From Verrucomicrobiota bacterium (GTDB taxonomy: Bacteria > Verrucomicrobiota > Verrucomicrobiia > Opitutales > Opitutaceae), in assembly GCA_016222805.1 (NCBI GenBank), contig JACRQG010000004.1:248001-312000 (forward strand): DNA of 64,000 nucleotides, given 5' to 3'. Position numbers and translations under genes: made by a program. How positions within the stretch are numbered: the stretch's first letter is position 1; each line of letters opens with the position of its first letter. This document shows positions 1-64,000 of the stretch, piece after piece. Under the pieces are notes generated by a model, which made no database searches, was not told the DNA's origin, and saw only the letters and a program-made list of their open reading frames with translations.

Positions 1-94
1 CAGAGGCGCACGCCGTTGATCTCCTAATCCGGAGTGTCCCGCCTGAGAAGCCGGCATTTCGCCGCCGACGGCCCACCCGCGGCGCATCGCGAGG

Positions 95-133
95 CCAGAG
101 AAAGTGTAACCTATTAGGTTACACTTTCTCTGG
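95..133. repeat. Perfect 18-bp inverted repeat with 3-nt loop
   Basis: The arms at 95-112 and 116-133 are exact reverse complements separated by ATT, giving a 39-nt palindrome whose core is TAACCTATTAGGTTA. It is AT-rich compared with its surroundings. No T-tract follows on the plus strand, so it is not a textbook intrinsic terminator. It could be an operator, a transcript-end hairpin for a gene outside the window, or a small mobile palindrome. Confidence 0.75.
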
Positions 134-260
134 GGCGCGGGGCGAAGGGGCGGGGCATTTTCTGGATCGCGCGACGCAGGCAGGGGGACGGGTGACATCG
201 CGGGCGCTGATGGCGGCCATCGATCTTATCGATTAACGCTTCGGTCGGCCTTGGGGTAGA

Positions 261-818
261 ATGTTCGCACCAACTCAAAACTCGATGACAACTCGATCCA
301 GACAAACGGTGATGGCAATTCTCGGCCTGGCGGCGGGCGCGGTGGGTGCGGCGGCGGAAAAGGTGGGCGTCTACGACTCGCGGGCGGTGGCCTACGCGCA
401 CTTCTGGAGCTCACCGGCCAGCCAGGAGCGCGATGCCGCGATCGCAGCGGCGAAATCCGCCAAGGCCGCCGGCAACACCGCCGAGTACGAACAGCGCAGC
501 AAGGCGCTGGCCGACCACCAGAAGAAGATGCACGAGCAGGTCTTCAGCAGCGCGCCCGCCGTGGAGGCGATGGCGGCGCTGGCGTCGAAGGAGGCGGCGT
601 TGCGCCGGGAGATCGGCGTGGCGCGCTTCGTGTCGAAGTGGGATGAAAAGTCGCTGCGGTCGGTGAAGGAGGAGGATCGCGTGGACGTCACCGACCGGCT
701 GGTGCGCGAGTTCATCACGCCGACGGAGAAGCAGCAGAAGGTCCTGGACTCGATGAAGACCAAGCCCCCGATTTCCCTTTGGCGGATGAAACTGCTGAAC
801 CTGTTCGGCGCGGCATGA
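261..818 (+). CDS. Small exported hypothetical protein
   Basis: A 185-residue protein that I do not recognise by family. The N-terminus has a positively charged stretch (TRSRQ), a hydrophobic segment (MAILGLAAGAVG) and an AAA-E junction that looks like a signal peptidase I site, so export is likely. The mature part is helical and rich in Ala, Lys and Glu (roughly residues 50-130), with coiled-coil-like stretches such as AEYEQRSKALADHQKK. No cysteine motif or catalytic signature is visible. An in-frame ATG at 285 would give a more conventional signal peptide; neither start has a clear Shine-Dalgarno. The gene stands alone, with a palindrome upstream and a repeat element downstream. Confidence 0.6.
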   Translation: MFAPTQNSMTTRSRQTVMAILGLAAGAVGAAAEKVGVYDSRAVAYAHFWSSPASQERDAAIAAAKSAKAAGNTAEYEQRSKALADHQKKMHEQVFSSAPAVEAMAALASKEAALRREIGVARFVSKWDEKSLRSVKEEDRVDVTDRLVREFITPTEKQQKVLDSMKTKPPISLWRMKLLNLFGAA

Positions 819-872
819 GGCCGGAGCCCGGGCCTCTTCTGGCGCGGCCCGCCTGCAACCTCCCCAGGAGTG

Positions 873-1125
873 GATGCCAGGCAGACACACCCCGGCGCTG
901 ACGCGTCACCCCTCCCAGGAGTGGATTGGCCGGCAATCGGTTTCGGAGCGCTTCCCTTTGGAACCGGAGAGATTCAGAGGAAAACCACGAAGGGACACGA
1001 ATCGACACGAAGCATCGGCCCGTGCCAGGTGGACTTTCGGTGGGGGCAAGATCCCTGCCTTTGCAGAGTGTTTCCATTCGTGTTTGTTCGTGTCCATCCG
1101 TGGTTCTATTTTATGGATGCGACTG
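873..1125. repeat. Composite dispersed repeat, copy A
   Basis: This 250-bp element fills the space between the first gene and the aldo/keto reductase. It starts with a CACACCCCGGCGCTG block (885-900) and then has a 29-nt imperfect inverted repeat: 983-1011 pairs with 1077-1105 at 24 of 29 positions, with a core related to GGACACGAA. A clear second copy with the same order of blocks lies at 26333-26565. No protein is encoded inside. Confidence 0.8.
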
Positions 1126-1207
1126 GAGACGTGCGCGCATCGGGACGGGAGGGTGGGAAGAAACCACCAATCCCGGCGGGTCAGGAGCGCGAGACGGACC
1201 GGCGGGG

Positions 1208-2197
1208 TCACTTGCCGCCGTACCAGACCCCGCGCCGCCAGTTGTGGCGGCGGAGGCGCTCCACCAGCGCGGGAGCCATCGGCGGAAGGTCACTCACGGC
1301 GCAGTTGGCCTCGGCCTGGGGAGCGTTGCGCATGCCTGGAATCACGGTGGAGACCGCGGGGTGGGCCAGCACCCACTTGATCGCCGCCTGGGGCAGGGTG
1401 TAGCCGGAGCCCGCGAGATCCTGCTTGATGGCTTCGGCGCGGGTCATCACGCGGGCGACCCGGTCGCCCTCGAAATACTTGGCCCGGAAATCATCCGGGG
1501 TGAAACGGGTGTCCTTCGTAAACTTGCCCGTCAGCGCGCCTTCGTCGAAGACGACGCGCACGATGACGCCCACCCCGCACTCCTTCGCGACATCGAGCAA
1601 CTCGGCCGCGGCCTCCTGGTCGAACAGGTTGTAGATGACCTGCACCGCGTCGACCCAGCCGCCGCGCATGAGGTCGATGACGCTGTTCTGGTCCTGCTCG
1701 GGCGTGGAGATGCCGACGAGGCCGATCAGGCCTTCGCGCTGGAGCTGGCGCAGCAGCTTGAAAGGAGTGGGATTGCGGTTCCACGCGCGCGTCCAGGTGT
1801 GCAGCTGGAGCAGGTCGATCTTCGAGGTGCCGAGGCAGGCGAGGCGCTCGGCCACGTTGGCCCGCACGTAGGCTTCGCTGTAGCGTTCGTCGGCCTTGCA
1901 GTACGGCGACGGAGGCCAGATGCCCGGGGCCGGCGGGGTTTTGGTGGCGACGAAGATCCGCTCCTTCCGGCCGGCGGCGGCGCGATCCCGGAGGATCTGG
2001 CCGATGAGGCGCTCGCTGCGCCCGTTTCCGTAGCCGGCCGCGGTGTCGATGAAATTGCAGCCGAGGTCGAGGGCCGCGTGCAGCGCGGCGAGTGAGTCGT
2101 GATCGGACTGCGCCCCCCACGAGCCGCCGATGGCCCAGGCGCCGAAACCGATTTCCGAACAGTCAAACCCGTGTTTGCCGAAGGGGCGAAAGTGCAT
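1208..2197 (-). CDS. Aldo/keto reductase
   Basis: A 329-residue NAD(P)H-dependent oxidoreductase of the aldo/keto reductase superfamily (TIM barrel). The catalytic tetrad is visible: Asp51 and Tyr56 (FIDTAAGYGNGRSE), Lys86 (VATKT) and His133 (LLQLHTW). Late cofactor-binding segments are also present (ISTPEQ; VIPGMRN). Length is normal for the family. The ATG at 2197 is chosen because GGAGGAA lies five bases upstream, although an in-frame ATG at 2209 also exists. The physiological substrate cannot be read from the sequence. The gene is divergent from the adjacent secreted hydrolase. Confidence 0.9.
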   Translation of the reverse strand: MHFRPFGKHGFDCSEIGFGAWAIGGSWGAQSDHDSLAALHAALDLGCNFIDTAAGYGNGRSERLIGQILRDRAAAGRKERIFVATKTPPAPGIWPPSPYCKADERYSEAYVRANVAERLACLGTSKIDLLQLHTWTRAWNRNPTPFKLLRQLQREGLIGLVGISTPEQDQNSVIDLMRGGWVDAVQVIYNLFDQEAAAELLDVAKECGVGVIVRVVFDEGALTGKFTKDTRFTPDDFRAKYFEGDRVARVMTRAEAIKQDLAGSGYTLPQAAIKWVLAHPAVSTVIPGMRNAPQAEANCAVSDLPPMAPALVERLRRHNWRRGVWYGGK

Positions 2198-2397
2198 GCT
2201 TTCCTCCATAGCCACCGCCGGCGCCGGCTCACGCGAAATCGGCGGAAGCCGGAGACTTGGGGGCTGACAGACGCTCGCTCGCGGCGCAGCGTGGGGCGTA
2301 CCGGCTGCCCCTCCATGAACCCAAGTTGCCGTTGTTCCTCCGAATTCCCCCGGGGCGCAGCGGGCCCGGGCGCGATCGTCCTCCCGCTGATTCTCCG

Positions 2398-3621
2398 ATG
2401 AAAGCATGCTGCCTGGTGGCCCTTCTCGCCGTCTCGTTGCCGATCGTCTTTTCCGGGGAGGCGGCGGCCCTGCGAACCCGGCTGGGCGACCACTTCTTCG
2501 TGCCCGATCCCCTGCCGGAGCTGGCGGTGCGGGTCCACCGGCGTTTTCAGCCGGCGCCGGGTGTGGCCGCCGAGGCGCTCACGTACGCGACCCAGCTGGG
2601 CATGCGCGTGCCGGCGATTCTCTACCGGCCCGATCCCCTGCCGGCGGCCGGGACCTGCCCCGCGTTCGTCGTGGTCAACGGCCATGGCGGAGACAAGTAC
2701 AGCTGGTACGCGTACTTCACCGGGATCGCCTTCGCCCGCGCCGGCTTCGTGGTGCTGACGTACGATCCGGCAGGGGAAGGGGAGCGCAACAGCACGAGAC
2801 GATCCGGGACGCGCGAGCACGACCGACTGCAGGGCGACGCCGTCCTGGCCCGACGTCTGGCGGGCCTGATGATCACGGATGCCCGGCAGGCGGTGGCGTT
2901 GTTGGCCGGCCGGCCGGAAGTCGATCGGACCCGCATGGCCGCGGGAGGCTATTCGATGGGTTCGTTCGTGCTTGCGCTGGCTGGGGCGATCGAGCCCCGC
3001 CTGCGGGCGGTGGTGCTGGTGGGCGGCGGCAACCTCGACGGGATCGGCGGCTACTGGGATCGCAGCAAGGCGATGTGCCAGGGTCTGCCCTATCGGTCGC
3101 TCGAGTTTCTGGGGGATCGGGCGGCGGCGCTGTATGCCCTGCATGCCGCCCGCGGACCCCTGCTGATCTGGAACGGACGCGCGGACACGGTGGTGAACAT
3201 GCCCAACACCCAGGATGAGTTCTTTACGGATCTGCAGCAGCGCGTGGCGGTGCGCCACGGGAGCAGGCAGACGGTGTTCGATTTCGGTTTCACCCCGACC
3301 GCCAGCCACCGGCCCTACTGGTTGACCGAACCGGTGGCCCGCTGGTTGGGCCGGCAGTTGCGCGTGCCGGCCTGGACCGCGGACCCGGAGCACCCCTTGC
3401 CCACGACCCACATCGCGACCTGGGCACAGCGCACCGGGGCGGCCATGGATCGACTCTATGCGACCGAGGAACGCGAAGGGGGTACGCGGGCGGTCGGCGT
3501 CGACGTTCCCGGGATCGCGCGCGAGGAACTCAGTGTGCTTTCGGTGGAGGAATGGGAGCGGGCGAAGCCGAGCCTGGTGTTCGAGATGTGGGTGGCGCGG
3601 GCCCGCCAGTCGGGCGGTTGA
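2398..3621 (+). CDS. Secreted alpha/beta hydrolase (esterase-like)
   Basis: A 407-residue protein with an N-terminal signal sequence (MKACCLVALLAVSLPIVFSG) followed by an alpha/beta-hydrolase fold. Visible elements are a His-Gly oxyanion loop (VVNGHGGDKY), the nucleophile elbow GGYSMGS, an acid-bearing strand (IWNGRADTVV) and a late His (ASHRPYW). The arrangement resembles the acetyl-xylan-esterase and dienelactone-hydrolase-like enzymes common in polysaccharide-degrading Verrucomicrobiota. Ester hydrolysis is therefore likely, but the substrate is unknown. The start is the first ATG giving the signal peptide; it lacks a Shine-Dalgarno and follows a C/T-rich tract. Confidence 0.85.
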   Translation: MKACCLVALLAVSLPIVFSGEAAALRTRLGDHFFVPDPLPELAVRVHRRFQPAPGVAAEALTYATQLGMRVPAILYRPDPLPAAGTCPAFVVVNGHGGDKYSWYAYFTGIAFARAGFVVLTYDPAGEGERNSTRRSGTREHDRLQGDAVLARRLAGLMITDARQAVALLAGRPEVDRTRMAAGGYSMGSFVLALAGAIEPRLRAVVLVGGGNLDGIGGYWDRSKAMCQGLPYRSLEFLGDRAAALYALHAARGPLLIWNGRADTVVNMPNTQDEFFTDLQQRVAVRHGSRQTVFDFGFTPTASHRPYWLTEPVARWLGRQLRVPAWTADPEHPLPTTHIATWAQRTGAAMDRLYATEEREGGTRAVGVDVPGIAREELSVLSVEEWERAKPSLVFEMWVARARQSGG

Positions 3622-3810
3622 CGATCCGCTCCGTCCGTGGCCGGCGCAGCGGTGGATCGGCGCCGGGGCCAACGCTCGCGCAGTTTCGGCCAAGCCATGC
3701 GAGGTCGGCGGCGGCGAGTGGGAGTATCCTTGGCGCAAAATCAACGGCAGCGGCCGCCCGCTCTGCCGGGCATCCGGGCCGCTTCCCGCCCTGCCACGAA
3801 TGGCACCACG

Positions 3811-5223
3811 ATGTCCAATCCCCTCCACGATCGGCCGAGGCCGTTCCTCGAGCCGGCGTACTGCAAGGGCTGCCTGCGCTGCGTCGAGGCCTGCCCGAGA
3901 CACTGCATCACGCCGGGCTCCGCCATAAACCCCAGCACGGGTGTCGCGCCCGTCGAACTGCACCTTGAACACTGCAATGGGTGCGGCCTGTGTACGCAGG
4001 CCTGCCCGGAGCCCTTCGGGTTGCGCCTCCACGAAGGCGTCTCCCACCTCGAGGGGCGGTTCCAGCTCGAGGATCCCGCCAAGCTGTTCGGGCGGAAGCG
4101 CGTGCAGGTGACCGCGCCGGAACCGGCCCCCGATGCCGAGTTGCCGCTGCCGGACTGCGCCCCGCTTGTGATCAAGGGCGTGTACGCCTCCGCGATCGGC
4201 GCCGTGCTCGCCGGGTGCCGGCATGTCTTCGGCTACCCGATCACGCCGAGCACCGAAGGCGCGGAGCTCATGGCGCGGATGCTCCCGCCGCTGGGCGGGA
4301 CCTTCGTGCAGGCGGTGAGCGAAGTCGCGGCGGTCAACATGATGTACGGCGCGGGCGGGGCGGGGGTACCGGCGATGACCTTCACCAGCAGCCCGGGCTT
4401 CAGCCTGATGCTGGAGGGCATCAGCTACCTGATCGGCGCCGAGGTGCCGAGCGTATTTGTCAACCTGATGCGCGGCGGGCCCGGCCTGGGCAACATCGGC
4501 CCGGAGCAGGCTGACATCAAGCTCGCCTGCCGGGGCCTGGGGCACGGCAACACCCAGGCGATCGTGCTCGCGCCCAGCACGCCGCAGGAGATGCTCGATC
4601 TGACGATGGCGGCGTTTCCGCTGAGTTTCCGCTACCGGAATCCGGTCATCCTCCTCGGGGATGGCTATCTCGGCCAGGTGACCGGCGTGGTGCGGCTGCC
4701 GGCCGCGCTCCGGCGCCCGGGCCGCCCCGACTGGGCGGTGTGGGGCGATCGCGAGCACCGCCACAACCTGATCAACTCGATCCTGCTCGCGGAGGCGGAT
4801 CTGGCGGCCCACAACGAGCACCTCGGGCGGAAGTACGCGGAGATGCACCGGCGCGAACAGCGCGCGGAACTCCACCGGTGCGACGACGCCGAGGTGCTGG
4901 TGGTCGCCTGCAACACCCCGGCGCGGATGGCCCGCGGCGCGGTGGAGGCCGCGCGGGCGCGCGGAGTCCGCGCCGGCCTGTTCCGGCCCATCAGCCTCTG
5001 GCCCTTCCCCATCGATGCCCTGAGCCCGCTCCTGGCGCGGGTGGAGCGCCTCGTCGTCGTGGAGGCCAGTGCCGGCCAGCTCGAGGACGAGCTGCGCCTC
5101 GCCGTGAGCCATGCCGGGCTCCGGTTGCCACCGCTGGAGCACGTGCGGCGGCTCGGCGGCCTGCTGCCGCAGCAGGACGAAATCCTCGCGCGTCTGGCCG
5201 TACCGGAGGAGGTCCTGCGATGA
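3811..5223 (+). CDS. 2-oxoacid:ferredoxin oxidoreductase alpha subunit with N-terminal ferredoxin domain
   Basis: A 470-residue protein of the KorA/VorB type. It begins with a two-cluster ferredoxin module with Cys18, 21, 24, 28 (CKGCLRCVEACP) and Cys55, 58, 61, 65 (CNGCGLCTQACP). This is followed by the pyrimidine-binding alpha domain (GYPITPSTEGAE; MRGGPGLGNIGPEQAD) and the transketolase C-terminal domain. With the next gene it would oxidatively decarboxylate a 2-oxoacid to acyl-CoA and reduce ferredoxin, or run in reverse. Subunit fusion of ferredoxin to alpha is typical of Vor/Kor-like enzymes. The substrate (2-oxoglutarate, branched-chain 2-oxoacid or pyruvate) is not decidable here. The stop overlaps the next start (ATGA), implying translational coupling. 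Confidence 0.9.
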   Translation: MSNPLHDRPRPFLEPAYCKGCLRCVEACPRHCITPGSAINPSTGVAPVELHLEHCNGCGLCTQACPEPFGLRLHEGVSHLEGRFQLEDPAKLFGRKRVQVTAPEPAPDAELPLPDCAPLVIKGVYASAIGAVLAGCRHVFGYPITPSTEGAELMARMLPPLGGTFVQAVSEVAAVNMMYGAGGAGVPAMTFTSSPGFSLMLEGISYLIGAEVPSVFVNLMRGGPGLGNIGPEQADIKLACRGLGHGNTQAIVLAPSTPQEMLDLTMAAFPLSFRYRNPVILLGDGYLGQVTGVVRLPAALRRPGRPDWAVWGDREHRHNLINSILLAEADLAAHNEHLGRKYAEMHRREQRAELHRCDDAEVLVVACNTPARMARGAVEAARARGVRAGLFRPISLWPFPIDALSPLLARVERLVVVEASAGQLEDELRLAVSHAGLRLPPLEHVRRLGGLLPQQDEILARLAVPEEVLR

Positions 5224-6680
5224 ACACCCCGGTCTTCTACGATCACTTCGAACGCCACGCGCACGGTGAAGGTGTGAAGGGTCACAGCACCCACTACTGC
5301 CCGGGGTGCGGCCACGGCCTGGTGCACCGCGATCTCGCCGATGCGATTGGCGCCCTCGGCCTGAAGGACCGCACGGTGCTCGTGAGTCCCGTCGGCTGCG
5401 CGGTGTTCGCGTACTACTACTTCGACGTCGGCAATACCCAGGCGGCCCACGGTCGCGCGCCCGCGGTGGCCCTCGGCCACAAGCTCGCCAACCCCGATGC
5501 GATTGTCGTGAGCTACCAAGGCGACGGCGATCTCGCCGCCATCGGGCTCGCGGAGACCCTCTCGATCGCCCAGCTCGGGGTGCCGCTCACCGTGGTGTTC
5601 ATCAACAACGGAATCTACGGCATGACCGGAGGCCAGCTCGCCCCGACCACGCTGCTCGGCCAGAAGACCGCGACGAGCCCGGGTGGGCGCGATCCGACGA
5701 TGGGGCGTCCGCTGCGCGTGGCGGAGCTGATCGCCAGTCTCGACGGCCCGGTGTATGTGGAACGCGTGGCGCTGTTCGATCCCCGGCAGCGGGTGAAGGC
5801 CCGGCGGGCGATCGAGAAGGCGCTCCGCCTGCAGGCGGAAGGACGCGGCTATGCGTTTGTCGAGGTGCTCGCGGAGTGCCCGACGCACCTGAAGCTCACG
5901 CCGGAACTCGCCGAGGCCTGGGTGCGCGACCAGATGGTGCCGGTGTTTCCGCTCGGCGTGAAGAAGGATCTCGTTCCCGAACCGTGGTTCCACCGGGACG
6001 CGCCGGCCTACGACGTCGAGCGGGTGCTGGCGCTCGCCGGGGCCGAACCGGCGGGCGGGCGCGCGAGCGCCTCGCGAAAAGACGGGCGCGCGGGGGCGGC
6101 AGCGCCAAGGGATGTCGGGATCAAGCTGGCCGGAGCCGGCGGCGATGGCGCCCAGACGGCCGGCCTGCTGCTGACCCGGGCGGCAATCGCGGCCGGGTTC
6201 GATGCGACGCATATTCCGAGTTATGGTCCGGAAAGCCGGGGCGGCACCTCGTATGCCGACGTACATGTCGCCGACGACGAGGTCCTGAACCCGGCGGCGC
6301 CGGAGCCGGATCTCCTCGTGGCGTTCAATGCGCCGAGCCTGGCGAAGTTCGCGCCGGCGGTCGTGCCCGGCGGCATCATCCTCTACGACTCCTCGCTGGT
6401 GCCCCAGCCGCCGCCGCTCCCCGCGGGACGGCGTGTCCTGCCGGTGCCGTTCGCGGAGCTGGCCCGCCAGACCGGCCGGCCGGTGACCAAGAACATGGTG
6501 GCCCTGGGCGCCCTCCAGGAGGCCACCGACCTCCTGCCGCGCGACGGCCTGCTCCTCACGTTGCGGCAGCTGCTGAAGGACAAGCCGAACAGCCTGCCCG
6601 CCAACGAGGCCGCCCTGATCGCCGGGGCGCGGGCCGTGCGCGCCCAGGCCCGCGCGCCTCTCGGGGCCGACGGTCCTTGA
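5220..6680 (+). CDS. 2-oxoacid:ferredoxin oxidoreductase, fused beta and gamma subunits
   Basis: A 486-residue protein. Residues 1-280 form the thiamine-pyrophosphate-binding beta subunit: a CPGCGHG cluster-ligand motif near residue 28, and the TPP/Mg motif starting GDGD near 101 and ending in NNGIYGMTGGQ near 126. Residues about 298-480 form a gamma-subunit domain (KLAGAGGDGAQTAG; PSYGPESRGG). A low-complexity Ala/Arg/Gly linker near 275-297 joins them. Beta and gamma subunits are usually separate proteins, so this enzyme has been compacted to two polypeptides. Its ATG overlaps the stop of the alpha gene by four bases. Confidence 0.9.
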   Translation: MNTPVFYDHFERHAHGEGVKGHSTHYCPGCGHGLVHRDLADAIGALGLKDRTVLVSPVGCAVFAYYYFDVGNTQAAHGRAPAVALGHKLANPDAIVVSYQGDGDLAAIGLAETLSIAQLGVPLTVVFINNGIYGMTGGQLAPTTLLGQKTATSPGGRDPTMGRPLRVAELIASLDGPVYVERVALFDPRQRVKARRAIEKALRLQAEGRGYAFVEVLAECPTHLKLTPELAEAWVRDQMVPVFPLGVKKDLVPEPWFHRDAPAYDVERVLALAGAEPAGGRASASRKDGRAGAAAPRDVGIKLAGAGGDGAQTAGLLLTRAAIAAGFDATHIPSYGPESRGGTSYADVHVADDEVLNPAAPEPDLLVAFNAPSLAKFAPAVVPGGIILYDSSLVPQPPPLPAGRRVLPVPFAELARQTGRPVTKNMVALGALQEATDLLPRDGLLLTLRQLLKDKPNSLPANEAALIAGARAVRAQARAPLGADGP

Positions 6681-6687
6681 TTCGGAT

Positions 6688-6757
6688 GTAGCCGGGGTCG
6701 GTGACCCCGGCGATGGACGATCGCGGTCGACCGGCCGGCCTCGACGCGGCCGGCTAC
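6688..6757. repeat. Intergenic inverted repeat of the GTAGCCGG/CCGGCTAC type
   Basis: GTAGCCGG at 6688-6695 pairs with CCGGCTAC at 6750-6757. Inside it is a second palindrome around CCGGGGTCGGTGACCCCGG. The element sits between two genes. Related GCGGC(CGGC)TAC ends recur near 47823, 63811 and 63967, so it looks like a REP-type dispersed palindrome. Confidence 0.65.
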
Positions 6758-6840
6758 AACCACCGGAGGGAAAACAGATCTTCACCTGCGGTGCGAATTG
6801 GCTGTTGTCCGCGGGCAAGGAGGAGTAGCTCTGAAAGACA

Positions 6841-8319
6841 GTGAATGTCTTGCTCCTCTATCCGGAGTTTCCGGACACGTTCTGGAGTTTCAAACATGCG
6901 CTCAAGTTCGTGCGCAAGCGGGCCTCGTTGCCGCCCTTGGGCCTGCTGACGGTGGCGTCGTTGCTGCCGCAGGAATGGCAACAGCGCCTGGTGGACCTCA
7001 ATGTCCGCAAGCTGCTAGACGAGGATCTCGCCTGGGCGGACCTGGTGTGCATCAGCGCGATGATCGTGCAGCGAAGCTCCGCCGAGGCGTTGATCGCGCG
7101 GTGCCGGGCCGCCGGCAAGCGCATCATCGCGGGCGGGCCGTTGTTCACCAGCGAATACGCGCGCTTTCCCGACGTGGATTACCTCGTGCTGAACGAGGCG
7201 GAGATCACCCTGCCGGAGTTCCTGCGCGACTTCGCGGCAGGCCAGGCGAAGCGGATCTATGCGACGACGGAGTTTGCGGATCTACGCCAGTCTCCGGCGC
7301 CGCGGTGGGAGCTGGCGGAGCTCCGGCGGTACGCCTCGATGAGCCTGCAGTATTCCCGGGGCTGCCCTTTCGACTGCGAGTTCTGCGACGTTACGGTGAA
7401 GTTCGGCCACCGGCCGCGCACCAAGCCGGCGGCCCAGATCATCGCGGAGCTCGATGCGCTCTACCGGCTGGGGTGGCGCGGGGAGGTGTTCTTTGTCGAC
7501 GACAACCTCATCGGCAACAAACGGGCGCTGAAGAACGAGTTGCTGCCGGCCCTGATTGAATGGCAGCGCGGTCGCCGCGCCCTGTCGTTCTTCACCGAGG
7601 CCTCGATCAACCTGGCGGACGACCCCGAGCTGATGCGCCTGATGGTCGAGGCCGGCTTCAACGGCGTTTTCATCGGCATCGAGACGCCGGACGAGTCGAG
7701 CCTCGCGGAGTGCAGCAAGAAGCAGAACCAGCGCCGCGATCTGGTGGCGGATGTGAAGCGGATCCAGCGCGCGGGCCTGCAGGTGCAGGGGGGCTTCATC
7801 GTCGGCTTCGACAGCGACACGCCCTCCATTTTCCAGCGGCAGGTGGAGTTCATCCAGCGCAGTGGCATCGTCACGGCGATGGTGGGCCTGCTCAACGCGC
7901 TGCCGGACACCCGGCTGCACGCGCGGTTGCAACGGGAGGGGCGCCTGCTGCGCCAGTCGACCGGGGACAATGCGGATGGCACGACCAACTTCATCTCGCG
8001 GATGAATGCCGACGTGCTGCGCGAAGGCTACCAGCGCATCGTCCAGCACATCTATTCCCCGGGCCCGTACTACCAGCGGGTCCGCACCTTCCTGCGCGAG
8101 TACCAGCGGCCCAAGATTTCCGCGCCGCTCACCTGGCGGCATGTGCTCGCACTGGCCCACTCGACTGTGCGCCTGGGGATCATCGGCCGGGAACGCTTCC
8201 ATTACTGGCGGTTGCTGCTCTGGACGCTCTGCCACCGCCCGACCCTGGTGCAACTGGCGGTGACGCTGGCCATCTACGGCCACCACTTCCGGAAGTGCAG
8301 CGAGACACTGGTGGGGTAG
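6841..8319 (+). CDS. B12-binding radical SAM protein with DUF4070-like C-terminus
   Basis: A 492-residue protein. Residues 1-150 look like a cobalamin-binding Rossmann domain. A radical-SAM core follows with the cluster motif CPFDCEFC near residue 175. The C-terminal ~120 residues, rich in Arg, Tyr and Trp, match the DUF4070 class. The N-terminus (LLYPEFPDTFWSFKHAL) is typical of the family containing the hopanoid methylases HpnP and HpnR and many unassigned methyltransferases. It probably performs a radical methylation or rearrangement using cobalamin and a [4Fe-4S] cluster; the substrate is unknown. The start is GTG, with AAGGAGGAG about 14 bases upstream. No hopanoid genes are adjacent. 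Confidence 0.85.
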   Translation: MNVLLLYPEFPDTFWSFKHALKFVRKRASLPPLGLLTVASLLPQEWQQRLVDLNVRKLLDEDLAWADLVCISAMIVQRSSAEALIARCRAAGKRIIAGGPLFTSEYARFPDVDYLVLNEAEITLPEFLRDFAAGQAKRIYATTEFADLRQSPAPRWELAELRRYASMSLQYSRGCPFDCEFCDVTVKFGHRPRTKPAAQIIAELDALYRLGWRGEVFFVDDNLIGNKRALKNELLPALIEWQRGRRALSFFTEASINLADDPELMRLMVEAGFNGVFIGIETPDESSLAECSKKQNQRRDLVADVKRIQRAGLQVQGGFIVGFDSDTPSIFQRQVEFIQRSGIVTAMVGLLNALPDTRLHARLQREGRLLRQSTGDNADGTTNFISRMNADVLREGYQRIVQHIYSPGPYYQRVRTFLREYQRPKISAPLTWRHVLALAHSTVRLGIIGRERFHYWRLLLWTLCHRPTLVQLAVTLAIYGHHFRKCSETLVG

Positions 8320-8420
8320 GCGGCCGGAGGGCGCCGTCGGGCGCCCCGGTTGGAGCCGCTGTGGGTGTTTCGTCGTGACGCCGGGGCCGGGGTGTCGTTC
8401 GATCCCGGGCCCGAATTCTC

Positions 8421-9140
8421 ATGGAGTTTCCGACCACGCACTGGAGCCAGCTGGCGGCCGCGACGCTGCACGGCGACCAAGGGGCGTCCGGGGCGCTGGC
8501 GGAGTTCTACCGGCGCTACCGCGAGCCGGTGATCGCGTTCATTCGTCGGCGGGGTGGCGACCCGTCGCGGGCGGAGGATCTCGCCCACGACTTCTTCCTG
8601 CATCTGATCGAGAAGTCGACCCTGGCCCGGGCTGATGCGGCGAAGGGGCGGTTCCGGAGTTTTCTGCTGGGGACCCTGGTCCGTTTCCTCCGCGACGCCC
8701 GCGAGCGCGAGCAGGCAGCCAAGCGGGGGGGCGGCCTGCCGGTGGTGAGCCTGGATGCGGAGGCGGATTCTCCGCTGGGGCCGGCGGTCGAACCGGTCGC
8801 GGCGGCGGAGTTCGACCGGGAGTGGGCGGTCCAGGTGCTGGCCCTCGCCTGCGAGCGTCTGGACGCGGAGTTTCGGGAGAAGGATCGCGCGGCGGACTTT
8901 GCCGTCCTGCGCGCCTTTCTGCCAGGCGGGGTGGCGCCACCTCCCTACGAAGAAGGGGCCGCCCGGCTAGGGCTGACGCTGGGGGCGTTCAAGACCGAGG
9001 TCCACCGGCTGCGCCAGCGCTTTCGCGGCTGCCTGCGGGAGGAACTGGCCCGGACCGTGGCCTCGCCGGAGGAGATTGATGGCGAGATGGCGTACCTCGG
9101 ACGCGTGTTGCAGGGAGCGGCCGGCGGTCGCACGACCTGA
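8421..9140 (+). CDS. ECF-type RNA polymerase sigma factor
   Basis: A 239-residue sigma-70-family factor of the extracytoplasmic-function type. Region 2 is residues ~10-80 (ALAEFYRRYREPVIAFIRRR followed by AEDLAHDFFLHL). Region 4 near 175-205 has a helix-turn-helix (YEEGAARLGLTLGAFKTEVHR). The long inter-region linker and C-terminal extension fit the Planctomycetes/Verrucomicrobia subgroup whose genes lie beside Ser/Thr kinases. The kinase gene starts 42 bases downstream, and the two probably form a transcription unit that senses an envelope or developmental signal. No anti-sigma factor of the classical kind is present. Confidence 0.9.
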   Translation: MEFPTTHWSQLAAATLHGDQGASGALAEFYRRYREPVIAFIRRRGGDPSRAEDLAHDFFLHLIEKSTLARADAAKGRFRSFLLGTLVRFLRDAREREQAAKRGGGLPVVSLDAEADSPLGPAVEPVAAAEFDREWAVQVLALACERLDAEFREKDRAADFAVLRAFLPGGVAPPPYEEGAARLGLTLGAFKTEVHRLRQRFRGCLREELARTVASPEEIDGEMAYLGRVLQGAAGGRTT

Positions 9141-9182
9141 AACCCGCGGCGCGGTTTTCCTGAGAAGGAGTTGAACTTCCGC

Positions 9183-12100
9183 ATGCCCGCCCCTGTCCCG
9201 CCGCCGACCTGCCCCAGTTGCGGAGCCTCCCTTCCGGGAGGATCCCTGGTCGGGATCTGCGCGGCGTGCGCATGGAAGGAGATCGGCATCGAGGAGCCTG
9301 CCGCCCGATCGCCCGAGGTGTTGTTCACGGTGCCCGACCACGAGGTGCTGGCCGAAATCGCCCGGGGGGGCGGAGGCATTGTCTACCGGGCGCGGCAGCT
9401 CCAGCCGCGGCGCGACGTGGCGTTGAAGATGCTGCCGCCGGTGCTCCTGCCCTCTCGCGAGCTGCAGCATCGCTTCCGGCTGGAGGCGGAGACCATCGCC
9501 TCGCTGCATCATCCGGGGATTCTTCCGGTCCACACTGTCGGCGAGAAGGACGGTCTGCCGTACTTCACGATGAAACTCGCGGCCGGGGGCACGCTGACGG
9601 CGCGGCGCGAACAGTACCGCGGACGCTGGCGCGACATCGCGACCTTGATCGCCGGGCTGGCCGAAGCGGTGCAGCACGCCCATTCCCGCGGGGTGGTGCA
9701 CCGCGATTTGAAGCCGGGCAACGTGCTCTTCGACGACGAAGGCCGCGCCTATGTGAGCGATTTCGGCCTGGCAAAGTTCACGACCGCGGAGCCGTCGACC
9801 ACCCGTTCGCAGGCCGTGGTGGGTACTCCGGCGTACCTTGCTCCGGAGGTCCTGGCGGAGGGGGCGGGAGCCGCCACGACCGCGAGCGATGTCTACGGCC
9901 TGGGCGCCATCCTCTACGAACTGCTCGCCGGCCGGCCGCCGTTTGGCGGGGAGAATGTCGCGGAACTGCTGCGCCAGGTGGCGGACGAACTGCCGCGGGC
10001 CCCCTCCGGATTGGTGCGCGGCGTGCCCCGCGATCTGGAGGTCATCGCCCTGCGCTGCCTGGAGAAGGATCCGTCGAAACGCCTGCCCTCGGCGGCGGCG
10101 GTGGCGGAGGACCTGCGTTCCTGGCTCGGGCACCGGCCGATTCAGGCGCGGCCGGTGGGCGGGGGCGAACGGCTGGCCCGGTGGGCGCGGCGGAATCCGG
10201 CACTCGCGGGACTGACCGCGGTGCTGGCGATCGCGCTTCTCGGCGGGGCGGTGGTGCTGGAACGAAGCAACCGCCGGTTGCGGGGGGCGTTGAGCCAGAC
10301 GGAGGCGGCGGAGCGGCAGGCGCAGGAAAACCTGCACCGGGCGTTGCTGGATCAGGCGCGACTGCTGCGCACCAGCGGACAGCGCGGGCAGCGGCACGAG
10401 GCGCTGGAGGTGCTGGGCCGCGCGGCCGCGATCCGTCCTTCCCCGGAGGTGCGGCATGAGGTCGCCGCGGCGCTGGCGCGGACGGACTTGCGCTTCGAGC
10501 GGCCGCTGCGGGCGTATTTTGCCAGCGAGTTGGCGACCGTCGAGTTCGCCCCGGACTTTCAGTCGTACCTCAGCGCCACCGGCCAGCCGGACTTCGTGCG
10601 GCTCGACAGCCGGGATGGCAGCATCGTGCGGCGCTACCGTCCGGAGGGCGCCGGCCAGCCGCTCGCGTTCACGTTCAGCGGCGACAGCCGGAGGTTCGCG
10701 GTCACGTTTGCCGATCGCCGAATCGAGTGTTGGGCGGTCGACGGCGGGAAGCCGCTCTGGGTCGTGCCGCCCCGCGGCCAGCTGAGCGTGGCGGTGGCGC
10801 TGCACCCGCAGGAGCCGGCCTGCGCCTGGGCTGACGAGAAGGGGGCGGTTCGGGTGAGGGACCTGATCGCCGGCGGAGAACGCGTGCTGGTGCCTCCGGG
10901 AGAGCGGGTCGTGCGGCTCCGGTATTCGCCCGACGGAAGGAGGCTGGCGGTGCTGCGTGCGCGCGAGTTTGTGGTGGTCGACGCCGTTTCCGGCGACGTG
11001 CGCTGGAACCGCGAGGGCCGGCCGCTGGCCGTGGATCCGGCGTGGAGCGGCGACGGCCGGTGGCTTGCGGTCGCGGAGGCGACCCGCGGCGAGATTGAAG
11101 TGCTGGCCGGCGAGACGGGGCGGGTCGTGCGCGTGCTGGCGGGCGGAGGAGAGCCGCCACAGTTGCTGGAGTTTGTGCCGGGACGCCCGCGGCTGGCGTC
11201 CATCTCGCGTAACTCGACCTTGCGGTTGTGGGAGGTGCTGAGTGGCGACCTGCTGTTCCAGACCGGAATGCCGCCGCGCACCCTGGCGTTTTCGCCGGAC
11301 GGGCGATGGATGGCCGGGGCCCGCCGCTGGCTGGAGATTGGCGTGTTTGTCTGGGCGGAGGAGGAGGTCTTGCGGGAGTTCCGGGGCGAAGGGTTGACGC
11401 GGGAACGCGGCAACGAGCTGGCCGTGAGCCCGGATGGCCGCTGGCTGGCAACGTCCGATGCCCGGGAGGTGCGCGTCTGGGACGCGGTGCGGGGCGAGGA
11501 GTGTGCGCGCGTCGCGGTGACGGGTGCCAACTGGACCTCGGTTCAGTTCGACCCGCGGGGCGGCCGGCTGCTGTACAGTACGATGAACCGGGGAGTCCTG
11601 GCGCGTCCGCTGGTGGAGGTCGCCGCCGCGGGCGGGGGAACCACCCTGCAACTCGGCGCCGAGGTGCCGCTGGGGCCCCATCGCCACGGCCGGCTGCTGG
11701 GGTTTGGCGACAACGGCGATTGGTACATCGAACGGGAGGCGATCGAGCGGGTGGTGGTCTGGCCGCAGGGCGATCCGACCCGTGAACGCCCGTTGGCAGA
11801 GAGCCGGCGGTACGATCGCCCCACGATCAGCCGGGACGGGCAGTATGTCGCCACGATGGGTTATCCGGAGGTGAAGGTGCGGGTGACGCACCTGGCTTCC
11901 GGTGCCCCTCCCGTCATTCTCCCGGTCCGGCATCACGCCGGAGCGGCGTTCGCGCCGGATGGCCGTTGGTTGGTGACCGGGACGGACACGGAGTTCCAGA
12001 CTTGGACCCTGCCGGGCCTTAAGGCCGGGCCGCGCTGGGAACGGCCCCTCGACGGCAGTCGTTGGGGTACGCCGGTGTTCTCGCCGGATGGTCGGTGGCT

Positions 12101-12317
12101 GGCCTGTGATCGTCCGATGGGGGAGGTGGAGGTGCGTGACACACGGGATTGGAGCGAACAGGTGCGCCTGATCCCTCCGGTGCGTGTCGACATCAACAGC
12201 GTGGCTTGGAGCCGCGAGGGCGATCGGTTGTACGTGCTGGGCACCGGCCACCGGGTCTTCGAGTGGAATCTCTCCGCCTTTCGGCGCGAACTTGCCGCGC
12301 GGAAGCTGGCATGGTGA
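9183..12317 (+). CDS. Membrane-anchored Ser/Thr protein kinase with WD40-like repeats
   Basis: A 1044-residue protein. A short zinc-ribbon-like start (CPSCGASLPGG...CAAC) is followed by a Hanks-type kinase domain (~50-310). It has the glycine loop EIARGGGGIVYRA, catalytic HRDLKPGN (~173), DFGLAKF (~192) and GTPAYLAPE. A transmembrane helix lies near 340-356, then a coiled-coil-like linker. From ~436 to the end there are repeated beta-propeller blades (PDGRWLA-type motifs recur). The second Gly position reads GGGGIVY where GGMG is common. I choose ATG 9183 because AAGGAG is 12 bases upstream; a TTG at 9171 touches that motif. It is paired with the sigma factor upstream. Confidence 0.92.
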   Translation: MPAPVPPPTCPSCGASLPGGSLVGICAACAWKEIGIEEPAARSPEVLFTVPDHEVLAEIARGGGGIVYRARQLQPRRDVALKMLPPVLLPSRELQHRFRLEAETIASLHHPGILPVHTVGEKDGLPYFTMKLAAGGTLTARREQYRGRWRDIATLIAGLAEAVQHAHSRGVVHRDLKPGNVLFDDEGRAYVSDFGLAKFTTAEPSTTRSQAVVGTPAYLAPEVLAEGAGAATTASDVYGLGAILYELLAGRPPFGGENVAELLRQVADELPRAPSGLVRGVPRDLEVIALRCLEKDPSKRLPSAAAVAEDLRSWLGHRPIQARPVGGGERLARWARRNPALAGLTAVLAIALLGGAVVLERSNRRLRGALSQTEAAERQAQENLHRALLDQARLLRTSGQRGQRHEALEVLGRAAAIRPSPEVRHEVAAALARTDLRFERPLRAYFASELATVEFAPDFQSYLSATGQPDFVRLDSRDGSIVRRYRPEGAGQPLAFTFSGDSRRFAVTFADRRIECWAVDGGKPLWVVPPRGQLSVAVALHPQEPACAWADEKGAVRVRDLIAGGERVLVPPGERVVRLRYSPDGRRLAVLRAREFVVVDAVSGDVRWNREGRPLAVDPAWSGDGRWLAVAEATRGEIEVLAGETGRVVRVLAGGGEPPQLLEFVPGRPRLASISRNSTLRLWEVLSGDLLFQTGMPPRTLAFSPDGRWMAGARRWLEIGVFVWAEEEVLREFRGEGLTRERGNELAVSPDGRWLATSDAREVRVWDAVRGEECARVAVTGANWTSVQFDPRGGRLLYSTMNRGVLARPLVEVAAAGGGTTLQLGAEVPLGPHRHGRLLGFGDNGDWYIEREAIERVVVWPQGDPTRERPLAESRRYDRPTISRDGQYVATMGYPEVKVRVTHLASGAPPVILPVRHHAGAAFAPDGRWLVTGTDTEFQTWTLPGLKAGPRWERPLDGSRWGTPVFSPDGRWLACDRPMGEVEVRDTRDWSEQVRLIPPVRVDINSVAWSREGDRLYVLGTGHRVFEWNLSAFRRELAARKLAW

Positions 12318-12458
12318 GCCGCCCGGCGGGTGCAGGGCGCCCGGTCTTGGAAATCGGCATGCCAGGCAGGTGCGGGGCCTCCGGGAGGTTTCGCGCCGTC
12401 GGGCGCGAATTTTCTGAAACTCCGGCACCGGGTTTCCCTGAGAAGGAAACGTCGCACC

Positions 12459-15400
12459 ATGACTTGCCGCTTCCTCCGCGTACTTCCCCGACCCTTTGCC
12501 GCCGGTCATCGATGGCGTGTCCCAGGAGGTGTAGCCTGGCTGGCCACCGGTTCCTTGGTCCTCGTCTTCCTTCTGGCCGGTCCCCAAGCGCCGGCGCAGA
12601 CCCATGTGTGGACCGGCCTTCTGGACGGCAACTGGGCCAACGGCACCAACTGGAACGCGGGCGTGCCGGCCAGCGGCACCACGACCGTGGTCCAGTTTAC
12701 GACCGCCACCACTCTGGCCACGACCAACAACATTGGCAGCGGCCTCACGCTTAACCAGCTCTCCTTCGGCGCCGATGCCGGAGCGCGCACGATCGAGGGC
12801 AATGCCCTGACTTTCGCTGGCACCACGCCGTCCATCGTCAACCAGGCCACGGCGGGCCATGTGACCGTCAACGCCCCCCTGGTACTGTCGTCGACCGTTT
12901 CCGTCACGGGGGGGCCTTCCGAACCGGCCCAGTTGTTTCTCTTTGGGGCTGCGACTGGCGCCGGCGGAATCACGGCGGTCGGCGGCATCACCGTGCTGGG
13001 CGGCTTCGGGTCCACCTACACCGGCGAGACCCGCGTCCAGAGCGGTGCCCAGTTGGGCGGCGCGCGCGACGGCGCGCTCGGCGCCTCGTCGAGCCTTGTT
13101 GTCGAGAGCGGCGCGCATTTCCAGGTGATCCGCACCAATGCCGGAACCATGACCACCATCGATCGGCCGCTCACGCTGGCCGGGGTTCTGTCGTCAGCCT
13201 CAAAGAGGGTCAGTGTCTTTGACACCCCGGCCACGTCGACCTATTACTCCGGGGCGATTACGCTGTCGGGCGCCGCCGAGATCAAGGCCTTCGGGGCCAC
13301 CGGGGCTGGACTTGACGCCGTGGAGTTGGAGGTGAGCGGGGCGATCGGCCGGGGCGGAAATACCCTCACCCTGTCCACCGGCGGAGCGAACAATACCGTG
13401 CGCCTGACCAGCACGGCCACCATCAGTGGCAACGGTGGCCTCGCCCTCACCCCCAATGGTGGCACCCTCATCCTGGGCGGCGCCGTGTCTGGCAACGGCA
13501 ACGTGACCGCCACGGGCACCGGTGGCAGCGTCACGATGGCCGCGCTCGGCGGCGACGGCGGATTGACCGTCGCCCTCGGCGGCCAGGGCAGCATTGGCAT
13601 CAGTGGCGTCGTCAGCGGCGCCCGCGACGTCGCCGTGTCCAGCGGCCTGCTGTCGCTGGCCAGCGCCGCCAACACGTTCACGGGTTCCATCAACCTCTCC
13701 GGCACCGGGCGGATCATCATCCCCAACGAGAACGCCCTCGGCAACGCGGCCAACAGCCTGACCTTCACCAACGGCGGCCAGCTGCAATTCACCGGTGCCG
13801 GCAACCTCACGCGCACCATCACCACCACGGGCGGCACCGCTTCGCTGGTCTTCAACGCCAACTCGCGCACGGTCAGCTCCACCATCTCCGGCACCGGCGG
13901 CGTCGCCCTCAGCAATTTCTTCAACCAGAGCATCGCCACCCTCACGGGCAACAACACCTTCACCGGCGGCCTTTCGATTGGCGGCAACGTCATCGTCTCC
14001 TTCTCCACCGACGCCAACCTCGGCGCGGCGGGCGGGACGATCCAGCTGGCCGGCGGCTCCCTTTCGCTCCCGGCCGGCTACGCCGCGCTCTCCCGTCCCG
14101 TCGAGATCACCTCGGTCCACGGCAATATCTCCGGGGCCACCGGCGCCTCCCACACGATCTCGGGCAATCTCACCGGCGATGGCCTCCTCACGCTCGGGGG
14201 CGCCACCACTTTCACGCTCAGCGGCACCAACACCCACGCCGGCGGCATCGCCCTCGCCGGCAACACCAACAACCCCACCGTGCTCCTGCTCGACAGCGAC
14301 GCCCGCCTCGGCGCCTCCACCGGCGCCCTCAACCTCGGGCGCGCCAGCGGCGCCAGCATCCTGCCCGGCACGCTCCGCGCCACCGCCGATCTCACCATCG
14401 CCGCCACGCGCAGCACGACCTTCCGCGGCATGACCGTCGATACGAACGGCTTCAACATCGTCTTCAACCAGCCGATCAGCGGCCGCGATCTGACCAAGAC
14501 CGGCGCCGGTACCTGGACCTTGAATACCGCCAACACCGACACCAGCGACGACAATCTCGTCACCATCGCCCAGGGCACCGTGAAGCTCGGGACGGACAAC
14601 GTCTTTGGCACCCGGGCCCGCATCAGTTCCCTTTCCTCCGGCGCCGTGCTCGATCTCAACGGCCGCAACCTGGAACTGATGTACCTGGATAACGTCGGCC
14701 CGACCGGCGAGATCAAGCTCGGTGGCGGCACGCTGACGCTGACCACCCGGGCCGCGTCGATGGAGGGCATCATCACCGGCTCGGGCCAGGTCGTGCTGGG
14801 CAAGGAGGGCCTGACCTCGCTCGGCTTCAGTTTCTCCGGCAACCACACGTTCACCGGCGGGCTCACGCTCCGGGCTGGCGCCACTCTCCTGATCCAGGGC
14901 TCCAATGCCCTCGGCGCGGCGGGCAATTCCCTGACCCTCGACAACGGCACCCTCTCGATCGGCACCCTCGCGCCGACTCCGCTGACGATCGACGGAACCT
15001 CCAACCTGACGATTGCCGCCGGCGGCGCCCGGTTTGTGGCCGGCGGGCAGTCCATCGTCATCGCCAGCCAGTTGACAGGCTCCAACCCGATCCAGTTTGG
15101 CGGCGGCAGCTTTCCGGGGGAGGGAGGCCCGTACGACGTGCGGCTCACCCACGCGGCCAACACGTTCGTGGGTAACTTGCCGCTCGGCGCGACCATGCTC
15201 GGCATCGTGGCGGATGGTTCGCTCGGTCATTCGGCCAATGTCGTCACCCTCGGGTCGAGCTTCTTCGACGGGGAGTCGACCCAGTCCACGAGAGGCGGCC
15301 TCCGCGCCTATGCCGATCTCACGTTGGCGGCGGGTCGTACGATCCGGTTGGATGGATCAAATAGCTCCTCCGACCGCGGCGGTGTCCTCGACACCAACGG

Positions 15401-16013
15401 CCACACGATCACCGTGGCGGGGGCCATCAGCCAGGTTTCAGCGGAGATGCCGCTGCTCAAGACCGGCGCGGGCACCCTGCTGCTCAACGGGGCCAACACG
15501 TTCACGGGCACGACCACGGTGATCGAAGGTACGCTCGGCGGCACGGGCTCCCTGGCCGGCAACCTGGAGCTGCAGAACGAAGCCACCCTTGCTCCCGGGG
15601 CCAGTGCCGGGCTCTTTGTCGTGGCGGGCGATCTCACGCTGGCCGGCACGAGCGCCCTGCTGATGGAGCTCGGCGGAACCACGCGCGGCAGCGGCTACGA
15701 TGCGATCAACGTGGGCGGCACGCTCACGGCCGATGGCACGCTCACCGTGAGCCTGATCAACGGCTTCAGCCCGGTCACCGGGAGTTCCTTCCAGCTCCTG
15801 CAGGCCGGGACCTTCAGCGGCGCCTTTGCCACGGTGAACCTGCCCTCGCTCACCCCGGGCCTGGCGTGGGACAGCAGCCTGCTGGGCAGCGCCGGCACCC
15901 TGAGTGTGACCGGTTCGGCGATCCCCGAGCCGGGCACGTACGCGCTGCTCGCGGGTTGCGCAGGGCTGGCGGTGGCGATGGGGCGGCGGCGCCGGGCGGG
16001 GCGGAGCGAGTGA
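12459..16013 (+). CDS. Giant secreted autotransporter-associated beta-strand repeat protein with PEP-CTERM tail
   Basis: A 1184-residue exported protein. A long signal sequence is followed by a region starting VWTGLLDGNWANGTNW, the usual opening of autotransporter-associated repeat passengers. Then come many beta-helix repeats of the kind LTKTGAGTWTLN, LLKTGAGTLLLNGANTFTG and LTGNNTFTGGL. The C-terminus has the PEP-CTERM sorting tail (IPEPGTYALLAG, hydrophobic segment, RRRRAGR) rather than a beta-barrel translocator. The protein is therefore likely processed by an exosortase and displayed or released outside. The start ATG has AGAAGGAA ~10 bases upstream. It directly follows the sigma/kinase pair, which might control it. 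Confidence 0.9.
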   Translation: MTCRFLRVLPRPFAAGHRWRVPGGVAWLATGSLVLVFLLAGPQAPAQTHVWTGLLDGNWANGTNWNAGVPASGTTTVVQFTTATTLATTNNIGSGLTLNQLSFGADAGARTIEGNALTFAGTTPSIVNQATAGHVTVNAPLVLSSTVSVTGGPSEPAQLFLFGAATGAGGITAVGGITVLGGFGSTYTGETRVQSGAQLGGARDGALGASSSLVVESGAHFQVIRTNAGTMTTIDRPLTLAGVLSSASKRVSVFDTPATSTYYSGAITLSGAAEIKAFGATGAGLDAVELEVSGAIGRGGNTLTLSTGGANNTVRLTSTATISGNGGLALTPNGGTLILGGAVSGNGNVTATGTGGSVTMAALGGDGGLTVALGGQGSIGISGVVSGARDVAVSSGLLSLASAANTFTGSINLSGTGRIIIPNENALGNAANSLTFTNGGQLQFTGAGNLTRTITTTGGTASLVFNANSRTVSSTISGTGGVALSNFFNQSIATLTGNNTFTGGLSIGGNVIVSFSTDANLGAAGGTIQLAGGSLSLPAGYAALSRPVEITSVHGNISGATGASHTISGNLTGDGLLTLGGATTFTLSGTNTHAGGIALAGNTNNPTVLLLDSDARLGASTGALNLGRASGASILPGTLRATADLTIAATRSTTFRGMTVDTNGFNIVFNQPISGRDLTKTGAGTWTLNTANTDTSDDNLVTIAQGTVKLGTDNVFGTRARISSLSSGAVLDLNGRNLELMYLDNVGPTGEIKLGGGTLTLTTRAASMEGIITGSGQVVLGKEGLTSLGFSFSGNHTFTGGLTLRAGATLLIQGSNALGAAGNSLTLDNGTLSIGTLAPTPLTIDGTSNLTIAAGGARFVAGGQSIVIASQLTGSNPIQFGGGSFPGEGGPYDVRLTHAANTFVGNLPLGATMLGIVADGSLGHSANVVTLGSSFFDGESTQSTRGGLRAYADLTLAAGRTIRLDGSNSSSDRGGVLDTNGHTITVAGAISQVSAEMPLLKTGAGTLLLNGANTFTGTTTVIEGTLGGTGSLAGNLELQNEATLAPGASAGLFVVAGDLTLAGTSALLMELGGTTRGSGYDAINVGGTLTADGTLTVSLINGFSPVTGSSFQLLQAGTFSGAFATVNLPSLTPGLAWDSSLLGSAGTLSVTGSAIPEPGTYALLAGCAGLAVAMGRRRRAGRSE

Positions 16014-16170
16014 ACGCGTCGTCGGCTCGCATTTCTTGGCGAAGGATGGGCGTTTCGTGGCCGCAGGGTCGCGACGGAATCTTCCGGGCTTGAAGCGGGT
16101 GCCGGGAAGGCGCTCCTATCTTCGCGCCGCCGGTCCGTCGTGACGTCGGTCCGGCGCCCTCCTTCCTTCC

Positions 16171-17466
16171 ATGCCTGCACCCCTGAACCGCCGGGACTTC
16201 CTCAAAACTTCCGCCGCCGCGGCCGCCGCCGGGCTGGTGCTGCCCTCGCTGCCGTCGTGCGCCTCGGCGCCGCGGGTCCGCCGGCCGGCGCCCTCCGAGC
16301 GCGTCACGATGGCGATGATCGGCTTCGGCACGATCGCCCACTCCAGCTGCATGAACTTCCTCGGGGACGAGCGCGTGCAGATGATCGCGGTGGCTGATCC
16401 CATTTCCGACCTGCCGAATTACGGCTACAAGGGCGAGCTGCGCGGCGGCCGCCTCGTGGGCAAGAAGAAGATCGAGGACTACTACGCGGAGCACGCCAAG
16501 GGCGGGAAGTTCCGCGGCGTGAAGGTCTACGAGGACTTCCGGGAGATGCTAGACAAGGAAGACCTCGACGCCGTCTACATTGCCACGCCGGATCACTGGC
16601 ATTGTGCCGTCGCCCAGATCGCCGCGCGCAAGGGCAAGCACATCTACGGCCAGAAACCCCTCGCCCTCACGGTGGACGAGGGCCGGCGCATCGCCGACGT
16701 CGTAAAACAGACCGGCATCACCTGGCAGACCGGCAGCCAGCAGCGCAGTTCGATCCACTTCCGCACCGCCTGCGAGTACGTGCGCAACGGCCGGCTCGGC
16801 AAACTGCAGAAAGTCACCGTCGGACTGCCGGGCGGCCACACCAACTGGTCGCAGCTGGCGGATCGGAAGCAGCCCGAGACTCCGCCGAAAGAGCTCAACT
16901 ACGACCTCTGGCTCGGCCCCGCGCCCGAGCGTCCGTACGTGCCGGCGCTGCTCCAGCTCAACTGGCGCCACAATTGGGATTTCTCCGGCGGCATGATCAC
17001 CGACTGGGGCGCGCACCATCTCGACATCGTGCAGTGGGCCCTGGGCACCGACAACACCGGCCCGGTCCGCCTGGAGAATATCACCGCCAAGCTGCCGCCG
17101 CAGACCGATCACACCGAGGGCATCCGCTTCGACGGCGAGGGCGGGAAGTCGATCTTCGTCAAACGCGACAAGCTCGAGTTCAAGCCGGACTCCCTGCGCA
17201 CCGAGAAGATCCGCGACGGCGAAGTGCGGCTCTACGAGAGCAAGGTGCAGGAGTACAACTTCATCGACTGCGTCTACAGCGGGAAGGCGCCGATCTCGCC
17301 GCCGGAGACCTCGCACCGGGCGATCACGATCTCCCACCTCGCCAACATCGCGATCCGCCTCGGGCGCTCGAGCATCCGGTGGGATCCGGCCCGGGAACGT
17401 TTCGTCGACGATCCCAAGGCCGACGCCCTGTTGGCACGCCCGATGCGCAAGGCCTACGCGGTGTAG
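16171..17466 (+). CDS. Gfo/Idh/MocA family oxidoreductase with Tat-type signal
   Basis: A 431-residue protein. The N-terminus NRRDFLKTSAAAAAAG is a twin-arginine-type signal, and LPSCA resembles a lipobox, so it probably works outside the cytoplasm as a lipoprotein. The Rossmann part starts at MAMIGFGTIAHS. The normally conserved E-K-P is Q-K-P here (YGQKPLAL), as in many verrucomicrobial exported members. Sugar or sugar-acid oxidoreduction with NAD(P) is the family role, but the substrate is unknown. Its C-terminus has the usual WGAHHLDIVQWAL segment. The ATG follows a C/T-rich tract (16156-16170) without a Shine-Dalgarno. Confidence 0.9.
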   Translation: MPAPLNRRDFLKTSAAAAAAGLVLPSLPSCASAPRVRRPAPSERVTMAMIGFGTIAHSSCMNFLGDERVQMIAVADPISDLPNYGYKGELRGGRLVGKKKIEDYYAEHAKGGKFRGVKVYEDFREMLDKEDLDAVYIATPDHWHCAVAQIAARKGKHIYGQKPLALTVDEGRRIADVVKQTGITWQTGSQQRSSIHFRTACEYVRNGRLGKLQKVTVGLPGGHTNWSQLADRKQPETPPKELNYDLWLGPAPERPYVPALLQLNWRHNWDFSGGMITDWGAHHLDIVQWALGTDNTGPVRLENITAKLPPQTDHTEGIRFDGEGGKSIFVKRDKLEFKPDSLRTEKIRDGEVRLYESKVQEYNFIDCVYSGKAPISPPETSHRAITISHLANIAIRLGRSSIRWDPARERFVDDPKADALLARPMRKAYAV

Positions 17467-17520
17467 GCGAACCGACCGACCTCGCCCTGGCGGGTACCGC
17501 TCCCGGAGAGGATCTTTTCG

Positions 17521-17585
17521 ACCTGATCCCCTCTGTGAGAGGGGTGGTGCGCAGCGCCGGGGTGTGTTTGGGGGCGTGCGAAACA
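17521..17585. repeat. Partial copy of the CACACCCCGGCGCTG repeat block
   Basis: CAGCGCCGGGGTGTGT at 17552-17567 is the exact reverse complement of the 16-nt blocks at 885-900 and 26351-26366. It is flanked by a small CCCCTCTGTGAGAGGGG hairpin. Only the first block of the composite element is present here, so the blocks can move or be lost independently. Confidence 0.6.
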
Positions 17586-17666
17586 GAGACGCCCAGGAAA
17601 ATCATGCTCCCGCCCACCGGGTTCGTGGGAGCGGGTTTGACGCGCGACTCTGGCGGGAAGCGCCGC

Positions 17667-18503
17667 TCAGCGACGACCTGACCCGCGGCGGGCTGCGCCA
17701 ATCAGACCGAGGACGCCAAGAATGAAAAGGGGAAGGGTGTGGGTCGCCTCGGGCACGCCGGTGATTGGCGCGTAATCATCCTGCAGGTGCCAGTTGAGGA
17801 TGTCGTGGTTGCCATAGCCCGACCCGGTACCGGAGGTGAAACCGACATACGCGTTGGTCGAACCGAGCACCGAGGACAGGTTGAGGCCGCTGTACGCCAG
17901 CCCGGCGGCGACCGGTCGGGTGGCGCTCCCCGTCGAATCCCACCGCACTTCCAGCAACTGCGTGCCACCGTTGTAGTCGACCCAGACCGTCCACTCGGCG
18001 CCGTTGTTGAAGCGCGGCGCCACCCCGATGAGGGCCACGGAGGACATGTTCCCGTTCAGGTTGATGCCAACGTGGTTGCCGTTGTTGGCGTCACCGCCGC
18101 CATTGTTGTAGGTGTCGAACTCGATCGCCAGACTGGGACTGAGTCCCTGGTAGCCGATGCCACCGCCGCCGCCGCCGACGTTGTTCGCCACGTTTTGGAC
18201 CAGGAAGGCCAGGCCGTCGGCGCCGGCACCATCCCCATCGCCGAACGACCCGTTCTGGGTGATCTGAAACTGGAATCGCGTGCTGAACGAGGCGTTGTTG
18301 GAGAGATTGACCGTCGACGTGGAGAACGCCGAGCCGGATTGTCCGGTCGTGGCAGGGGTGAGTCGCAGAACGTCGCCCACCCTGGCGGCATTCCCATTCA
18401 GCGTCAGCCCGGCGGTGCTGTTGAAATCGTTGTAGGTGATCGTCGTCGCCTGGGCGGTGACGGCGAGCGCGAAGGCGGGGGCGATAAAGCGAGAAAGGTT
18501 CAT
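17667..18503 (-). CDS. Secreted L-type lectin-like protein with C-terminal sorting signal
   Basis: A 278-residue exported protein with a signal peptide (FIAPAFALAVTAQA). The body resembles bacterial legume-lectin-like domains: DGLAFLVQN, LAIEFDTYNN and an Asn/Gly-rich loop containing HVGINLNGN, followed by WTVWVDYNG. The C-terminus VPEATHTLPLFILGVLGLIG plus a basic tail is a PEP/VPDSG-CTERM-type sorting signal. It probably binds glycans at the cell surface or in secreted material. Its upstream leader shares CCACCCACGAT with the neighbouring sorted protein at 18715-19347. Confidence 0.85.
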   Translation of the reverse strand: MNLSRFIAPAFALAVTAQATTITYNDFNSTAGLTLNGNAARVGDVLRLTPATTGQSGSAFSTSTVNLSNNASFSTRFQFQITQNGSFGDGDGAGADGLAFLVQNVANNVGGGGGGIGYQGLSPSLAIEFDTYNNGGGDANNGNHVGINLNGNMSSVALIGVAPRFNNGAEWTVWVDYNGGTQLLEVRWDSTGSATRPVAAGLAYSGLNLSSVLGSTNAYVGFTSGTGSGYGNHDILNWHLQDDYAPITGVPEATHTLPLFILGVLGLIGAARRGSGRR

Positions 18504-18714
18504 GGCGGAAATCGTGGGTGGTTGCGGTCCGAAGTGTCATGCCACTCAAAGCAGTACGCCTGCCAGATGCCGGCGGTGGAGCCCAACTTGTTCATTTGAA
18601 AATGAATAGAAGTTCTGGTCTGGCGCTGCGTTCGGTCGGGATCCCGCCGGATGTAAGCCCCGCCGACAGAGCTGATCGTATCTGGAGCGGAGAACGGACG
18701 CGGCCCCCGAGGGG

Positions 18715-19347
18715 TTACCCGCGAAGCTGCCCGACCGGTCGCGACCGTTGTCGCAGTCGGCGGACCAAATACGCGGCGGAGCCACCCAGCACCAGCAACC
18801 CGGCAATCGACGGTTCCGGGACGGACACGGCGATCCCATCCAGCACTAACTGGGGACCCCGCATGAATCCGGACGCGGTGCGGATGAACGTAAAGGTCAG
18901 CGTGTGGAGGCCGGCTCCGAGGTCCGAAGGCGTCACCAGTTGGTAGGTGGTCCACCCTCCCGCCTGGACATTGCTGCCGGCAAAGGTCGGAAAGCTGGTC
19001 GTCAGCACGGTGGAGTCGATTTTCACCTCGAAGGCCGCGGAGACGTCGTTGATGCCGGTGAAATCCGTCCGTTGCGCAAAGAACTCCACCGTGACGGGGG
19101 CGTTGGCGCCGAGGCTGAAGCTCCGCGAGAAGGTGAGCGTCTGGGCGTCACCGCCGCTCGGAAAGCTCAGGGCCACGTACTGGCTCCCTTCCTTCGGATT
19201 GATGTTGCCGAAGCCGGTGCTGATGGCGCCGCCGGCCGTCCACGACGCCAGGCTGCCGGACTCGAAGCCGTCGCTGAAGACCAGCTGCGCGCGGGCCGGA
19301 GCCGCGAACACAGCGAGAAAAACCAGGCAGCAGGGAAAGATCCTCAT
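18715..19347 (-). CDS. Secreted PEP-CTERM protein
   Basis: A 210-residue exported protein. The signal peptide (PCCLVFLAVFAAPARA) is followed by a jelly-roll-like beta domain (FSDGFESGSLASWTAGGAI; TVEFFAQRTDF; WTTYQLVTP), of the kind seen in carbohydrate-binding or adhesion modules. The C-terminus VPEPSIAGLLVLGGSAAYLV plus RRLRQRSR is a canonical PEP-CTERM sorting signal. No catalytic residues are apparent. It lies in tandem with the lectin-like gene, separated by 211 bp, and transcription probably starts independently for each. Confidence 0.85.
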   Translation of the reverse strand: MRIFPCCLVFLAVFAAPARAQLVFSDGFESGSLASWTAGGAISTGFGNINPKEGSQYVALSFPSGGDAQTLTFSRSFSLGANAPVTVEFFAQRTDFTGINDVSAAFEVKIDSTVLTTSFPTFAGSNVQAGGWTTYQLVTPSDLGAGLHTLTFTFIRTASGFMRGPQLVLDGIAVSVPEPSIAGLLVLGGSAAYLVRRLRQRSRPVGQLRG

Positions 19348-19575
19348 CGTGGGTGGGGCGTGCGGGGTGCCGCGAGTGAGTCCGACCGGGACACCGTCGT
19401 CGAGCGCGGAGTAGCCGATGATTGGCCGGTCGGGGTGCTCCCAACCCCGGTCGAGGTCGCAGCCGAAGGTGCCGCTCTTCTTGCCTGAAGGAAGGCCGCC
19501 GTCAGACCGGCCGCTGTGTTTCCAGGAAGGAGGGAAATGACGCGCGGAGGCTCGTCCGCGCGCGCGAATCGCCGC

Positions 19576-20958
19576 CTACACCCCCGCGACTTCCCAGCCG
19601 GGGCGGTAGGTGCGGCGCAGGAGCCGGTTGGCTTCGGGCGAGTTGGTGACCCGCAGGCCGGGGGAGTCCCAGCGCAGCGTCGTGCCTGGCACCCGGATGG
19701 CGACGGTGCCAAGGATGATCGCCTCGGCCATCGGTCCACTCTGCCCAAAGTGGGATTCGGGTTGTTCGCCGCTGATGCAGCCGTCGACGAAGTGGTGATA
19801 GTGGTTGCGCGGCCCGAAGTTTGTTCGTGCGCGCGCCGCAAACTTCTCGCGCGGCAGGAGGCGGGCGCCGGAGGTGTGCGGCAGCAGCAGCGCGCCTTCG
19901 GTGCCCATGATGATCGCCGCCTCGCCCGGGTAGGTATTGAAGCCATCGGCGCGGGCGAGCGCCTGCGCCTCTTCGGGTGGGTACTTGTCGCCGTCGTACC
20001 ACTCGACCGTGAGTTCCTTGCCGGCGGTGAGTGCGTTGCCGGGGAAGACCCACGTGATGTGGTTCATCTGCGGCCAGGTGTCGGCGCGCCGCGCGGGCGA
20101 CTGGCGCCACGACTCCTGCACCTCCGCCCGCACCGTGAGCGGCGCGGTGAGGCCGAGCCCCTTCCAGACGGCGTCGAAGATATGGCAGCCGATGTCGCCC
20201 GACCAGCCAGTGCCGAAATCGAGCCACGAGCGCCAGATCTGCGGGTGATAGATCTTGGGCGCGTAGGGCCGCACGGGCGCGGTGCCAAGCCAGAGGTCCC
20301 AATCCAGTCCCTCGGGCACCGGCGTCGCCTCCGCCGGCCGCGGGCCGACGAGTCGGTAACGTTCCACCGCACCGGGGCGGTTGGAGCAGAGAATGACGCG
20401 CGTGACCTTGCCGATCACACCCTCGCGCAGCCATTGCACCGCCTGGCGATCGCCGGGGCCGGAGGCGTGCTGCGTGCCGAGCTGGGAAACGACGCCGGTC
20501 TCCTGCGCCACCCGCGTGAGTGCGCGGCACTCGGCGACGTCGTGGCAGAGCGGCTTCTGGCAATAGACGTGTTTCGCGGCGCGCATCGCGGGCAGCGCGA
20601 TGGCAGCGTGCATGTGATCGGGCACCGAGACGTTGACTGAGTCGATGCGATCGCCCTCCTGGGCGAGCAGCTCGCGCCAGTCACGGTAGAGACGCGCTCC
20701 GGGAACAAGGGCGGCGGCCTTTTCCAGGTTGCCGCGGTCGACATCGCAGAGGGCCACGACCTGGCACCGCGAGTGGGAAAGGAAGTTCTTGAGATCCTGC
20801 GCCCCCATGCCGCCCACGCCGATGCAGGCGTGATTCAGTTTTTCGTTGGGCGAAATCCGGCGCGGACGGCGGGTCGTCGTGGCGCAACCGGGCAGCAGTG
20901 ACCAGGCGCCGGCGGCGGCGGCCGCTTGCAGGAAGTGACGGCGGTTCAGGTTTCTCAT
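19576..20958 (-). CDS. Gfo/Idh/MocA family oxidoreductase with Tat/lipoprotein signal
   Basis: A 460-residue protein. It has an NRRHFLQAAAAAGAW twin-arginine-like signal and a lipobox LLPGCA, so it is probably an exported lipoprotein. The dinucleotide-binding segment is IGVGGMGAQDL. The E-K-P position is again Q-K-P (YCQKPLCHD). The C-terminal region carries the typical GDIGCHIFDAVWKGLGL motif. It shares only family-level similarity with the oxidoreductase at 16171. It lies downstream of the xylose isomerase gene on the same strand, separated by a 192-bp hairpin-forming repeat region, which suggests a shared sugar pathway. Confidence 0.9.
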   Translation of the reverse strand: MRNLNRRHFLQAAAAAGAWSLLPGCATTTRRPRRISPNEKLNHACIGVGGMGAQDLKNFLSHSRCQVVALCDVDRGNLEKAAALVPGARLYRDWRELLAQEGDRIDSVNVSVPDHMHAAIALPAMRAAKHVYCQKPLCHDVAECRALTRVAQETGVVSQLGTQHASGPGDRQAVQWLREGVIGKVTRVILCSNRPGAVERYRLVGPRPAEATPVPEGLDWDLWLGTAPVRPYAPKIYHPQIWRSWLDFGTGWSGDIGCHIFDAVWKGLGLTAPLTVRAEVQESWRQSPARRADTWPQMNHITWVFPGNALTAGKELTVEWYDGDKYPPEEAQALARADGFNTYPGEAAIIMGTEGALLLPHTSGARLLPREKFAARARTNFGPRNHYHHFVDGCISGEQPESHFGQSGPMAEAIILGTVAIRVPGTTLRWDSPGLRVTNSPEANRLLRRTYRPGWEVAGV

Positions 20959-20984
20959 GATGATCCGTTGGGAAAGGTGGTTTG

Positions 20985-21150
20985 TGGTCGGTAACCAGTG
21001 ATCGGTAATCGGTTGTCAGTAATCAGTAGTCAGTGGTCGGTGGTCGAAGGTCGATGCAGGGATCCGAGGTGAAGGAGGGGAGGCGAAGAGGGCGCTGATG
21101 ACAGATCCCTGGTTACTGATTACTGACCACTGATTACCGGCTGCTGATAT
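20985..21150. repeat. Degenerate CAGTAATC repeat arms in inverted orientation
   Basis: 20985-21052 holds short irregular units of the type CAGTNNTCGGTAATC on the plus strand. 21110-21150 holds the reverse-complement form (ACTGATTACTGACCACTGATT). The two arms could fold into a long imperfect hairpin between the MocA and xylose isomerase genes. The same repeat family occurs near 50762, 53772, 55177, 55280, 59760 and 59900. Confidence 0.75.
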
Positions 21151-22191
21151 TCAGACTCCGAGGAGATGTTCCAGCGTGTAGCGCTCAAGGGCCTCGTAGT
21201 CGCGGCGCGCGCGGCAGTCCTCGACGCGCGCGCGGTCCCAGGTGCGCACTTTTTCCACCAGGTGGAGAAACATCCGCCGGCTGGTCTCGAGGTGGGCCGT
21301 CACCGGCCGGCCGGCCTGCGTGCGCATCGTCTTCACGTCGAGGCCGACGAACTCCCCGCGCTGGCCGTAGCCGCCTTCTTCCAGCACGCGCACCTGATTG
21401 AAGGCCGCGCGGAGGTTGGCGGCGCCGAAGTTCTTGTCCTGATCGTACTTCAGGCCGTTCTGGTCGTTGAGGTGGACGCTCCCGAGCTTGTCGTGCGCGA
21501 GGGCGAAGGCCATCTCGTCGCTGGGGTCGAGGTTGGCGAGCAGGGCGTGGGCGCTTTCGATCACCGTCTTGACGCGCTTGGGATCGCGGGACGCGTAAGC
21601 CAGGGCGACCGCATGGCCGGCGGTGGGCACGTAGGCGAGATCGGTGGGCTCGTTGGGCTTGGGTTCGATCCAGATCTCGACCTCGGGGTCGTAGGCGAGC
21701 ACCTGGTTGACGGTATCGAGCAGCCGCTGGTAGGCGAGGCGTGCGTCTTTCGCTTCGCGCACGTAGGTGCCCTCGCGGGCCAGCCAGAGGACGATGGCGC
21801 GGCAGCCGATGGCGCGGGTGATGTCGACGCACTTCTTCGTGCGCTCCCAGGCGTAGGCGCGATCCTTGGCGCGATTGGCGGTGTAGGCGCCGTCGATCGT
21901 CTGTTTTGCGAACCAAAGCCGCGGCGCAACGAACTCCGGCACGAGCCCTTCGTTGGCGAGGGTTTGCTTGATCCGGGCGGCGCGCCGGGCGATTTGCGCG
22001 GGGGTGAGGGTGTCGAGTTCCGGCACGACGTCGTCGTCGTGAAACTGCACCCCGTCGAAGCCGAGCCGCTTGTAGAGCGCCCACTTGCGATCGTGGGGGT
22101 AGGCGGGGCGAACGTCGGGGCCGAAGGGATCGGCGCCTTCGCTGATATTCCAGGGGCCAAACGAGAAGCGGTACTTGGTCGGGGCGGTCAT
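21151..22191 (-). CDS. xylA: Xylose isomerase
   Basis: A 346-residue TIM-barrel enzyme interconverting D-xylose and D-xylulose (and often glucose and fructose) with two divalent metals. Active-site segments are clear: VQFHDDDVVPE (catalytic His and Asp), WIEPKPNEP (metal Glu and catalytic Lys), a metal-site ESAHALLAN, VHLNDQ and GLDVKTM. Length and motifs fit the shorter actinobacterial-type class I enzymes rather than the ~440-residue class II. The start ATG follows a pyrimidine tract (CCTTTCTCC) with no Shine-Dalgarno. No xylulokinase is adjacent in the window. Confidence 0.9.
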   Translation of the reverse strand: MTAPTKYRFSFGPWNISEGADPFGPDVRPAYPHDRKWALYKRLGFDGVQFHDDDVVPELDTLTPAQIARRAARIKQTLANEGLVPEFVAPRLWFAKQTIDGAYTANRAKDRAYAWERTKKCVDITRAIGCRAIVLWLAREGTYVREAKDARLAYQRLLDTVNQVLAYDPEVEIWIEPKPNEPTDLAYVPTAGHAVALAYASRDPKRVKTVIESAHALLANLDPSDEMAFALAHDKLGSVHLNDQNGLKYDQDKNFGAANLRAAFNQVRVLEEGGYGQRGEFVGLDVKTMRTQAGRPVTAHLETSRRMFLHLVEKVRTWDRARVEDCRARRDYEALERYTLEHLLGV

Positions 22192-22391
22192 GGAGAAAGG
22201 TACGGCCGGGGTGTGATGCCGCGGTCCGAGGCGGAGGCTTCGGTCGCGGCGCGCGGCCGGTGCTCAGCTTGTCGGGGGGAGCATGGGAGCGGAAGTCAAT
22301 TGTCGCGATCGCCGGCGGTTCGGGATGTGCGCCGCTCTTTCTCACGACTTTTACCAGAAGTCTGGCTGACCTTGTGCCGTTAGGAGCCGGT

Positions 22392-22862
22392 GTGAGGTCT
22401 GAACGTCGCACCTTCCGCTCCCGCGCCCGCGTGGCCGGATTCACCATCATCGAGGTGGCGATGGCGGCGTTTGCCCTGGCCTTCGGCCTGGCGACCTCGA
22501 TCATCTCGATGCAGGCGGGGTACAAGCAGATGGACTTGGCGCGGGGCACGACCATCGCGGCCCAGGTGATCCAAAGCGAGATGGAGCGGCTGCGCATGTT
22601 GAGCTGGACGGGCATCTGCGCGCTGCCGGCCTCAAGCACCTTTGACGGGTCGACGTATTTCAGCGCGAACCCGGATGTCGCCGGGAAGTTCACCATCACG
22701 CGGACAGTGGCCGCCAACTCCACCAACCCCACGGAGATGAAGGACCTCACGGTGACAGCGACCTGGCGGACCATCGACGGTCGCACGCACTCCCGGAGTT
22801 TCACGGCGGTCTACGCCAAACAGGGACTGTATGACTACTACTACACGATCGCGCATCCATAG
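22392..22862 (+). CDS. Type IV pilin-like protein (PilV-like)
   Basis: A 156-residue prepilin-like protein. After a short basic leader comes the class III signal/methylation site GFTIIEV, then a hydrophobic helix (AMAAFALAFGLATSIISMQ). Cleavage after Gly by a prepilin peptidase would expose Phe, with Glu at +5. I choose the GTG at 22392 because GGAG lies just upstream (22383-22386); a longer reading is open further upstream. It is the first of three pilin-like genes and overlaps the next by 32 bases. It is probably a minor pilin or pseudopilin of a type IV pilus or type II secretion-like system encoded elsewhere. Confidence 0.8.
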   Translation: MRSERRTFRSRARVAGFTIIEVAMAAFALAFGLATSIISMQAGYKQMDLARGTTIAAQVIQSEMERLRMLSWTGICALPASSTFDGSTYFSANPDVAGKFTITRTVAANSTNPTEMKDLTVTATWRTIDGRTHSRSFTAVYAKQGLYDYYYTIAHP

Positions 22863-23415
22863 GCCGGCAGCGGCGGGGCGGCCGTGGGCCGCCTTCTCGC
22901 TGGTCGAGGTCATCATTGGCTCCAGCCTCGCGAGCTTCCTCCTCGCCGGGATCCTCTCGACGTTCCTCTTCATGGGTCGCGCCGGGGCGAATCTCTGGAA
23001 TTACAGCGACATGGAGACGCAGGCGCGGCGCGCGCTCGAGGTCTTCGCCGAGGACGTGCGGCAGGCGAGTGCCATCACCTGGAACACCAGCACCTCCGTC
23101 ACCCTGGTGGTCAATTCCACCTCGGTGGTCTACGCCTACGACAGCACCACCGGTGTCTTCTACCGCCAGATTGGCTCCGACGTCCGCCGCCTGATCACCG
23201 GGATTGCTCCGGGATCGTTCCTGTTCAAGAGCTACAATCTCGCCGGCAGCGAGATGCCCCTCGCCACCACGGCCAATCTCACCGCCGCCAGCTCCAGCAC
23301 GAAGCAACTGCAGGTGTCACTCGAGGCGTCGCGCACGACCCGCACGGTCACGACCGCCACCAACCTCGTGCTCTCGGCCCGCTACATCCTGCGCAACAAG
23401 ATCGTGACGGCCTGA
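22831..23415 (+). CDS. Type IV pilin-like protein (PilW-like)
   Basis: A 194-residue protein with a pilin-type N-terminus, FSLVEVIIGSSLASFLLAGILS: Glu sits at +5 and the position before Phe is Ala rather than Gly (PWAAFSLVEV). The globular part carries a Ser/Thr-rich beta region. The order, spacing and size suggest the PilW/GspJ position of a minor-pilin operon. It overlaps the upstream gene and is followed after nine bases by the PilX-like gene, so the three are co-transcribed. Confidence 0.8.
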   Translation: MTTTTRSRIHRPAAAGRPWAAFSLVEVIIGSSLASFLLAGILSTFLFMGRAGANLWNYSDMETQARRALEVFAEDVRQASAITWNTSTSVTLVVNSTSVVYAYDSTTGVFYRQIGSDVRRLITGIAPGSFLFKSYNLAGSEMPLATTANLTAASSSTKQLQVSLEASRTTRTVTTATNLVLSARYILRNKIVTA

Positions 23416-23424
23416 GAAACGACG

Positions 23425-24825
23425 ATGAAGGTGCGCCTATTCCCCCATCGTTCCCGCCGCGGCACCCTGCTGATCGTGGCGATGCTGCTGTCGGCGGTGA
23501 TTGGCATCTCGATCGTGAGTTTCCTGAACCTGGGCCGGACCGGGATGGAGATCTCCAACCGGGCGCTCTACCACAACGGCGCCATCAATCTGGCCGAGAA
23601 CGGCCTCGAGCACGCGGTCTACGCGGTCAACAAGGTGGGCTACGACTGGACCGGGGCGGGCTGGTCAGTCTCGGGTGCGAACGCCCGCCAGAAATGGAGC
23701 GGCTATCCGCTCGGGTCATCCGCCACCGGGGAGGTGCGCGCGGTGGTGTACAACTATTCCGGGGCGGCCGCGCCGAAGGTCATTTCGCGCGCTTTGGTCA
23801 CCCTGGGGGGTGGCACTTCGCGCCCGATCGAGAAGTGGATCGAGGTGCAGCTCCGCAAGACCTCGCGGTTCGCCAATGGCCTCGTGGCCCGCCAGTCGAT
23901 CACCTTCAGCGGCAACAACGCCTCGGTCGACAGCTGGAACTCCGATCCCGACAACAACCCGGCGACCGCGGCGATCGGGTACAGCGCCGGGGTGCGGCAC
24001 GACAACGGCAGCGTCGGCTGCGTTTCGGTCTCGGTCAGCTCCGTGCTGATCAATCAGGCCGACATCTGGGGGTTCGTCGCCACCGGCGGGGCCCTTCCTT
24101 CGGTCGGCTCCAACGGGCTCGTCGGACCCTTTGGCACTCCATCCGGCACGATGGACATGAACCGGATCTCCACCGACTTCACGGCCAACTTCGATCCCGT
24201 CACCGCCCCGACCGCGACCTACAACCTCTACGGGGGAGCGATCACCACGACGGTGAGCCTGCCGCGGGCCGCCGACACGGTTTCGGCGGACGGCTACTAT
24301 TACATCCGCGCGGACTCGATCAACTTCACCAACAAGACACTCACGATCACGGGCAAGGTTGTGCTCGAGTTGACCAACACGCTGACCTCGATCGACATCG
24401 GCGGCGGCAGCGGGGCCCTCAACGTGAATGCCGGCGCCGAACTCCAGGTGTACGCGGCCGGCGACGTGAAGATCTCCGGCCAGGGCCTGTTGAACGGCGG
24501 CACGACGGCGGCGACGGCCAACCAGCCGGTGAAGTGCCAGATCTACGGCACGAAGACCTCCGGCGTGCAGGACATCCAGATTGCCGGCAACGGGGTGTTG
24601 AGCGCCGTGGTTTACGCCCCGCAGGGCTCGGTGAAGATCAATGGTAACGGGGATGTCTGCGGCTCGATCGTGGCCAACGACATCACCTGCGTGGGCAACG
24701 CGTTCTTCCACTACGACGAGTCGCTGGCCAACTTCGGGGGCAACAACCCCTATCGCGTTTCCCGCTGGCGCGAACTCACGTCCGCGGCGGATCGCAGCGC
24801 CTACCTGAGCGTGACGGCGTTCTAA
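23425..24825 (+). CDS. PilX-like exported protein
   Basis: A 466-residue protein. A basic N-terminus and one hydrophobic helix (TLLIVAMLLSAVIGISIVSFLN), then a helical segment (ALYHNGAINLAENGLEHAVYAVNK) typical of PilX/GspK-like proteins. The rest is a long beta-rich domain, with NVNAGAELQVYAAGDVKISG resembling the DUF7305-type beta-helix found in such proteins. It ends in HYDESLANF, also common there. It is the third gene of the pilin-like operon and presumably acts with the two upstream minor pilins at a pilus or secretion tip. Function beyond that is unknown. Confidence 0.75.
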   Translation: MKVRLFPHRSRRGTLLIVAMLLSAVIGISIVSFLNLGRTGMEISNRALYHNGAINLAENGLEHAVYAVNKVGYDWTGAGWSVSGANARQKWSGYPLGSSATGEVRAVVYNYSGAAAPKVISRALVTLGGGTSRPIEKWIEVQLRKTSRFANGLVARQSITFSGNNASVDSWNSDPDNNPATAAIGYSAGVRHDNGSVGCVSVSVSSVLINQADIWGFVATGGALPSVGSNGLVGPFGTPSGTMDMNRISTDFTANFDPVTAPTATYNLYGGAITTTVSLPRAADTVSADGYYYIRADSINFTNKTLTITGKVVLELTNTLTSIDIGGGSGALNVNAGAELQVYAAGDVKISGQGLLNGGTTAATANQPVKCQIYGTKTSGVQDIQIAGNGVLSAVVYAPQGSVKINGNGDVCGSIVANDITCVGNAFFHYDESLANFGGNNPYRVSRWRELTSAADRSAYLSVTAF

Positions 24826-24965
24826 GGGCGGGCCGGCCGGGGCGCCTGGGCCCGTGCGCCGGAATATCGAGGCGCGGGTACCGGGTGGAAACGGACTGTG
24901 TCATCCGCACCTGCCGCGTTGACCTGGGAGGAAAATCGGCCGTAACGATTGGCCCCTTCCCACCC

Positions 24966-26255
24966 ATGAAACTCGAAACCCTCTGTCTCCACGGCGGCAC
25001 GCAACCCGATCCCACCACCCTCGCCCGGGCCGTGCCGGTGTACCGCACCAGCTCCTTCGTCTTCAAGAGCGCGGACCACGCGGCCAACCTCTTCGCGCTG
25101 CGGGAACTCGGCAACATCTACACCCGCCTGATGAACCCGACGACCGATGTGCTCGAGAAGCGGGTGGCGCTGCTGGAGGGGGCGCCGGAACTCGGCGGGC
25201 TGGGCGTCGCCTCCGGCACGAGCGGGGTGTTCTACTCCATCATCAACCTCGCGTCCGCGGGCGACAACATCGTGTCGGCCCGCAACCTCTACGGCGGCAC
25301 CTACACGCAGTTCAACGACATCCTTCCGAGCCTCGGCATCACGGTGAAGTTCGTCGACTCGAACGACCCGCAGAACTTCGCCCGGGCGATCGACAGCCGG
25401 ACGCGCGCGCTGTTCTGCGAGACGGTGTCGAACCCGGCGCTGGAGGTCACGGATCTCGAGGCCGTCGCCGCGATCGCGAAGGGCGCGGGCATCCCGCTGA
25501 TTGTGGATTCGACGTTCTCAACCCCGTACCTGACCCAGCCGCTCGCGCACGGGGCCGACATCGTGGTCCACTCGCTGACGAAGTGGTTCGGCGGGCATGG
25601 CACGGGCATCGGCGGCATCGTGATCGACAGCGGCCGTTTCCCGTGGGGCGCGGGCAAACATCCGCTCTACACCACGCCGGACAACAGCTACCACGGGCTG
25701 CGCTGGGGCGTGGATCTACCGGCCCCGCTCCTGCCGCTCGCGTTCATCCTGCGCATGCGCACCGTCCCGCTGCGAAACCTCGGGGCCTGCATCTCGCCCG
25801 ACAATTCCTGGATGTTCCTTCAGGGCATCGAGACCCTGCCGTTGCGGATGGAGCGGCACTGCGAAAATGCGCTGGCGGTGGCGCAGCACCTCAAGAGTCA
25901 CCGCAGTGTCGAATGGGTGCGTTTCCCTGGCCTGCCGGGCGATCCGCAGCACGCGCTGAACCAGAAGTACCTCCGTGGGAAGGGCGGCTCGATGGTCGTG
26001 TTTGGCATCAAGGGCGGGCGCGAGGCCGGCCGGAAGTTCATCGACGCGCTGAAGCTCTTCTCGCACCTCGCCAACGTCGGGGATGCCAAGAGCCTCGCGA
26101 TCCATCCGGCCACCACCACGCACTCCCAGCTCAATGAGGCGCAGCAACGGGCGGGCGGCATCACGCCGGAACTCGTCCGCCTGAGCATCGGGCTCGAACA
26201 CATCGACGATATCCGGACCGATCTCGACCAGGCGCTCGCCGCCGCCACCCGGTAG
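24966..26255 (+). CDS. metY: O-acetylhomoserine sulfhydrylase (Cys/Met metabolism PLP enzyme)
   Basis: A 429-residue PLP-dependent enzyme that makes homocysteine from O-acetylhomoserine and sulfide. Diagnostic stretches are ETLCLHGG near the N-terminus, ASGTSGVFYSI, FCETVSNPALEVTD, the PLP-lysine region VHSLTKWFGGHGTGIGG, and the C-terminal IHPATTTHSQL and VRLSIGLEHIDDI. Length is close to the family norm. The ATG follows the pyrimidine-rich stretch 24951-24965 and lacks a Shine-Dalgarno. The 140-nt leader shows no riboswitch that I can recognise. Confidence 0.9.
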   Translation: MKLETLCLHGGTQPDPTTLARAVPVYRTSSFVFKSADHAANLFALRELGNIYTRLMNPTTDVLEKRVALLEGAPELGGLGVASGTSGVFYSIINLASAGDNIVSARNLYGGTYTQFNDILPSLGITVKFVDSNDPQNFARAIDSRTRALFCETVSNPALEVTDLEAVAAIAKGAGIPLIVDSTFSTPYLTQPLAHGADIVVHSLTKWFGGHGTGIGGIVIDSGRFPWGAGKHPLYTTPDNSYHGLRWGVDLPAPLLPLAFILRMRTVPLRNLGACISPDNSWMFLQGIETLPLRMERHCENALAVAQHLKSHRSVEWVRFPGLPGDPQHALNQKYLRGKGGSMVVFGIKGGREAGRKFIDALKLFSHLANVGDAKSLAIHPATTTHSQLNEAQQRAGGITPELVRLSIGLEHIDDIRTDLDQALAAATR

Positions 26256-26332
26256 TTCGGGGCCGGTCGCCTTAAACCGGTGCTCGAGGGCGGGGGGCCC
26301 GCCCTCGGGCCGACCCGCCTGCCTTCCGCTTC

Positions 26333-26565
26333 GCGGCGAAGGCCAGGCCGACACACCCCGGCGCTGACGAGCCACCCCTCTCCCGCCGGAGGAATTCAGT
26401 GGAAAACCACGAAGGGACACGAATCGACACGAAGCAACGGCCCGCGAGCCGCCTTCACCTTTGGGTGGGTGGCAAGACGTCCTCTTCCGCAGGGTATTTC
26501 CATTGGTGTTTGTTCGTGTCCATTCGTGGTTCTATTGCATGGATCCGGCTCCAGAGGGGAACCTT
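26333..26565. repeat. Composite dispersed repeat, copy B
   Basis: This fills most of the space between metY and the PVC cytochrome gene. It repeats the order of copy A at 873-1125: the CACACCCCGGCGCTG block (26351-26366), then 26405-26433 facing 26503-26531 as an imperfect 29-nt inverted repeat. The left arms of the two copies are identical. There is no coding content. Confidence 0.8.
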
Positions 26566-26592
26566 CCGGCGCAGCGCGGTTCGATTGCTCCC

Positions 26593-26620
26593 CTGTGGGC
26601 GGGGCGACCCCGCCCCGCGG
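26593..26620. repeat. GGGCGGGGCGA...CGCCCCGC palindrome
   Basis: A short GC palindrome beginning CCTGTGGGCGGGGC. The same unit occurs at 45194-45274 as a double copy and at 63769-63793. It lies just beyond the 3' end of the minus-strand PVC gene, where it could form a transcript-end hairpin. Confidence 0.6.
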
Positions 26621-26632
26621 CCGGCCGGCGAA

Positions 26633-29600
26633 TCACTCCGCCGGTTTCGGCGGCGGCGGCAGGCCCCGTAACGCGCGGGGCAGCCGGGCATCGAGACGCG
26701 GTTCCTTGTCGGTCAGGCTGGCCAGGAACTCGACCACGTCGCGCAGTTCGGCCTTGCTGAGGATGGTTCCGTAGATTTCGGGCATGCCAGACGGCGCGCT
26801 TTCCCGTTTGGCGATGTCGGTCCGGCGCACCTCGACCAGTTTGTTGTCGGTGTTCCGGAGGGTCAGAGTGTCCGCCGTCTCGCTCGCGACGATGCCGGCG
26901 GCGGATTCGCCGTTCCGGAGGGTGACAACAATGGTGTCGTAGCCGGGCGCGATCTTCGCGTTGGGTTTCACGATCGCCTCCAGGAGATACTCACGGCTGT
27001 AGCGGGTACCCACTTCCGCGAGATTGGGCCCGGCTTCCCCGCCGTCGCCGCCGGCGCGGTGGCAGCGGATGCAGGAGAGTACCGGCTGGGTTTCAAAGAT
27101 GCGGCGGCCGCGCTCGGCGTTGCCGCCGGCCAGGGCCACGCGGTGCGGCGCCAGCGGGTCCGGGCTGGCGGCCAGCGCCGCTTCGCGGGCGGCGAGGAGT
27201 TCCTTGATGGCCGGATCGGAGCGGCGGCCGGCGGCGGTGACCAGTTCGAGCTGCACCTCCGGGGGCACGCGGCCGGCCGCGAGTTCCCGCAGCTGGCCCG
27301 CGATCAGCGAATCGGCCGTGGGGTGACGGGAAAAGCCGAGGGTGCGGAAGGCTGCCTTTTTTTCCGCGGTGGTGCCGCGGGCCACCAGGCTGGCCAGCAC
27401 CGGGGCCGCGGTGTCGGGCGAGAGGCGGGAGGCGATGGGCAGGGCGGCGAGCCGGAGGGTGGAGTCGGAGGATTCGCCGGCGAAGCGCACGGCGTCGGCG
27501 AGCCGCGGATCCTTGATCCGGTCGAGCGTGGCCAGGGCGGCGGCGCGGGTGGCCCCGGGCTGCTTCGCGTCACGGAGCACGGAGAGGAGCGTGTCGGCGG
27601 CGCCGGCCACCTCGAGGGATTGCAGGGCCTGCAGAGCTGCGGCTGACACGGCCGGCGGCGTGCCCGGGGCGAGCAGGGCCGGGGCGACGCGGGTCAGGGC
27701 GGCAACCGCCGGTCCGCGATCGCGGGTCTTTTCCGGCAGGGGCCGGAAGGTCCCCACGAGCCGATCCCGCTGCAGGGGGCGGGGCCATTCGGCGAGCCGC
27801 GCCAGGGCCTCGGCCCGGGCGCGCGGCGGAGCGTCGCTGCGGGCGGCGTATTGGGCGAGCGTGGCGGCGTTCGCGGGTTGGCCGATTCGAAAGTGGGCGT
27901 TGATCGCCCGGAACAGGACCGGCTCGTCGGCCGACGGGCGATCGAGCAAGGCGGCGAGCGCCGGTTGCGCGGACTCCACGGGCGCGTCGTTGATCGCCAG
28001 GGCAGCCTCATGAACGAGTCGCGGGTCACGGTCGTTGAGGAAGCGCGCGATCTCCGGGTTGCGCAGGCGCCGCAAGGCGAGAAGTACGCCGAGGCGGACT
28101 GCCGGGGAGGGATCGGTGACGGCGGCGGAGAGAGCGGCGGAGGCGTTGCCGCCGACGAGACCCATCACCAGGGCGTGGCGGAGGTAGTGGTCGCGATTGT
28201 CGTTCTCGCGGAGGGCGGCGAGCAACGCGGGTGTGTCCGCTGGCCGGGCCAGTTTCCCGAGCGAGAGCGCGGCAAAGAACCGGACCCGCGGGGACGGATC
28301 CTGCAGGAAGCGGGCAAAATCGGCGAGAAACTTGGGCGAGGGATAGCCCACTTGGTGGTGCTCGCCGACGAGTTTCACGGCCTGGGCGCGCACCTCGGCG
28401 TCGGGGTCGGCGGAGGCCTCGGCCACTGGCACCATGGCCACGGAGTGACGGGACGCGAGCTGCCCGAGGCCCCACAGGGCATGCAGGCGGGCGGTACGCG
28501 GAGCACGGCGGTCGGAGGCCACTCGGGTGAAGACCGGGGTGCTGGCCGGTCCGCGTTCCGCGAGTTCGAACTGCGCCTCGAGGCGCACGCGCCAATCGGC
28601 ATGCGCGAGCAGGCGGGCCAGCTCCTCCGCACTGCGTTTGGTCCAGTCGCCGCCGATCAGCGCCTTGGTTTCCGCGATCAAGGGGTCGCGTGCTCTCCGG
28701 GGATCCGAAATGGCGTAGATGCGGCCGCGTTTGGATTTCGGCCAGCCGGTCGCCCAGTCGGACGTGTAGAGGCGGCCGTCGGGACCGAATTTCACGTCGG
28801 TGGGAAGGGCGTTGGTCAGGAACGGCTGCGCGGTGGCGACCTCGTAGGAGGCGCCCTTCGGCTTGAGGGTGTAGGTGAAGATCCCGCTGCTCGAGACGGA
28901 TCCCTTGAAGTGGGTGACGAAGAGGTGGCCCTGGTACGAGGGGTTGAGCCCGGTGCCGGGGTAATACTCGATGCCGGACGGGCCGTCCTCGAGGTTGCAG
29001 ATCGGCGGCAGGAGGTAGGCGGCCTGGCCGTCGTGGCGTGGATGCCAGAGCCGTTCGAGGTTCCACGGACCGGCCTTGCCGAGCGGCGCGAACTGATAAC
29101 CGACCCGCCAGCCGCTGTCGCCTCCCTCCACGACGTGCACCAGGCGCTCCTCGTCGCCATGATCGCAGTCGTTGTCGCCCGTGAAGAGATCGCCGACCTC
29201 GTTGAAGACCAGCGCCTGCGGGTTGCGCAGCCCGGTGGCGAAGAGCTCCATCTGCGAACCGTCGGGGTAGCAGCGAAAGACGGCGCCCTCGTCGGGCACG
29301 GAGAGCACCCGCCCTTCCTTGGTGGTCACGGTCGCACCGCGATCGCCGTTGCTGAAGTAGATCCGGCCGTCGGGGCCGAACACCAGTCCGTGCAGATCGT
29401 GCCCGGTGAAATTGAAACGCACGCCGTAACCGCGGCTGATCTCGGCGCGGCTCTCGGCGCGGTCCGCCCCCTGGAAGCGCCACAGGCTCGGAATGTTGGT
29501 GAACCAGACCTGGCCGCGGCGGGCGAGCACCCCGGAGCCGATGCCGTCGAGCGGGGAATTGAAACCGTCGGCGTACACGGAGCTGCGATCGGCCACGCCG

Positions 29601-30088
29601 TCGCCGTCGGTGTCGGCCAGCAGGCGGACGACCTCGCCTTCGATCGAGAGCTCCTTTTCGCCGGCCGGGCCGAAGGCCTTCTTGATCAGGGCCGCGCGAT
29701 CCTCGACGGTGCGGCAGGCCAGCTCGTCCTCGAGCATCCACATGTAGTCGCGGATATCCAGGACGCTGGAGCGGTAGCGGTAGGTCTCGGCCACGAGGAT
29801 GCGTCCCCGTTCGTCGAAGGCGAAGGCCACCGGATTGGCCAGCATCGGCTCGGCGGCCCAGAGTTTCACCTCGAGCCCGTCGGGCACCTGCATGCGCTTC
29901 AGCGCCTGGGCGGCCTCGTCGGAGGCCGGCGCGATGTCCGGGGCGGCGAGGCGCGTGCCGGCCTCGCGGATACGCCCGCGGGCGACGGGCGGTTCGTCGT
30001 CGTCCGCGGTTTCGGCCGCGCGCAGGAGCGCGGCGCCGGGGAAAATGACCGCAGCAAGGGCGGCGCGGAGGAAGTGGGATCCGTGCAT
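26633..30088 (-). CDS. PVC-type membrane-bound dehydrogenase/HEAT/cytochrome c protein
   Basis: A 1151-residue exported protein. A signal peptide (LRAALAAVIFPGAALLRA) precedes a beta-propeller dehydrogenase-like domain (~70-430) with calcium-like loops (LADTDGDGVADRSSVY) and NGDRGAT/TGDNDCDHGDE segments. HEAT-like helical repeats occupy ~430-970. A C-terminal cytochrome c domain has haem motif CIRCH near residue 1009. This architecture is a hallmark of Planctomycetes and Verrucomicrobiota and is thought to oxidise sugars or related compounds in the periplasm; the substrate is unknown. The start is the ATG giving the signal peptide, preceded by a C/T tract. Confidence 0.9.
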   Translation of the reverse strand: MHGSHFLRAALAAVIFPGAALLRAAETADDDEPPVARGRIREAGTRLAAPDIAPASDEAAQALKRMQVPDGLEVKLWAAEPMLANPVAFAFDERGRILVAETYRYRSSVLDIRDYMWMLEDELACRTVEDRAALIKKAFGPAGEKELSIEGEVVRLLADTDGDGVADRSSVYADGFNSPLDGIGSGVLARRGQVWFTNIPSLWRFQGADRAESRAEISRGYGVRFNFTGHDLHGLVFGPDGRIYFSNGDRGATVTTKEGRVLSVPDEGAVFRCYPDGSQMELFATGLRNPQALVFNEVGDLFTGDNDCDHGDEERLVHVVEGGDSGWRVGYQFAPLGKAGPWNLERLWHPRHDGQAAYLLPPICNLEDGPSGIEYYPGTGLNPSYQGHLFVTHFKGSVSSSGIFTYTLKPKGASYEVATAQPFLTNALPTDVKFGPDGRLYTSDWATGWPKSKRGRIYAISDPRRARDPLIAETKALIGGDWTKRSAEELARLLAHADWRVRLEAQFELAERGPASTPVFTRVASDRRAPRTARLHALWGLGQLASRHSVAMVPVAEASADPDAEVRAQAVKLVGEHHQVGYPSPKFLADFARFLQDPSPRVRFFAALSLGKLARPADTPALLAALRENDNRDHYLRHALVMGLVGGNASAALSAAVTDPSPAVRLGVLLALRRLRNPEIARFLNDRDPRLVHEAALAINDAPVESAQPALAALLDRPSADEPVLFRAINAHFRIGQPANAATLAQYAARSDAPPRARAEALARLAEWPRPLQRDRLVGTFRPLPEKTRDRGPAVAALTRVAPALLAPGTPPAVSAAALQALQSLEVAGAADTLLSVLRDAKQPGATRAAALATLDRIKDPRLADAVRFAGESSDSTLRLAALPIASRLSPDTAAPVLASLVARGTTAEKKAAFRTLGFSRHPTADSLIAGQLRELAAGRVPPEVQLELVTAAGRRSDPAIKELLAAREAALAASPDPLAPHRVALAGGNAERGRRIFETQPVLSCIRCHRAGGDGGEAGPNLAEVGTRYSREYLLEAIVKPNAKIAPGYDTIVVTLRNGESAAGIVASETADTLTLRNTDNKLVEVRRTDIAKRESAPSGMPEIYGTILSKAELRDVVEFLASLTDKEPRLDARLPRALRGLPPPPKPAE

Positions 30089-30188
30089 GGGGGAGGCCGG
30101 AGCGTAGGCGCCGATCGACCGCTGGCAAGGCGGCGCCGCCGTCTGCCTGGCGGGCGAAGGGGCGAATCCGAAGGGGCGGCGTACCGCG

Positions 30189-31004
30189 TCAGGCGGAACG
30201 ACGCAGGTGGGCGCAGACGATGCCGGCGGCCACGGCGGCGTTGAGGGATTCGGCGGCACCGAGGCGCGGGATGGTGACGCGCCGGGACAAGCAGGCGGCG
30301 ACGGCGGGAGAGAGCCCCTGGCCCTCGGAGCCGACCACAACCACAGCCGCGGCGAGGATCGGCACGGTGGCGAGTGGTTCGCCGGCGAGGTCGCAGCCGA
30401 GGATGGGAAGGTCCGGATGCGCGGCGCGCAGGTTGGACAAGACGGCGGGGAGTCCGACCACGTGGGTGCGCACGCGCGCGAAGGATCCCATGCTGGCGTT
30501 GATCACCTTCTGGTGGAAAAGATCCGCGCAATCCGGGGAAAGGAGGACGCGTTCGAAGGCGAACCAGTCGGCGATGCGCAACAGCGTGCCGACGTTGCCG
30601 GGATCCTGCAGGCCGTCCAGGGCGAGGGTGAGGCCGCGGGCCAGATCCGGCGGGTGCAGCGGGGGCCGCGCGATCCGGCCGACCGCCAGCACGTTCGACG
30701 GCGTGGGAAAGTGGCTGGCCCGGGCCATCTCCGCCGGCGAAACCCGCACGAGTGACGGGGAGGGGGTGGGTGTCTCTGCCGCTGCGGCGGATGCCGCGCG
30801 GGAGGGCGGAAGCCAGTCCTCCGTGGCGTACAGTTCGAGCAGGGGAAAGCCGGCGGCGAGGAGTTCGCCCACGACCTTTTCGCCTTCGACGACGAACAAC
30901 CCGAGGGCCTCGCGGTGCTTCTTCTCGCGCAGGGAACGCAGGCGTTGGAGTTCGGCCTTGGTCAGCACGGCCGCATGGTCGGCCGGGTCACTTGCCGGTG
31001 GCAA
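30189..31004 (-). CDS. SpoU/TrmH-family RNA 2'-O-methyltransferase
   Basis: A 271-residue protein of the SPOUT class. The N-terminal substrate-binding domain has the usual LREKKHREALGLFVVEGEK. The C-terminal knot has the three motifs DGLQDPGNVGTLLRIADW, VVVVGSEGQGLS and VTIPRLGAAESLNAAVAAGI. It methylates ribose in tRNA or rRNA using S-adenosylmethionine; the target base is unknown. A TTG start at 31004 is supported by GAGG ~6 bases upstream and overlaps the preceding gene by 17 bases, so it may be the last gene of the membrane-protein operon. Confidence 0.88.
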   Translation of the reverse strand: MPPASDPADHAAVLTKAELQRLRSLREKKHREALGLFVVEGEKVVGELLAAGFPLLELYATEDWLPPSRAASAAAAETPTPSPSLVRVSPAEMARASHFPTPSNVLAVGRIARPPLHPPDLARGLTLALDGLQDPGNVGTLLRIADWFAFERVLLSPDCADLFHQKVINASMGSFARVRTHVVGLPAVLSNLRAAHPDLPILGCDLAGEPLATVPILAAAVVVVGSEGQGLSPAVAACLSRRVTIPRLGAAESLNAAVAAGIVCAHLRRSA

Positions 31005-32772
31005 GCAACGCCTCGCCGTCGCCGACCAGGCGCACCCGGTGGGCGGTCAGGAGATACTCGGGCCGGCCGCCGCCGGTGGTGAGGAGCCCGATCTGATATT
31101 CCCCGACCGGGAGGCGGTCGCGCCGGCGGGCGAAGCGGAAGCCGGATTGTTCCCACCCGGGCTGGCCGGTGGCTTTCGCCACATCGGGGCGGGTGGTGCC
31201 CACCGTGGTGAAGAGGTGGACCGCGCCCGTGGCGGAGCGGAGCACGAGGTGGATCTGGCCGCGTTCCGACGGCAGGCCCGGAAGGGCGGCCCAACCCCGG
31301 ATGAAGACCGAACGGGCATTCACCGTGAGCTCATCGACGAAGTAGGCGAGGCGCGTGCTCACTTCGGCGCGGGCGGGGAAGGGCAGACGGCGGCAGATCG
31401 GCCCGAGGCGGTAGACCCCGAGCGCCTCGGCCCGCTGGAGCAACTGGGTGGCGTGCTGCGGATCAGGATGGAGGGTGAACGGCCCCCGGCCGTCCTCGCC
31501 ATGCTGCTTGAAGCGGGTGGCGGCGCGGTCGCGGGCTTCGATCCAGGCCTCGGTCTCGTCGAGGAACTCGCGGTTTGCGACCACATTGAAGGCGATCAGG
31601 CCCGGCAACAGGGAGACGAGAAACTGCAGGGGCCGCCGCGGATGCGAGTGCCGCTCCACGAGGAGGAAGAGCACGAGCGCCCACGCCAGCGCACTCAGCA
31701 CGAAATACCGCGAGATCACTTCGCCGCCGGACAACTCGGCGCGGCCAAACGCCAGCATGGCCGCGGCCGCCGCGGCGTAGGCGGCGAGGGCGGTGAGGAA
31801 GGGATCGCGGCGGACGGCGCCGCGGGCGACGGCGAAGCCGAAGGCCCCGAGAAACGCGGCGCCAAAGAACGGCTCGAGCGCCTCGTGACCGAGGGCGGGC
31901 ACCGCCCCCAGCAGCGAAAGCCAGTAGTCGCAGAACCGGAGTGCACCCTCCCAGGACGGGTCGGGGAAGGCCTGCCCGGAACTGAAGGCAAAGCCGTGGA
32001 AGAAAGCCCCGCAGGTGACGGCCGCGGTGGCGACCCAGGCCGGCAGTCGACGGCGGTGGCTGGAGCGCCAGAGCAGGGCCGCGCCGACCGGCCAGACCAT
32101 GAGGCCGTGCGCCAGGGTGAAGGAGGCCAGCACGCCGAATACCGCCCCCAGGAGCACGCGGCCGCGGGCCACGGCCTGGAGCGCCGCCGAGGCGAAGAGC
32201 AGCACCTGGAAGTTCTCGAGCGAGGTTCCGGGCCAGAGGTAATTCTCGTAGTGTTCGAGTTGGAAGAGCAGCAGCGAGAGCAGCACGGCGAGCCGGACGC
32301 GGCGCAGGGCCGAGCCGGCCTCGAAGAGGAGGAGTCCGCAGGTGGCGAGAATCGAGCCGATGGCGATCCAGTCGATGATCGCAAAGTTGATGGTGCCGGT
32401 CAGCCAGTAGCTCGCGGCGTACACGAGGCGGCCGGTGGCGGTCCGGTGCTCGTCCTTCACCGCCACGAGTTCGCGCAGGAACTCCGCGGGCGGCATGCCT
32501 TCCTTCAGCCGGACCACGAACGCCAGCGCGGTGTCGAACTCCTCCCCGTAGACGATGTCGCGCCGGGCGTCGGCCGTACGAAGCAGCACGTAGACCAGCG
32601 GAATCAGGGCGAGCGCACCGAGGGCGAGCCAGGAGAGGCGCCCCCGCCGCCGTCTCAGCAGGCGCTGGCCGAGATGCCGCCGGAGGGCGCCCCACGAGAA
32701 GCGGGACAGCAGACGCTCGCTGGCCGATTCCGCCAGCGGAGGATGGGGGTGACCCAGAGGCGCGGGATTCAC
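30988..32772 (-). CDS. Polytopic membrane protein, tandem paralogue 1 (GT-C-like?)
   Basis: A 594-residue protein with a basic cytoplasmic N-terminus, ~10 predicted membrane helices and a C-terminal beta-rich soluble domain (~430-594). The first extracytoplasmic loop carries an acidic motif EEFD (Glu77, Glu78, Asp80), followed by EHRTATGRL and YWLTGTINF, and a later HYENYLWPG. Acidic first-loop motifs are typical of GT-C glycosyltransferases, so transfer of sugar from a lipid carrier is my inference, not a demonstrated family match. The start is GTG, overlapping the stop of paralogue 2 (GTGA). It is clearly homologous to the two genes upstream. Confidence 0.75.
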   Translation of the reverse strand: MNPAPLGHPHPPLAESASERLLSRFSWGALRRHLGQRLLRRRRGRLSWLALGALALIPLVYVLLRTADARRDIVYGEEFDTALAFVVRLKEGMPPAEFLRELVAVKDEHRTATGRLVYAASYWLTGTINFAIIDWIAIGSILATCGLLLFEAGSALRRVRLAVLLSLLLFQLEHYENYLWPGTSLENFQVLLFASAALQAVARGRVLLGAVFGVLASFTLAHGLMVWPVGAALLWRSSHRRRLPAWVATAAVTCGAFFHGFAFSSGQAFPDPSWEGALRFCDYWLSLLGAVPALGHEALEPFFGAAFLGAFGFAVARGAVRRDPFLTALAAYAAAAAAMLAFGRAELSGGEVISRYFVLSALAWALVLFLLVERHSHPRRPLQFLVSLLPGLIAFNVVANREFLDETEAWIEARDRAATRFKQHGEDGRGPFTLHPDPQHATQLLQRAEALGVYRLGPICRRLPFPARAEVSTRLAYFVDELTVNARSVFIRGWAALPGLPSERGQIHLVLRSATGAVHLFTTVGTTRPDVAKATGQPGWEQSGFRFARRRDRLPVGEYQIGLLTTGGGRPEYLLTAHRVRLVGDGEALLATGK

Positions 32773-34506
32773 GGTGTGGCGGGCACCGCGCGGCTGCGCG
32801 GACCGTCGAGGATCATGCGGTGCCCGGTCATCATGTACTCGGAACGCGGTCCGTTCTCAATCAGGAAGCCGACCTGGAAGTCCCCGCGGGGGAGTTCGTC
32901 GAGGCGGGCGGCAAAGTAGAAGCCGGCGCTGGTCCAGCCCGGCTCACGGCGCGACGTCGCGACATCGGGGCGGGAGAACGCAACGGTGGAGAAGAGGTGG
33001 ACGCGGTCGGCCGCCCGGAGCACGAGGTGCAGGCTGCCGCGCCGCGAGCGCTGGCCGGGGATCGCGGCCCAACCGCGAAGGGCGGCGCCGCCGGCGTTCA
33101 CACTCAGCTCGTCGACGAAGTAGTGGAGGCGGTTGGTCTCGCGGGCGGTGCGGGGAAAGGCCTCGGGGCGGCAGACTGCGCCGAGACGATAGAGGCCCGC
33201 CGCCTCCGCCTGCCGCAGGAGATCGGTGGCGCGGCCGGGCGTGGGATGCAGGGAGAACGGGCCCCGGCCGTCGACCCCGTGGTGCTGGTAGCTGGCGACG
33301 GCGATGTTGCGGCATTCGAGCCAGGAATCGACCTCGTCGGTGAATTCACGGTTCGCGAGGTAATTGAACGCCAGGAGCGAGGGCAGCACGGCCGCGAAGA
33401 GGCGCCAGGGGCGGCGCGGATGACTGTGGCGCTCGATGACCATGAAGCAGGCCAGGGCCCACGCGAGGGCGCTGAGGATGTAATAGCGCGAGAAGATCTG
33501 CCCGCCGGATTCGGCGGCGCGGCCGGCCGCAATCATCGCCATGGCACCGACCGCGAACGCGGCCAAAGGCAGCGCGATGCGTTCGCGGCGCAGGCCGCCG
33601 CGCGCCGCGGCATAACCGAGGAGGGCGAGCAGGGCGACGCCGAGCCAGGGCGCGGCGCCGCGGTGGCCGAGGGCCGGGGCGGCGCCCAGCATCGAAAGCC
33701 AGTAGTGGGCCACCTGTTTCAGGCCGGCGAAGGTCCAGGTCGCGAAGGACTGCGCGGTGTTGACGTGGAAGCCGGTGAAGAAGCCGCCAATCGCGAGCAG
33801 CGCGAACACGCCCCAGACCGCGAGGCCGGTGCGGTGCGGGCGCCGCCACAGCAGGGCGGCGCCGACCGGCCAGAGGACGAGGCCATGGGCCAGCGTGAAG
33901 GTCGCGAGCGACGCGAGAATGCCGCCGACCGCGACCGCGGTGATCGTTCCGCGGGCGAGCGCCACGACGGTGCCGCCCGCCAGCAGGACGATTTGGAAAA
34001 TGGTCGATCGAGGCGCCGGACCACAGGTAATTCTCGTAGTGCTCGAGCTGGAACAGCCACAGGGCCAGCAGCACCCCGAGCCGCACGCGGCGCAGCGAAT
34101 TCCCGGCGGTCGCCACCAGCAGCAGGCAGAGGGCGGGGATGGTCGCGTTGCCGATGGCTCCGATGACCGAGAAGTTGATCGTGCCGGTGAGCCAGTAGCT
34201 GGCCGCAAACAGCAGCCGGCTGGTCACCATCCGGTGTTCGTTGGCCAGGGCGAAAAGCTCCCGCCCCAGGCCCTCGGCCGTGACTCCCTCGCGCAGCCGC
34301 AACAGCATCGCGAGGGCGGTGTCGAATTCGTCCCAGTAGACGATGTTGCGCCAGGCCTCGGCGGTGCGGATCGAGACGTAGAGCACCGGGGCCAGGGCGA
34401 GCAGGCAGAGGACGGCGAACACGGGTCGCGGCGGGCGCAACCGACGACGGGGCGGCGCGACGGGGGAAAGAGGGGTGGCCGGGATCGTCGGAAGGGCCGG
34501 GCTCAT
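32769..34506 (-). pseudogene. Polytopic membrane protein, tandem paralogue 2, frameshifted
   Basis: Homologous to both neighbours but split between two frames. Frame one runs from ATG 34506 through the acidic loop (Asp59, Glu60, Asp62) to LWSGASIDHF. Frame two continues from QIVLLAGG to the stop at 32769. The break coincides with an A-run on the plus strand at 33997-34000 (TTTT in the gene); removing one base restores the paralogue sequence exactly (HFQ). The total length of 1738 bp is one base more than a multiple of three. It may be a true mutation, a programmed slip or a sequencing error. Everything else is intact, including the C-terminal domain. Confidence 0.85.
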
Positions 34507-34537
34507 GCTGGCAGAAGCAGGGCGCGGGGACGTGGTC

Positions 34538-36235
34538 TCACAGCGTGTTGAAGCGGACCGGCTCGCCGGGAACGGGATTCGCCAGCCGCACCCACTGGTC
34601 CGTCATCACGAACTCCGCCTGGCCCCCGCGATTGATGACCAGCCCGACCTGGTAGTCGTCGATCGGCAGGCGATGCCGGAGAATCACGAGCCGGAAGCCG
34701 CAGTTCCGCCAGCGGGGTTCCTTGTAGGCCTGGGCGACGTCGGTGCGCATCACGGTGATGGTGGTGAAGGCGCACGTGCGGTTTTTCGATCGGAAAAGCA
34801 CCTGGATTTCTCCGCGGTCCGATTCGTGGCCGGGCAACATGGCCCAGCCCCCCAGCGAGATCGCCGAGCGCGTGACCATGTTCTCGTCCACATAGGCGAT
34901 CATGTGCCGGCTCGGCGTGGCGGCAGGCGGGTCGATCTCGAAGCAGAGCCGCGGCAGTTCGTAGATGCCGCGGACCGCGGCTTCCCGGAGCAGCGCGTCG
35001 GCATGGCCATCCTTGGGATGAAGGCGGATTTGCCCGCGACCATCGGACTCATACTGCTTGAAACGCAGGGCGGCGCGGTCGCGCGCCTCGACGAATCGCT
35101 CGGCCGGAAGCTCGAATTCGAGGTTGGAGCAGAAATTGAAGGCGATCAGGGCCGGCAGGCTCCAGGCGAGGGCGCGGTACGGCCGGCCGGGAGGGCTCGC
35201 CTTTTCCAGCAGCACGAAGAGGGCGAGGGCCCAGGCGAGGCAGCTCAGCACGATGTACCGCGAGGCGACCTGCCCGCCGGCGTATTCAGCCCGACCGTAC
35301 GCGATCAGGCCGAGGGAGCCGAGGGCGAAGAGGATGACCGGCAGGGCGACCCGCTCCCGGGCGAGTCCGCCCCGCCAGAGGAGCAGGCCGAGGAGCGCGA
35401 GGTAGACCACCCCGAAGGCGGGGGCGATCGCCGTGCGGCCGAACGCGAAGGGGACTCCGACGAGGGTGAGCCAGTAGTGTCCGAACCTCAACCCGCTCGC
35501 CACGCTGAGCGGAGGGATGTGGTGCCCGGGATTCGCGCCGAAGCCGTGCAGGAAGATTCCCAGGGCCAGGGCGGCGGCGGCGCCCCAGCCTGCCAGCCGG
35601 TGCCAGCGCCGATCGACGGCCAGTCGCGCCGCGCCCACGATCCACACCACGCTGCCGTGGGCGAGGGTGAAGGTCGCCAGCCCGGCGAGCACGGCGGCGC
35701 CGATCGTGGACCGCCGCGTGTCCCGGGCGAGCAGGGCGATGGCGCCGACGGCGAGCATCACGACCTGGAAGTGATCGATGGAGGCGCCGGACCAGAGGAA
35801 GTTCTCGAAATTGCCGAGGTGGAAGATCAGGAACGCCAGCACGACCCCCAGGCGGATCCGCCGGGGAGTGGTGCCGGCCGCGGCCACGAGGATTAGTCCC
35901 GCCGCCACGATGAACGCATTGCCGATGGCGCCGATGACGTGGAAATTGACCGTGCCGGTCAGCCAGTAACTGCCGGCGAACAGCAGCCGGCTCGTGACGG
36001 TGCGGTGCTCGTTGCTGAGCGCGAAGAGACGGTCGACCGTCTCGCGCCAGCCGGCGCCCGCATCCAGCCGCAGCAGGAGATCAATCGCGGTGTCGAGCTC
36101 GTCCTGGAAGGCGATGTTGCGGCTCGCCTCCACGATGCAGCCGCCGATGTACACCAGCGGAATCAGGGCGAGGAACGTCCAGACCCAGCCGGGGCGGTGG
36201 CGGGAGAGCGTGGCGGGATGCCGGAGGAGGATCAT
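34538..36235 (-). CDS. Polytopic membrane protein, tandem paralogue 3 (GT-C-like?)
   Basis: A 565-residue member of the same family and first gene of the operon. The first loop has DELD (Asp45, Glu46, Asp48), then NEHRTVTSRL and YWLTGTVNF, FLWSGASIDHFQ, and a C-terminal beta domain ending near FVMTDQWVRL. The shared C-terminal domain differs most between the three paralogues, which suggests different partners or acceptors. I start at ATG 36235; an in-frame GTG at 36283 would add 16 residues. Neither has a Shine-Dalgarno. Paralogue 2 begins 31 bases downstream of the stop. Confidence 0.75.
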   Translation of the reverse strand: MILLRHPATLSRHRPGWVWTFLALIPLVYIGGCIVEASRNIAFQDELDTAIDLLLRLDAGAGWRETVDRLFALSNEHRTVTSRLLFAGSYWLTGTVNFHVIGAIGNAFIVAAGLILVAAAGTTPRRIRLGVVLAFLIFHLGNFENFLWSGASIDHFQVVMLAVGAIALLARDTRRSTIGAAVLAGLATFTLAHGSVVWIVGAARLAVDRRWHRLAGWGAAAALALGIFLHGFGANPGHHIPPLSVASGLRFGHYWLTLVGVPFAFGRTAIAPAFGVVYLALLGLLLWRGGLARERVALPVILFALGSLGLIAYGRAEYAGGQVASRYIVLSCLAWALALFVLLEKASPPGRPYRALAWSLPALIAFNFCSNLEFELPAERFVEARDRAALRFKQYESDGRGQIRLHPKDGHADALLREAAVRGIYELPRLCFEIDPPAATPSRHMIAYVDENMVTRSAISLGGWAMLPGHESDRGEIQVLFRSKNRTCAFTTITVMRTDVAQAYKEPRWRNCGFRLVILRHRLPIDDYQVGLVINRGGQAEFVMTDQWVRLANPVPGEPVRFNTL

Positions 36236-36379
36236 CGGGCGGAACGACCGGAGGGGCGCCGGAGAATCCGAAAGGGAGAGCACATGGGGAACGACGGGAT
36301 CCGGGACGAAAAGGTGCGGGGAACTTGGTAACGAAACTGTTGGGAACGGAGCGGAGGCGCGGAAGGGAAAGTTGGATTG

Positions 36380-36395
36380 CTGACACGAATGTCAG
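36380..36395. promoter_or_regulatory. Possible operator in a divergent promoter region
   Basis: The ~330 bp between the paralogue operon (minus) and the membrane protein at 36566 (plus) contains one compact symmetric site, CTGACA-CGAA-TGTCAG. It is the only clear dyad there. It could regulate either or both divergent units; no -35/-10 pair is convincing. Confidence 0.3.
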
Positions 36396-36565
36396 ACGGA
36401 CGCAGTTTGACGCCGGGAGTTTCGGGCCGGACCGGGACGGCGGTTGGGAAAGCGCCGCTTCGGCCGGTCGCACCCGCGAGGCTTGCCGGAAGACACTCGC
36501 GACTCCGCGGCGCCGGCGGAGGGAATTTCTTTCCAAGGCGGAACGGCTGCGTAAGCTGCGCCCCC

Positions 36566-37795
36566 ATGAAACGCCTCGCCCCCTGGACCCTGCTGCTGGT
36601 GACCGTGCTCGTGCTGGTGGTGCCGCTGGCGCTGGCGGCGGCGGCCCCGGCCCAGGCCTCAGCCAAGTCGGATCGCTCGCCCGCGGCACCCATCGCCTCG
36701 GCGGTTTCGACGGTGACTGGCATCGCGATCTCCCCGTTGCTCGGCACCGGGGCCTACGGGGCGTACCAGTGGTTTTCCGCCAAAGACGAGGCGGCGCGTG
36801 CGGCCCTGCCGTGGTATGCGCAGGTATCGTTCTGGGTTCCGGCGCTGCTCCTGGTGGGACTATGCGCGGCGAAGGATGCGTTGGGAGCGGCGGTGCCGCC
36901 CGGATTGAAGAAGCCTCTCGACGTGATGGAAACCGTGGAAAACAAGTTCAGCGGCCTGATCGCGGCGGGTGCGGTCGTGCCCTTCGCGGTCAACACCATG
37001 ACGAAGATGCTCTTTGACGGCACGTCGGTGGCGGTGGCGGAAGCTCCGATCCTGGCCACCAGCGGGGTGGCGAGCATCCATCTGGCGGCGGCGGACATCA
37101 CGTGGTTGCTCAGTTTGCTGACGGTGCCGTTCGGGCTGGCGGTCTTCGCGGTCGTCTGGCTCGGGTCCCACGCGATCAACGTCCTGATCCTCCTCAGCCC
37201 TTGGGGCGCGATCGACGCCGGCCTGAAGGCGGCGCGAACCGCCCTGCTCGGCCTGGTGACGGTGGCGGCGACGATCAATCCCTGGGTGGGAGCCGTGCTT
37301 TCGCTGGTGGTCATCGTGGTCGCTTACCTCGTCGCGGGCTGGGCGTTCCGGCTGTCCATCTTCGGTTCGGTGTTCTGCTGGGATTTTCTCACCCGGCGGC
37401 GCCACCGGTTTGCCCCGGCGGAGAACGAGAACCTGATGTTTGCGGGTTCCGGCTGCCCGGGGGTGCCGGTGCGCACTTACGGGCGGTTGGTGAAGCCGGC
37501 GGCAGGCAGCCTGGAGTTCCGCTATCGCCCGTGGCTGGTGCTGCCGGAACGGTCGGCGACCCTTCCGGTGGAGCCGCGGCAGCTGGCGATCGGCGAGGGA
37601 CTCTTTTTCTCCGACGTGGTGGCAGAGGACGGGGCGACGCTCTTCTCACTACCCCCGCGCTATCACGGCCATGAGCCGGCCGTGGCGAAAGCGTATGCCA
37701 TGGGTGGCGGCGTGAAGCCAGCAGGCTTGCGCAAGGCGTGGGGGGCGTTGCGCGACATGCTGGGCGGCCGCGCGATGGAGAAGGCGCCGGCGTAG
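36566..37795 (+). CDS. Exported polytopic membrane protein of unknown function
   Basis: A 409-residue protein. A cleavable-looking signal (MKRLAPWTLLLVTVLVLVVP...APAQA) is followed by several membrane segments: YAQVSFWVPALLLVGLCAA, SLLTVPFGLAVFAVVWLGS and WVGAVLSLVVIVVAYLVAG. The C-terminal ~120 residues are soluble, with FRYRPWLVLPERSATLPV and a Gly-rich end. The family is not recognised. Start ATG 36566 follows CCCCC without a Shine-Dalgarno. Nothing nearby indicates the role. Confidence 0.7.
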   Translation: MKRLAPWTLLLVTVLVLVVPLALAAAAPAQASAKSDRSPAAPIASAVSTVTGIAISPLLGTGAYGAYQWFSAKDEAARAALPWYAQVSFWVPALLLVGLCAAKDALGAAVPPGLKKPLDVMETVENKFSGLIAAGAVVPFAVNTMTKMLFDGTSVAVAEAPILATSGVASIHLAAADITWLLSLLTVPFGLAVFAVVWLGSHAINVLILLSPWGAIDAGLKAARTALLGLVTVAATINPWVGAVLSLVVIVVAYLVAGWAFRLSIFGSVFCWDFLTRRRHRFAPAENENLMFAGSGCPGVPVRTYGRLVKPAAGSLEFRYRPWLVLPERSATLPVEPRQLAIGEGLFFSDVVAEDGATLFSLPPRYHGHEPAVAKAYAMGGGVKPAGLRKAWGALRDMLGGRAMEKAPA

Positions 37796-37966
37796 CGGGC
37801 CCGGTGTTTGGGCAGGCAGTCCGCGCGCGGGCGACGCGTGGGAGGGTTCGCCGGTTCCGGCGGACGCGAAACTCAAGGCCGGTGCCGCCGTCAAGCGCAG
37901 CTCACAGGACCGGACGGCGTCCGATTCCCTTCCACCAACCCGTCCGTGGAGACGGGTAACAAGAAT

Positions 37967-38722
37967 TCAGCGACCGGAGCAGCGGCGGCGCAACGCGCCC
38001 AGCAGCGCGACGGCAGCGCTGAGCAGGCCCAGGTTGTAGACGGTCTCCGGAACCTCGTGGGCGTGAGTCTCGCCCTGGGCGTCGTGGGAGAAAGGCGCAA
38101 AATGCAGCGAGTAGTTCGTGCTGTTCTTCTTTTGCTGGATGATCTCGTCGTAGAGATCGAAGTGCACCGCGAATCCGGCGTTCAGCCCACTCGTGTCCAC
38201 GAGGAACGAATGGTAGAGGAGGCCCCCGTTGGCGGCGGTCTGGAGCCCGCCTGGATCGTCCATGGAGTTGTACACCACGGCGCGGTCGTTCGCGCCAAAG
38301 TAGAACTGCACTTCAGCGAACCACGTGGCGTAGATCCCGTGGGTGGGGAGCGTCGGAAAGATGTTGGAATTGTCGACCGGCGGGCCGCCGTACTGCATGT
38401 TGCTGGCCGCCCCGGTGTAGGAATAAGTCGTGCCGTTGATGCTAAAGGAGCCGAAGTCCGCCGTTGGGGCGCCCCCGCTCGTCTCGCCGACTTTCGGGAC
38501 GATGGCCGCGGAAATGTAGAACTTGTCGAAGTTCTCCCCCACGGGAACATTGGTCGTCGGATCGAGCAGGGCGACCAGCACGAACGGGTCGTTGGTCGCA
38601 TAGACGGTTTCGTCGCCGCCGCCCACGTACGTTCCCCCGAGCACGTCGAGTTGCAGCCGCGGCACGGCGAACAGCGCCGACGGGAACACCAGGGAGAATG
38701 CCAGAAGGACGAGCTTTTTCAT
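37967..38722 (-). CDS. Secreted protein with VPE-type C-terminal sorting signal
   Basis: A 251-residue exported protein. Signal peptide MKKLVLLAFSLVFPSALFA; a beta-rich body with Gly/Asp-rich loops (DVLGGTYVGGGDETVYA; DKFYISAAIVPK); C-terminus VPETVYNLGLLSAAVALLGA followed by RRRCSGR, a variant of the VPDSG/PEP-CTERM sorting signal. Related exported proteins usually carry a choice-of-anchor-like domain; catalytic residues are not seen. I start at 38722 because it gives a standard signal peptide; an ATG at 38746 is also in frame. Confidence 0.8.
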   Translation of the reverse strand: MKKLVLLAFSLVFPSALFAVPRLQLDVLGGTYVGGGDETVYATNDPFVLVALLDPTTNVPVGENFDKFYISAAIVPKVGETSGGAPTADFGSFSINGTTYSYTGAASNMQYGGPPVDNSNIFPTLPTHGIYATWFAEVQFYFGANDRAVVYNSMDDPGGLQTAANGGLLYHSFLVDTSGLNAGFAVHFDLYDEIIQQKKNSTNYSLHFAPFSHDAQGETHAHEVPETVYNLGLLSAAVALLGALRRRCSGR

Positions 38723-38851
38723 CGAAATCGTGCGCAGAAATAGCATGGCATGTGCCCGGGATCGAAGGGCACCTGGGACCGTCTCCGGTCGTCAGCCTAG
38801 GCGCTGGATTCCAGTGGCTTGGGGCACTACGTAGCGCGCGATTTTTTCAGG

Positions 38852-38871
38852 CTAGGTACATTCTAACCTAG
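38852..38871. promoter_or_regulatory. Inverted repeat in the divergent region before cstA
   Basis: CTAGGT (38852-38857) and ACCTAG (38866-38871) form a dyad with an 8-nt spacer, in an AT-richer patch between the sorted secreted protein and cstA. It may be an operator or promoter element for either gene; the factor is unknown. The half-site resembles the AACCTA of the palindrome at 95-133, which may be chance. Confidence 0.3.
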
Positions 38872-38979
38872 AGTGTTTTGGGGGGATCTGTAAGCTCTGC
38901 CGACGCGAAATCGATGCCTGGTCTGTGCGCTTGCCCCGGGTGGGGGTGGTGACCAACGTCGGCATCCTTCCTCCGCCCC

Positions 38980-41052
<2,073 letters not shown>

Positions 41053-41063
41053 GCCGGCGCCGG

Positions 41064-41609
41064 TCAGCGACCGCGGTGGAGCAGCGTGGCGACCCCGGTT
41101 CGCACCGCGGGCAGGTGGCTCTTCAGGTAATGGCGCAGCCAGTAGGCATAGCGCCGCGGGCGGCGACGGATGTCGGCCTCCAGTTTCGCGAGATCCTGGC
41201 GGGCCACGCGGGCGACTTCGGCCGGATTCGGGTCGACCTGGGCTGGCACGGGGCCGAAGTAGACGTAGACGATTTCGTTTTCGGTGAGGCCGCCGGGAAG
41301 GGAGGTCCGGTAGGCGGCGCGGAAAGCGTAACGCAACCGGGTGGTCGCACCCAGTTCCTCGGCGAGGCGGCGGCGCGCGGCCTGGAGCGTTCGTTCGCCC
41401 GGGCGGGGATGGCCGCAGCACGAGTTGGCCCAGAGGCCGGCGGAGTGGTACTTGGCCCGGCTGCGCTGTTGCAGCAGCAGGCGACCCTCGCGGTCGACGA
41501 GGAAGATGGAAAACGCCCGATGGCGCAGGCCTTCGCGGTGGACGCGCAGTTTCTCGGCGCGCCCCACGGCGCGATTGCAGGAATCGACGAGGATCAACTC
41601 TTCGGGCAT
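41064..41609 (-). CDS. idi: Isopentenyl-diphosphate delta-isomerase, type I
   Basis: A 181-residue NUDIX-fold enzyme that interconverts isopentenyl and dimethylallyl diphosphate, the two building blocks of isoprenoids. Active-site segments are intact: HRAFSIFLVD, WANSCCGHPRPGE (catalytic Cys and metal-site His) and LTENEIVYVYFG (catalytic and metal Glu). Length is normal. Its 3' end converges with cstA and it is divergent from the ebo-type genes that follow; the nearby UbiA-type prenyltransferase makes an isoprenoid link plausible. Confidence 0.92.
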   Translation of the reverse strand: MPEELILVDSCNRAVGRAEKLRVHREGLRHRAFSIFLVDREGRLLLQQRSRAKYHSAGLWANSCCGHPRPGERTLQAARRRLAEELGATTRLRYAFRAAYRTSLPGGLTENEIVYVYFGPVPAQVDPNPAEVARVARQDLAKLEADIRRRPRRYAYWLRHYLKSHLPAVRTGVATLLHRGR

Positions 41610-41824
41610 GGGCTCGGCAGGCTGGCAAGACGACCGGGGTGTGGCGAGGTGACACTGGGACGGCGCGGCCCGCCGGGATCACGTCTGCGGACGGGCTGCC
41701 TCAGGGATTGCTTTGACGCCAACGGGGCGCAACGTCCTCCTCGTTTCCCTCCGTCGACGTGGCCGCCACCCGCTCCCATCGCAGCTCCGGACAATTGCCG
41801 GCATCGCCTCAACCCAAGGCGATT

Positions 41825-42094
41825 GTGGATCATGGATTCGTGCCGGTCCGAGCGAAGTTGATCGAAGTCGCGGCTTTTCTTGATCGGGTCGAGCGGTACG
41901 CCATCGCTGACGACTTTCGTTGTACGGCGCTGCGGTCGGCGGCCGCGGTGTTGATCGATGGCCGGCCCGAGCGGGCGCGCCGCATCCTGGAAGCGTTGAG
42001 TGATCCCACGACCAAACCTGAGGCCAAGTCGTCCGGAAAAGCGGCGCTGGGGGCCTGGCAGCGACCGGGCAGGAAGAAGGGAAGCGGGAGGTGA
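41825..42094 (+). CDS. Small conserved-looking hypothetical protein
   Basis: An 89-residue protein with no signal peptide or membrane helix. The ordered part ([18 protein letters not shown], then [27 protein letters not shown]) looks like a compact helical bundle, and the tail is basic. I recall similar short proteins in Opitutaceae genomes but have no function for them. GTG 41825 is preferred because AAGG lies five bases upstream; a GTG at 41759 is also open. It precedes the ebo-type genes by 100 bp on the same strand and may be part of that unit. Confidence 0.55.
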
Positions 42095-42194
42095 GGGGCT
42101 GGAGCATTCCGCTTCCGCGTCCTCCTCTATTCGCCCGGGCTCCCCGCTTCTCCCGCCCTTCCACCCGCCGATTCTCTTCCCTCTCCGTTCTCCC

Positions 42195-43013
42195 ATGCGC
42201 TACATCGAACCGCACGGCCACATGGTGAGCCGCACGACCGACGACTACCAGGCGATGGTCACGGCGGGGTGCGAGGCCGTGTGCGAGCCGGCCTTCTGGG
42301 CGGGTTTCGACCGCGGTTCGGTCGACGGATTCCGCGACTACTTCCGGCAGTTGACCGAATATGAGCCGGCGCGGGCGGCGAAATTCCTGCTGCCGCACTA
42401 CTGCTGGCTTTGCCTGAACCCCAAGGAGTCCGAGGATCTGGTGCTGGCGCGCGAGGTCCTGGCGATGATCCCGGAGTTCCTCGGGCGGCCCAACGTGCTC
42501 GGCATCGGCGAAATCGGGCTCAACCGCAACACCCGCAACGAACTCGCCGTCCTCGAGCAGCACGTGGAACTGGCCGTGCGCCACGATCAGTTGATCCTGG
42601 TCCACACCCCGCACCTGGAGGACAAGCTCAAGGGAACCAACCTGATCCTCGCGGTGCTCGGCGCGCACCGGGGGGTGCGGCCGGAGCGGGTAATCATTGA
42701 TCACGTCGAGGAGCATACGATCGCGCGGGTCCTCGATCGCGGCTACTGGGCGGGCATCACCTTGTATCCGGATTCCAAGTCGTCGCCGCCGCGGGCGGTG
42801 GATATGCTCGAGATCTGCGGGCGCGAGCGCATCTGGCTGAATTCCGCCTGCGACTGGGGCGTGAGTGATCCCCTCGCGGTGCCGAAGACGGCGCTGGAGA
42901 TGCGCCGCCGCGGCCATGACGAGGACTTTGTCGATGCGGTCTTCTACCGCAATCCGGTGCGCTTCCTCTCGCAATGTCCCCGGTTTGTGATCGGGGCCGG
43001 ACGGCCGGAGTGA
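42195..43013 (+). CDS. eboB: TatD-like metal-dependent hydrolase (EboB-type)
   Basis: A 272-residue amidohydrolase-fold protein. Metal-binding signatures of TatD-type enzymes are visible: EPHGHMVSR at the N-terminus (His7, His9), [31 protein letters not shown] and a late NSACDWG. The pattern closely follows the hydrolase of cyanobacterial ebo clusters, where the genes are required for export or assembly of secondary metabolites such as scytonemin. The metal and substrate are not known. A C/T-rich leader (42170-42194) precedes the ATG, and eboE begins 33 bases downstream. Confidence 0.82.
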
Positions 43014-43046
43014 AGTTTCCCTCCCGCGGCGGCAGAACCTGTGCGG

Positions 43047-44264
43047 ATGAAGCTCGGACCTGATCTCCATCTGGCGTATTGCACCAACGTCCATCGCGGC
43101 GAGACGTGGGCGGAGACGCTGGCGGCGCTGGAGCGGCACACGTTGCCGGTGCGCCGGCGGGTGGCGGCCGGTCGGCCGTACGCCATCGGACTGCGGCTCG
43201 GCCAGCGGGCGGCGGCGGAGCTCGCCCACGAAGGCACGCTGGCGGAGTTCCAGCGCTGGCTGGAGCGGCACGACTGCTACGTTTTCACGATCAACGGATT
43301 TCCCTTCGGCAACTTCCATGGCACACGCGTGAAGGAACAGGTGTATGCGCCGGATTGGTCCACGCCGGAGCGCGTTGCGTACACCCTGCAACTCTTCGAA
43401 CTGCTGGCGCGGTTCCTGCCGGCCGGCGTTTCCGGCAGCGTCAGCACGGTGCCGGCGTCGTTCAAGGGATTCGTGGCAGCAGACCCCGGCCGGCGCCCGG
43501 CGCTCTACGCGCGGTTGACCGAATGTGCCCTGAAGATCGCCGACCTGGCTGATCGCACCGGTCGCGATCTGCACCTCGGCCTGGAACCCGAGCCGCTGTG
43601 TGTACTGGAGACAACCGCCGAGACGGTGGCCTTTTTCGCCGAATGGGCCACGCGGGAGCCCGCCGTGGAGCGCGATCACCTCCGCCGAGTGGTGGGGGTG
43701 AACTACGATTGCTGCCACCTGGCCGTTGAATTCGAAACGCCCCGGAGGGCGCTTGATCGGCTCGAGGCCGCCGGCCTGCGGCTCAGCAAGCTCCACCTCA
43801 GCTCGGCGCTACGGGTGCGGCCGGATGCGGCCGGGCGCGCGGCACTCGCGGCCTTTGTCGAGCCCGTCTACCTGCACCAGGTCGTCGCGGGCTGCGCGAG
43901 TGAACCGACGGTACGGCGGCGCTGGGTCGACCTGCCGGAGGCGCTGGCCGATCCCGGGCCAATGGCGGAGAACGAGGAATGGCGCGTGCACTTTCATGTG
44001 CCGCTGCACGCCGCGCCGGGTGAACCGTTTGCCGACACCCGCGACCACCTCCTTGGCGCCCTGGACTGGCTGCGGGATCATCCGTCGGCCTGTTCGCACC
44101 TCGAGATGGAGACCTACACGTGGGAAGTGCTCCCGCCGGCCCTGCGGCTGCCCGTGGAGGAGCAGTTGGTGCGCGAATACGCCTGGACGCTGCGGGCCCT
44201 CGCGGAGCGGGGACTGGCGTCGCCCGCGGAGGTAGTCGCGATCCCGGGGGAGCCGTCGCGGTGA
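43047..44264 (+). CDS. eboE: Metabolite traffic protein EboE (sugar-isomerase-like TIM barrel)
   Basis: A 405-residue protein. The N-terminal segment LAYCTNVHRGETWAETL and the middle YVFTINGFPFGNFHGTRVKEQVYAPDW are typical of EboE. Further TIM-barrel metal-site-like elements follow: LEPEPLCVLET, GVNYDCCHLAVEFE and SKLHLSSAL. It belongs to the xylose-isomerase-like barrel superfamily, but the reaction is unknown. ATG 43047 is chosen; GTG 43041 is two codons upstream. Its stop overlaps the GTG of eboC, so the two are translationally coupled. Confidence 0.85.
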   Translation: MKLGPDLHLAYCTNVHRGETWAETLAALERHTLPVRRRVAAGRPYAIGLRLGQRAAAELAHEGTLAEFQRWLERHDCYVFTINGFPFGNFHGTRVKEQVYAPDWSTPERVAYTLQLFELLARFLPAGVSGSVSTVPASFKGFVAADPGRRPALYARLTECALKIADLADRTGRDLHLGLEPEPLCVLETTAETVAFFAEWATREPAVERDHLRRVVGVNYDCCHLAVEFETPRRALDRLEAAGLRLSKLHLSSALRVRPDAAGRAALAAFVEPVYLHQVVAGCASEPTVRRRWVDLPEALADPGPMAENEEWRVHFHVPLHAAPGEPFADTRDHLLGALDWLRDHPSACSHLEMETYTWEVLPPALRLPVEEQLVREYAWTLRALAERGLASPAEVVAIPGEPSR

Positions 44265-45007
44265 ACTCGACCGGGCCGGGACGGGCGGAGCAGCGGTGGC
44301 GCGCGTGGTGGGATCTGGCCCGGGCCGGCAACCTGCCGTCGGTGGCGAGCAACGTGACGGCGGCGCTGGTGTTGGCGGGGGCTGGCCGGGAGGCGGCGGT
44401 GTCGCCGGGCCTGCTGGCGCTCGCCGTGGTGGCCGGTGGCCTCACTTACGCCGGTGGTGCGACGTTGAACGATGTGGCCGATGCGGCCTTCGATGCCCGG
44501 CATCGTCCGGAGCGGGCCATCCCGCGCGGTGTGATTTCGCGCGGTGCGGCGGCGGCGGTCGGCGCGGGCGAGATGATCGTGGGCCTGGGCCTGCTGGTGG
44601 CGGCCGGGGCGGGCGTGGGATGGGTGCTGGCTTTGGCGGCGACAATCCTCGCGTACGACTGGCTGCACAAGCGCTGGTCCGGGTCGATCCTCCTCATGGC
44701 GGGCTGCCGGGTGCTGCTGGGCTTGTCGGTAGCGAGTTTGGGAGGGAAGATTGCCGGGTGGCCGTTGCTGATCTGGCGGGCGGTGCTGTTTTCCTATATC
44801 GCGGGATTGAGTTGGCTGGCGCGGCGGGAATACCGGCCCGGTGCGCCCGCGGCGGCGATCGGCCGCCAGGTCGGACGGTTGCTGGCCTTCATTCCGTTGG
44901 TGGATGCGGTGGCGCTCGCGGTCTGCGGAGCGTGGGGTTGGGCCATCGCGTGTGCGCTGGCGGTGCCGGCCGGACGGCTGGCCCAGCGACTCGCGGCATC
45001 GACCTAA
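44261..45007 (+). CDS. eboC: UbiA-family prenyltransferase (EboC-type)
   Basis: A 248-residue integral-membrane protein with ~7 helices. It has both prenyl-diphosphate-binding motifs: NDVADAAFD near residue 70 and YDWLHK near 132. It would attach an isoprenoid chain to an aromatic or other acceptor. At ~250 residues it is short for UbiA (usually ~290) but contains both motifs. The GTG start overlaps the eboE stop. Together with eboB and eboE, and with idi across a divergent gap, it forms a reduced ebo cluster lacking visible eboA, eboD and eboF here. Confidence 0.85.
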   Translation: MNSTGPGRAEQRWRAWWDLARAGNLPSVASNVTAALVLAGAGREAAVSPGLLALAVVAGGLTYAGGATLNDVADAAFDARHRPERAIPRGVISRGAAAAVGAGEMIVGLGLLVAAGAGVGWVLALAATILAYDWLHKRWSGSILLMAGCRVLLGLSVASLGGKIAGWPLLIWRAVLFSYIAGLSWLARREYRPGAPAAAIGRQVGRLLAFIPLVDAVALAVCGAWGWAIACALAVPAGRLAQRLAAST

Positions 45008-45031
45008 CGAGGCAGCACCTCAGACTTTGAT

Positions 45032-45107
45032 CACCGCGGGTGAAGACGAATGAACACAGATGGGGTGGTCTTCATTCGTGTTCATTTGTGTCCCTCCGCG
45101 GTTCTCT
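45032..45107. repeat. Diverged copy of the composite inverted repeat
   Basis: An ACCGCGGGTGAAGACGAATG left arm (45032-45060) faces a TTCATTCGTGTTCATTTGTG right arm (45071-45102). It resembles the inner inverted repeat of the copies at 983-1105 and 26405-26531, but is shorter. It lies just past the 3' end of eboC. Confidence 0.55.
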
Positions 45108-45193
45108 GGTTTGGAGAACTTGACTGGTTCACCGCGAGTTCCGGATTTCGAGGATTCCAGTGTTTGAGCGTGGCGTTGCTTCGCCTCGGTTTC

Positions 45194-45274
45194 CCTGTGG
45201 GCGGGGCGAAGTCGCCCCGCACGGACCGGGCGCCGCTCCGGAAGGGCGCGGGGCGGAGTCGCCCCGCCCACAGG
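45194..45274. repeat. Double GGGCGGGGC palindrome
   Basis: The outer 14-bp arms at 45194-45207 (CCTGTGGGCGGGGC) and 45261-45274 are perfect reverse complements, and each contains its own inner GGGGCGA/GCCCC-type hairpin. One arm is the unit also seen at 26593 and 63769. It occupies the 391-bp gap between eboC and the monophosphatase gene, which otherwise holds nothing recognisable. Confidence 0.65.
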
Positions 45275-45398
45275 AACGTAACCAAGCACTGCTGGAGTGG
45301 ACTCAGTTGAAGGGCATCCGTCTTGCCCCGCAGCGACCACGTGCTCCGCGGGCGGCTACCGGCTTACTGCAGACGATGCAGCTTCCTGCGAGCGAAAC

Positions 45399-46220
45399 TC
45401 ACGCTCCGCCCAGCCCACCCGCGTCCCGCAGCACCTGTAGCATGGCTTCGTGCAGGCGCCCGTTGCTGGCGACATAGCGACCGCGATCCTGGCGCTGGGG
45501 ACGCGGTTCGCCCCGGTAATCGGAGATCCGGCCACCCGCTTCCTGCACGAGGAGGATCCCGGCCATCACGTCGTAGGTCTTCAGGTCCTTTTCCCAGTAG
45601 CCGTCGAGCCGGCCGGCGGCGACCCAGGCGAGATCGAGCGCGGCGGAACCGAGTCGGCGCTCGCCCCGGATGTGCTGGAGGAAGGCGCCCCATTCCTTGA
45701 GGTTGTTGTCGGGGTTAAGGTGCTTGTCGTAGGGAAAACCGGTGGACACGAGGGCGTCGTTCAACGCCGCCGTATCCGAAACGTGCAGGACCTGACCGTT
45801 GAGGTGGGCGCCTGCGCCCCGCGCGGCGGAAAAGAGTTCATCGCGGCAGGGGTCGTAAATCACGCCGAGCAGGGGCGAGCGGTCCGGAGTCGCGAGCGCG
45901 ATGCTCGTGCAGAAATGCGGCAGCCGGCCGGCGAAGTTCACGGTGCCGTCGATCGGATCGACAAACCAGTGCAGCGGAGCCTGGTCCGCGGGAGCGCCCT
46001 GGCCTCCGCCTTCCTCGCCGACGATGTGATGGTCGGGAAAACGTGCGACCAATTCCCGCACGAGGAAGGCCTCCGCCTCGGTGTCGGCTGCGGTCACGAC
46101 ATCCGAGCGCGTGGACTTGCGGGCCGAGATCGGGATCGGCGCCGCGAAATGGCGGCGGAGGATTTCGCCTGCCGCCCGCGCGAGGGCGGCCACCTCCGGC
46201 AGGATTTCGATGGGTGCCAT
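45399..46220 (-). CDS. suhB: Inositol monophosphatase family protein
   Basis: A 273-residue metal-dependent phosphatase. Family motifs are VGEEGG (metal-binding Glu), VDPIDGTVNFAGRLPHF (metal-site Asp residues) and LDLAWVAAGRLDGYWEKDLKTYDVMAG (third metal-site region). The normal substrate is inositol-1-phosphate, though related enzymes act on NADP or other sugar phosphates. Length is typical. It is divergently arranged with the dehydrogenase gene at 46352, 131 bp away. Confidence 0.88.
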   Translation of the reverse strand: MAPIEILPEVAALARAAGEILRRHFAAPIPISARKSTRSDVVTAADTEAEAFLVRELVARFPDHHIVGEEGGGQGAPADQAPLHWFVDPIDGTVNFAGRLPHFCTSIALATPDRSPLLGVIYDPCRDELFSAARGAGAHLNGQVLHVSDTAALNDALVSTGFPYDKHLNPDNNLKEWGAFLQHIRGERRLGSAALDLAWVAAGRLDGYWEKDLKTYDVMAGILLVQEAGGRISDYRGEPRPQRQDRGRYVASNGRLHEAMLQVLRDAGGLGGA

Positions 46221-46351
46221 GCTCCCACGCTCGCTGGACCGGCGGCGACGGCCAGAACGAAATGGACGGTGCGCTCCGGGTCGCCGGGCGGTTCCCTCGC
46301 GGGGTGTCTTTCGGTTGGCCCCCGCCTCTGCCGGCGGTTAGGGAGAATCGC

Positions 46352-47221
46352 ATGAACTCCCCGCGCATCGCGTTCCTCGGACTTGGCATCATGGGTGGCG
46401 GTATGACCCGCCGGCTTCTCGGCGCAGGTTTTTCCCTTTCGGTCCATAATCGCAACCCGACGCGGGCGGCGGCGCTGGGAGAGGCGGGCGCCCGCGTGGC
46501 GGAGACTCCGCGCGCCGCCGCGGCCGGGGCGGATCTGATCTTCAGCATGGTGGCCGACGATGCGGCGTCGCGGGCCGTCTGGCTCGGCGAGGCTGGTGCG
46601 CTCGCCGGGGTCGCTCCCGGCGCGGTGCTGGTCGAATGCAGCACCCTGACGGTGGGCTGGGTGCGGGAACTGGCGGAAGCCGCGGCGCGGCGGGGCTGCA
46701 CGCTGGTCGATGCGCCGGTGGCTGGCAGCCGGGATGCGGCGGCCGCGGGCGAACTGAAGTTCCTGGTGGGTGGTCCGGATGAGGCGCTGGCGCGGATTCG
46801 CCCGGCGCTCGAGGTCATGGGCAAGGTCGTGCTGCATCTGGGCCCGACCGGCAGCGGCGCGACGATGAAGCTGATCAATAACTTCCTCGCCGGCGTGCAG
46901 GTGGCGGCCTTTGGCGAGGCGCTGGCCTGGATCGAGCGCAGCGGACTGGAGCGGGCGCAGGCGATCGCGATGCTAACCGGCGGGGCGGTGGGCAGTCCGG
47001 TCGTGAAGACCATCGCGGCCCGGATGGAGGCGGCCGACTACACGCCGCATTTTTACCTGCGACTGATGGCCAAGGACCTGGGCTATGCGATTGGCGAAGG
47101 CGGCCAGGTGGGCGTCGAGTTGGCGACGGCGGCGGCGGCGCTGGGGCGGTTTCGCGCCGCCGTGGCCGCGGGTCACGGCGACAGCGACATGGCGGCCGTG
47201 GTGCGACCGCTGCAGGCGTGA
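46352..47221 (+). CDS. Beta-hydroxyacid dehydrogenase family oxidoreductase
   Basis: A 289-residue NAD(P)-dependent dehydrogenase of the 3-hydroxyisobutyrate/tartronate-semialdehyde class. It has GLGIMGGGM at the N-terminus, LVDAPVAGSRDAAAAG (substrate-binding loop), the catalytic Lys region MKLINNFLAG, and a C-terminal helical domain with KDLGYAIGEG. The substrate is uncertain; a small 3-hydroxyacid is likely. ATG 46352 has GGGAGA six bases upstream, one of the clearer Shine-Dalgarnos in the window. Confidence 0.88.
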   Translation: MNSPRIAFLGLGIMGGGMTRRLLGAGFSLSVHNRNPTRAAALGEAGARVAETPRAAAAGADLIFSMVADDAASRAVWLGEAGALAGVAPGAVLVECSTLTVGWVRELAEAAARRGCTLVDAPVAGSRDAAAAGELKFLVGGPDEALARIRPALEVMGKVVLHLGPTGSGATMKLINNFLAGVQVAAFGEALAWIERSGLERAQAIAMLTGGAVGSPVVKTIAARMEAADYTPHFYLRLMAKDLGYAIGEGGQVGVELATAAAALGRFRAAVAAGHGDSDMAAVVRPLQA

Positions 47222-47260
47222 CGGAGGAAAATTGTTCACGCCTCCTCGCGGGACGAAGCC

Positions 47261-47296
47261 AAGAGAAAGGCCGTCCGGAAGTTGTTCCGGACGGCC
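47261..47296 (-). terminator. Intrinsic terminator downstream of tmRNA
   Basis: GGCCGTCCGG (47269-47278) pairs perfectly with CCGGACGGCC (47287-47296) across an 8-nt loop. On the minus strand the hairpin is followed by TTTCTCTT. Its position just beyond the tmRNA CCA end fits transcription termination of ssrA. Confidence 0.75.
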
Positions 47297-47302
47297 CAAG
47301 CA

Positions 47303-47656
47303 TGGTGGAGGTGGGGGGATTTGAACCCCCGTGCCCCTGACCTTCGCACGCCGCGTCTACCTGTATAGTGCGACTTTGATCTCGCCGGTGCCATGCCGCC
47401 GCACGCGCTTGAGCACCCGCCAGTCCCCGGATCGAAGATACAGCGCGCAGTCCGCGGACCGCTCCACGCGCCATGCCTGCTGTCGACGTCAGTTCCAGCT
47501 AGCAGGTGTCACCAGACCGACGTGGCTGTCATTAGGCAGCAAGGGGCATTTCTTCAGTTTTGCCGTTTGTTGTTTCGCAGGGGGATTAGCGAGAGACCCA
47601 CGACTCTCGACAGGCAGCAGCGCACTCCGACCAAGGGTAGAATCCGGAACACCCCC
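47303..47656 (-). ncRNA. ssrA: tmRNA
   Basis: A 354-nt one-piece transfer-messenger RNA that rescues stalled ribosomes. The 3' end has GGGGGTTCAAATCCCCC (T-arm) and ends CACCTCCACCA. The 5' end GGGGGTG at 47656-47650 pairs with CACCTCC and contains the G3-U70 wobble recognised by alanyl-tRNA synthetase. Next comes GGATTCTAC, where GGATTCGAC-type is usual. The tag-coding region near 47564-47532 reads Gly-Lys-Thr-Glu-Glu-Met-Pro-Leu-Ala-Ala, then TAATGA, if GGC is the resume codon; the Pro-Leu-Ala-Ala ending is secure. Confidence 0.9.
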
Positions 47657-47920
47657 AGAAAAGTAATTCTCTCCAGGCAATTCCGTCGAAAATGCGGCCC
47701 GCCAGGGGCGGGCAAGCTAGGCAAAGAACAGGACCGGGCAGCTTGTGGCACAGCGTGCCGATTGCAAGTACCGGTGCGGTGGGGTGCGCCAGCTGCGCAA
47801 GCGCCCGGCGGCCGGTCTCAACGCGGCCGGCTACACCAAGAATGTTTGGTCCTGGGTTGCGGCCCTGCGCCGCATAGGGAGAACTGCGGACGAGAGGCGG
47901 CCTTCGACTGAACCCGGGGA

Positions 47921-50659
47921 TCAGGTCGTCAGTCCCAGCAGGCCACGGGTGAGTTGAAAGTCGACTGCGCCGAGTGTCTCGGCAGCCACGGTGCGATCGT
48001 GTTGGACGGTGGCCGCGAGGAGCAGGGACAGCGTCAATGCATCCACAGCCGCGTCGCCGGTCAGGAAGGCGTCGATGTCGCTGGCAGCCACGCGACCGCG
48101 TTGAGCGGCTTCGGCCACCTGGAGCACGGGCAGCATGGGATGTCCCTGGCGGGCGTGATCCGCCACGAGGGTCAGGGCGAGGTGGGCGCCGCAGCCACAC
48201 AGTCCGGTGAGGTTTTCGACCCAGTGATCGGTTTCAGTCGCGACGACATGGAGGCCGGGCCGGCAGAGAGGTTCGCCGTAGGCGAGGGTGGCGCGCGGTG
48301 CGGTCGCGCCGAGGAGCGAAGCACGGAAGGGTCCTTCGGCCAGCAAGGAGTCACTTTCCGCCAAGAGGATCGTGCCTCCTCCTGAAAGGACCGTCCGGGC
48401 CAGGGTCGCGAGCGTGCGGGCCGTGCCGGGCTGGACTGGGGCGGCGGTTTGGAGTGCGATCGACAGGCCGGCGAGCGGCGTGTTTTCCCGCGCTGCGGGA
48501 GGCAGAAGGCCGACGCGGGCTTCGAACCAAGCCTCGACCTTGGCCAAGGCCCGGTCGATGCCGCCGTCGAGTTGGACACTCGCCCAACCGAACTGGGCCG
48601 TGTTCACGCCGGCCGCGGCGAGGTGGTGGCGGATGACGTCGTTGGGCACCTTTTCGCAGCCGTGCTCCAGGAGCAGGGCCGCGGCGACGTTGGGGTGGGT
48701 GAGATAACCGCGGTAGGTGCGGTGGAGCAGTTGGTACATCGTCTCCCCGCCGAATCCGCAGCCTTCCGTGTGGGTGAAGCCCACCACGCGGGTCAGGCCG
48801 AAGGCGCGACCGAGGCCCCGGGCGTTCATCCGCTCCGCGGCGAGTCGGGCGATCTGCGTGGAGCAAAGGCTCGTGGGCAGCACCAGGCCGATGCGCTCCG
48901 TGGCGGGACGACCGTTCGCGGAGCGGGAAAGAGGCACCGAAGGGAGGACAGGCTCGGCGGGACTGTCCTCCGGCCCGGGACGTGGCGCGGGGAGAACCGG
49001 CAACGGGGTGCCATCCGGCGGGGTGCGCGCGCGCAGGGCGGGCAGGCGAGAGGTGTCGGTCTGCCGCCAGTTGCGCCAGATCGACACCTGCGAATGACCG
49101 GCGTGTTCGCCGCGCGTCCGTTGGCCTGACGCCGTGGCGATCAGCACATCAAAACTGTCGGCGGCCACGGCTTCCATCGCTTCTCCGTCGAGGTAACGGC
49201 CCGCGTTGATGTCCATCTCCCGGCTCAGGAGTTGGTGGCGCCGGGTAGTGGTCGTGATCTTGAGGGTGGGAACAAACGGGAAGTTCGTGATCGAGCCGTT
49301 GCCGGTGACAAAGAGGATGAGATTGCAGCCGGCTCCGACCTGGCCCGCGATGCCCTCGAGGTCGTTGCCCGGCCCGTTCATGAACGTGAAGCCCGGATCC
49401 GTCAGGTCGCGCAGCGGCTGGGCATAGTCGATGACGGTCTCGAGGCGCGTGCGCGGGTCCTTCTTGTGGACGGCGCCGAGCGACTTGAGGGCGATGTTGT
49501 AGAGGCCGCGAAAACGGTTGCCGGCGGAGGGGTTGCTCTCGGCGGTGAGCCCGTGCCAGGAGAGTTTCTCGCGAAACTGCTCGAGTTTGCCGAGGAACGC
49601 CTTGGCGGTCGCCAGATCGCGCACGTTCTTCAGCATGTACGTCTCGGCGCCCATCGATTCATCCGTCTCTGTCAGGACGCCGGTGGCGCCGTGGCGGATT
49701 GCCTCATGCACCAGGGCCCCGGCCAAGGGGTTGCCGGAGACGCCGGAAAAGGCGTCGGAGCCGCCGCATTGGAGGGCAATGCGAAGGCCCGAGAGTGGTT
49801 CGTCGGTGCGGCGCTGGGCGGCGACCTCCGGCAGCCAGGAGCGGATCAGGCGTTCGCCCTCTGTCAGCGCGGCGGCCAGGCCGCGATCGATGCTGAGGAA
49901 AGCATGGGGCACCTCGTCGATGGGGTAGCGACCCTCGCGCAGGAATGCCATCAGCCGGGCGTTGGAGATCGGCTCCACGCCGTAGTCAACGGCGAGCACC
50001 GCGCCGACGTTGGGGTGCACGAGAAAGCCTGCCAGGGTCCGCAGCACCTCGGGGGAGTTGTTGGGTTCATGCGGATCCCCTCCCTCGGTGTGAGCGAGGG
50101 GGACGATGCCATCGATGCCGGGATGCAGGCGGGCGAGCGGCTGCAGGCGGGCCGCCAGTTGGCGGACGAAACTCGCCGTGCGCGACGAGGTGCCAACCAG
50201 GGCGATGAAGTTGCGCGTGCCGACGCCGCGATTTCCCGGTCGTCGGTAACCCGCAAAGGTACGGGCAGGGTCCGCCCGGGGGACGGCGGGTGCGGGCCGG
50301 AAGGAGGTCTCGTCGAGGTGAAAGGGCGCGAGGCAGTCCTCGAAGTTGGCCAGGGCAGGGAGCCGCGCTCCGCCGGTATCCCGCATCGCGAGGGCCTCGA
50401 GCATCGCTCGGTTGCTCACATAGTCGCCAGGGGCGATGCTGGAGAGCGCCCGGCCAAACGGCAGGCCCCAGGACTGTAGTGGTTCACCCGCGGCGATGGG
50501 CGCCACGGCGAAGCGATGGCCTTCGAGCACGGTGTGCGGCAACGCGCGCGGTCCGGTCGGCAGGTCGATGACGGTGCCGGCTTCGAGGCGTTGGATGGCG
50601 ATGGCGACGTTGTCGCCGGGTGCGGGCAGACGGGAGACGGCGTGAAGCGGCAGGGGCAC
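47921..50659 (-). CDS. Double-length UxaA-type dehydratase-like protein
   Basis: A 912-residue protein related to altronate/galactarate dehydratase. An N-terminal SAF-like domain (~10-100) is followed by one full UxaA region (~130-520) with RNFIALVGTSSRT, HTEGGDPHEPNNSPEVLRTLAG and LTETDESMGAETYML. Then comes a second, diverged UxaA-like region (~600-900) with FTHTEGCGFGGETMYQLLHR and LEHGCEKVPND. Ordinary UxaA has one such unit in ~500 residues, so this is a duplication or fusion. The second unit keeps Cys-containing motifs that could ligate an iron-sulphur cluster. Sugar-acid dehydration is likely; the exact substrate is unknown. Start GTG. Confidence 0.8.
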   Translation of the reverse strand: MPLPLHAVSRLPAPGDNVAIAIQRLEAGTVIDLPTGPRALPHTVLEGHRFAVAPIAAGEPLQSWGLPFGRALSSIAPGDYVSNRAMLEALAMRDTGGARLPALANFEDCLAPFHLDETSFRPAPAVPRADPARTFAGYRRPGNRGVGTRNFIALVGTSSRTASFVRQLAARLQPLARLHPGIDGIVPLAHTEGGDPHEPNNSPEVLRTLAGFLVHPNVGAVLAVDYGVEPISNARLMAFLREGRYPIDEVPHAFLSIDRGLAAALTEGERLIRSWLPEVAAQRRTDEPLSGLRIALQCGGSDAFSGVSGNPLAGALVHEAIRHGATGVLTETDESMGAETYMLKNVRDLATAKAFLGKLEQFREKLSWHGLTAESNPSAGNRFRGLYNIALKSLGAVHKKDPRTRLETVIDYAQPLRDLTDPGFTFMNGPGNDLEGIAGQVGAGCNLILFVTGNGSITNFPFVPTLKITTTTRRHQLLSREMDINAGRYLDGEAMEAVAADSFDVLIATASGQRTRGEHAGHSQVSIWRNWRQTDTSRLPALRARTPPDGTPLPVLPAPRPGPEDSPAEPVLPSVPLSRSANGRPATERIGLVLPTSLCSTQIARLAAERMNARGLGRAFGLTRVVGFTHTEGCGFGGETMYQLLHRTYRGYLTHPNVAAALLLEHGCEKVPNDVIRHHLAAAGVNTAQFGWASVQLDGGIDRALAKVEAWFEARVGLLPPAARENTPLAGLSIALQTAAPVQPGTARTLATLARTVLSGGGTILLAESDSLLAEGPFRASLLGATAPRATLAYGEPLCRPGLHVVATETDHWVENLTGLCGCGAHLALTLVADHARQGHPMLPVLQVAEAAQRGRVAASDIDAFLTGDAAVDALTLSLLLAATVQHDRTVAAETLGAVDFQLTRGLLGLTT

Positions 50660-50761
50660 GGGGCGGGGAGGCGGAGAGTGGAGGTCGTGGAGAGGCGAAG
50701 TTGGCGGCAGCCGGTGGCGGGAGCTCTCGATGGTGAACTCTGGTTGCTCTCGGAAGACTGG

Positions 50762-50812
50762 CGACTGATTACTGACCTCTGAACACTGATTACCGACTAC
50801 TGATTACTGCCG
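50762..50812. repeat. Degenerate CAGTAATC repeat (reverse form)
   Basis: Units of the ACTGATTACTGAC type with variable spacing, between the UxaA-type gene and the NUDIX hydrolase. Same family as 20985-21150, but only one arm is present here. Confidence 0.7.
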
Positions 50813-51232
50813 ATTCTCGGACGCTCGCAGCGCCGCCACGACCGGCCAGTCGGCCGGGGCCAGGTCGTACGACTCGCACTCCGCGAGCGTGACCCAAGCC
50901 AAGGCCACGTGTTCATGAGGATGCGGTGCCGTGGAGGGATCCTGCAATCGGCAACGGAAGGGAATCATCTCAATCACGACCCGGCCGTAATCATGGTGAA
51001 ACCGCGGCAGCGGCTGAAGGTCAGTGATTCCGACGGCGAGTTCCTCACGAAGCTCACGTGTGAGCGCGGCCTGGGGACTTTCCCCCGGTTCCACCTTGCC
51101 GCCGGGGAACTCCCATTTAAGGGCCAAGTGCTTGTCGGTCGGGCGCTGGGCCAGCAAGAGGCGCCCGGTAGCATCAACGATGACACCTGCGACCACCGGA
51201 ACGGGCGGTCCCTTGGAAGTTGGCTCGGCCAT
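50804..51232 (-). CDS. NUDIX hydrolase, MutT-like
   Basis: A 142-residue NUDIX enzyme. The box is GGKVEPGESPQAALTRELREEL, matching GX5EX7REUXEE, and LALKWEFPGGKVE precedes it as in MutT/(d)CTP diphosphatases. It probably hydrolyses oxidised or non-canonical nucleotides such as 8-oxo-dGTP. Length is typical of MutT. The stop codon lies at the edge of the repeat at 50762-50812, so the last codons overlap it. No Shine-Dalgarno is obvious at the ATG. Confidence 0.85.
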   Translation of the reverse strand: MAEPTSKGPPVPVVAGVIVDATGRLLLAQRPTDKHLALKWEFPGGKVEPGESPQAALTRELREELAVGITDLQPLPRFHHDYGRVVIEMIPFRCRLQDPSTAPHPHEHVALAWVTLAECESYDLAPADWPVVAALRASENRQ

Positions 51233-51406
51233 GCAGGCAGAGCAGATACCCGCCGGGCAGGGGTTGTCGATTCCAGGTCCAAGGGCGGTAACCTGGGTTT
51301 GGCGGTTAGGACGCCGGGGTAATGGATCGCGAAAAGAGCGGTCGCCGGCCGGTCAGGATGCCCCCTCAACCCGAAAGCGACTGTGCCGATGTAGGCGTGT
51401 ACGTCC

Positions 51407-52549
51407 ATGTCTGGCGCCGTCGGCATGTTTGCGGGTTCTTGGTGGACCCGGCTTCTCAGCCGGGTCGCAAAGGGGCGTTGGCGTTGGAATCGGGGCGCGG
51501 CCAATGAAACCGCGGAGTCAGCTGTGCCGGAGACGGATCAGCCGACGCAGGTGTTGGCTGCGGAACCGGGACCGGTCGCGGCCTCGGGCGAGCCGGTGGT
51601 GGTTTCCGAGGCGGAGCGCATGGCCGTCGTGCGGCTGGAGCCGCCACCGCGTGAGCCGCCCAATCCGGAAGCGCGCGCGCGGACCCTTCCGGCGCTCGAA
51701 CAACTCCAGCAGATTCCGGCGCTGCAGTCGTTTGCGCGGAATTTCCTCCGCACGCTGGGCAACACCGATGCGGACGTCCGGGATGTCGTCGAGGTGGTCC
51801 AGCGGGATTCCGCCCTGTGCGTGCGGGTGCTGCGCATGGCCAACTCCGTGCTGGTCAGCCCGGTCAATCGCATCGAGGACCTGGACACGGCGGTGCAGAT
51901 GCTGGGCTTGACGCGGGTGCGCAACGCAGCCCAGGCGCTTTTCACGCTGCGGGATGGCAATCGGGTGGTGGACGGCTTCGACTGGCGGCACCTCTGGATG
52001 CACGCCATTGGCACCGCCGAACTCGCTGGCGAGCTTGACCGAAGGTTGAGGCGGGAGGTGTCGCCGGCGTTGCATGTCGCGGCTCTGCTGCACGATGTCG
52101 GAAAGATCGTGCTGTCGATGGTCGCCCCGGAGGACTACCGCGCGATCCTGGCCGCGGCCTGGCAGGAGCGCGGGCGGCTCGAGGATTTGGAGCGCACGCG
52201 GCTCGGGGTCGATCACCGCGAGGCCGGGTCGTACTTCGCCCGGCAGGCGGGCCTGCCGGAAGTAGCGGTGCAAGCCATCGCCCACCATGATCGGCCGGAA
52301 GAGGCGGAGAGCTTCCGTTTCGAAGTGGCTCTGGTGACCCTGGCCAACCATCTCAGCAAGGCGCATGGCTTGGGCTTCAGCGGGGCGCACCTGGAGGCGG
52401 GCGAGGGCGATTTTGCAGCGCATCCCGCGTGGCGGGTGATTGAGATGGAGTTGGGCCGGGCGGTCCGGCCCGAGGAGTTCGAGGCGGAACTGGCGGTCTA
52501 TGCGGGGATGGTGCGATCGGATCTGCGGGAGATGAGAGAGGCAGCCTGA
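51407..52549 (+). CDS. HDOD domain protein
   Basis: A 380-residue soluble protein. A disordered N-terminus (~1-90) rich in Glu and Pro leads to an HDOD domain (~95-300). The domain has LQQIPALQSFARNFL, VVQRDSALCVRVLRMANS and LHVAALLHDVGKIVL with the HD pair, then a YFARQAGLPEVAVQAIAHHD helical segment. HDOD proteins are usually signalling modules without proven phosphodiesterase activity, coupling to chemotaxis or cyclic-di-GMP circuits. An ATG at 51425 is also possible. It stands alone between the NUDIX gene and a small membrane protein. Confidence 0.82.
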   Translation: MSGAVGMFAGSWWTRLLSRVAKGRWRWNRGAANETAESAVPETDQPTQVLAAEPGPVAASGEPVVVSEAERMAVVRLEPPPREPPNPEARARTLPALEQLQQIPALQSFARNFLRTLGNTDADVRDVVEVVQRDSALCVRVLRMANSVLVSPVNRIEDLDTAVQMLGLTRVRNAAQALFTLRDGNRVVDGFDWRHLWMHAIGTAELAGELDRRLRREVSPALHVAALLHDVGKIVLSMVAPEDYRAILAAAWQERGRLEDLERTRLGVDHREAGSYFARQAGLPEVAVQAIAHHDRPEEAESFRFEVALVTLANHLSKAHGLGFSGAHLEAGEGDFAAHPAWRVIEMELGRAVRPEEFEAELAVYAGMVRSDLREMREAA

Positions 52550-52666
52550 CCCGGTCAGGAAGTCGGGGCGAGATGGCCGGCCGGTGGATCGGGCTTCGGG
52601 TCTTGCCGCGAATTAACCTCCGGAAGCCGGGCTGCAACTTTTCGGCTGCGACCGGGTTTTTGGGGC

Positions 52667-52933
52667 ATGAACAATTTCCTGAAGATCGCGTTGCTGGTGG
52701 TGGCAGCCTTGGTGGCGGTGAAGCTCCTCCCGCTGACCCTCGGATTGGGGTTCGTTCTCGGGTTGCTGGTCGTGGGATTGCTGGTGCTGGGACTCTCCCT
52801 CGTCGCGGTCGTCGCGGTGGCGGCCGTCGCGCTCGGCGCGGCCTTGGCCCCCATCTGGATTCCTGCCCTGGTGGTCGTTGGGATCATTACCTTGATCAAA
52901 CGACTCAGCGCGAAGCCGGTGGTGGCCGCGTAG
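52667..52933 (+). CDS. Small very hydrophobic membrane protein
   Basis: An 88-residue protein consisting almost wholly of Val, Leu, Ala and Gly segments with short polar ends, so two to three membrane helices. Ends in IKRLSAKPVVAA. No family is recognised. ATG 52667 has no clear Shine-Dalgarno. Such small proteins often modulate membrane enzymes, but no partner is indicated. Confidence 0.55.
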   Translation: MNNFLKIALLVVAALVAVKLLPLTLGLGFVLGLLVVGLLVLGLSLVAVVAVAAVALGAALAPIWIPALVVVGIITLIKRLSAKPVVAA

Positions 52934-53019
52934 GAGGGTGGCGAAGCTCTCCGAGGCAGGACGAGTGCTGCCGAGGACTGCGGCCTACCTGAGGGCCGCG
53001 GGTTGAACCGGGCGGGGAT

Positions 53020-53751
53020 CTACCCCGCCTTTTTCTTGGCAGCCTTGGCCTTCGGAGCGGGTGGTGGCGGCAGGCCGACCTGCGCCCAGGTCGGAGCACC
53101 AGGGGACGGGGGCAGTTCCTCAATCGTGATTCCCTTCGCCTGGACGACTGCCAGGCCGCCGCTGTGGATCTGGATCGCGATCTTCCCGTCGCGGGCGATG
53201 GCGGGCTCGGTCTCGGTGTAATCGAGGGCGGGCACGCCGTTGATCCAACTGCGGAGGCGGGGCCCCTCGGCCCGGATGCGATATTCGTTCCAGTCGCCCT
53301 TCTTCACCGCCGCGTTGACCGCGGCGGCATCGATGGGCTCCGCGATGACCTTGCGGCGGCGGGATTCGTCGTAGAGCTTGCCCCACCAGCCGTCACCGGC
53401 GTCGACCTGGTAGCCAGCCATCTCCGTGTTGTTGGGCACCCGGATGCTGCGAATCTGCACGCCGCTATTGATGAATCCGGTCTTGGGGTCGCCGGTGAGC
53501 TTGATCTGCAGACGCAGTTCGAAGTTCTCGAAGGAACGCTTGGTCGCGAGGAAGTAGTTGTGCGGGATCTTCTCCGTGGTGGAACCGCCGGTGAGGCAGC
53601 CGTCCTGGACGCGCCACCATTTGGGATCCCCTTCCCAACCCTCGAGGGTGCGCCCGTCGAACAGCGACGTCGGCGCGGCGGTGACGGTGGCAACGAGGAG
53701 GATTGAGACGGAGAGAAGGAGGGACGGGGAGACAGGGAGGCGCGGAGACAT
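53020..53751 (-). CDS. Exported DUF1080 (3-keto-disaccharide hydrolase-like) protein
   Basis: A 243-residue exported protein. The signal peptide (LLLSVSILLVATVTA) is followed by a jelly-roll DUF1080 domain: LFDGRTLEGWEGDP, FENFELRLQIKL, GFINSGVQIRSI, GYQVDAGDG. A Lys/Ala/Pro-rich tail (PKAKAAKKKAG) follows. Family members cleave 3-keto-glycosides or bind glycans in PVC bacteria. The first codons are made of 9-nt repeat units shared with sequences at 54482 and 61362. It lies downstream of UPF0261 on the same strand. Confidence 0.85.
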   Translation of the reverse strand: MSPRLPVSPSLLLSVSILLVATVTAAPTSLFDGRTLEGWEGDPKWWRVQDGCLTGGSTTEKIPHNYFLATKRSFENFELRLQIKLTGDPKTGFINSGVQIRSIRVPNNTEMAGYQVDAGDGWWGKLYDESRRRKVIAEPIDAAAVNAAVKKGDWNEYRIRAEGPRLRSWINGVPALDYTETEPAIARDGKIAIQIHSGGLAVVQAKGITIEELPPSPGAPTWAQVGLPPPPAPKAKAAKKKAG

Positions 53752-53809
53752 GGGGTGGGGGAATAGCGGGGGTCAGTAATCAGTGGTCGGCGGAGGATGT
53801 CAGCTTTCT

Positions 53810-55165
53810 TCAACGTCGCAGGGCCGCGAGCAGGGTCTCGGCGCAGGCGCGGGCGAACTCCGGGGCGTTGATCTCGCAGTCGAGTTCGATGACCGGGATG
53901 TCGGGACGGAGATGGCGGCGGAGTGAGTCGTACAGGGCGGTGTCGGCGGCGGGATCGTGAAAGGGCTTCCCCGGCGCGCTGATGACACTGATCGCCCGCC
54001 GCGGAATGAGGAAGGTGACGGGAGCGGTGTAGCGGTTGAGTTTCTCCGCGAGGATGCGGCCCAGTTCGGCGCACTCCGCGGGGGAAGTGCGCATGAGGGT
54101 GACCTGCGCGTTGTGCGGGTAGAAAGTGCGGCCGGCGAACCTGGCGGGCACCGAGGCGGGCTCGCCGAAGTTGACCATGTCGAGGCAGCCGGGAGTGACG
54201 ATGGCGGGCACCTTGGCTTTCGCCGCCGCGTCGAGACGTTCGGGCCCGGCGGAGAGCACGCCGCCGACGAGTTCATCCGCCCACTCCGTGGTGGTGATGT
54301 CGAGCACGCCGGCGACGAGACCGCTGGCGATCAGCGACTCCATCGTGCGGCCGCCGTTGCCGGTGGCGGCAAAGACGAGCACCTCATAACCTGCGGCCTC
54401 GAGAACCTGCTTCGCCGCCGTGACACACGGCGTGGTGTTGCCAAACATGCTGGCGACGATGAGCGGGCGGTCGGAGGAGGGGGAAGAGGGGGATGACGTG
54501 GAAGACGGAGAAGACGTGAGAGACTGGGGAGACAGGGAAGACGCGGGAGACTGGGGAGACGTGGAAGACGGAGAAACCCTCGACGACGAGGGAGGCTGGG
54601 AAGACAGCGGGCCGTGCCCGCCGTAGCCTTGGCGAAGGCGGGCGTTGACCATGCCGCAGATCGCGGCGGCGGCGTTCTCGAAGATGACCCGGGAGACGCG
54701 GTTGATACCCGACACGTCGACGATGGCGGGCATCATCGTGAGATCGGTGGTGCCGACGTAGGGCGCGGTCTGGCCGCTGGCGAGGGTGGAGACCATCAGT
54801 TTGGGGAACCCGATGGGGAGGGCGCGCATGCCGGCGGTGGCGATGGCGGTGCCGCCGCCGCCGCCGAGGGAAACGACGCCGTGGATTTGTCCGCGGGCGG
54901 CCAGATCCGACAGTAGCTTCGCCACACCCTTGCCCATGAGAGTGACGCACTCTCCGCGATCGCGGCGGGCGAGGACGGCCTGCCAGTCCTCGGCGCCGAG
55001 GGCGGCGACGGTGTCGGCGGAGATGTCGGGGGCGAGAGCGGGAGGATGGAGGCAGCCGACGTCGATCAGGAGCGGCGTGCAGCCGTGCGCGCGGATGCAC
55101 CCGGCGAGAAACGCGTGTTCAGGGCCCTTGGTATCAAAGGTGCCGAGGACGGCGACGGTGGGCAT
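53810..55165 (-). CDS. UPF0261/Tm-1-like ATP-binding protein with low-complexity insert
   Basis: A 451-residue protein. The N-terminus MPTVAVLGTFDTKGPEHAFL and LGGGGGTAIATAGMRALP fit the UPF0261 family (Tm-1-like ATP-binding), as do MFGNTTPCVTAAK, FAATGNGGRTMESLI and ITTTEWADELVGG. At residues ~184-231 a Ser/Pro-rich, repetitive insert interrupts the domain; normal family members are ~400 residues and lack it. The insert is encoded by fourteen 9-nt units on the DNA (54482-54607). The biological activity is unknown; in tomato Tm-1 the domain is joined to a TIM barrel, like the one at 60481. Confidence 0.85.
   Translation of the reverse strand: MPTVAVLGTFDTKGPEHAFLAGCIRAHGCTPLLIDVGCLHPPALAPDISADTVAALGAEDWQAVLARRDRGECVTLMGKGVAKLLSDLAARGQIHGVVSLGGGGGTAIATAGMRALPIGFPKLMVSTLASGQTAPYVGTTDLTMMPAIVDVSGINRVSRVIFENAAAAICGMVNARLRQGYGGHGPLSSQPPSSSRVSPSSTSPQSPASSLSPQSLTSSPSSTSSPSSPSSDRPLIVASMFGNTTPCVTAAKQVLEAAGYEVLVFAATGNGGRTMESLIASGLVAGVLDITTTEWADELVGGVLSAGPERLDAAAKAKVPAIVTPGCLDMVNFGEPASVPARFAGRTFYPHNAQVTLMRTSPAECAELGRILAEKLNRYTAPVTFLIPRRAISVISAPGKPFHDPAADTALYDSLRRHLRPDIPVIELDCEINAPEFARACAETLLAALRR
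54482..54607. repeat. 9-nt minisatellite inside coding sequence
   Basis: Fourteen tandem units of consensus GGAAGACGK (with GGGAGACTG, AGAAGACGT and similar variants) in phase with the UPF0261 reading frame. The unit is identical to the 12-unit array at 61362-61470. Because the unit is 9 nt, length changes preserve the frame. Confidence 0.8.
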
Positions 55166-55176
55166 GGGGGGCGGAA

Positions 55177-55320
55177 ATCAGTGACCAGTAATCAGTGGTC
55201 GGTGATCAGTGAAAAGAAGCCGGTCGTTGGCGGGAAGTAGCAGGTGTAGGAGTGGGTGGATCGGACGACTTGAGCCAACCGAACACTGATTACCGATTAC
55301 TGAATTCGGATTGCCGGTTA
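55177..55320. repeat. Degenerate CAGTAATC repeat arms in inverted orientation
   Basis: A plus-orientation arm (55177-55213, CAGTGACCAGTAATCAGTGG) and a reverse arm (55280-55320, ACTGATTACCGATTACTG) lie between UPF0261 and the giant ThuA gene, like the arrangement at 20985-21150. They could fold as a hairpin at a transcript end. Confidence 0.7.
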
Positions 55321-55325
55321 CGGCC

Positions 55326-58300
55326 TTACTTCCGGCTCACCCAGTCCACGGCGTTGACGAGGATGGCCTGAAAGGCGGGGTGATCGTGGACGCGTTCGTC
55401 GTGGCCGAGCGTGAAGCCGACGATGCGGGCCGATTCGTGTCGCGTGATCCAGACGACCGGGTGGGGTTTCTGGAACTTGAGGCTGGGCGAGCTTTCCGCG
55501 AGCACCTCGATCGGGGCGGTGCCGGGCGGGATCTTCTCCGGCTCGGCGTTCATGTAGTAGAGCTCGTCGATCACCTCGAACTTCGCCGGCACGCCGCGCA
55601 GGATCGGGTGGTCGGCCTTGAGCACGTGCACCGAGTACGGCCCGAGCTTGTCGTGGCCACGGGAGCCGCCGCCGACAAGGTGCGCGTTGAGCTCGGGCCA
55701 GCGCGGGTAGGCGTACCAGGTTCCCGGATGCAGCATGACGATGCCCTTGCCGGCCGCGGCGAAGGCGAAGACCGCCTTCCGGTAGGCCGGCATGTCGAAG
55801 AACATCCGGTTCACGCTGATCACGGCGACGTCAGCTTCCGCGAGAGCGGCGGCGGCCTGGTCGCGATCCTCGGTGTAATGGACGCTGAAGCCAGCCTTCC
55901 GCAGCGTGGCGCTGTCCGTGACACCGAAGAACTCGGTGAACTTGTGCGAGCTGCCGCCGCCGATCAGCAGCACGCGCTTCTTGCCGGGCTCCCACGTCAC
56001 GGGTTCGGTGGCCGGCAGCGGGCGGTCGTTCCTGCCGCCCTCCTTCGGGCCGTCGACGGCGGGAGGGGCGGCTGGAGCCGAAGGGGCGGATTGCGTTGGG
56101 CTGGTGGTGGCGGGTGCCGGGCCGCTGCCTGCCACCAGGAAGGCGATCACATCGCGCAGCCCTTCGGCGCCGAGGCCCTCGAGGCCTTCGGGCATGAGGG
56201 AGCGCCGGGTGTTCTCCCGGGTGGCGATGTCGTCCTTGCGCACCTCGGTGTCGCCACCCTGGTTGCGGAGGGTGAGGCTCGTGTTGTTTTCGTTCACGAT
56301 GATCCCGACGTGGGTTTCACCCTTCCGGGAGGTGACGTTCCATTGCGTGTAGTTGGGCTCTACCTGTCGGTTGGGATCGACGATGTGGGTGAGAAGTTCG
56401 GCGATTCCTTTGGCGCCGATGCCGGCCAGTGGCGGGCCGACGTCGCGCAGGCCGACGTCGCCGAACTTGTGGCAAATGGCACACGCTCCCGTGAAGAGCA
56501 TCTTGCCGTTGGCGACATTGCCGGGCTTCGACACCTCCGGGAGCAGACGGGCAATGAGGGCGTCCTTTTCTGCGGCCGCGGGATTGAGGTGGGCGAGGAC
56601 CTCCGCCGCCTCGGAGGCGACCTTGCGGTTCGGATGCGTGCGCAGGCGCGCGAGATTGGTGGGCCCGACGTCACCCGACGCGATGTCGCCTTTCCGCAGG
56701 GCGGCGAGCAGCGCCAGCGCCGACTCCGGCCGCTTGGCGATCTGCTCAAACACGGCCGGCAGTTTCGTGGCCTTGAAGGCTGCCACCAAGGCGGCGTCGG
56801 TGTCTTGTCCCGGCGCGCCGCCGAGGGCGGCCACCAGCCCCTGGCGCAGGGCCTCGCTGGTGACGTTCTCCCCAAGCAGGCCGGTGATGGCCTTGAGGCC
56901 TTCCGCCCGCGTCTTGGGAAAGGCCAGCAGGCTGGCTGCGAGTTCCATCCGCCGGGTGTCGGTCTGGGCGCGATCGACGAGGTCGCGCAACATCTGGCGG
57001 GTGAAGGGTTCGGCGGCCGTGACCAGGGTGCCGGTGCGATCCCATTTTGCGACGAGCGGGAGGGTGGCGGCGACGGTGTCGGGGGCGGCGAGGAGCCGCT
57101 GAATCAGGCGCGTGGTGGTGGCGTCGAGATAGGCCGGGGCGCCGCTGAGCTGGCTGAGACCGCGCAGGATGGCAGCCTTGAGCGGCGCGGATGCCAGCGG
57201 GGCGTTGGCGCAGGCCTGGAGCAGGGAGGTGGCGCGATCGAGTGGAATCGACGGGGCCAGCGCGGTGGCGAAGGGCACGAGGGCGACCGGATTGGGCGCA
57301 ACCAGGGCAAGGCTGAGGTAGTCGGCGGCGCGATCGGCGGCCGCGGCAACCAGGGCGGACCGCATCCAGTCGTCGCTCGCCGCGGCGAAATCGGCGAGCA
57401 CCGCCTGCCGCTGCGCCGGCGTGGTGGCGGCGCGGGCGGATTCGTAGCGCTGCTGTGCGCGGCTGCCGATCGGCGGCCGCTGGATTCCGGCGAGGGCCTT
57501 GGCCCCGGCGGCCCCGTGGTTCTCCTGCACGAGGCGCCAGGCGAGTTTCTTCACGTGGGCGTTGGGGCTGCGGTCGATGGTCTGGAGCAGCGCGGGCAGG
57601 TTGGTGCGATCGAGGACCGGCACCTCGAGGCGTTTCGCTTCCTTGTGCTGCACGCGCCAGATGCGGGCGAAGTAATGATCGCGGTCGGGGCGGACGGCGG
57701 CGTTGGCCGGGCCATGCTGGGGTCCGCGGGTGTCGTTGTGAATCACCGCCTGGTTGTAGAAGTCGATCACGTACAGTGCGCCATCGGGCCCGATGCGGGT
57801 TTCGATCGGGCGGAACCAGAGATCGCGGCTGCGGATGAATTCCGTCTCCTCGCGCCCCGCCTCCTTGGCGATGGCGTAGCTGGTGCCCTCGGGGCGCACG
57901 AACTGGTGGTGCACGAGGTTCAGCGTGGGCTCCGTGGTGAAGTAACTGTAGTTCCACTTTTCCGGCCAGGCCCCGCCTTCGTAGATGGCACAACCGGCCG
58001 CCGCGGTGAATCGTCCCACCTGGTCAATCTGCACATAGGCCTGGTCGGGCCAGTCCATCAACGGGAAGGACCGCTGGTTGGTCATCATACCCTTCCAGGA
58101 GGTCGTGCCGGGAATCTTCCCGCGCGCGAGTATGGCTTCGGGCAGGAGCGCGTGGAAGAACACCGTGCCACTCGTGGGCTGGGTCCAGAAAACCTGTCCG
58201 TCCCAGGTGACCTCGAGGCCCCAGGTGTTGCCGTTCTTGCTGTTGAACTGCTCAAAGGCGGAACCGTCGGGCTTGAACCGCACCACGCCGCTGCCGCCCG

Positions 58301-59741
58301 TACCGAAGGCCTTCTGTCCGTCGCCGGATTTCACCTCGCCCTGCGAGTAACCGTGCGTCGCGTAGATCCAGCCATCGAGCCCCCACCGGAGGTTGTTGAT
58401 CACCGCGTGCGTGTCGCGCGTGCCGAGTCCGGTGTAGAGCCGGGTGCGCCGATCGGCAACGCCATCGCCATCGGTGTCCTCGAGGAACCAGATGTCGGGG
58501 GCGGCGGCCGCGATGACGCCGTTGCGGTGGAAGACAAAGCTGGTGACCAGCTCGAGCTTGTCGGCGAAGACGTGCTTTTTGTCCATGACGCCGTCGCCGT
58601 CGGTATCGGTGAGGATGGAGATGCGATCTTCGGGGTCGCGGTCGACCCGGGCGCCGCGGAGCGAGCCGCTGTCCTTCCACGGCTCGACGTTGGGCCGGTG
58701 GCGGCCGTTGGGGTACTCGGGGGTTTCGCAGACCCAGAGGCGGCCGCGCTCGTCCCAGTCGAGGTTCATGACCTTGTGGATGAGCGGCTCGGCAGCGACG
58801 AGGGAAAGATTGAATTCCGGGTGGACTTCGAGCCGGGCGGCCGCCTTGGCCGGTGGGGTGGGGCCGTCGGGTGGGTAGCGCAGCGCGTCGCCGAGTTCGT
58901 CGGGCCGGCAGAGTGCGTCAACGTTGGCGCGTTGGCCGGCCCAGGCGATGCCACGCAGCAGGAAGGCCCGGTAGTTGGGACGGTCGAAATTGACGTAGAG
59001 GTGGCCGGGGAGGGAGACGAGCGCGCGGTACGGCCGCGCGGCGCCCTCGACGGTGCGCTCATAGGTCCAGATTTGCGGCTGGATGTCGTAGATGTTGACG
59101 CCCTTCCGGGTCGCGACCGCCTCGGCGGCCCGCGCCTGGGCCTCGCGGTTGCCGCGGCCACCGGTGTCGATGGATTTTGGCGTGTAAGCGGCGGCCAGCA
59201 CGCGGATGTCGGGGCGGAGATCCATGTCGTAGTAGATCTCGTCGTTCATCGCCCAGTTGGAGACATCGCGGGTGAGGGGATGATCGCGGTCGGTGAAATA
59301 GAGGTGCATGGGCGCTTCGAGCCACTTGGTGGTGCCGAAGCGCCAGGAGCCGCCCATGATCGACTTGAACCAATCCGGGTCGCGCGAGACGGCGCCGGCG
59401 TGGATCGCGATGATGCCGCCGCCGCGCTTGAGGAATTCGAGGAGGTTGGCGCGATCCTCGGCGGCGGGGATGTTGCCCGCCTCCTGGGCGTGGAGGATGA
59501 GCACGTCGGTCTGCGCGAGCTGCTCGCGTGTGGGGAAGGCGTTGGCGCCGGTGGCCTGGGCTCCGCGGGCGTTGAGCAGCGGCACCCACTCGGCAAGGAA
59601 CCGCGGGTAGTCGTGGGCCCCGGGGCCGTGGGATTTGGGTCCGGAGCGGATGAAGACCCGGAGCGGAGGCTCGCCGGCGGCAAGGACAGCCTGGGTGACG
59701 GTCAACGCGGCGAGAAGGGCGAGGGCAACTAGGCGGGGCAT
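55326..59741 (-). CDS. Giant ThuA - dehydrogenase propeller - HEAT - cytochrome c - ThuA protein
   Basis: A 1471-residue exported protein. Signal peptide (VALALLAALTVTQAVLA), an N-terminal ThuA/trehalose-utilisation domain (~26-275: LKRGGGIIAIHAGAVS), a PVC-type membrane-bound-dehydrogenase propeller (~300-680: ILTDTDGDGVMDKKHVFAD, WFLEDTDGDGVADRRTR), HEAT-like repeats (~720-1040), a cytochrome c domain with CAICH near residue 1090, a Pro/Ala linker and a second ThuA domain (~1245-1471: GKGIVMLHPGTWYA; VGGGSRGHDKLGP). Two ThuA domains bracketing the redox core are unusual. It may oxidise a sugar or its derivative in the periplasm. A C/T leader precedes the ATG, with CAGTAATC repeats beyond both gene ends. 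Confidence 0.87.
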   Translation of the reverse strand: MPRLVALALLAALTVTQAVLAAGEPPLRVFIRSGPKSHGPGAHDYPRFLAEWVPLLNARGAQATGANAFPTREQLAQTDVLILHAQEAGNIPAAEDRANLLEFLKRGGGIIAIHAGAVSRDPDWFKSIMGGSWRFGTTKWLEAPMHLYFTDRDHPLTRDVSNWAMNDEIYYDMDLRPDIRVLAAAYTPKSIDTGGRGNREAQARAAEAVATRKGVNIYDIQPQIWTYERTVEGAARPYRALVSLPGHLYVNFDRPNYRAFLLRGIAWAGQRANVDALCRPDELGDALRYPPDGPTPPAKAAARLEVHPEFNLSLVAAEPLIHKVMNLDWDERGRLWVCETPEYPNGRHRPNVEPWKDSGSLRGARVDRDPEDRISILTDTDGDGVMDKKHVFADKLELVTSFVFHRNGVIAAAAPDIWFLEDTDGDGVADRRTRLYTGLGTRDTHAVINNLRWGLDGWIYATHGYSQGEVKSGDGQKAFGTGGSGVVRFKPDGSAFEQFNSKNGNTWGLEVTWDGQVFWTQPTSGTVFFHALLPEAILARGKIPGTTSWKGMMTNQRSFPLMDWPDQAYVQIDQVGRFTAAAGCAIYEGGAWPEKWNYSYFTTEPTLNLVHHQFVRPEGTSYAIAKEAGREETEFIRSRDLWFRPIETRIGPDGALYVIDFYNQAVIHNDTRGPQHGPANAAVRPDRDHYFARIWRVQHKEAKRLEVPVLDRTNLPALLQTIDRSPNAHVKKLAWRLVQENHGAAGAKALAGIQRPPIGSRAQQRYESARAATTPAQRQAVLADFAAASDDWMRSALVAAAADRAADYLSLALVAPNPVALVPFATALAPSIPLDRATSLLQACANAPLASAPLKAAILRGLSQLSGAPAYLDATTTRLIQRLLAAPDTVAATLPLVAKWDRTGTLVTAAEPFTRQMLRDLVDRAQTDTRRMELAASLLAFPKTRAEGLKAITGLLGENVTSEALRQGLVAALGGAPGQDTDAALVAAFKATKLPAVFEQIAKRPESALALLAALRKGDIASGDVGPTNLARLRTHPNRKVASEAAEVLAHLNPAAAEKDALIARLLPEVSKPGNVANGKMLFTGACAICHKFGDVGLRDVGPPLAGIGAKGIAELLTHIVDPNRQVEPNYTQWNVTSRKGETHVGIIVNENNTSLTLRNQGGDTEVRKDDIATRENTRRSLMPEGLEGLGAEGLRDVIAFLVAGSGPAPATTSPTQSAPSAPAAPPAVDGPKEGGRNDRPLPATEPVTWEPGKKRVLLIGGGSSHKFTEFFGVTDSATLRKAGFSVHYTEDRDQAAAALAEADVAVISVNRMFFDMPAYRKAVFAFAAAGKGIVMLHPGTWYAYPRWPELNAHLVGGGSRGHDKLGPYSVHVLKADHPILRGVPAKFEVIDELYYMNAEPEKIPPGTAPIEVLAESSPSLKFQKPHPVVWITRHESARIVGFTLGHDERVHDHPAFQAILVNAVDWVSRK

Positions 59742-59759
59742 GGGCGAAAGGGGTGGTGG

Positions 59760-59924
59760 CGGTGATCGGTGATCAGTAATCAGGAGTCAGTAATCGGTGG
59801 TCAGTAATCGGTGATCAGTGGCCGGTGCTGAGGAGTTGGTAGCCGATGAGTGAGAGCCTGGTGGAAAACGTGTCCGGGGGCCGTGACCAAGCACGGACCA
59901 CGGACTACTGCCTACCGATCACGG
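59760..59924. repeat. Degenerate CAGTAATC repeat arms in inverted orientation
   Basis: Seven to eight irregular units (59760-59826) of GGTGATCAGTAATC type, then a shorter reverse arm (59900-59924: CGGACTACTGCCTACCGATC). It fills the space between the giant ThuA gene and the cupin gene. The last codon of the cupin gene lies at the end of the repeat. Confidence 0.65.
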
Positions 59925-60386
59925 TTTGTCCGGCGTTACGGACCGCGTGACGCAGGCGGGACGGCCCTGGCGCAGGGAGGCCCAGGGTTCCTCGGCGGAG
60001 ACGTCGTGCGGGTCGGGGGCGGCCGCGAGTTCGGCGGGCAGCTGGGCCGGAGAGAGGATGGCGAGGAACACGAGCGGCTCCGGGTGGGGGTTGTACGTGG
60101 CATGCACCATACCGGGTGGGATGTGTGCCATTTCCCCGGGGCCGAGCAGGCGGCACTCCTTACCCACCCACTGTTCCGCGCGCCCATAGACGACATAGAT
60201 AATCTCCTCACGGTGGGGATGGTAATGGAAGGGATGGCAGTGCATGCCCTCCATGTTGGCGCGGACGAGGAGGAGTTTCTCGGCGGCAACCAGATCCGGG
60301 CGGCACAGCCACTCGTTGTTGGTCCAGGCGTTGGGCTCGCGGAGGACGTCGGCGATTTGGACAAAGCGATTGGTGGAAGGCGGCAT
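59919..60386 (-). CDS. Cupin domain protein
   Basis: A 155-residue single-domain cupin. The metal-site elements are HCHPFHYHPHREEIIYVVYG (a variant of the GXHXH box) and, in the second motif, PPGMVHATYNP. An iron or zinc site is plausible, but the reaction is unknown. The start at 60386 is the ATG beginning MPPSTNRF. It sits between the giant ThuA gene and the PEP-hydrolase-like gene on one strand and could serve the same sugar-acid pathway. Confidence 0.8.
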   Translation of the reverse strand: MPPSTNRFVQIADVLREPNAWTNNEWLCRPDLVAAEKLLLVRANMEGMHCHPFHYHPHREEIIYVVYGRAEQWVGKECRLLGPGEMAHIPPGMVHATYNPHPEPLVFLAILSPAQLPAELAAAPDPHDVSAEEPWASLRQGRPACVTRSVTPDKP

Positions 60387-60480
60387 GGCGGCGTTGGCAC
60401 CACTGGGGCCCGGGGCACCGGGAGGGTCGGGAATCGACCTGGGTGCCCTGTGTCTCGGTGACCGATTCAGGTGCGGGGTG

Positions 60481-61493
<1,013 letters not shown>

Positions 61494-61587
61494 TGAATCG
61501 CCGCACGGGATTCAACCGACGATTTGCGGCCGGGGAGGTTTTTTGTTCGGGCTGGCGTGGGGAGGCCGGGCGGGTTTGCTCGGGCGC

Positions 61588-62283
61588 ATGTCCGGAGCAA
61601 TTCCCAACAGCGTCATCGCGGAGATCGGCTTCATCGGCCGCAGCGGGGGTGGCTTGAAGGGACTCGCGGGTTTCAGGAAAGGACACCACTCCGTCCCGGA
61701 TGCGGTCAATGGGACTACGACGGCCTTTCTCGGGAAGATCTGTGAAGGCGAGTTGGCGGCGCAGGCGGAGGCGTTGTTCCAGCAGGTGCGCACCGGGCTG
61801 GGCTACAAGCGGAAGCAGGTGTCTTTGAGCGTGGTGAGCCCGCGGGCCACGCTGGCGGCAAAGGATTTTGCGGTGGAGATTCTCTACGCGCTCGAACCCC
61901 AGGATCCGGGGCAGTTCACGGTGACAACGGAGTTGCGGGAGGTGCGCAGCGCGGAATTGCTGCGGACCGCCGAATTCGGGGCGATCTTCGCGGGGAAGTT
62001 CTCGGAGATTCTCTTTGGCCTGAGGAAAGGTGTGGCCGTCGAGGCGGTGATTGACGCCATCGAGGCACTCGACGGGGAGGGTGGCTTGAAGGTGGACTAT
62101 CCCTCTGACTGTCGCACGTGCACGATCTCGGTGGCAGGGGTTGCAGCGACGGTGCGTTGCACCGGGGCTGCGCTGGAAATTGGGTTCCCGCGGGCCGGCG
62201 GGCCGGCGGAACTGGTTGAGGCCTTTGCGGAGGTGCGCGAGGCGTTTCAGATCAGCCGCGTGCTGCGGACGATGCTCGGCTGA
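61588..62283 (+). CDS. Conserved-looking hypothetical protein
   Basis: A 231-residue soluble protein with mixed alpha/beta pattern. Segments such as VRTGLGYKRKQVSLSVVSPRATLAAKDFAVEILYALEPQDPGQF resemble proteins I recall from Opitutaceae, but I have no function for them. No signal or membrane helix. ATG 61588 starts MSGAIPNS. It is divergent from the TIM-barrel gene; the spacer between them holds the 9-nt minisatellite. Confidence 0.65.
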   Translation: MSGAIPNSVIAEIGFIGRSGGGLKGLAGFRKGHHSVPDAVNGTTTAFLGKICEGELAAQAEALFQQVRTGLGYKRKQVSLSVVSPRATLAAKDFAVEILYALEPQDPGQFTVTTELREVRSAELLRTAEFGAIFAGKFSEILFGLRKGVAVEAVIDAIEALDGEGGLKVDYPSDCRTCTISVAGVAATVRCTGAALEIGFPRAGGPAELVEAFAEVREAFQISRVLRTMLG

Positions 62284-62386
62284 GTGGGCGCGTGAGACGA
62301 AGGAGGATTTGAGTTTCGACAGCGGACGGTTGTGCTGCCGGGAGTCGTCGAACGCGTGGCCAACCTGAGCCGGTCCTTTCCCTCCG

Positions 62387-63709
62387 ATGCGCACCTTCCT
62401 CGCCGTTGTCGTCCTTTCCCTCATCACGCACCTGCCTGCCCAGCAGGGGCCGTATGAAGTCTTTCCGGAGGCCACGCCTCCGTATTACCGGGTGCGCTAC
62501 GAGGCGTCCGACAAGCCGGGCGACCTGATCTTCCCGGTCAACCATACGATTTGGATTCCGCCCGGCGTCAGGACTCTGCGGGGCGTGATCGTGCACCAGC
62601 ACGGCTGTGGGGAAGGTTCGTGCAAGTCGGGACTCACGGGTGCGTTCGATCTGCACTGGCAGGCGTTGGCGAAGCGGCATGATTGCGCCCTGCTGGCGCC
62701 GGCCTACGAGCAGCCGCAGACTGCGGACTGCCAACGGTGGTGTGATCCGCGTCACGGATCCGCGGCGGTCCTGCAACGGGCGCTGGCGGACTTGGGGGCG
62801 CGGTCCGGCCATCCCGAGCTGGCGACGGTGCCGTGGGCACTGTGGGGTCACAGCGGAGGCGGCCACTGGGCCGGTGGGATGGCGATGCTTTACCCGGAGC
62901 GGGTTGCCGCGGTGTGGCTGCGCTCGGGTGTTCCGTTGATGCAGCCCGACCCGGCGCGCCCGACGATCCGCCCACATGAAGTGCCCGAGGCTGCACTGCA
63001 GGTGCCGATGATGTGCAATCCGGGCACCAAGGAGGGCGTGACCGAGAAGGGAAACCGCTTTGCCTCGGTGTGGCCCGCCAACGAGGCGTTTTTCACCGCA
63101 GTGCGCCGGCGGGGGGGGCTGGTCGGCGTGGCGATCGATCCGCTCACGAGTCACGAGTGCGGCAACCAGCGCTACCTGGCCATTCCCTGGTTCGATGCCT
63201 GTCTGACCGTGAGGCTGCCAAAGAGGCCTGGGGCTCGTTTGCACCCCATGCCGGCAACCGGAGCCTGGCTCGCGGCCCTGGGCAGCACGGAGGCGGTCCC
63301 GGCGGGAAAATTTCCCGGCGACACCCGCCGGGCAATCTGGCTGCCCAATGAGGCGATCGCAAAGGCCTGGGAGCACTACGTCCGCGACACCGTTGTGCCC
63401 GATACGACGCCGCCGCCCGCACCAACGAACCTGCAGCTGGTCGGGCGGGAGTTAACCTGGACGGCGGAAGCGGACCTCGAGAGCGGACTGGCGGGGTTCA
63501 TCATCGAGCGCGACGGCCAGCCACTCGCGCGCCTGCCGGGGCAACCGAAGAACCCCTACGGCCGGCCCGTCTTCCAGGGGCTGCAATACAGCGACACTCC
63601 GGTGCAACCTCTCGTGAGGATGATCTTCACCGACACCACCGCTGAACCGGGTCGGAACTATCGCTACCGGGTCAGAGCGGTGAACACGGCCGGCCTGACA
63701 TCGGATTAG
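62387..63709 (+). CDS. Secreted alpha/beta hydrolase with C-terminal fibronectin-like domain
   Basis: A 440-residue exported protein. The signal peptide ([15 protein letters not shown]) leads into a hydrolase fold with [14 protein letters not shown] (oxyanion loop), the nucleophile elbow [13 protein letters not shown] and a late acid-His region ([14 protein letters not shown]). The last ~100 residues ([20 protein letters not shown]...[13 protein letters not shown]) look like a fibronectin type III-type domain. It resembles secreted esterases or poly(3-hydroxyalkanoate)-like hydrolases; substrate unknown. The ATG follows C/T-rich 62371-62386. Confidence 0.8.
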
Positions 63710-63768
63710 CCGGATCCATTCCGTCGGGCTGGCGCCCCCTGCGGGAGTCCACTGACGAAACGGTGACA

Positions 63769-63975
63769 TGTGGGCGGGGCGACCACGCCCCGCTCCGCGA
63801 CGAGGTCGTCGCGGCTACACTACTGCGGTTGGCATCGACTCCGATGGCATCGCTCCGGATTAGCGAGGTTGCCGTCGCAGCGTGGCCGCATCGCAATACG
63901 GCCTACCGGAGGCGGACCAACGACAACCAGCCTCTGAGCGGCCACGTTTTCACCTTCGGCTCAAACGCGGCTACG
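63769..63975. repeat. GGGCGGGGCGA palindrome and GCGGCTAC ends
   Basis: The palindrome at 63769-63793 is the third occurrence of the GGGCGGGGCGA unit. GCGGCTAC follows at 63811-63818 and again at 63967-63974, the same end sequence as at 6750. Between them is non-coding DNA with no open frame worth reporting; it extends to the window edge. Confidence 0.5.
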
Positions 63976-64000
63976 GAAGAAACAGAAACGCGGCGCCCAG

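Follow-up and report, generated by a model that had tools for sequence, protein, structure and literature searches.

Introduction

Two forms of the ebo operon have been described. The EboA-type operon occurs in Bacteroidetes and Cyanobacteria, and in an alternative form EboG takes the place of EboA (Yurchenko et al. 2016; PMC5133447). The EboG-type operon was reported from Deinococcus, Truepera, Herpetosiphon, Acidobacteriaceae KBS 96 and Thermithiobacillus in the same study, which already gave the mutual exclusion of EboG and EboA, the bipartition of EboB and a negative HHalign test. The EboA-type operon is associated with scytonemin in Nostoc punctiforme, where ebo genes move the scytonemin monomer to the periplasm (EDB phenotype; PMC6282210). 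Another EboC, UbiA-297, is reported to farnesylate quinoline derivatives after production in Escherichia coli (PMC9235831). These papers give no ebo product or cargo. The main text of PMC5133447 contains no word beginning with Verrucomicrobi- or Opitut-, and those of PMC6282210 and PMC9235831 contain no word beginning with Verrucomicrobi-, EboG or inositol. In open PubMed Central, no paper was found that pairs "EboE" with "inositol" or "ebo operon" with "Verrucomicrobi", and the papers listed there include none about the gene EboG beyond PMC5133447.

Here we analysed an ebo locus of a Verrucomicrobiota bacterium (Opitutaceae) in a stretch of 64,000 nucleotides, referred to as the window. The first-pass annotation had regarded this locus as a reduced ebo cluster.

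Results

Four ebo genes lie in the window beside idi, and two more were found by whole-genome search on the same contig (C25):

41064..41609, minus strand: idi, isopentenyl-diphosphate isomerase of type 1 (Nudix), adjacent to the operon and divergent from it (TIGR02150, NF002995)
41759..42094, plus strand: eboG, small protein of 111 aa in the eboA position, GTG start (Deinococcus profile match, PMC5133447)
42195..43013, plus strand: eboB, TatD-like metallo-dependent hydrolase, 272 aa (identity to EboB of plasmid clusters)
43047..44264, plus strand: eboE, TIM-barrel protein, 405 aa (NF035939)
44261..45007, plus strand: eboC, short form (248 aa) of a prenyltransferase-like membrane protein of the UbiA family (EboC-type by position, motif and fold)
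C25:132810-134003: eboD, sugar phosphate cyclase
C25:133996-135369: eboF, PF01663 phosphodiesterase family

As first annotated, eboB, eboE and eboC are contiguous and idi is divergent just upstream; eboE and eboC overlap by 4 nt (GTGA). An inositol-monophosphatase gene beside the operon (45399-46220) was dropped, as tblastn at 1e-4 did not detect it in any of the 80 related loci. No metabolite pathway was evident among the neighbouring genes looked at, and no scytonemin-type neighbours were seen.

The small gene had been annotated as an unknown protein at 41825-42094. A gene is indeed present there, but its start is very likely the GTG at 41759, since several relatives share the N-terminal extension, and the protein is not unknown. 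A profile of the small proteins finds the small gene in the same slot of Deinococcus clusters (E 5.6e-25 and 2.3e-18), and by this match the protein is EboG, the replacement of EboA. The basis of this identity is the pair of Deinococcus clusters that we opened, not the accession list of PMC5133447. A reading of the protein as an undescribed family was therefore rejected, EboG having been described already (PMC5133447). No homology of EboG to EboA was detected by hmmsearch without filters (best E 0.058 against 7 EboA and 0.23 against 12 EboA) or by hhalign (probability at most 0.2). The EboG family had no NCBIfam match, and its Pfam matches were too weak to use: TPR_4 in 5/23 members (best E 0.092), HHH_8 in 2/23 (best E 0.052), TPR_19 in 1/23 (E 0.011) and three further families in 1/23 each. 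The structure model is poor (pLDDT 63.7), with three helices, and EboG is predicted to be helical with low confidence. EboA itself was not found in the window genome, where the best match reached 12.5 bits (cut-off 50). It exceeded the cut-off in none of the 113 genomes of the class sample and in 5/387 genomes of the phylum sample, all of one family.

The distribution of EboG closely follows that of EboE. In the family sample (n=200), EboG was present in 54 of the 55 genomes with EboE and in 2 of the 145 others; in the class sample (n=113), it was present in 28/31 genomes with strong EboE (at least 300 bits) and in 1/82 others, statistics which, like those for idi below, treat genomes as independent although related genomes are not. 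EboE matches of any strength occurred in 44 class genomes, of which 13 fell below 300 bits and were counted apart; the 16 without EboG comprise 3 with strong EboE and all 13 of the weak ones. With the weak matches included, 28 class genomes have both proteins, 16 EboE only, 1 EboG only and 68 neither. By genus, all 17 class-sample genera with EboG have strong EboE, out of 19 strong-EboE genera.

The EboB tree shows a bipartition: EboG-type (20 rows) and EboA-type (9 rows) EboBs separate with 100/100 support, and 2 rows with neither partner group on the EboA side. The EboB of the window lies on the EboG side and groups with the EboB of Deinococcus. These counts, the tree and the EboG-EboA comparisons repeat and extend PMC5133447 and are not new ideas.

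EboB and EboE could have been an ordinary TatD protein and an isomerase-like protein. EboE, however, scores 444.5 bits against the NCBI model NF035939 (cut-off 250), and TatD_DNase gives only 29.7 bits on EboB, which over nearly its full length shares 43-59% identity with the EboB proteins of five named plasmid clusters. Phage records contained no match to EboB. The residues HxH, Glu, His, His and Asp are present in EboB; we take these to be the TatD metal ligand positions.

The first-pass annotation proposed a genome search for eboA, eboD and eboF, three genes which it had not seen. Only the absence of eboA held. The genes eboD and eboF, which overlap by 8 nt, lie 154,389 nt upstream of eboG, so that the ebo genes form two blocks, G-B-E-C and D-F, about 154 kb apart. 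EboD shares 64-85% identity with the copies behind eboC in related loci and 40-48% with EboD of the Azospirillum, Aureibacter and Deinococcus clusters. It scores 201 bits against the AroB model TIGR01357, under the cut-off of 305, and 512.5 bits against NCBI PRK06203, "3-dehydroquinate synthase", over the cut-off of 333; a second DHQ_synthase copy, separate from EboD, was found on contig C28. EboF scores 197.6 bits against PF01663 (cut-off 23) and has 48-56% identity with the EboF proteins from four named plasmid clusters. EboD was present in all 55 EboE genomes of the family sample and, without EboE, in 2 more.

Gene order is conserved among relatives, and neither of the two outcomes that the first-pass annotation named as refuting it was seen, namely better scores of EboB and EboE as ordinary proteins or a lack of synteny. 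From 467 confirmed loci the 80 best were kept, so that the locus counts are biased to close relatives. In 51 Opitutae-type loci, eboG is directly upstream of eboB in 45 (5 lack room and 1 has no eboB), and eboD is downstream of eboC in 40, with 6 split, 3 undecided and 2 without eboC. Among the 46 judgeable loci, eboD thus follows eboC in 40/46 and is split off as in the window genome in 6/46. Most Opitutae-type loci have the order G-B-E-C-D-F, as in Opitutaceae bacterium EW11 (L022, a record not labelled a MAG), where all six genes are contiguous, whereas the two Deinococcus clusters opened have D-G-B-E-C-F and the window genome has D-F detached.

The EboC-type protein scores highest, among NCBIfam models, against NF035940 (EboC), with 71.5 bits for a cut-off of 250, and it matches Pfam UbiA weakly (47.1 bits). 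Short EboCs of 227-262 aa were found in 48/56 open reading frames of relatives, about 45 residues shorter, and two loci from other genera of the same family have longer forms of 287 and 296 aa (L119 and L120). The window EboC is also shorter than archaeal digeranylgeranylglyceryl phosphate synthase of the UbiA superfamily (7bpu, 6m31). The stretch absent from short EboC is apparently a two-helix hairpin, as read from alignment and hydropathy. The NDxxDxxxD motif is nevertheless invariant in 32/32 aligned EboCs, and the fold of UbiA is kept in the predicted structure of the window EboC.

The idi gene scores 111.5 bits against TIGR02150 (cut-off 105.8) and 152 bits against NF002995 (cut-off 127). 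It adjoins the operon in divergent orientation in 22 of the 39 Opitutae-type loci with room. In the family sample, EboE was present in 32/37 genomes with strong idi (at least 105 bits) and in 23/163 without, which bears out a tendency of idi to accompany ebo. Much of this association is explained by shared inheritance, since idi adjoins the operon in 21 of the 32 genomes with both. At 105 bits idi is missing from 23 of the 55 EboE genomes and is therefore no obligate part of the operon. We consider the idi-ebo link moderate.

Discussion

The best explanation, to which we give a probability of about 0.6, is that this genome has a complete EboG-type ebo operon in two parts, eboG-eboB-eboE-eboC with idi divergent, and eboD-eboF 154 kb upstream. 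This reading rests on gene identity, conserved order, co-occurrence, the fact that EboA was not found, and conserved motifs. As in the EboG-type of PMC5133447, the genome has EboB, C, D, E and F with EboG in place of EboA; the Opitutae-type loci differ from it in their short EboC and the often adjacent idi. With the EboA-type operon it has the five enzymes in common, but EboA is by profile comparison unrelated to the EboG of the window.

A reduced cluster of EboB, EboE and EboC, in which A, D and F were lost and a simpler prenylated metabolite is made or exported, agrees with the window, which holds only these genes and the small gene. It is nonetheless very improbable: eboD and eboF are side by side on the same contig, this eboD closely resembles the copies behind eboC in relatives, and the EboA slot is occupied by EboG. 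For D and F the whole-genome searches led to its rejection. It is scarcely credible that these are housekeeping genes for a TatD nuclease, a sugar isomerase and a quinone enzyme of the UbiA type which are neighbours by chance. The weak Pfam matches to TatD_DNase and UbiA would fit this reading, but it is refuted by the specific EboE score, a gene order kept across dozens of loci, and the closeness of EboB to ebo clusters.

A more serious alternative is that the operon yields a soluble cofactor or a secondary metabolite instead of a lipid carrier. In this clade EboC would then have a lost or altered prenyl-transfer activity and would function as a membrane anchor or a transporter-like component. 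Because EboC is short and well below the NCBI cut-off, its prenyl-transfer activity could indeed be changed or lost, and the report on UbiA-297 means that acceptors other than cyclitols are possible. The invariant motif, the modelled UbiA fold and the tendency of idi to accompany the operon argue against it, and we consider this alternative rather unlikely. In clusters on Streptomyces, Halobaculum and Gemmatirosa plasmids, EboB, EboF and a UbiA protein occur together as in the ebo operon, and within the cluster the expected place of EboD is taken by an inositol-3-phosphate synthase together with a protein of the sugar isomerase type; EboA is present in Streptomyces and EboG in Gemmatirosa. Inositol-phosphate synthase takes this place in 4/12 opened clusters, and a prenylated-cyclitol product is therefore favoured.

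For the split, complete operon, the functions that we infer are as follows. EboD would make a cyclitol, probably from sedoheptulose 7-phosphate, which EboE and EboB would modify. EboC would attach a prenyl chain to it at the membrane, with isopentenyl-diphosphate isomerase helping to supply the prenyl diphosphate, and EboF would remove a phosphate or pyrophosphate group. EboG would play the same part as EboA, that of a small accessory protein whose partner is most likely EboB. The lipid-linked cyclitol could act as a carrier or cofactor that moves a metabolite to the periplasm, as ebo genes do for the scytonemin monomer in Nostoc. The earlier suggestion that a prenylated metabolite is made or exported may hold in this sense, a prenylated metabolite or carrier being compatible with the evidence. 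A tentative extension, to which we give little weight, is that the cut-down, probably eight-helix UbiA serving as EboC in many Opitutaceae ebo operons differs from other ebo systems in prenyl donor or acceptor, that ebo operons make a range of prenylated cyclitol lipids, varied in cyclitol head and chain, which act as general membrane carriers, and that EboA and EboG are interchangeable EboB adaptors.

Part-clusters can mislead: a seemingly reduced operon proved complete but split, with the missing EboA replaced by EboG. The short natural EboC and the clusters with inositol-phosphate synthase in the place of EboD provide two testable handles on the chemistry. In the class sample of Verrucomicrobiota, EboG occurs in 29/113 genomes, so that roughly one genome in four has EboG-type ebo genes.

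Gene content of the operon

This analysis revealed that the genes divergent from idi are nearly certain to be ebo genes, and that eboD and eboF lie elsewhere on the same contig, C25. The genome comprises 7.9 Mb over 51 contigs, and the window corresponds to C25:248001-312000.

Window 41064-41609, minus: idi (TIGR02150, 111.5 bits; cut-off 105.8)
Window 41759-42094, plus: small gene, eboG, very likely GTG start at 41759
Window 42195-43013, plus: eboB (weak TatD match, 29.7 bits)
Window 43047-44264, plus: eboE (NCBI EboE model, 444.5 bits; cut-off 250)
Window 44261-45007, plus: eboC (best model NCBI EboC, 71.5 bits, below the cut-off of 250)
C25:132810-134003: eboD (cyclase-domain copy at C25:133086-133421)
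C25:133996-135369: eboF (phosphodiesterase-domain copy adjoining eboD)

Gene order and strands around idi are as the first-pass annotation had claimed, and so is the coupling of eboE and eboC, whose stop and start overlap by four bases. The annotation had also placed a small unknown protein at 41825-42094. The gene stands; its start is very likely the GTG at 41759, as several relatives have the N-terminal stretch omitted there, and it is eboG. The window's EboB shares 43-59% identity with its TatD-family counterparts in five named plasmid clusters.

Two GC-rich palindromic motifs (GGGGCGAAGTCGCCCC type, window 45203-45265) lie directly behind eboC, in the place expected for eboD; the patterns tried gave no other match within the window. 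Two further genes nearby are on the minus strand. A 912-aa protein (47924-50659) is matched in two stretches by the galactarate dehydratase model (176.7 bits; cut-off 730.9), as if two UxaA/GarD-like units had been fused. A choice-of-anchor N protein (37967-38746; NF038141, 122.7 bits, cut-off 40) has, by eye, an apparent C-terminal sorting-signal tail.

Split layout of eboD and eboF

The cluster had been described as reduced, without eboA, eboD and eboF. A search of the genome overturned this for eboD and eboF, both present on the window's own contig; EboA was not found in the genome (12.5 bits at best; cut-off 50). The genome-wide domain search gave two copies of the sugar phosphate cyclase domain, one on contig C28 and one in eboD, and many of the phosphodiesterase domain, the second best of which (C25:134011-135108) directly adjoins the C25 cyclase. 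The two genes overlap by 8 nt, and 154,389 nt separate the end of eboF from the start of the small gene.

With regard to synteny, whose comparison among relatives had been proposed, eboD is downstream of eboC in 40 of 51 Opitutae-type loci (from the best 80 of 467 loci); among these 40, three have 2.1 to 3.8 kb between the two genes and two had no eboF seen. Six of the 51 are split, no eboD being present in the 6 kb or more that follow eboC; three are too short of sequence to judge its position and two are without eboC. Both sides were opened in three of the six split cases (genomes G168, G192 and G205), where eboD and eboF are on one contig and eboG, eboB, eboE and eboC on another. Both layouts occur within the window's genus and again within a second genus of the family, so detachment of eboD-eboF probably happened more than once. 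The trimmed EboC and the split layout are traits of this ebo operon.

Distribution in the family

Among 200 family genomes, EboE was found in 55 and EboD in 57, including all 55 with EboE; two have EboD without EboE. EboD is within 8 kb of EboE on the same strand in 46 of the 55, further off on the same contig in two (one being the window's genome) and on a different contig in seven. The distribution of the operon is patchy, since EboE is absent from most family genomes, even from 3 of 11 sampled in the window's genus (one of the three with EboD). In loci L050-L080, mostly Verrucomicrobia outside Opitutae from the best 80 of 467 loci, EboE is often alone or has only eboC or eboD nearby. These loci recall the Planctomycetes, whose ebo genes are unclustered according to the main text of Yurchenko et al. 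(PMC5133447).

A strong idi (105 bits or more) occurs in 37 of the 200 genomes, over the cut-off in 36. EboE is present in 32 of these 37 and absent from five, and 23 EboE genomes are without a strong idi. Where both occur (32 genomes), idi is within 1.5 kb of eboG in 21 and elsewhere or on another contig in 11. Of the 39 loci with enough room among the best 80 of 467, 22 carry a divergent idi next to the operon; in 10 of 28, cstA precedes it. The adjacent cases are explained by shared inheritance of the block; it is plausible, though unproven, that idi supplies EboC.

EboG and EboA

In the family sample, the EboG profile matched 56 of 200 genomes, of which 54 belong to the 55 with EboE and two to the 145 others. 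In the class sample, EboG was found in 29 of 113 genomes, comprising 28 of 31 with strong EboE (over 300 bits) versus 1 of 82 others; the profile search found none in the 13 with weaker EboE matches. There, EboG is often apart from eboE with eboB nearby, and in 13 of 15 fetched loci eboB, whole or in part, follows within 1.5 kb downstream. EboA exceeded the cut-off of 50 in none of the 113 class genomes (two matches reached 18.6 and 19.8 bits) and in 5 of 387 phylum genomes, all of one other family. In these five it adjoins an EboB 40-41% identical to that of the window, and the fetched stretches around them held no EboG.

The Verrucomicrobia-built profile also recovers the small protein of each of the two Deinococcus records (5.6e-25 and 2.3e-18). 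The main text of Yurchenko et al. 2016 (PMC5133447) already names eboG, lists Deinococcus among its holders, and states that eboG and eboA exclude each other, that EboB falls into two groups and that an HHalign comparison was negative. Our results agree with that text and extend it to Verrucomicrobiota and Gemmatimonadota; words starting with Verrucomicrobi-, Opitut- or Gemmatimon- were searched for in it and are absent.

EboB was found in 51 plasmid records and the small protein, queried with a Deinococcus member, in three (two Deinococcus, one Gemmatirosa), which are also the top three for EboB. Upstream of eboB, 12 opened plasmid regions carry the small gene (three), an EboA-domain gene (seven) or neither (two). 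Both Deinococcus clusters have the order eboD, small gene, eboB, eboE, eboC, eboF. The EboB tree (n=31) separates EboG-type (20 rows, three phyla) from EboA-type (nine rows) at 100/100; the two rows lacking both partners lie with the EboA-type rows, Halobaculum among them as a long branch flagged by the program.

Three of the plasmid loci show further features. The EboG-type cluster of Gemmatirosa kalamazoonensis plasmid 2 (L153, 6390-12438; unannotated record) has an inositol-phosphate synthase and a sugar isomerase-type protein in the expected places of EboD and EboE. The archaeal cluster of a Halobaculum salinum plasmid (L157) contains EboB, UbiA, an EboF-type phosphodiesterase, inositol-3-phosphate synthase and two sugar isomerases; EboA and EboE are not among its annotated genes and the EboG profile had no match. 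On a plasmid of the actinobacterium Streptomyces sp. NBC_00028 (L158, 1880-3079), a gene annotated as ScyD/ScyE family adjoins an EboA-type cluster.

Possible product and mechanism

The EboD of the window's genome passes the PRK06203 model and fails the AroB model. Three residues before the conserved His it has Asp, versus Asn in solved dehydroquinate synthases (five alignments shown), which we take to be a distinguishing position in other cyclases. Inositol-3-phosphate synthase, another cyclitol-forming enzyme, occupies the expected EboD place in 4 of 12 plasmid clusters, judged from the opened stretches (two Streptomyces, Halobaculum and Gemmatirosa, the last checked against Pfam), which supports a cyclitol head group in the ebo product. 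Six of the 12 have an EboD-like gene annotated as 3-dehydroquinate synthase, and the remaining two stretches are too short. We found no paper joining EboE with inositol in the open PubMed Central literature.

The passages of Klicki et al. 2018 (PMC6282210) on ebo report that each tested deletion in Nostoc, a set outside which eboD falls, leaves the scytonemin monomer in the cytoplasm; they also place ebo within the Pseudomonas fluorescens EDB cluster, mutants of which turn edible to nematodes. They propose a carrier of cyclitol and lipid, and Yurchenko et al. (PMC5133447) an isoprenoid-cyclitol product. The mechanism is a reasoned guess that we share with this literature; the sequence of steps, the cargo and what EboG does are inferred parts of it. 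The operon belongs to a known, rarer ebo variant, in a phylum without mention in the portions of the ebo literature searched.
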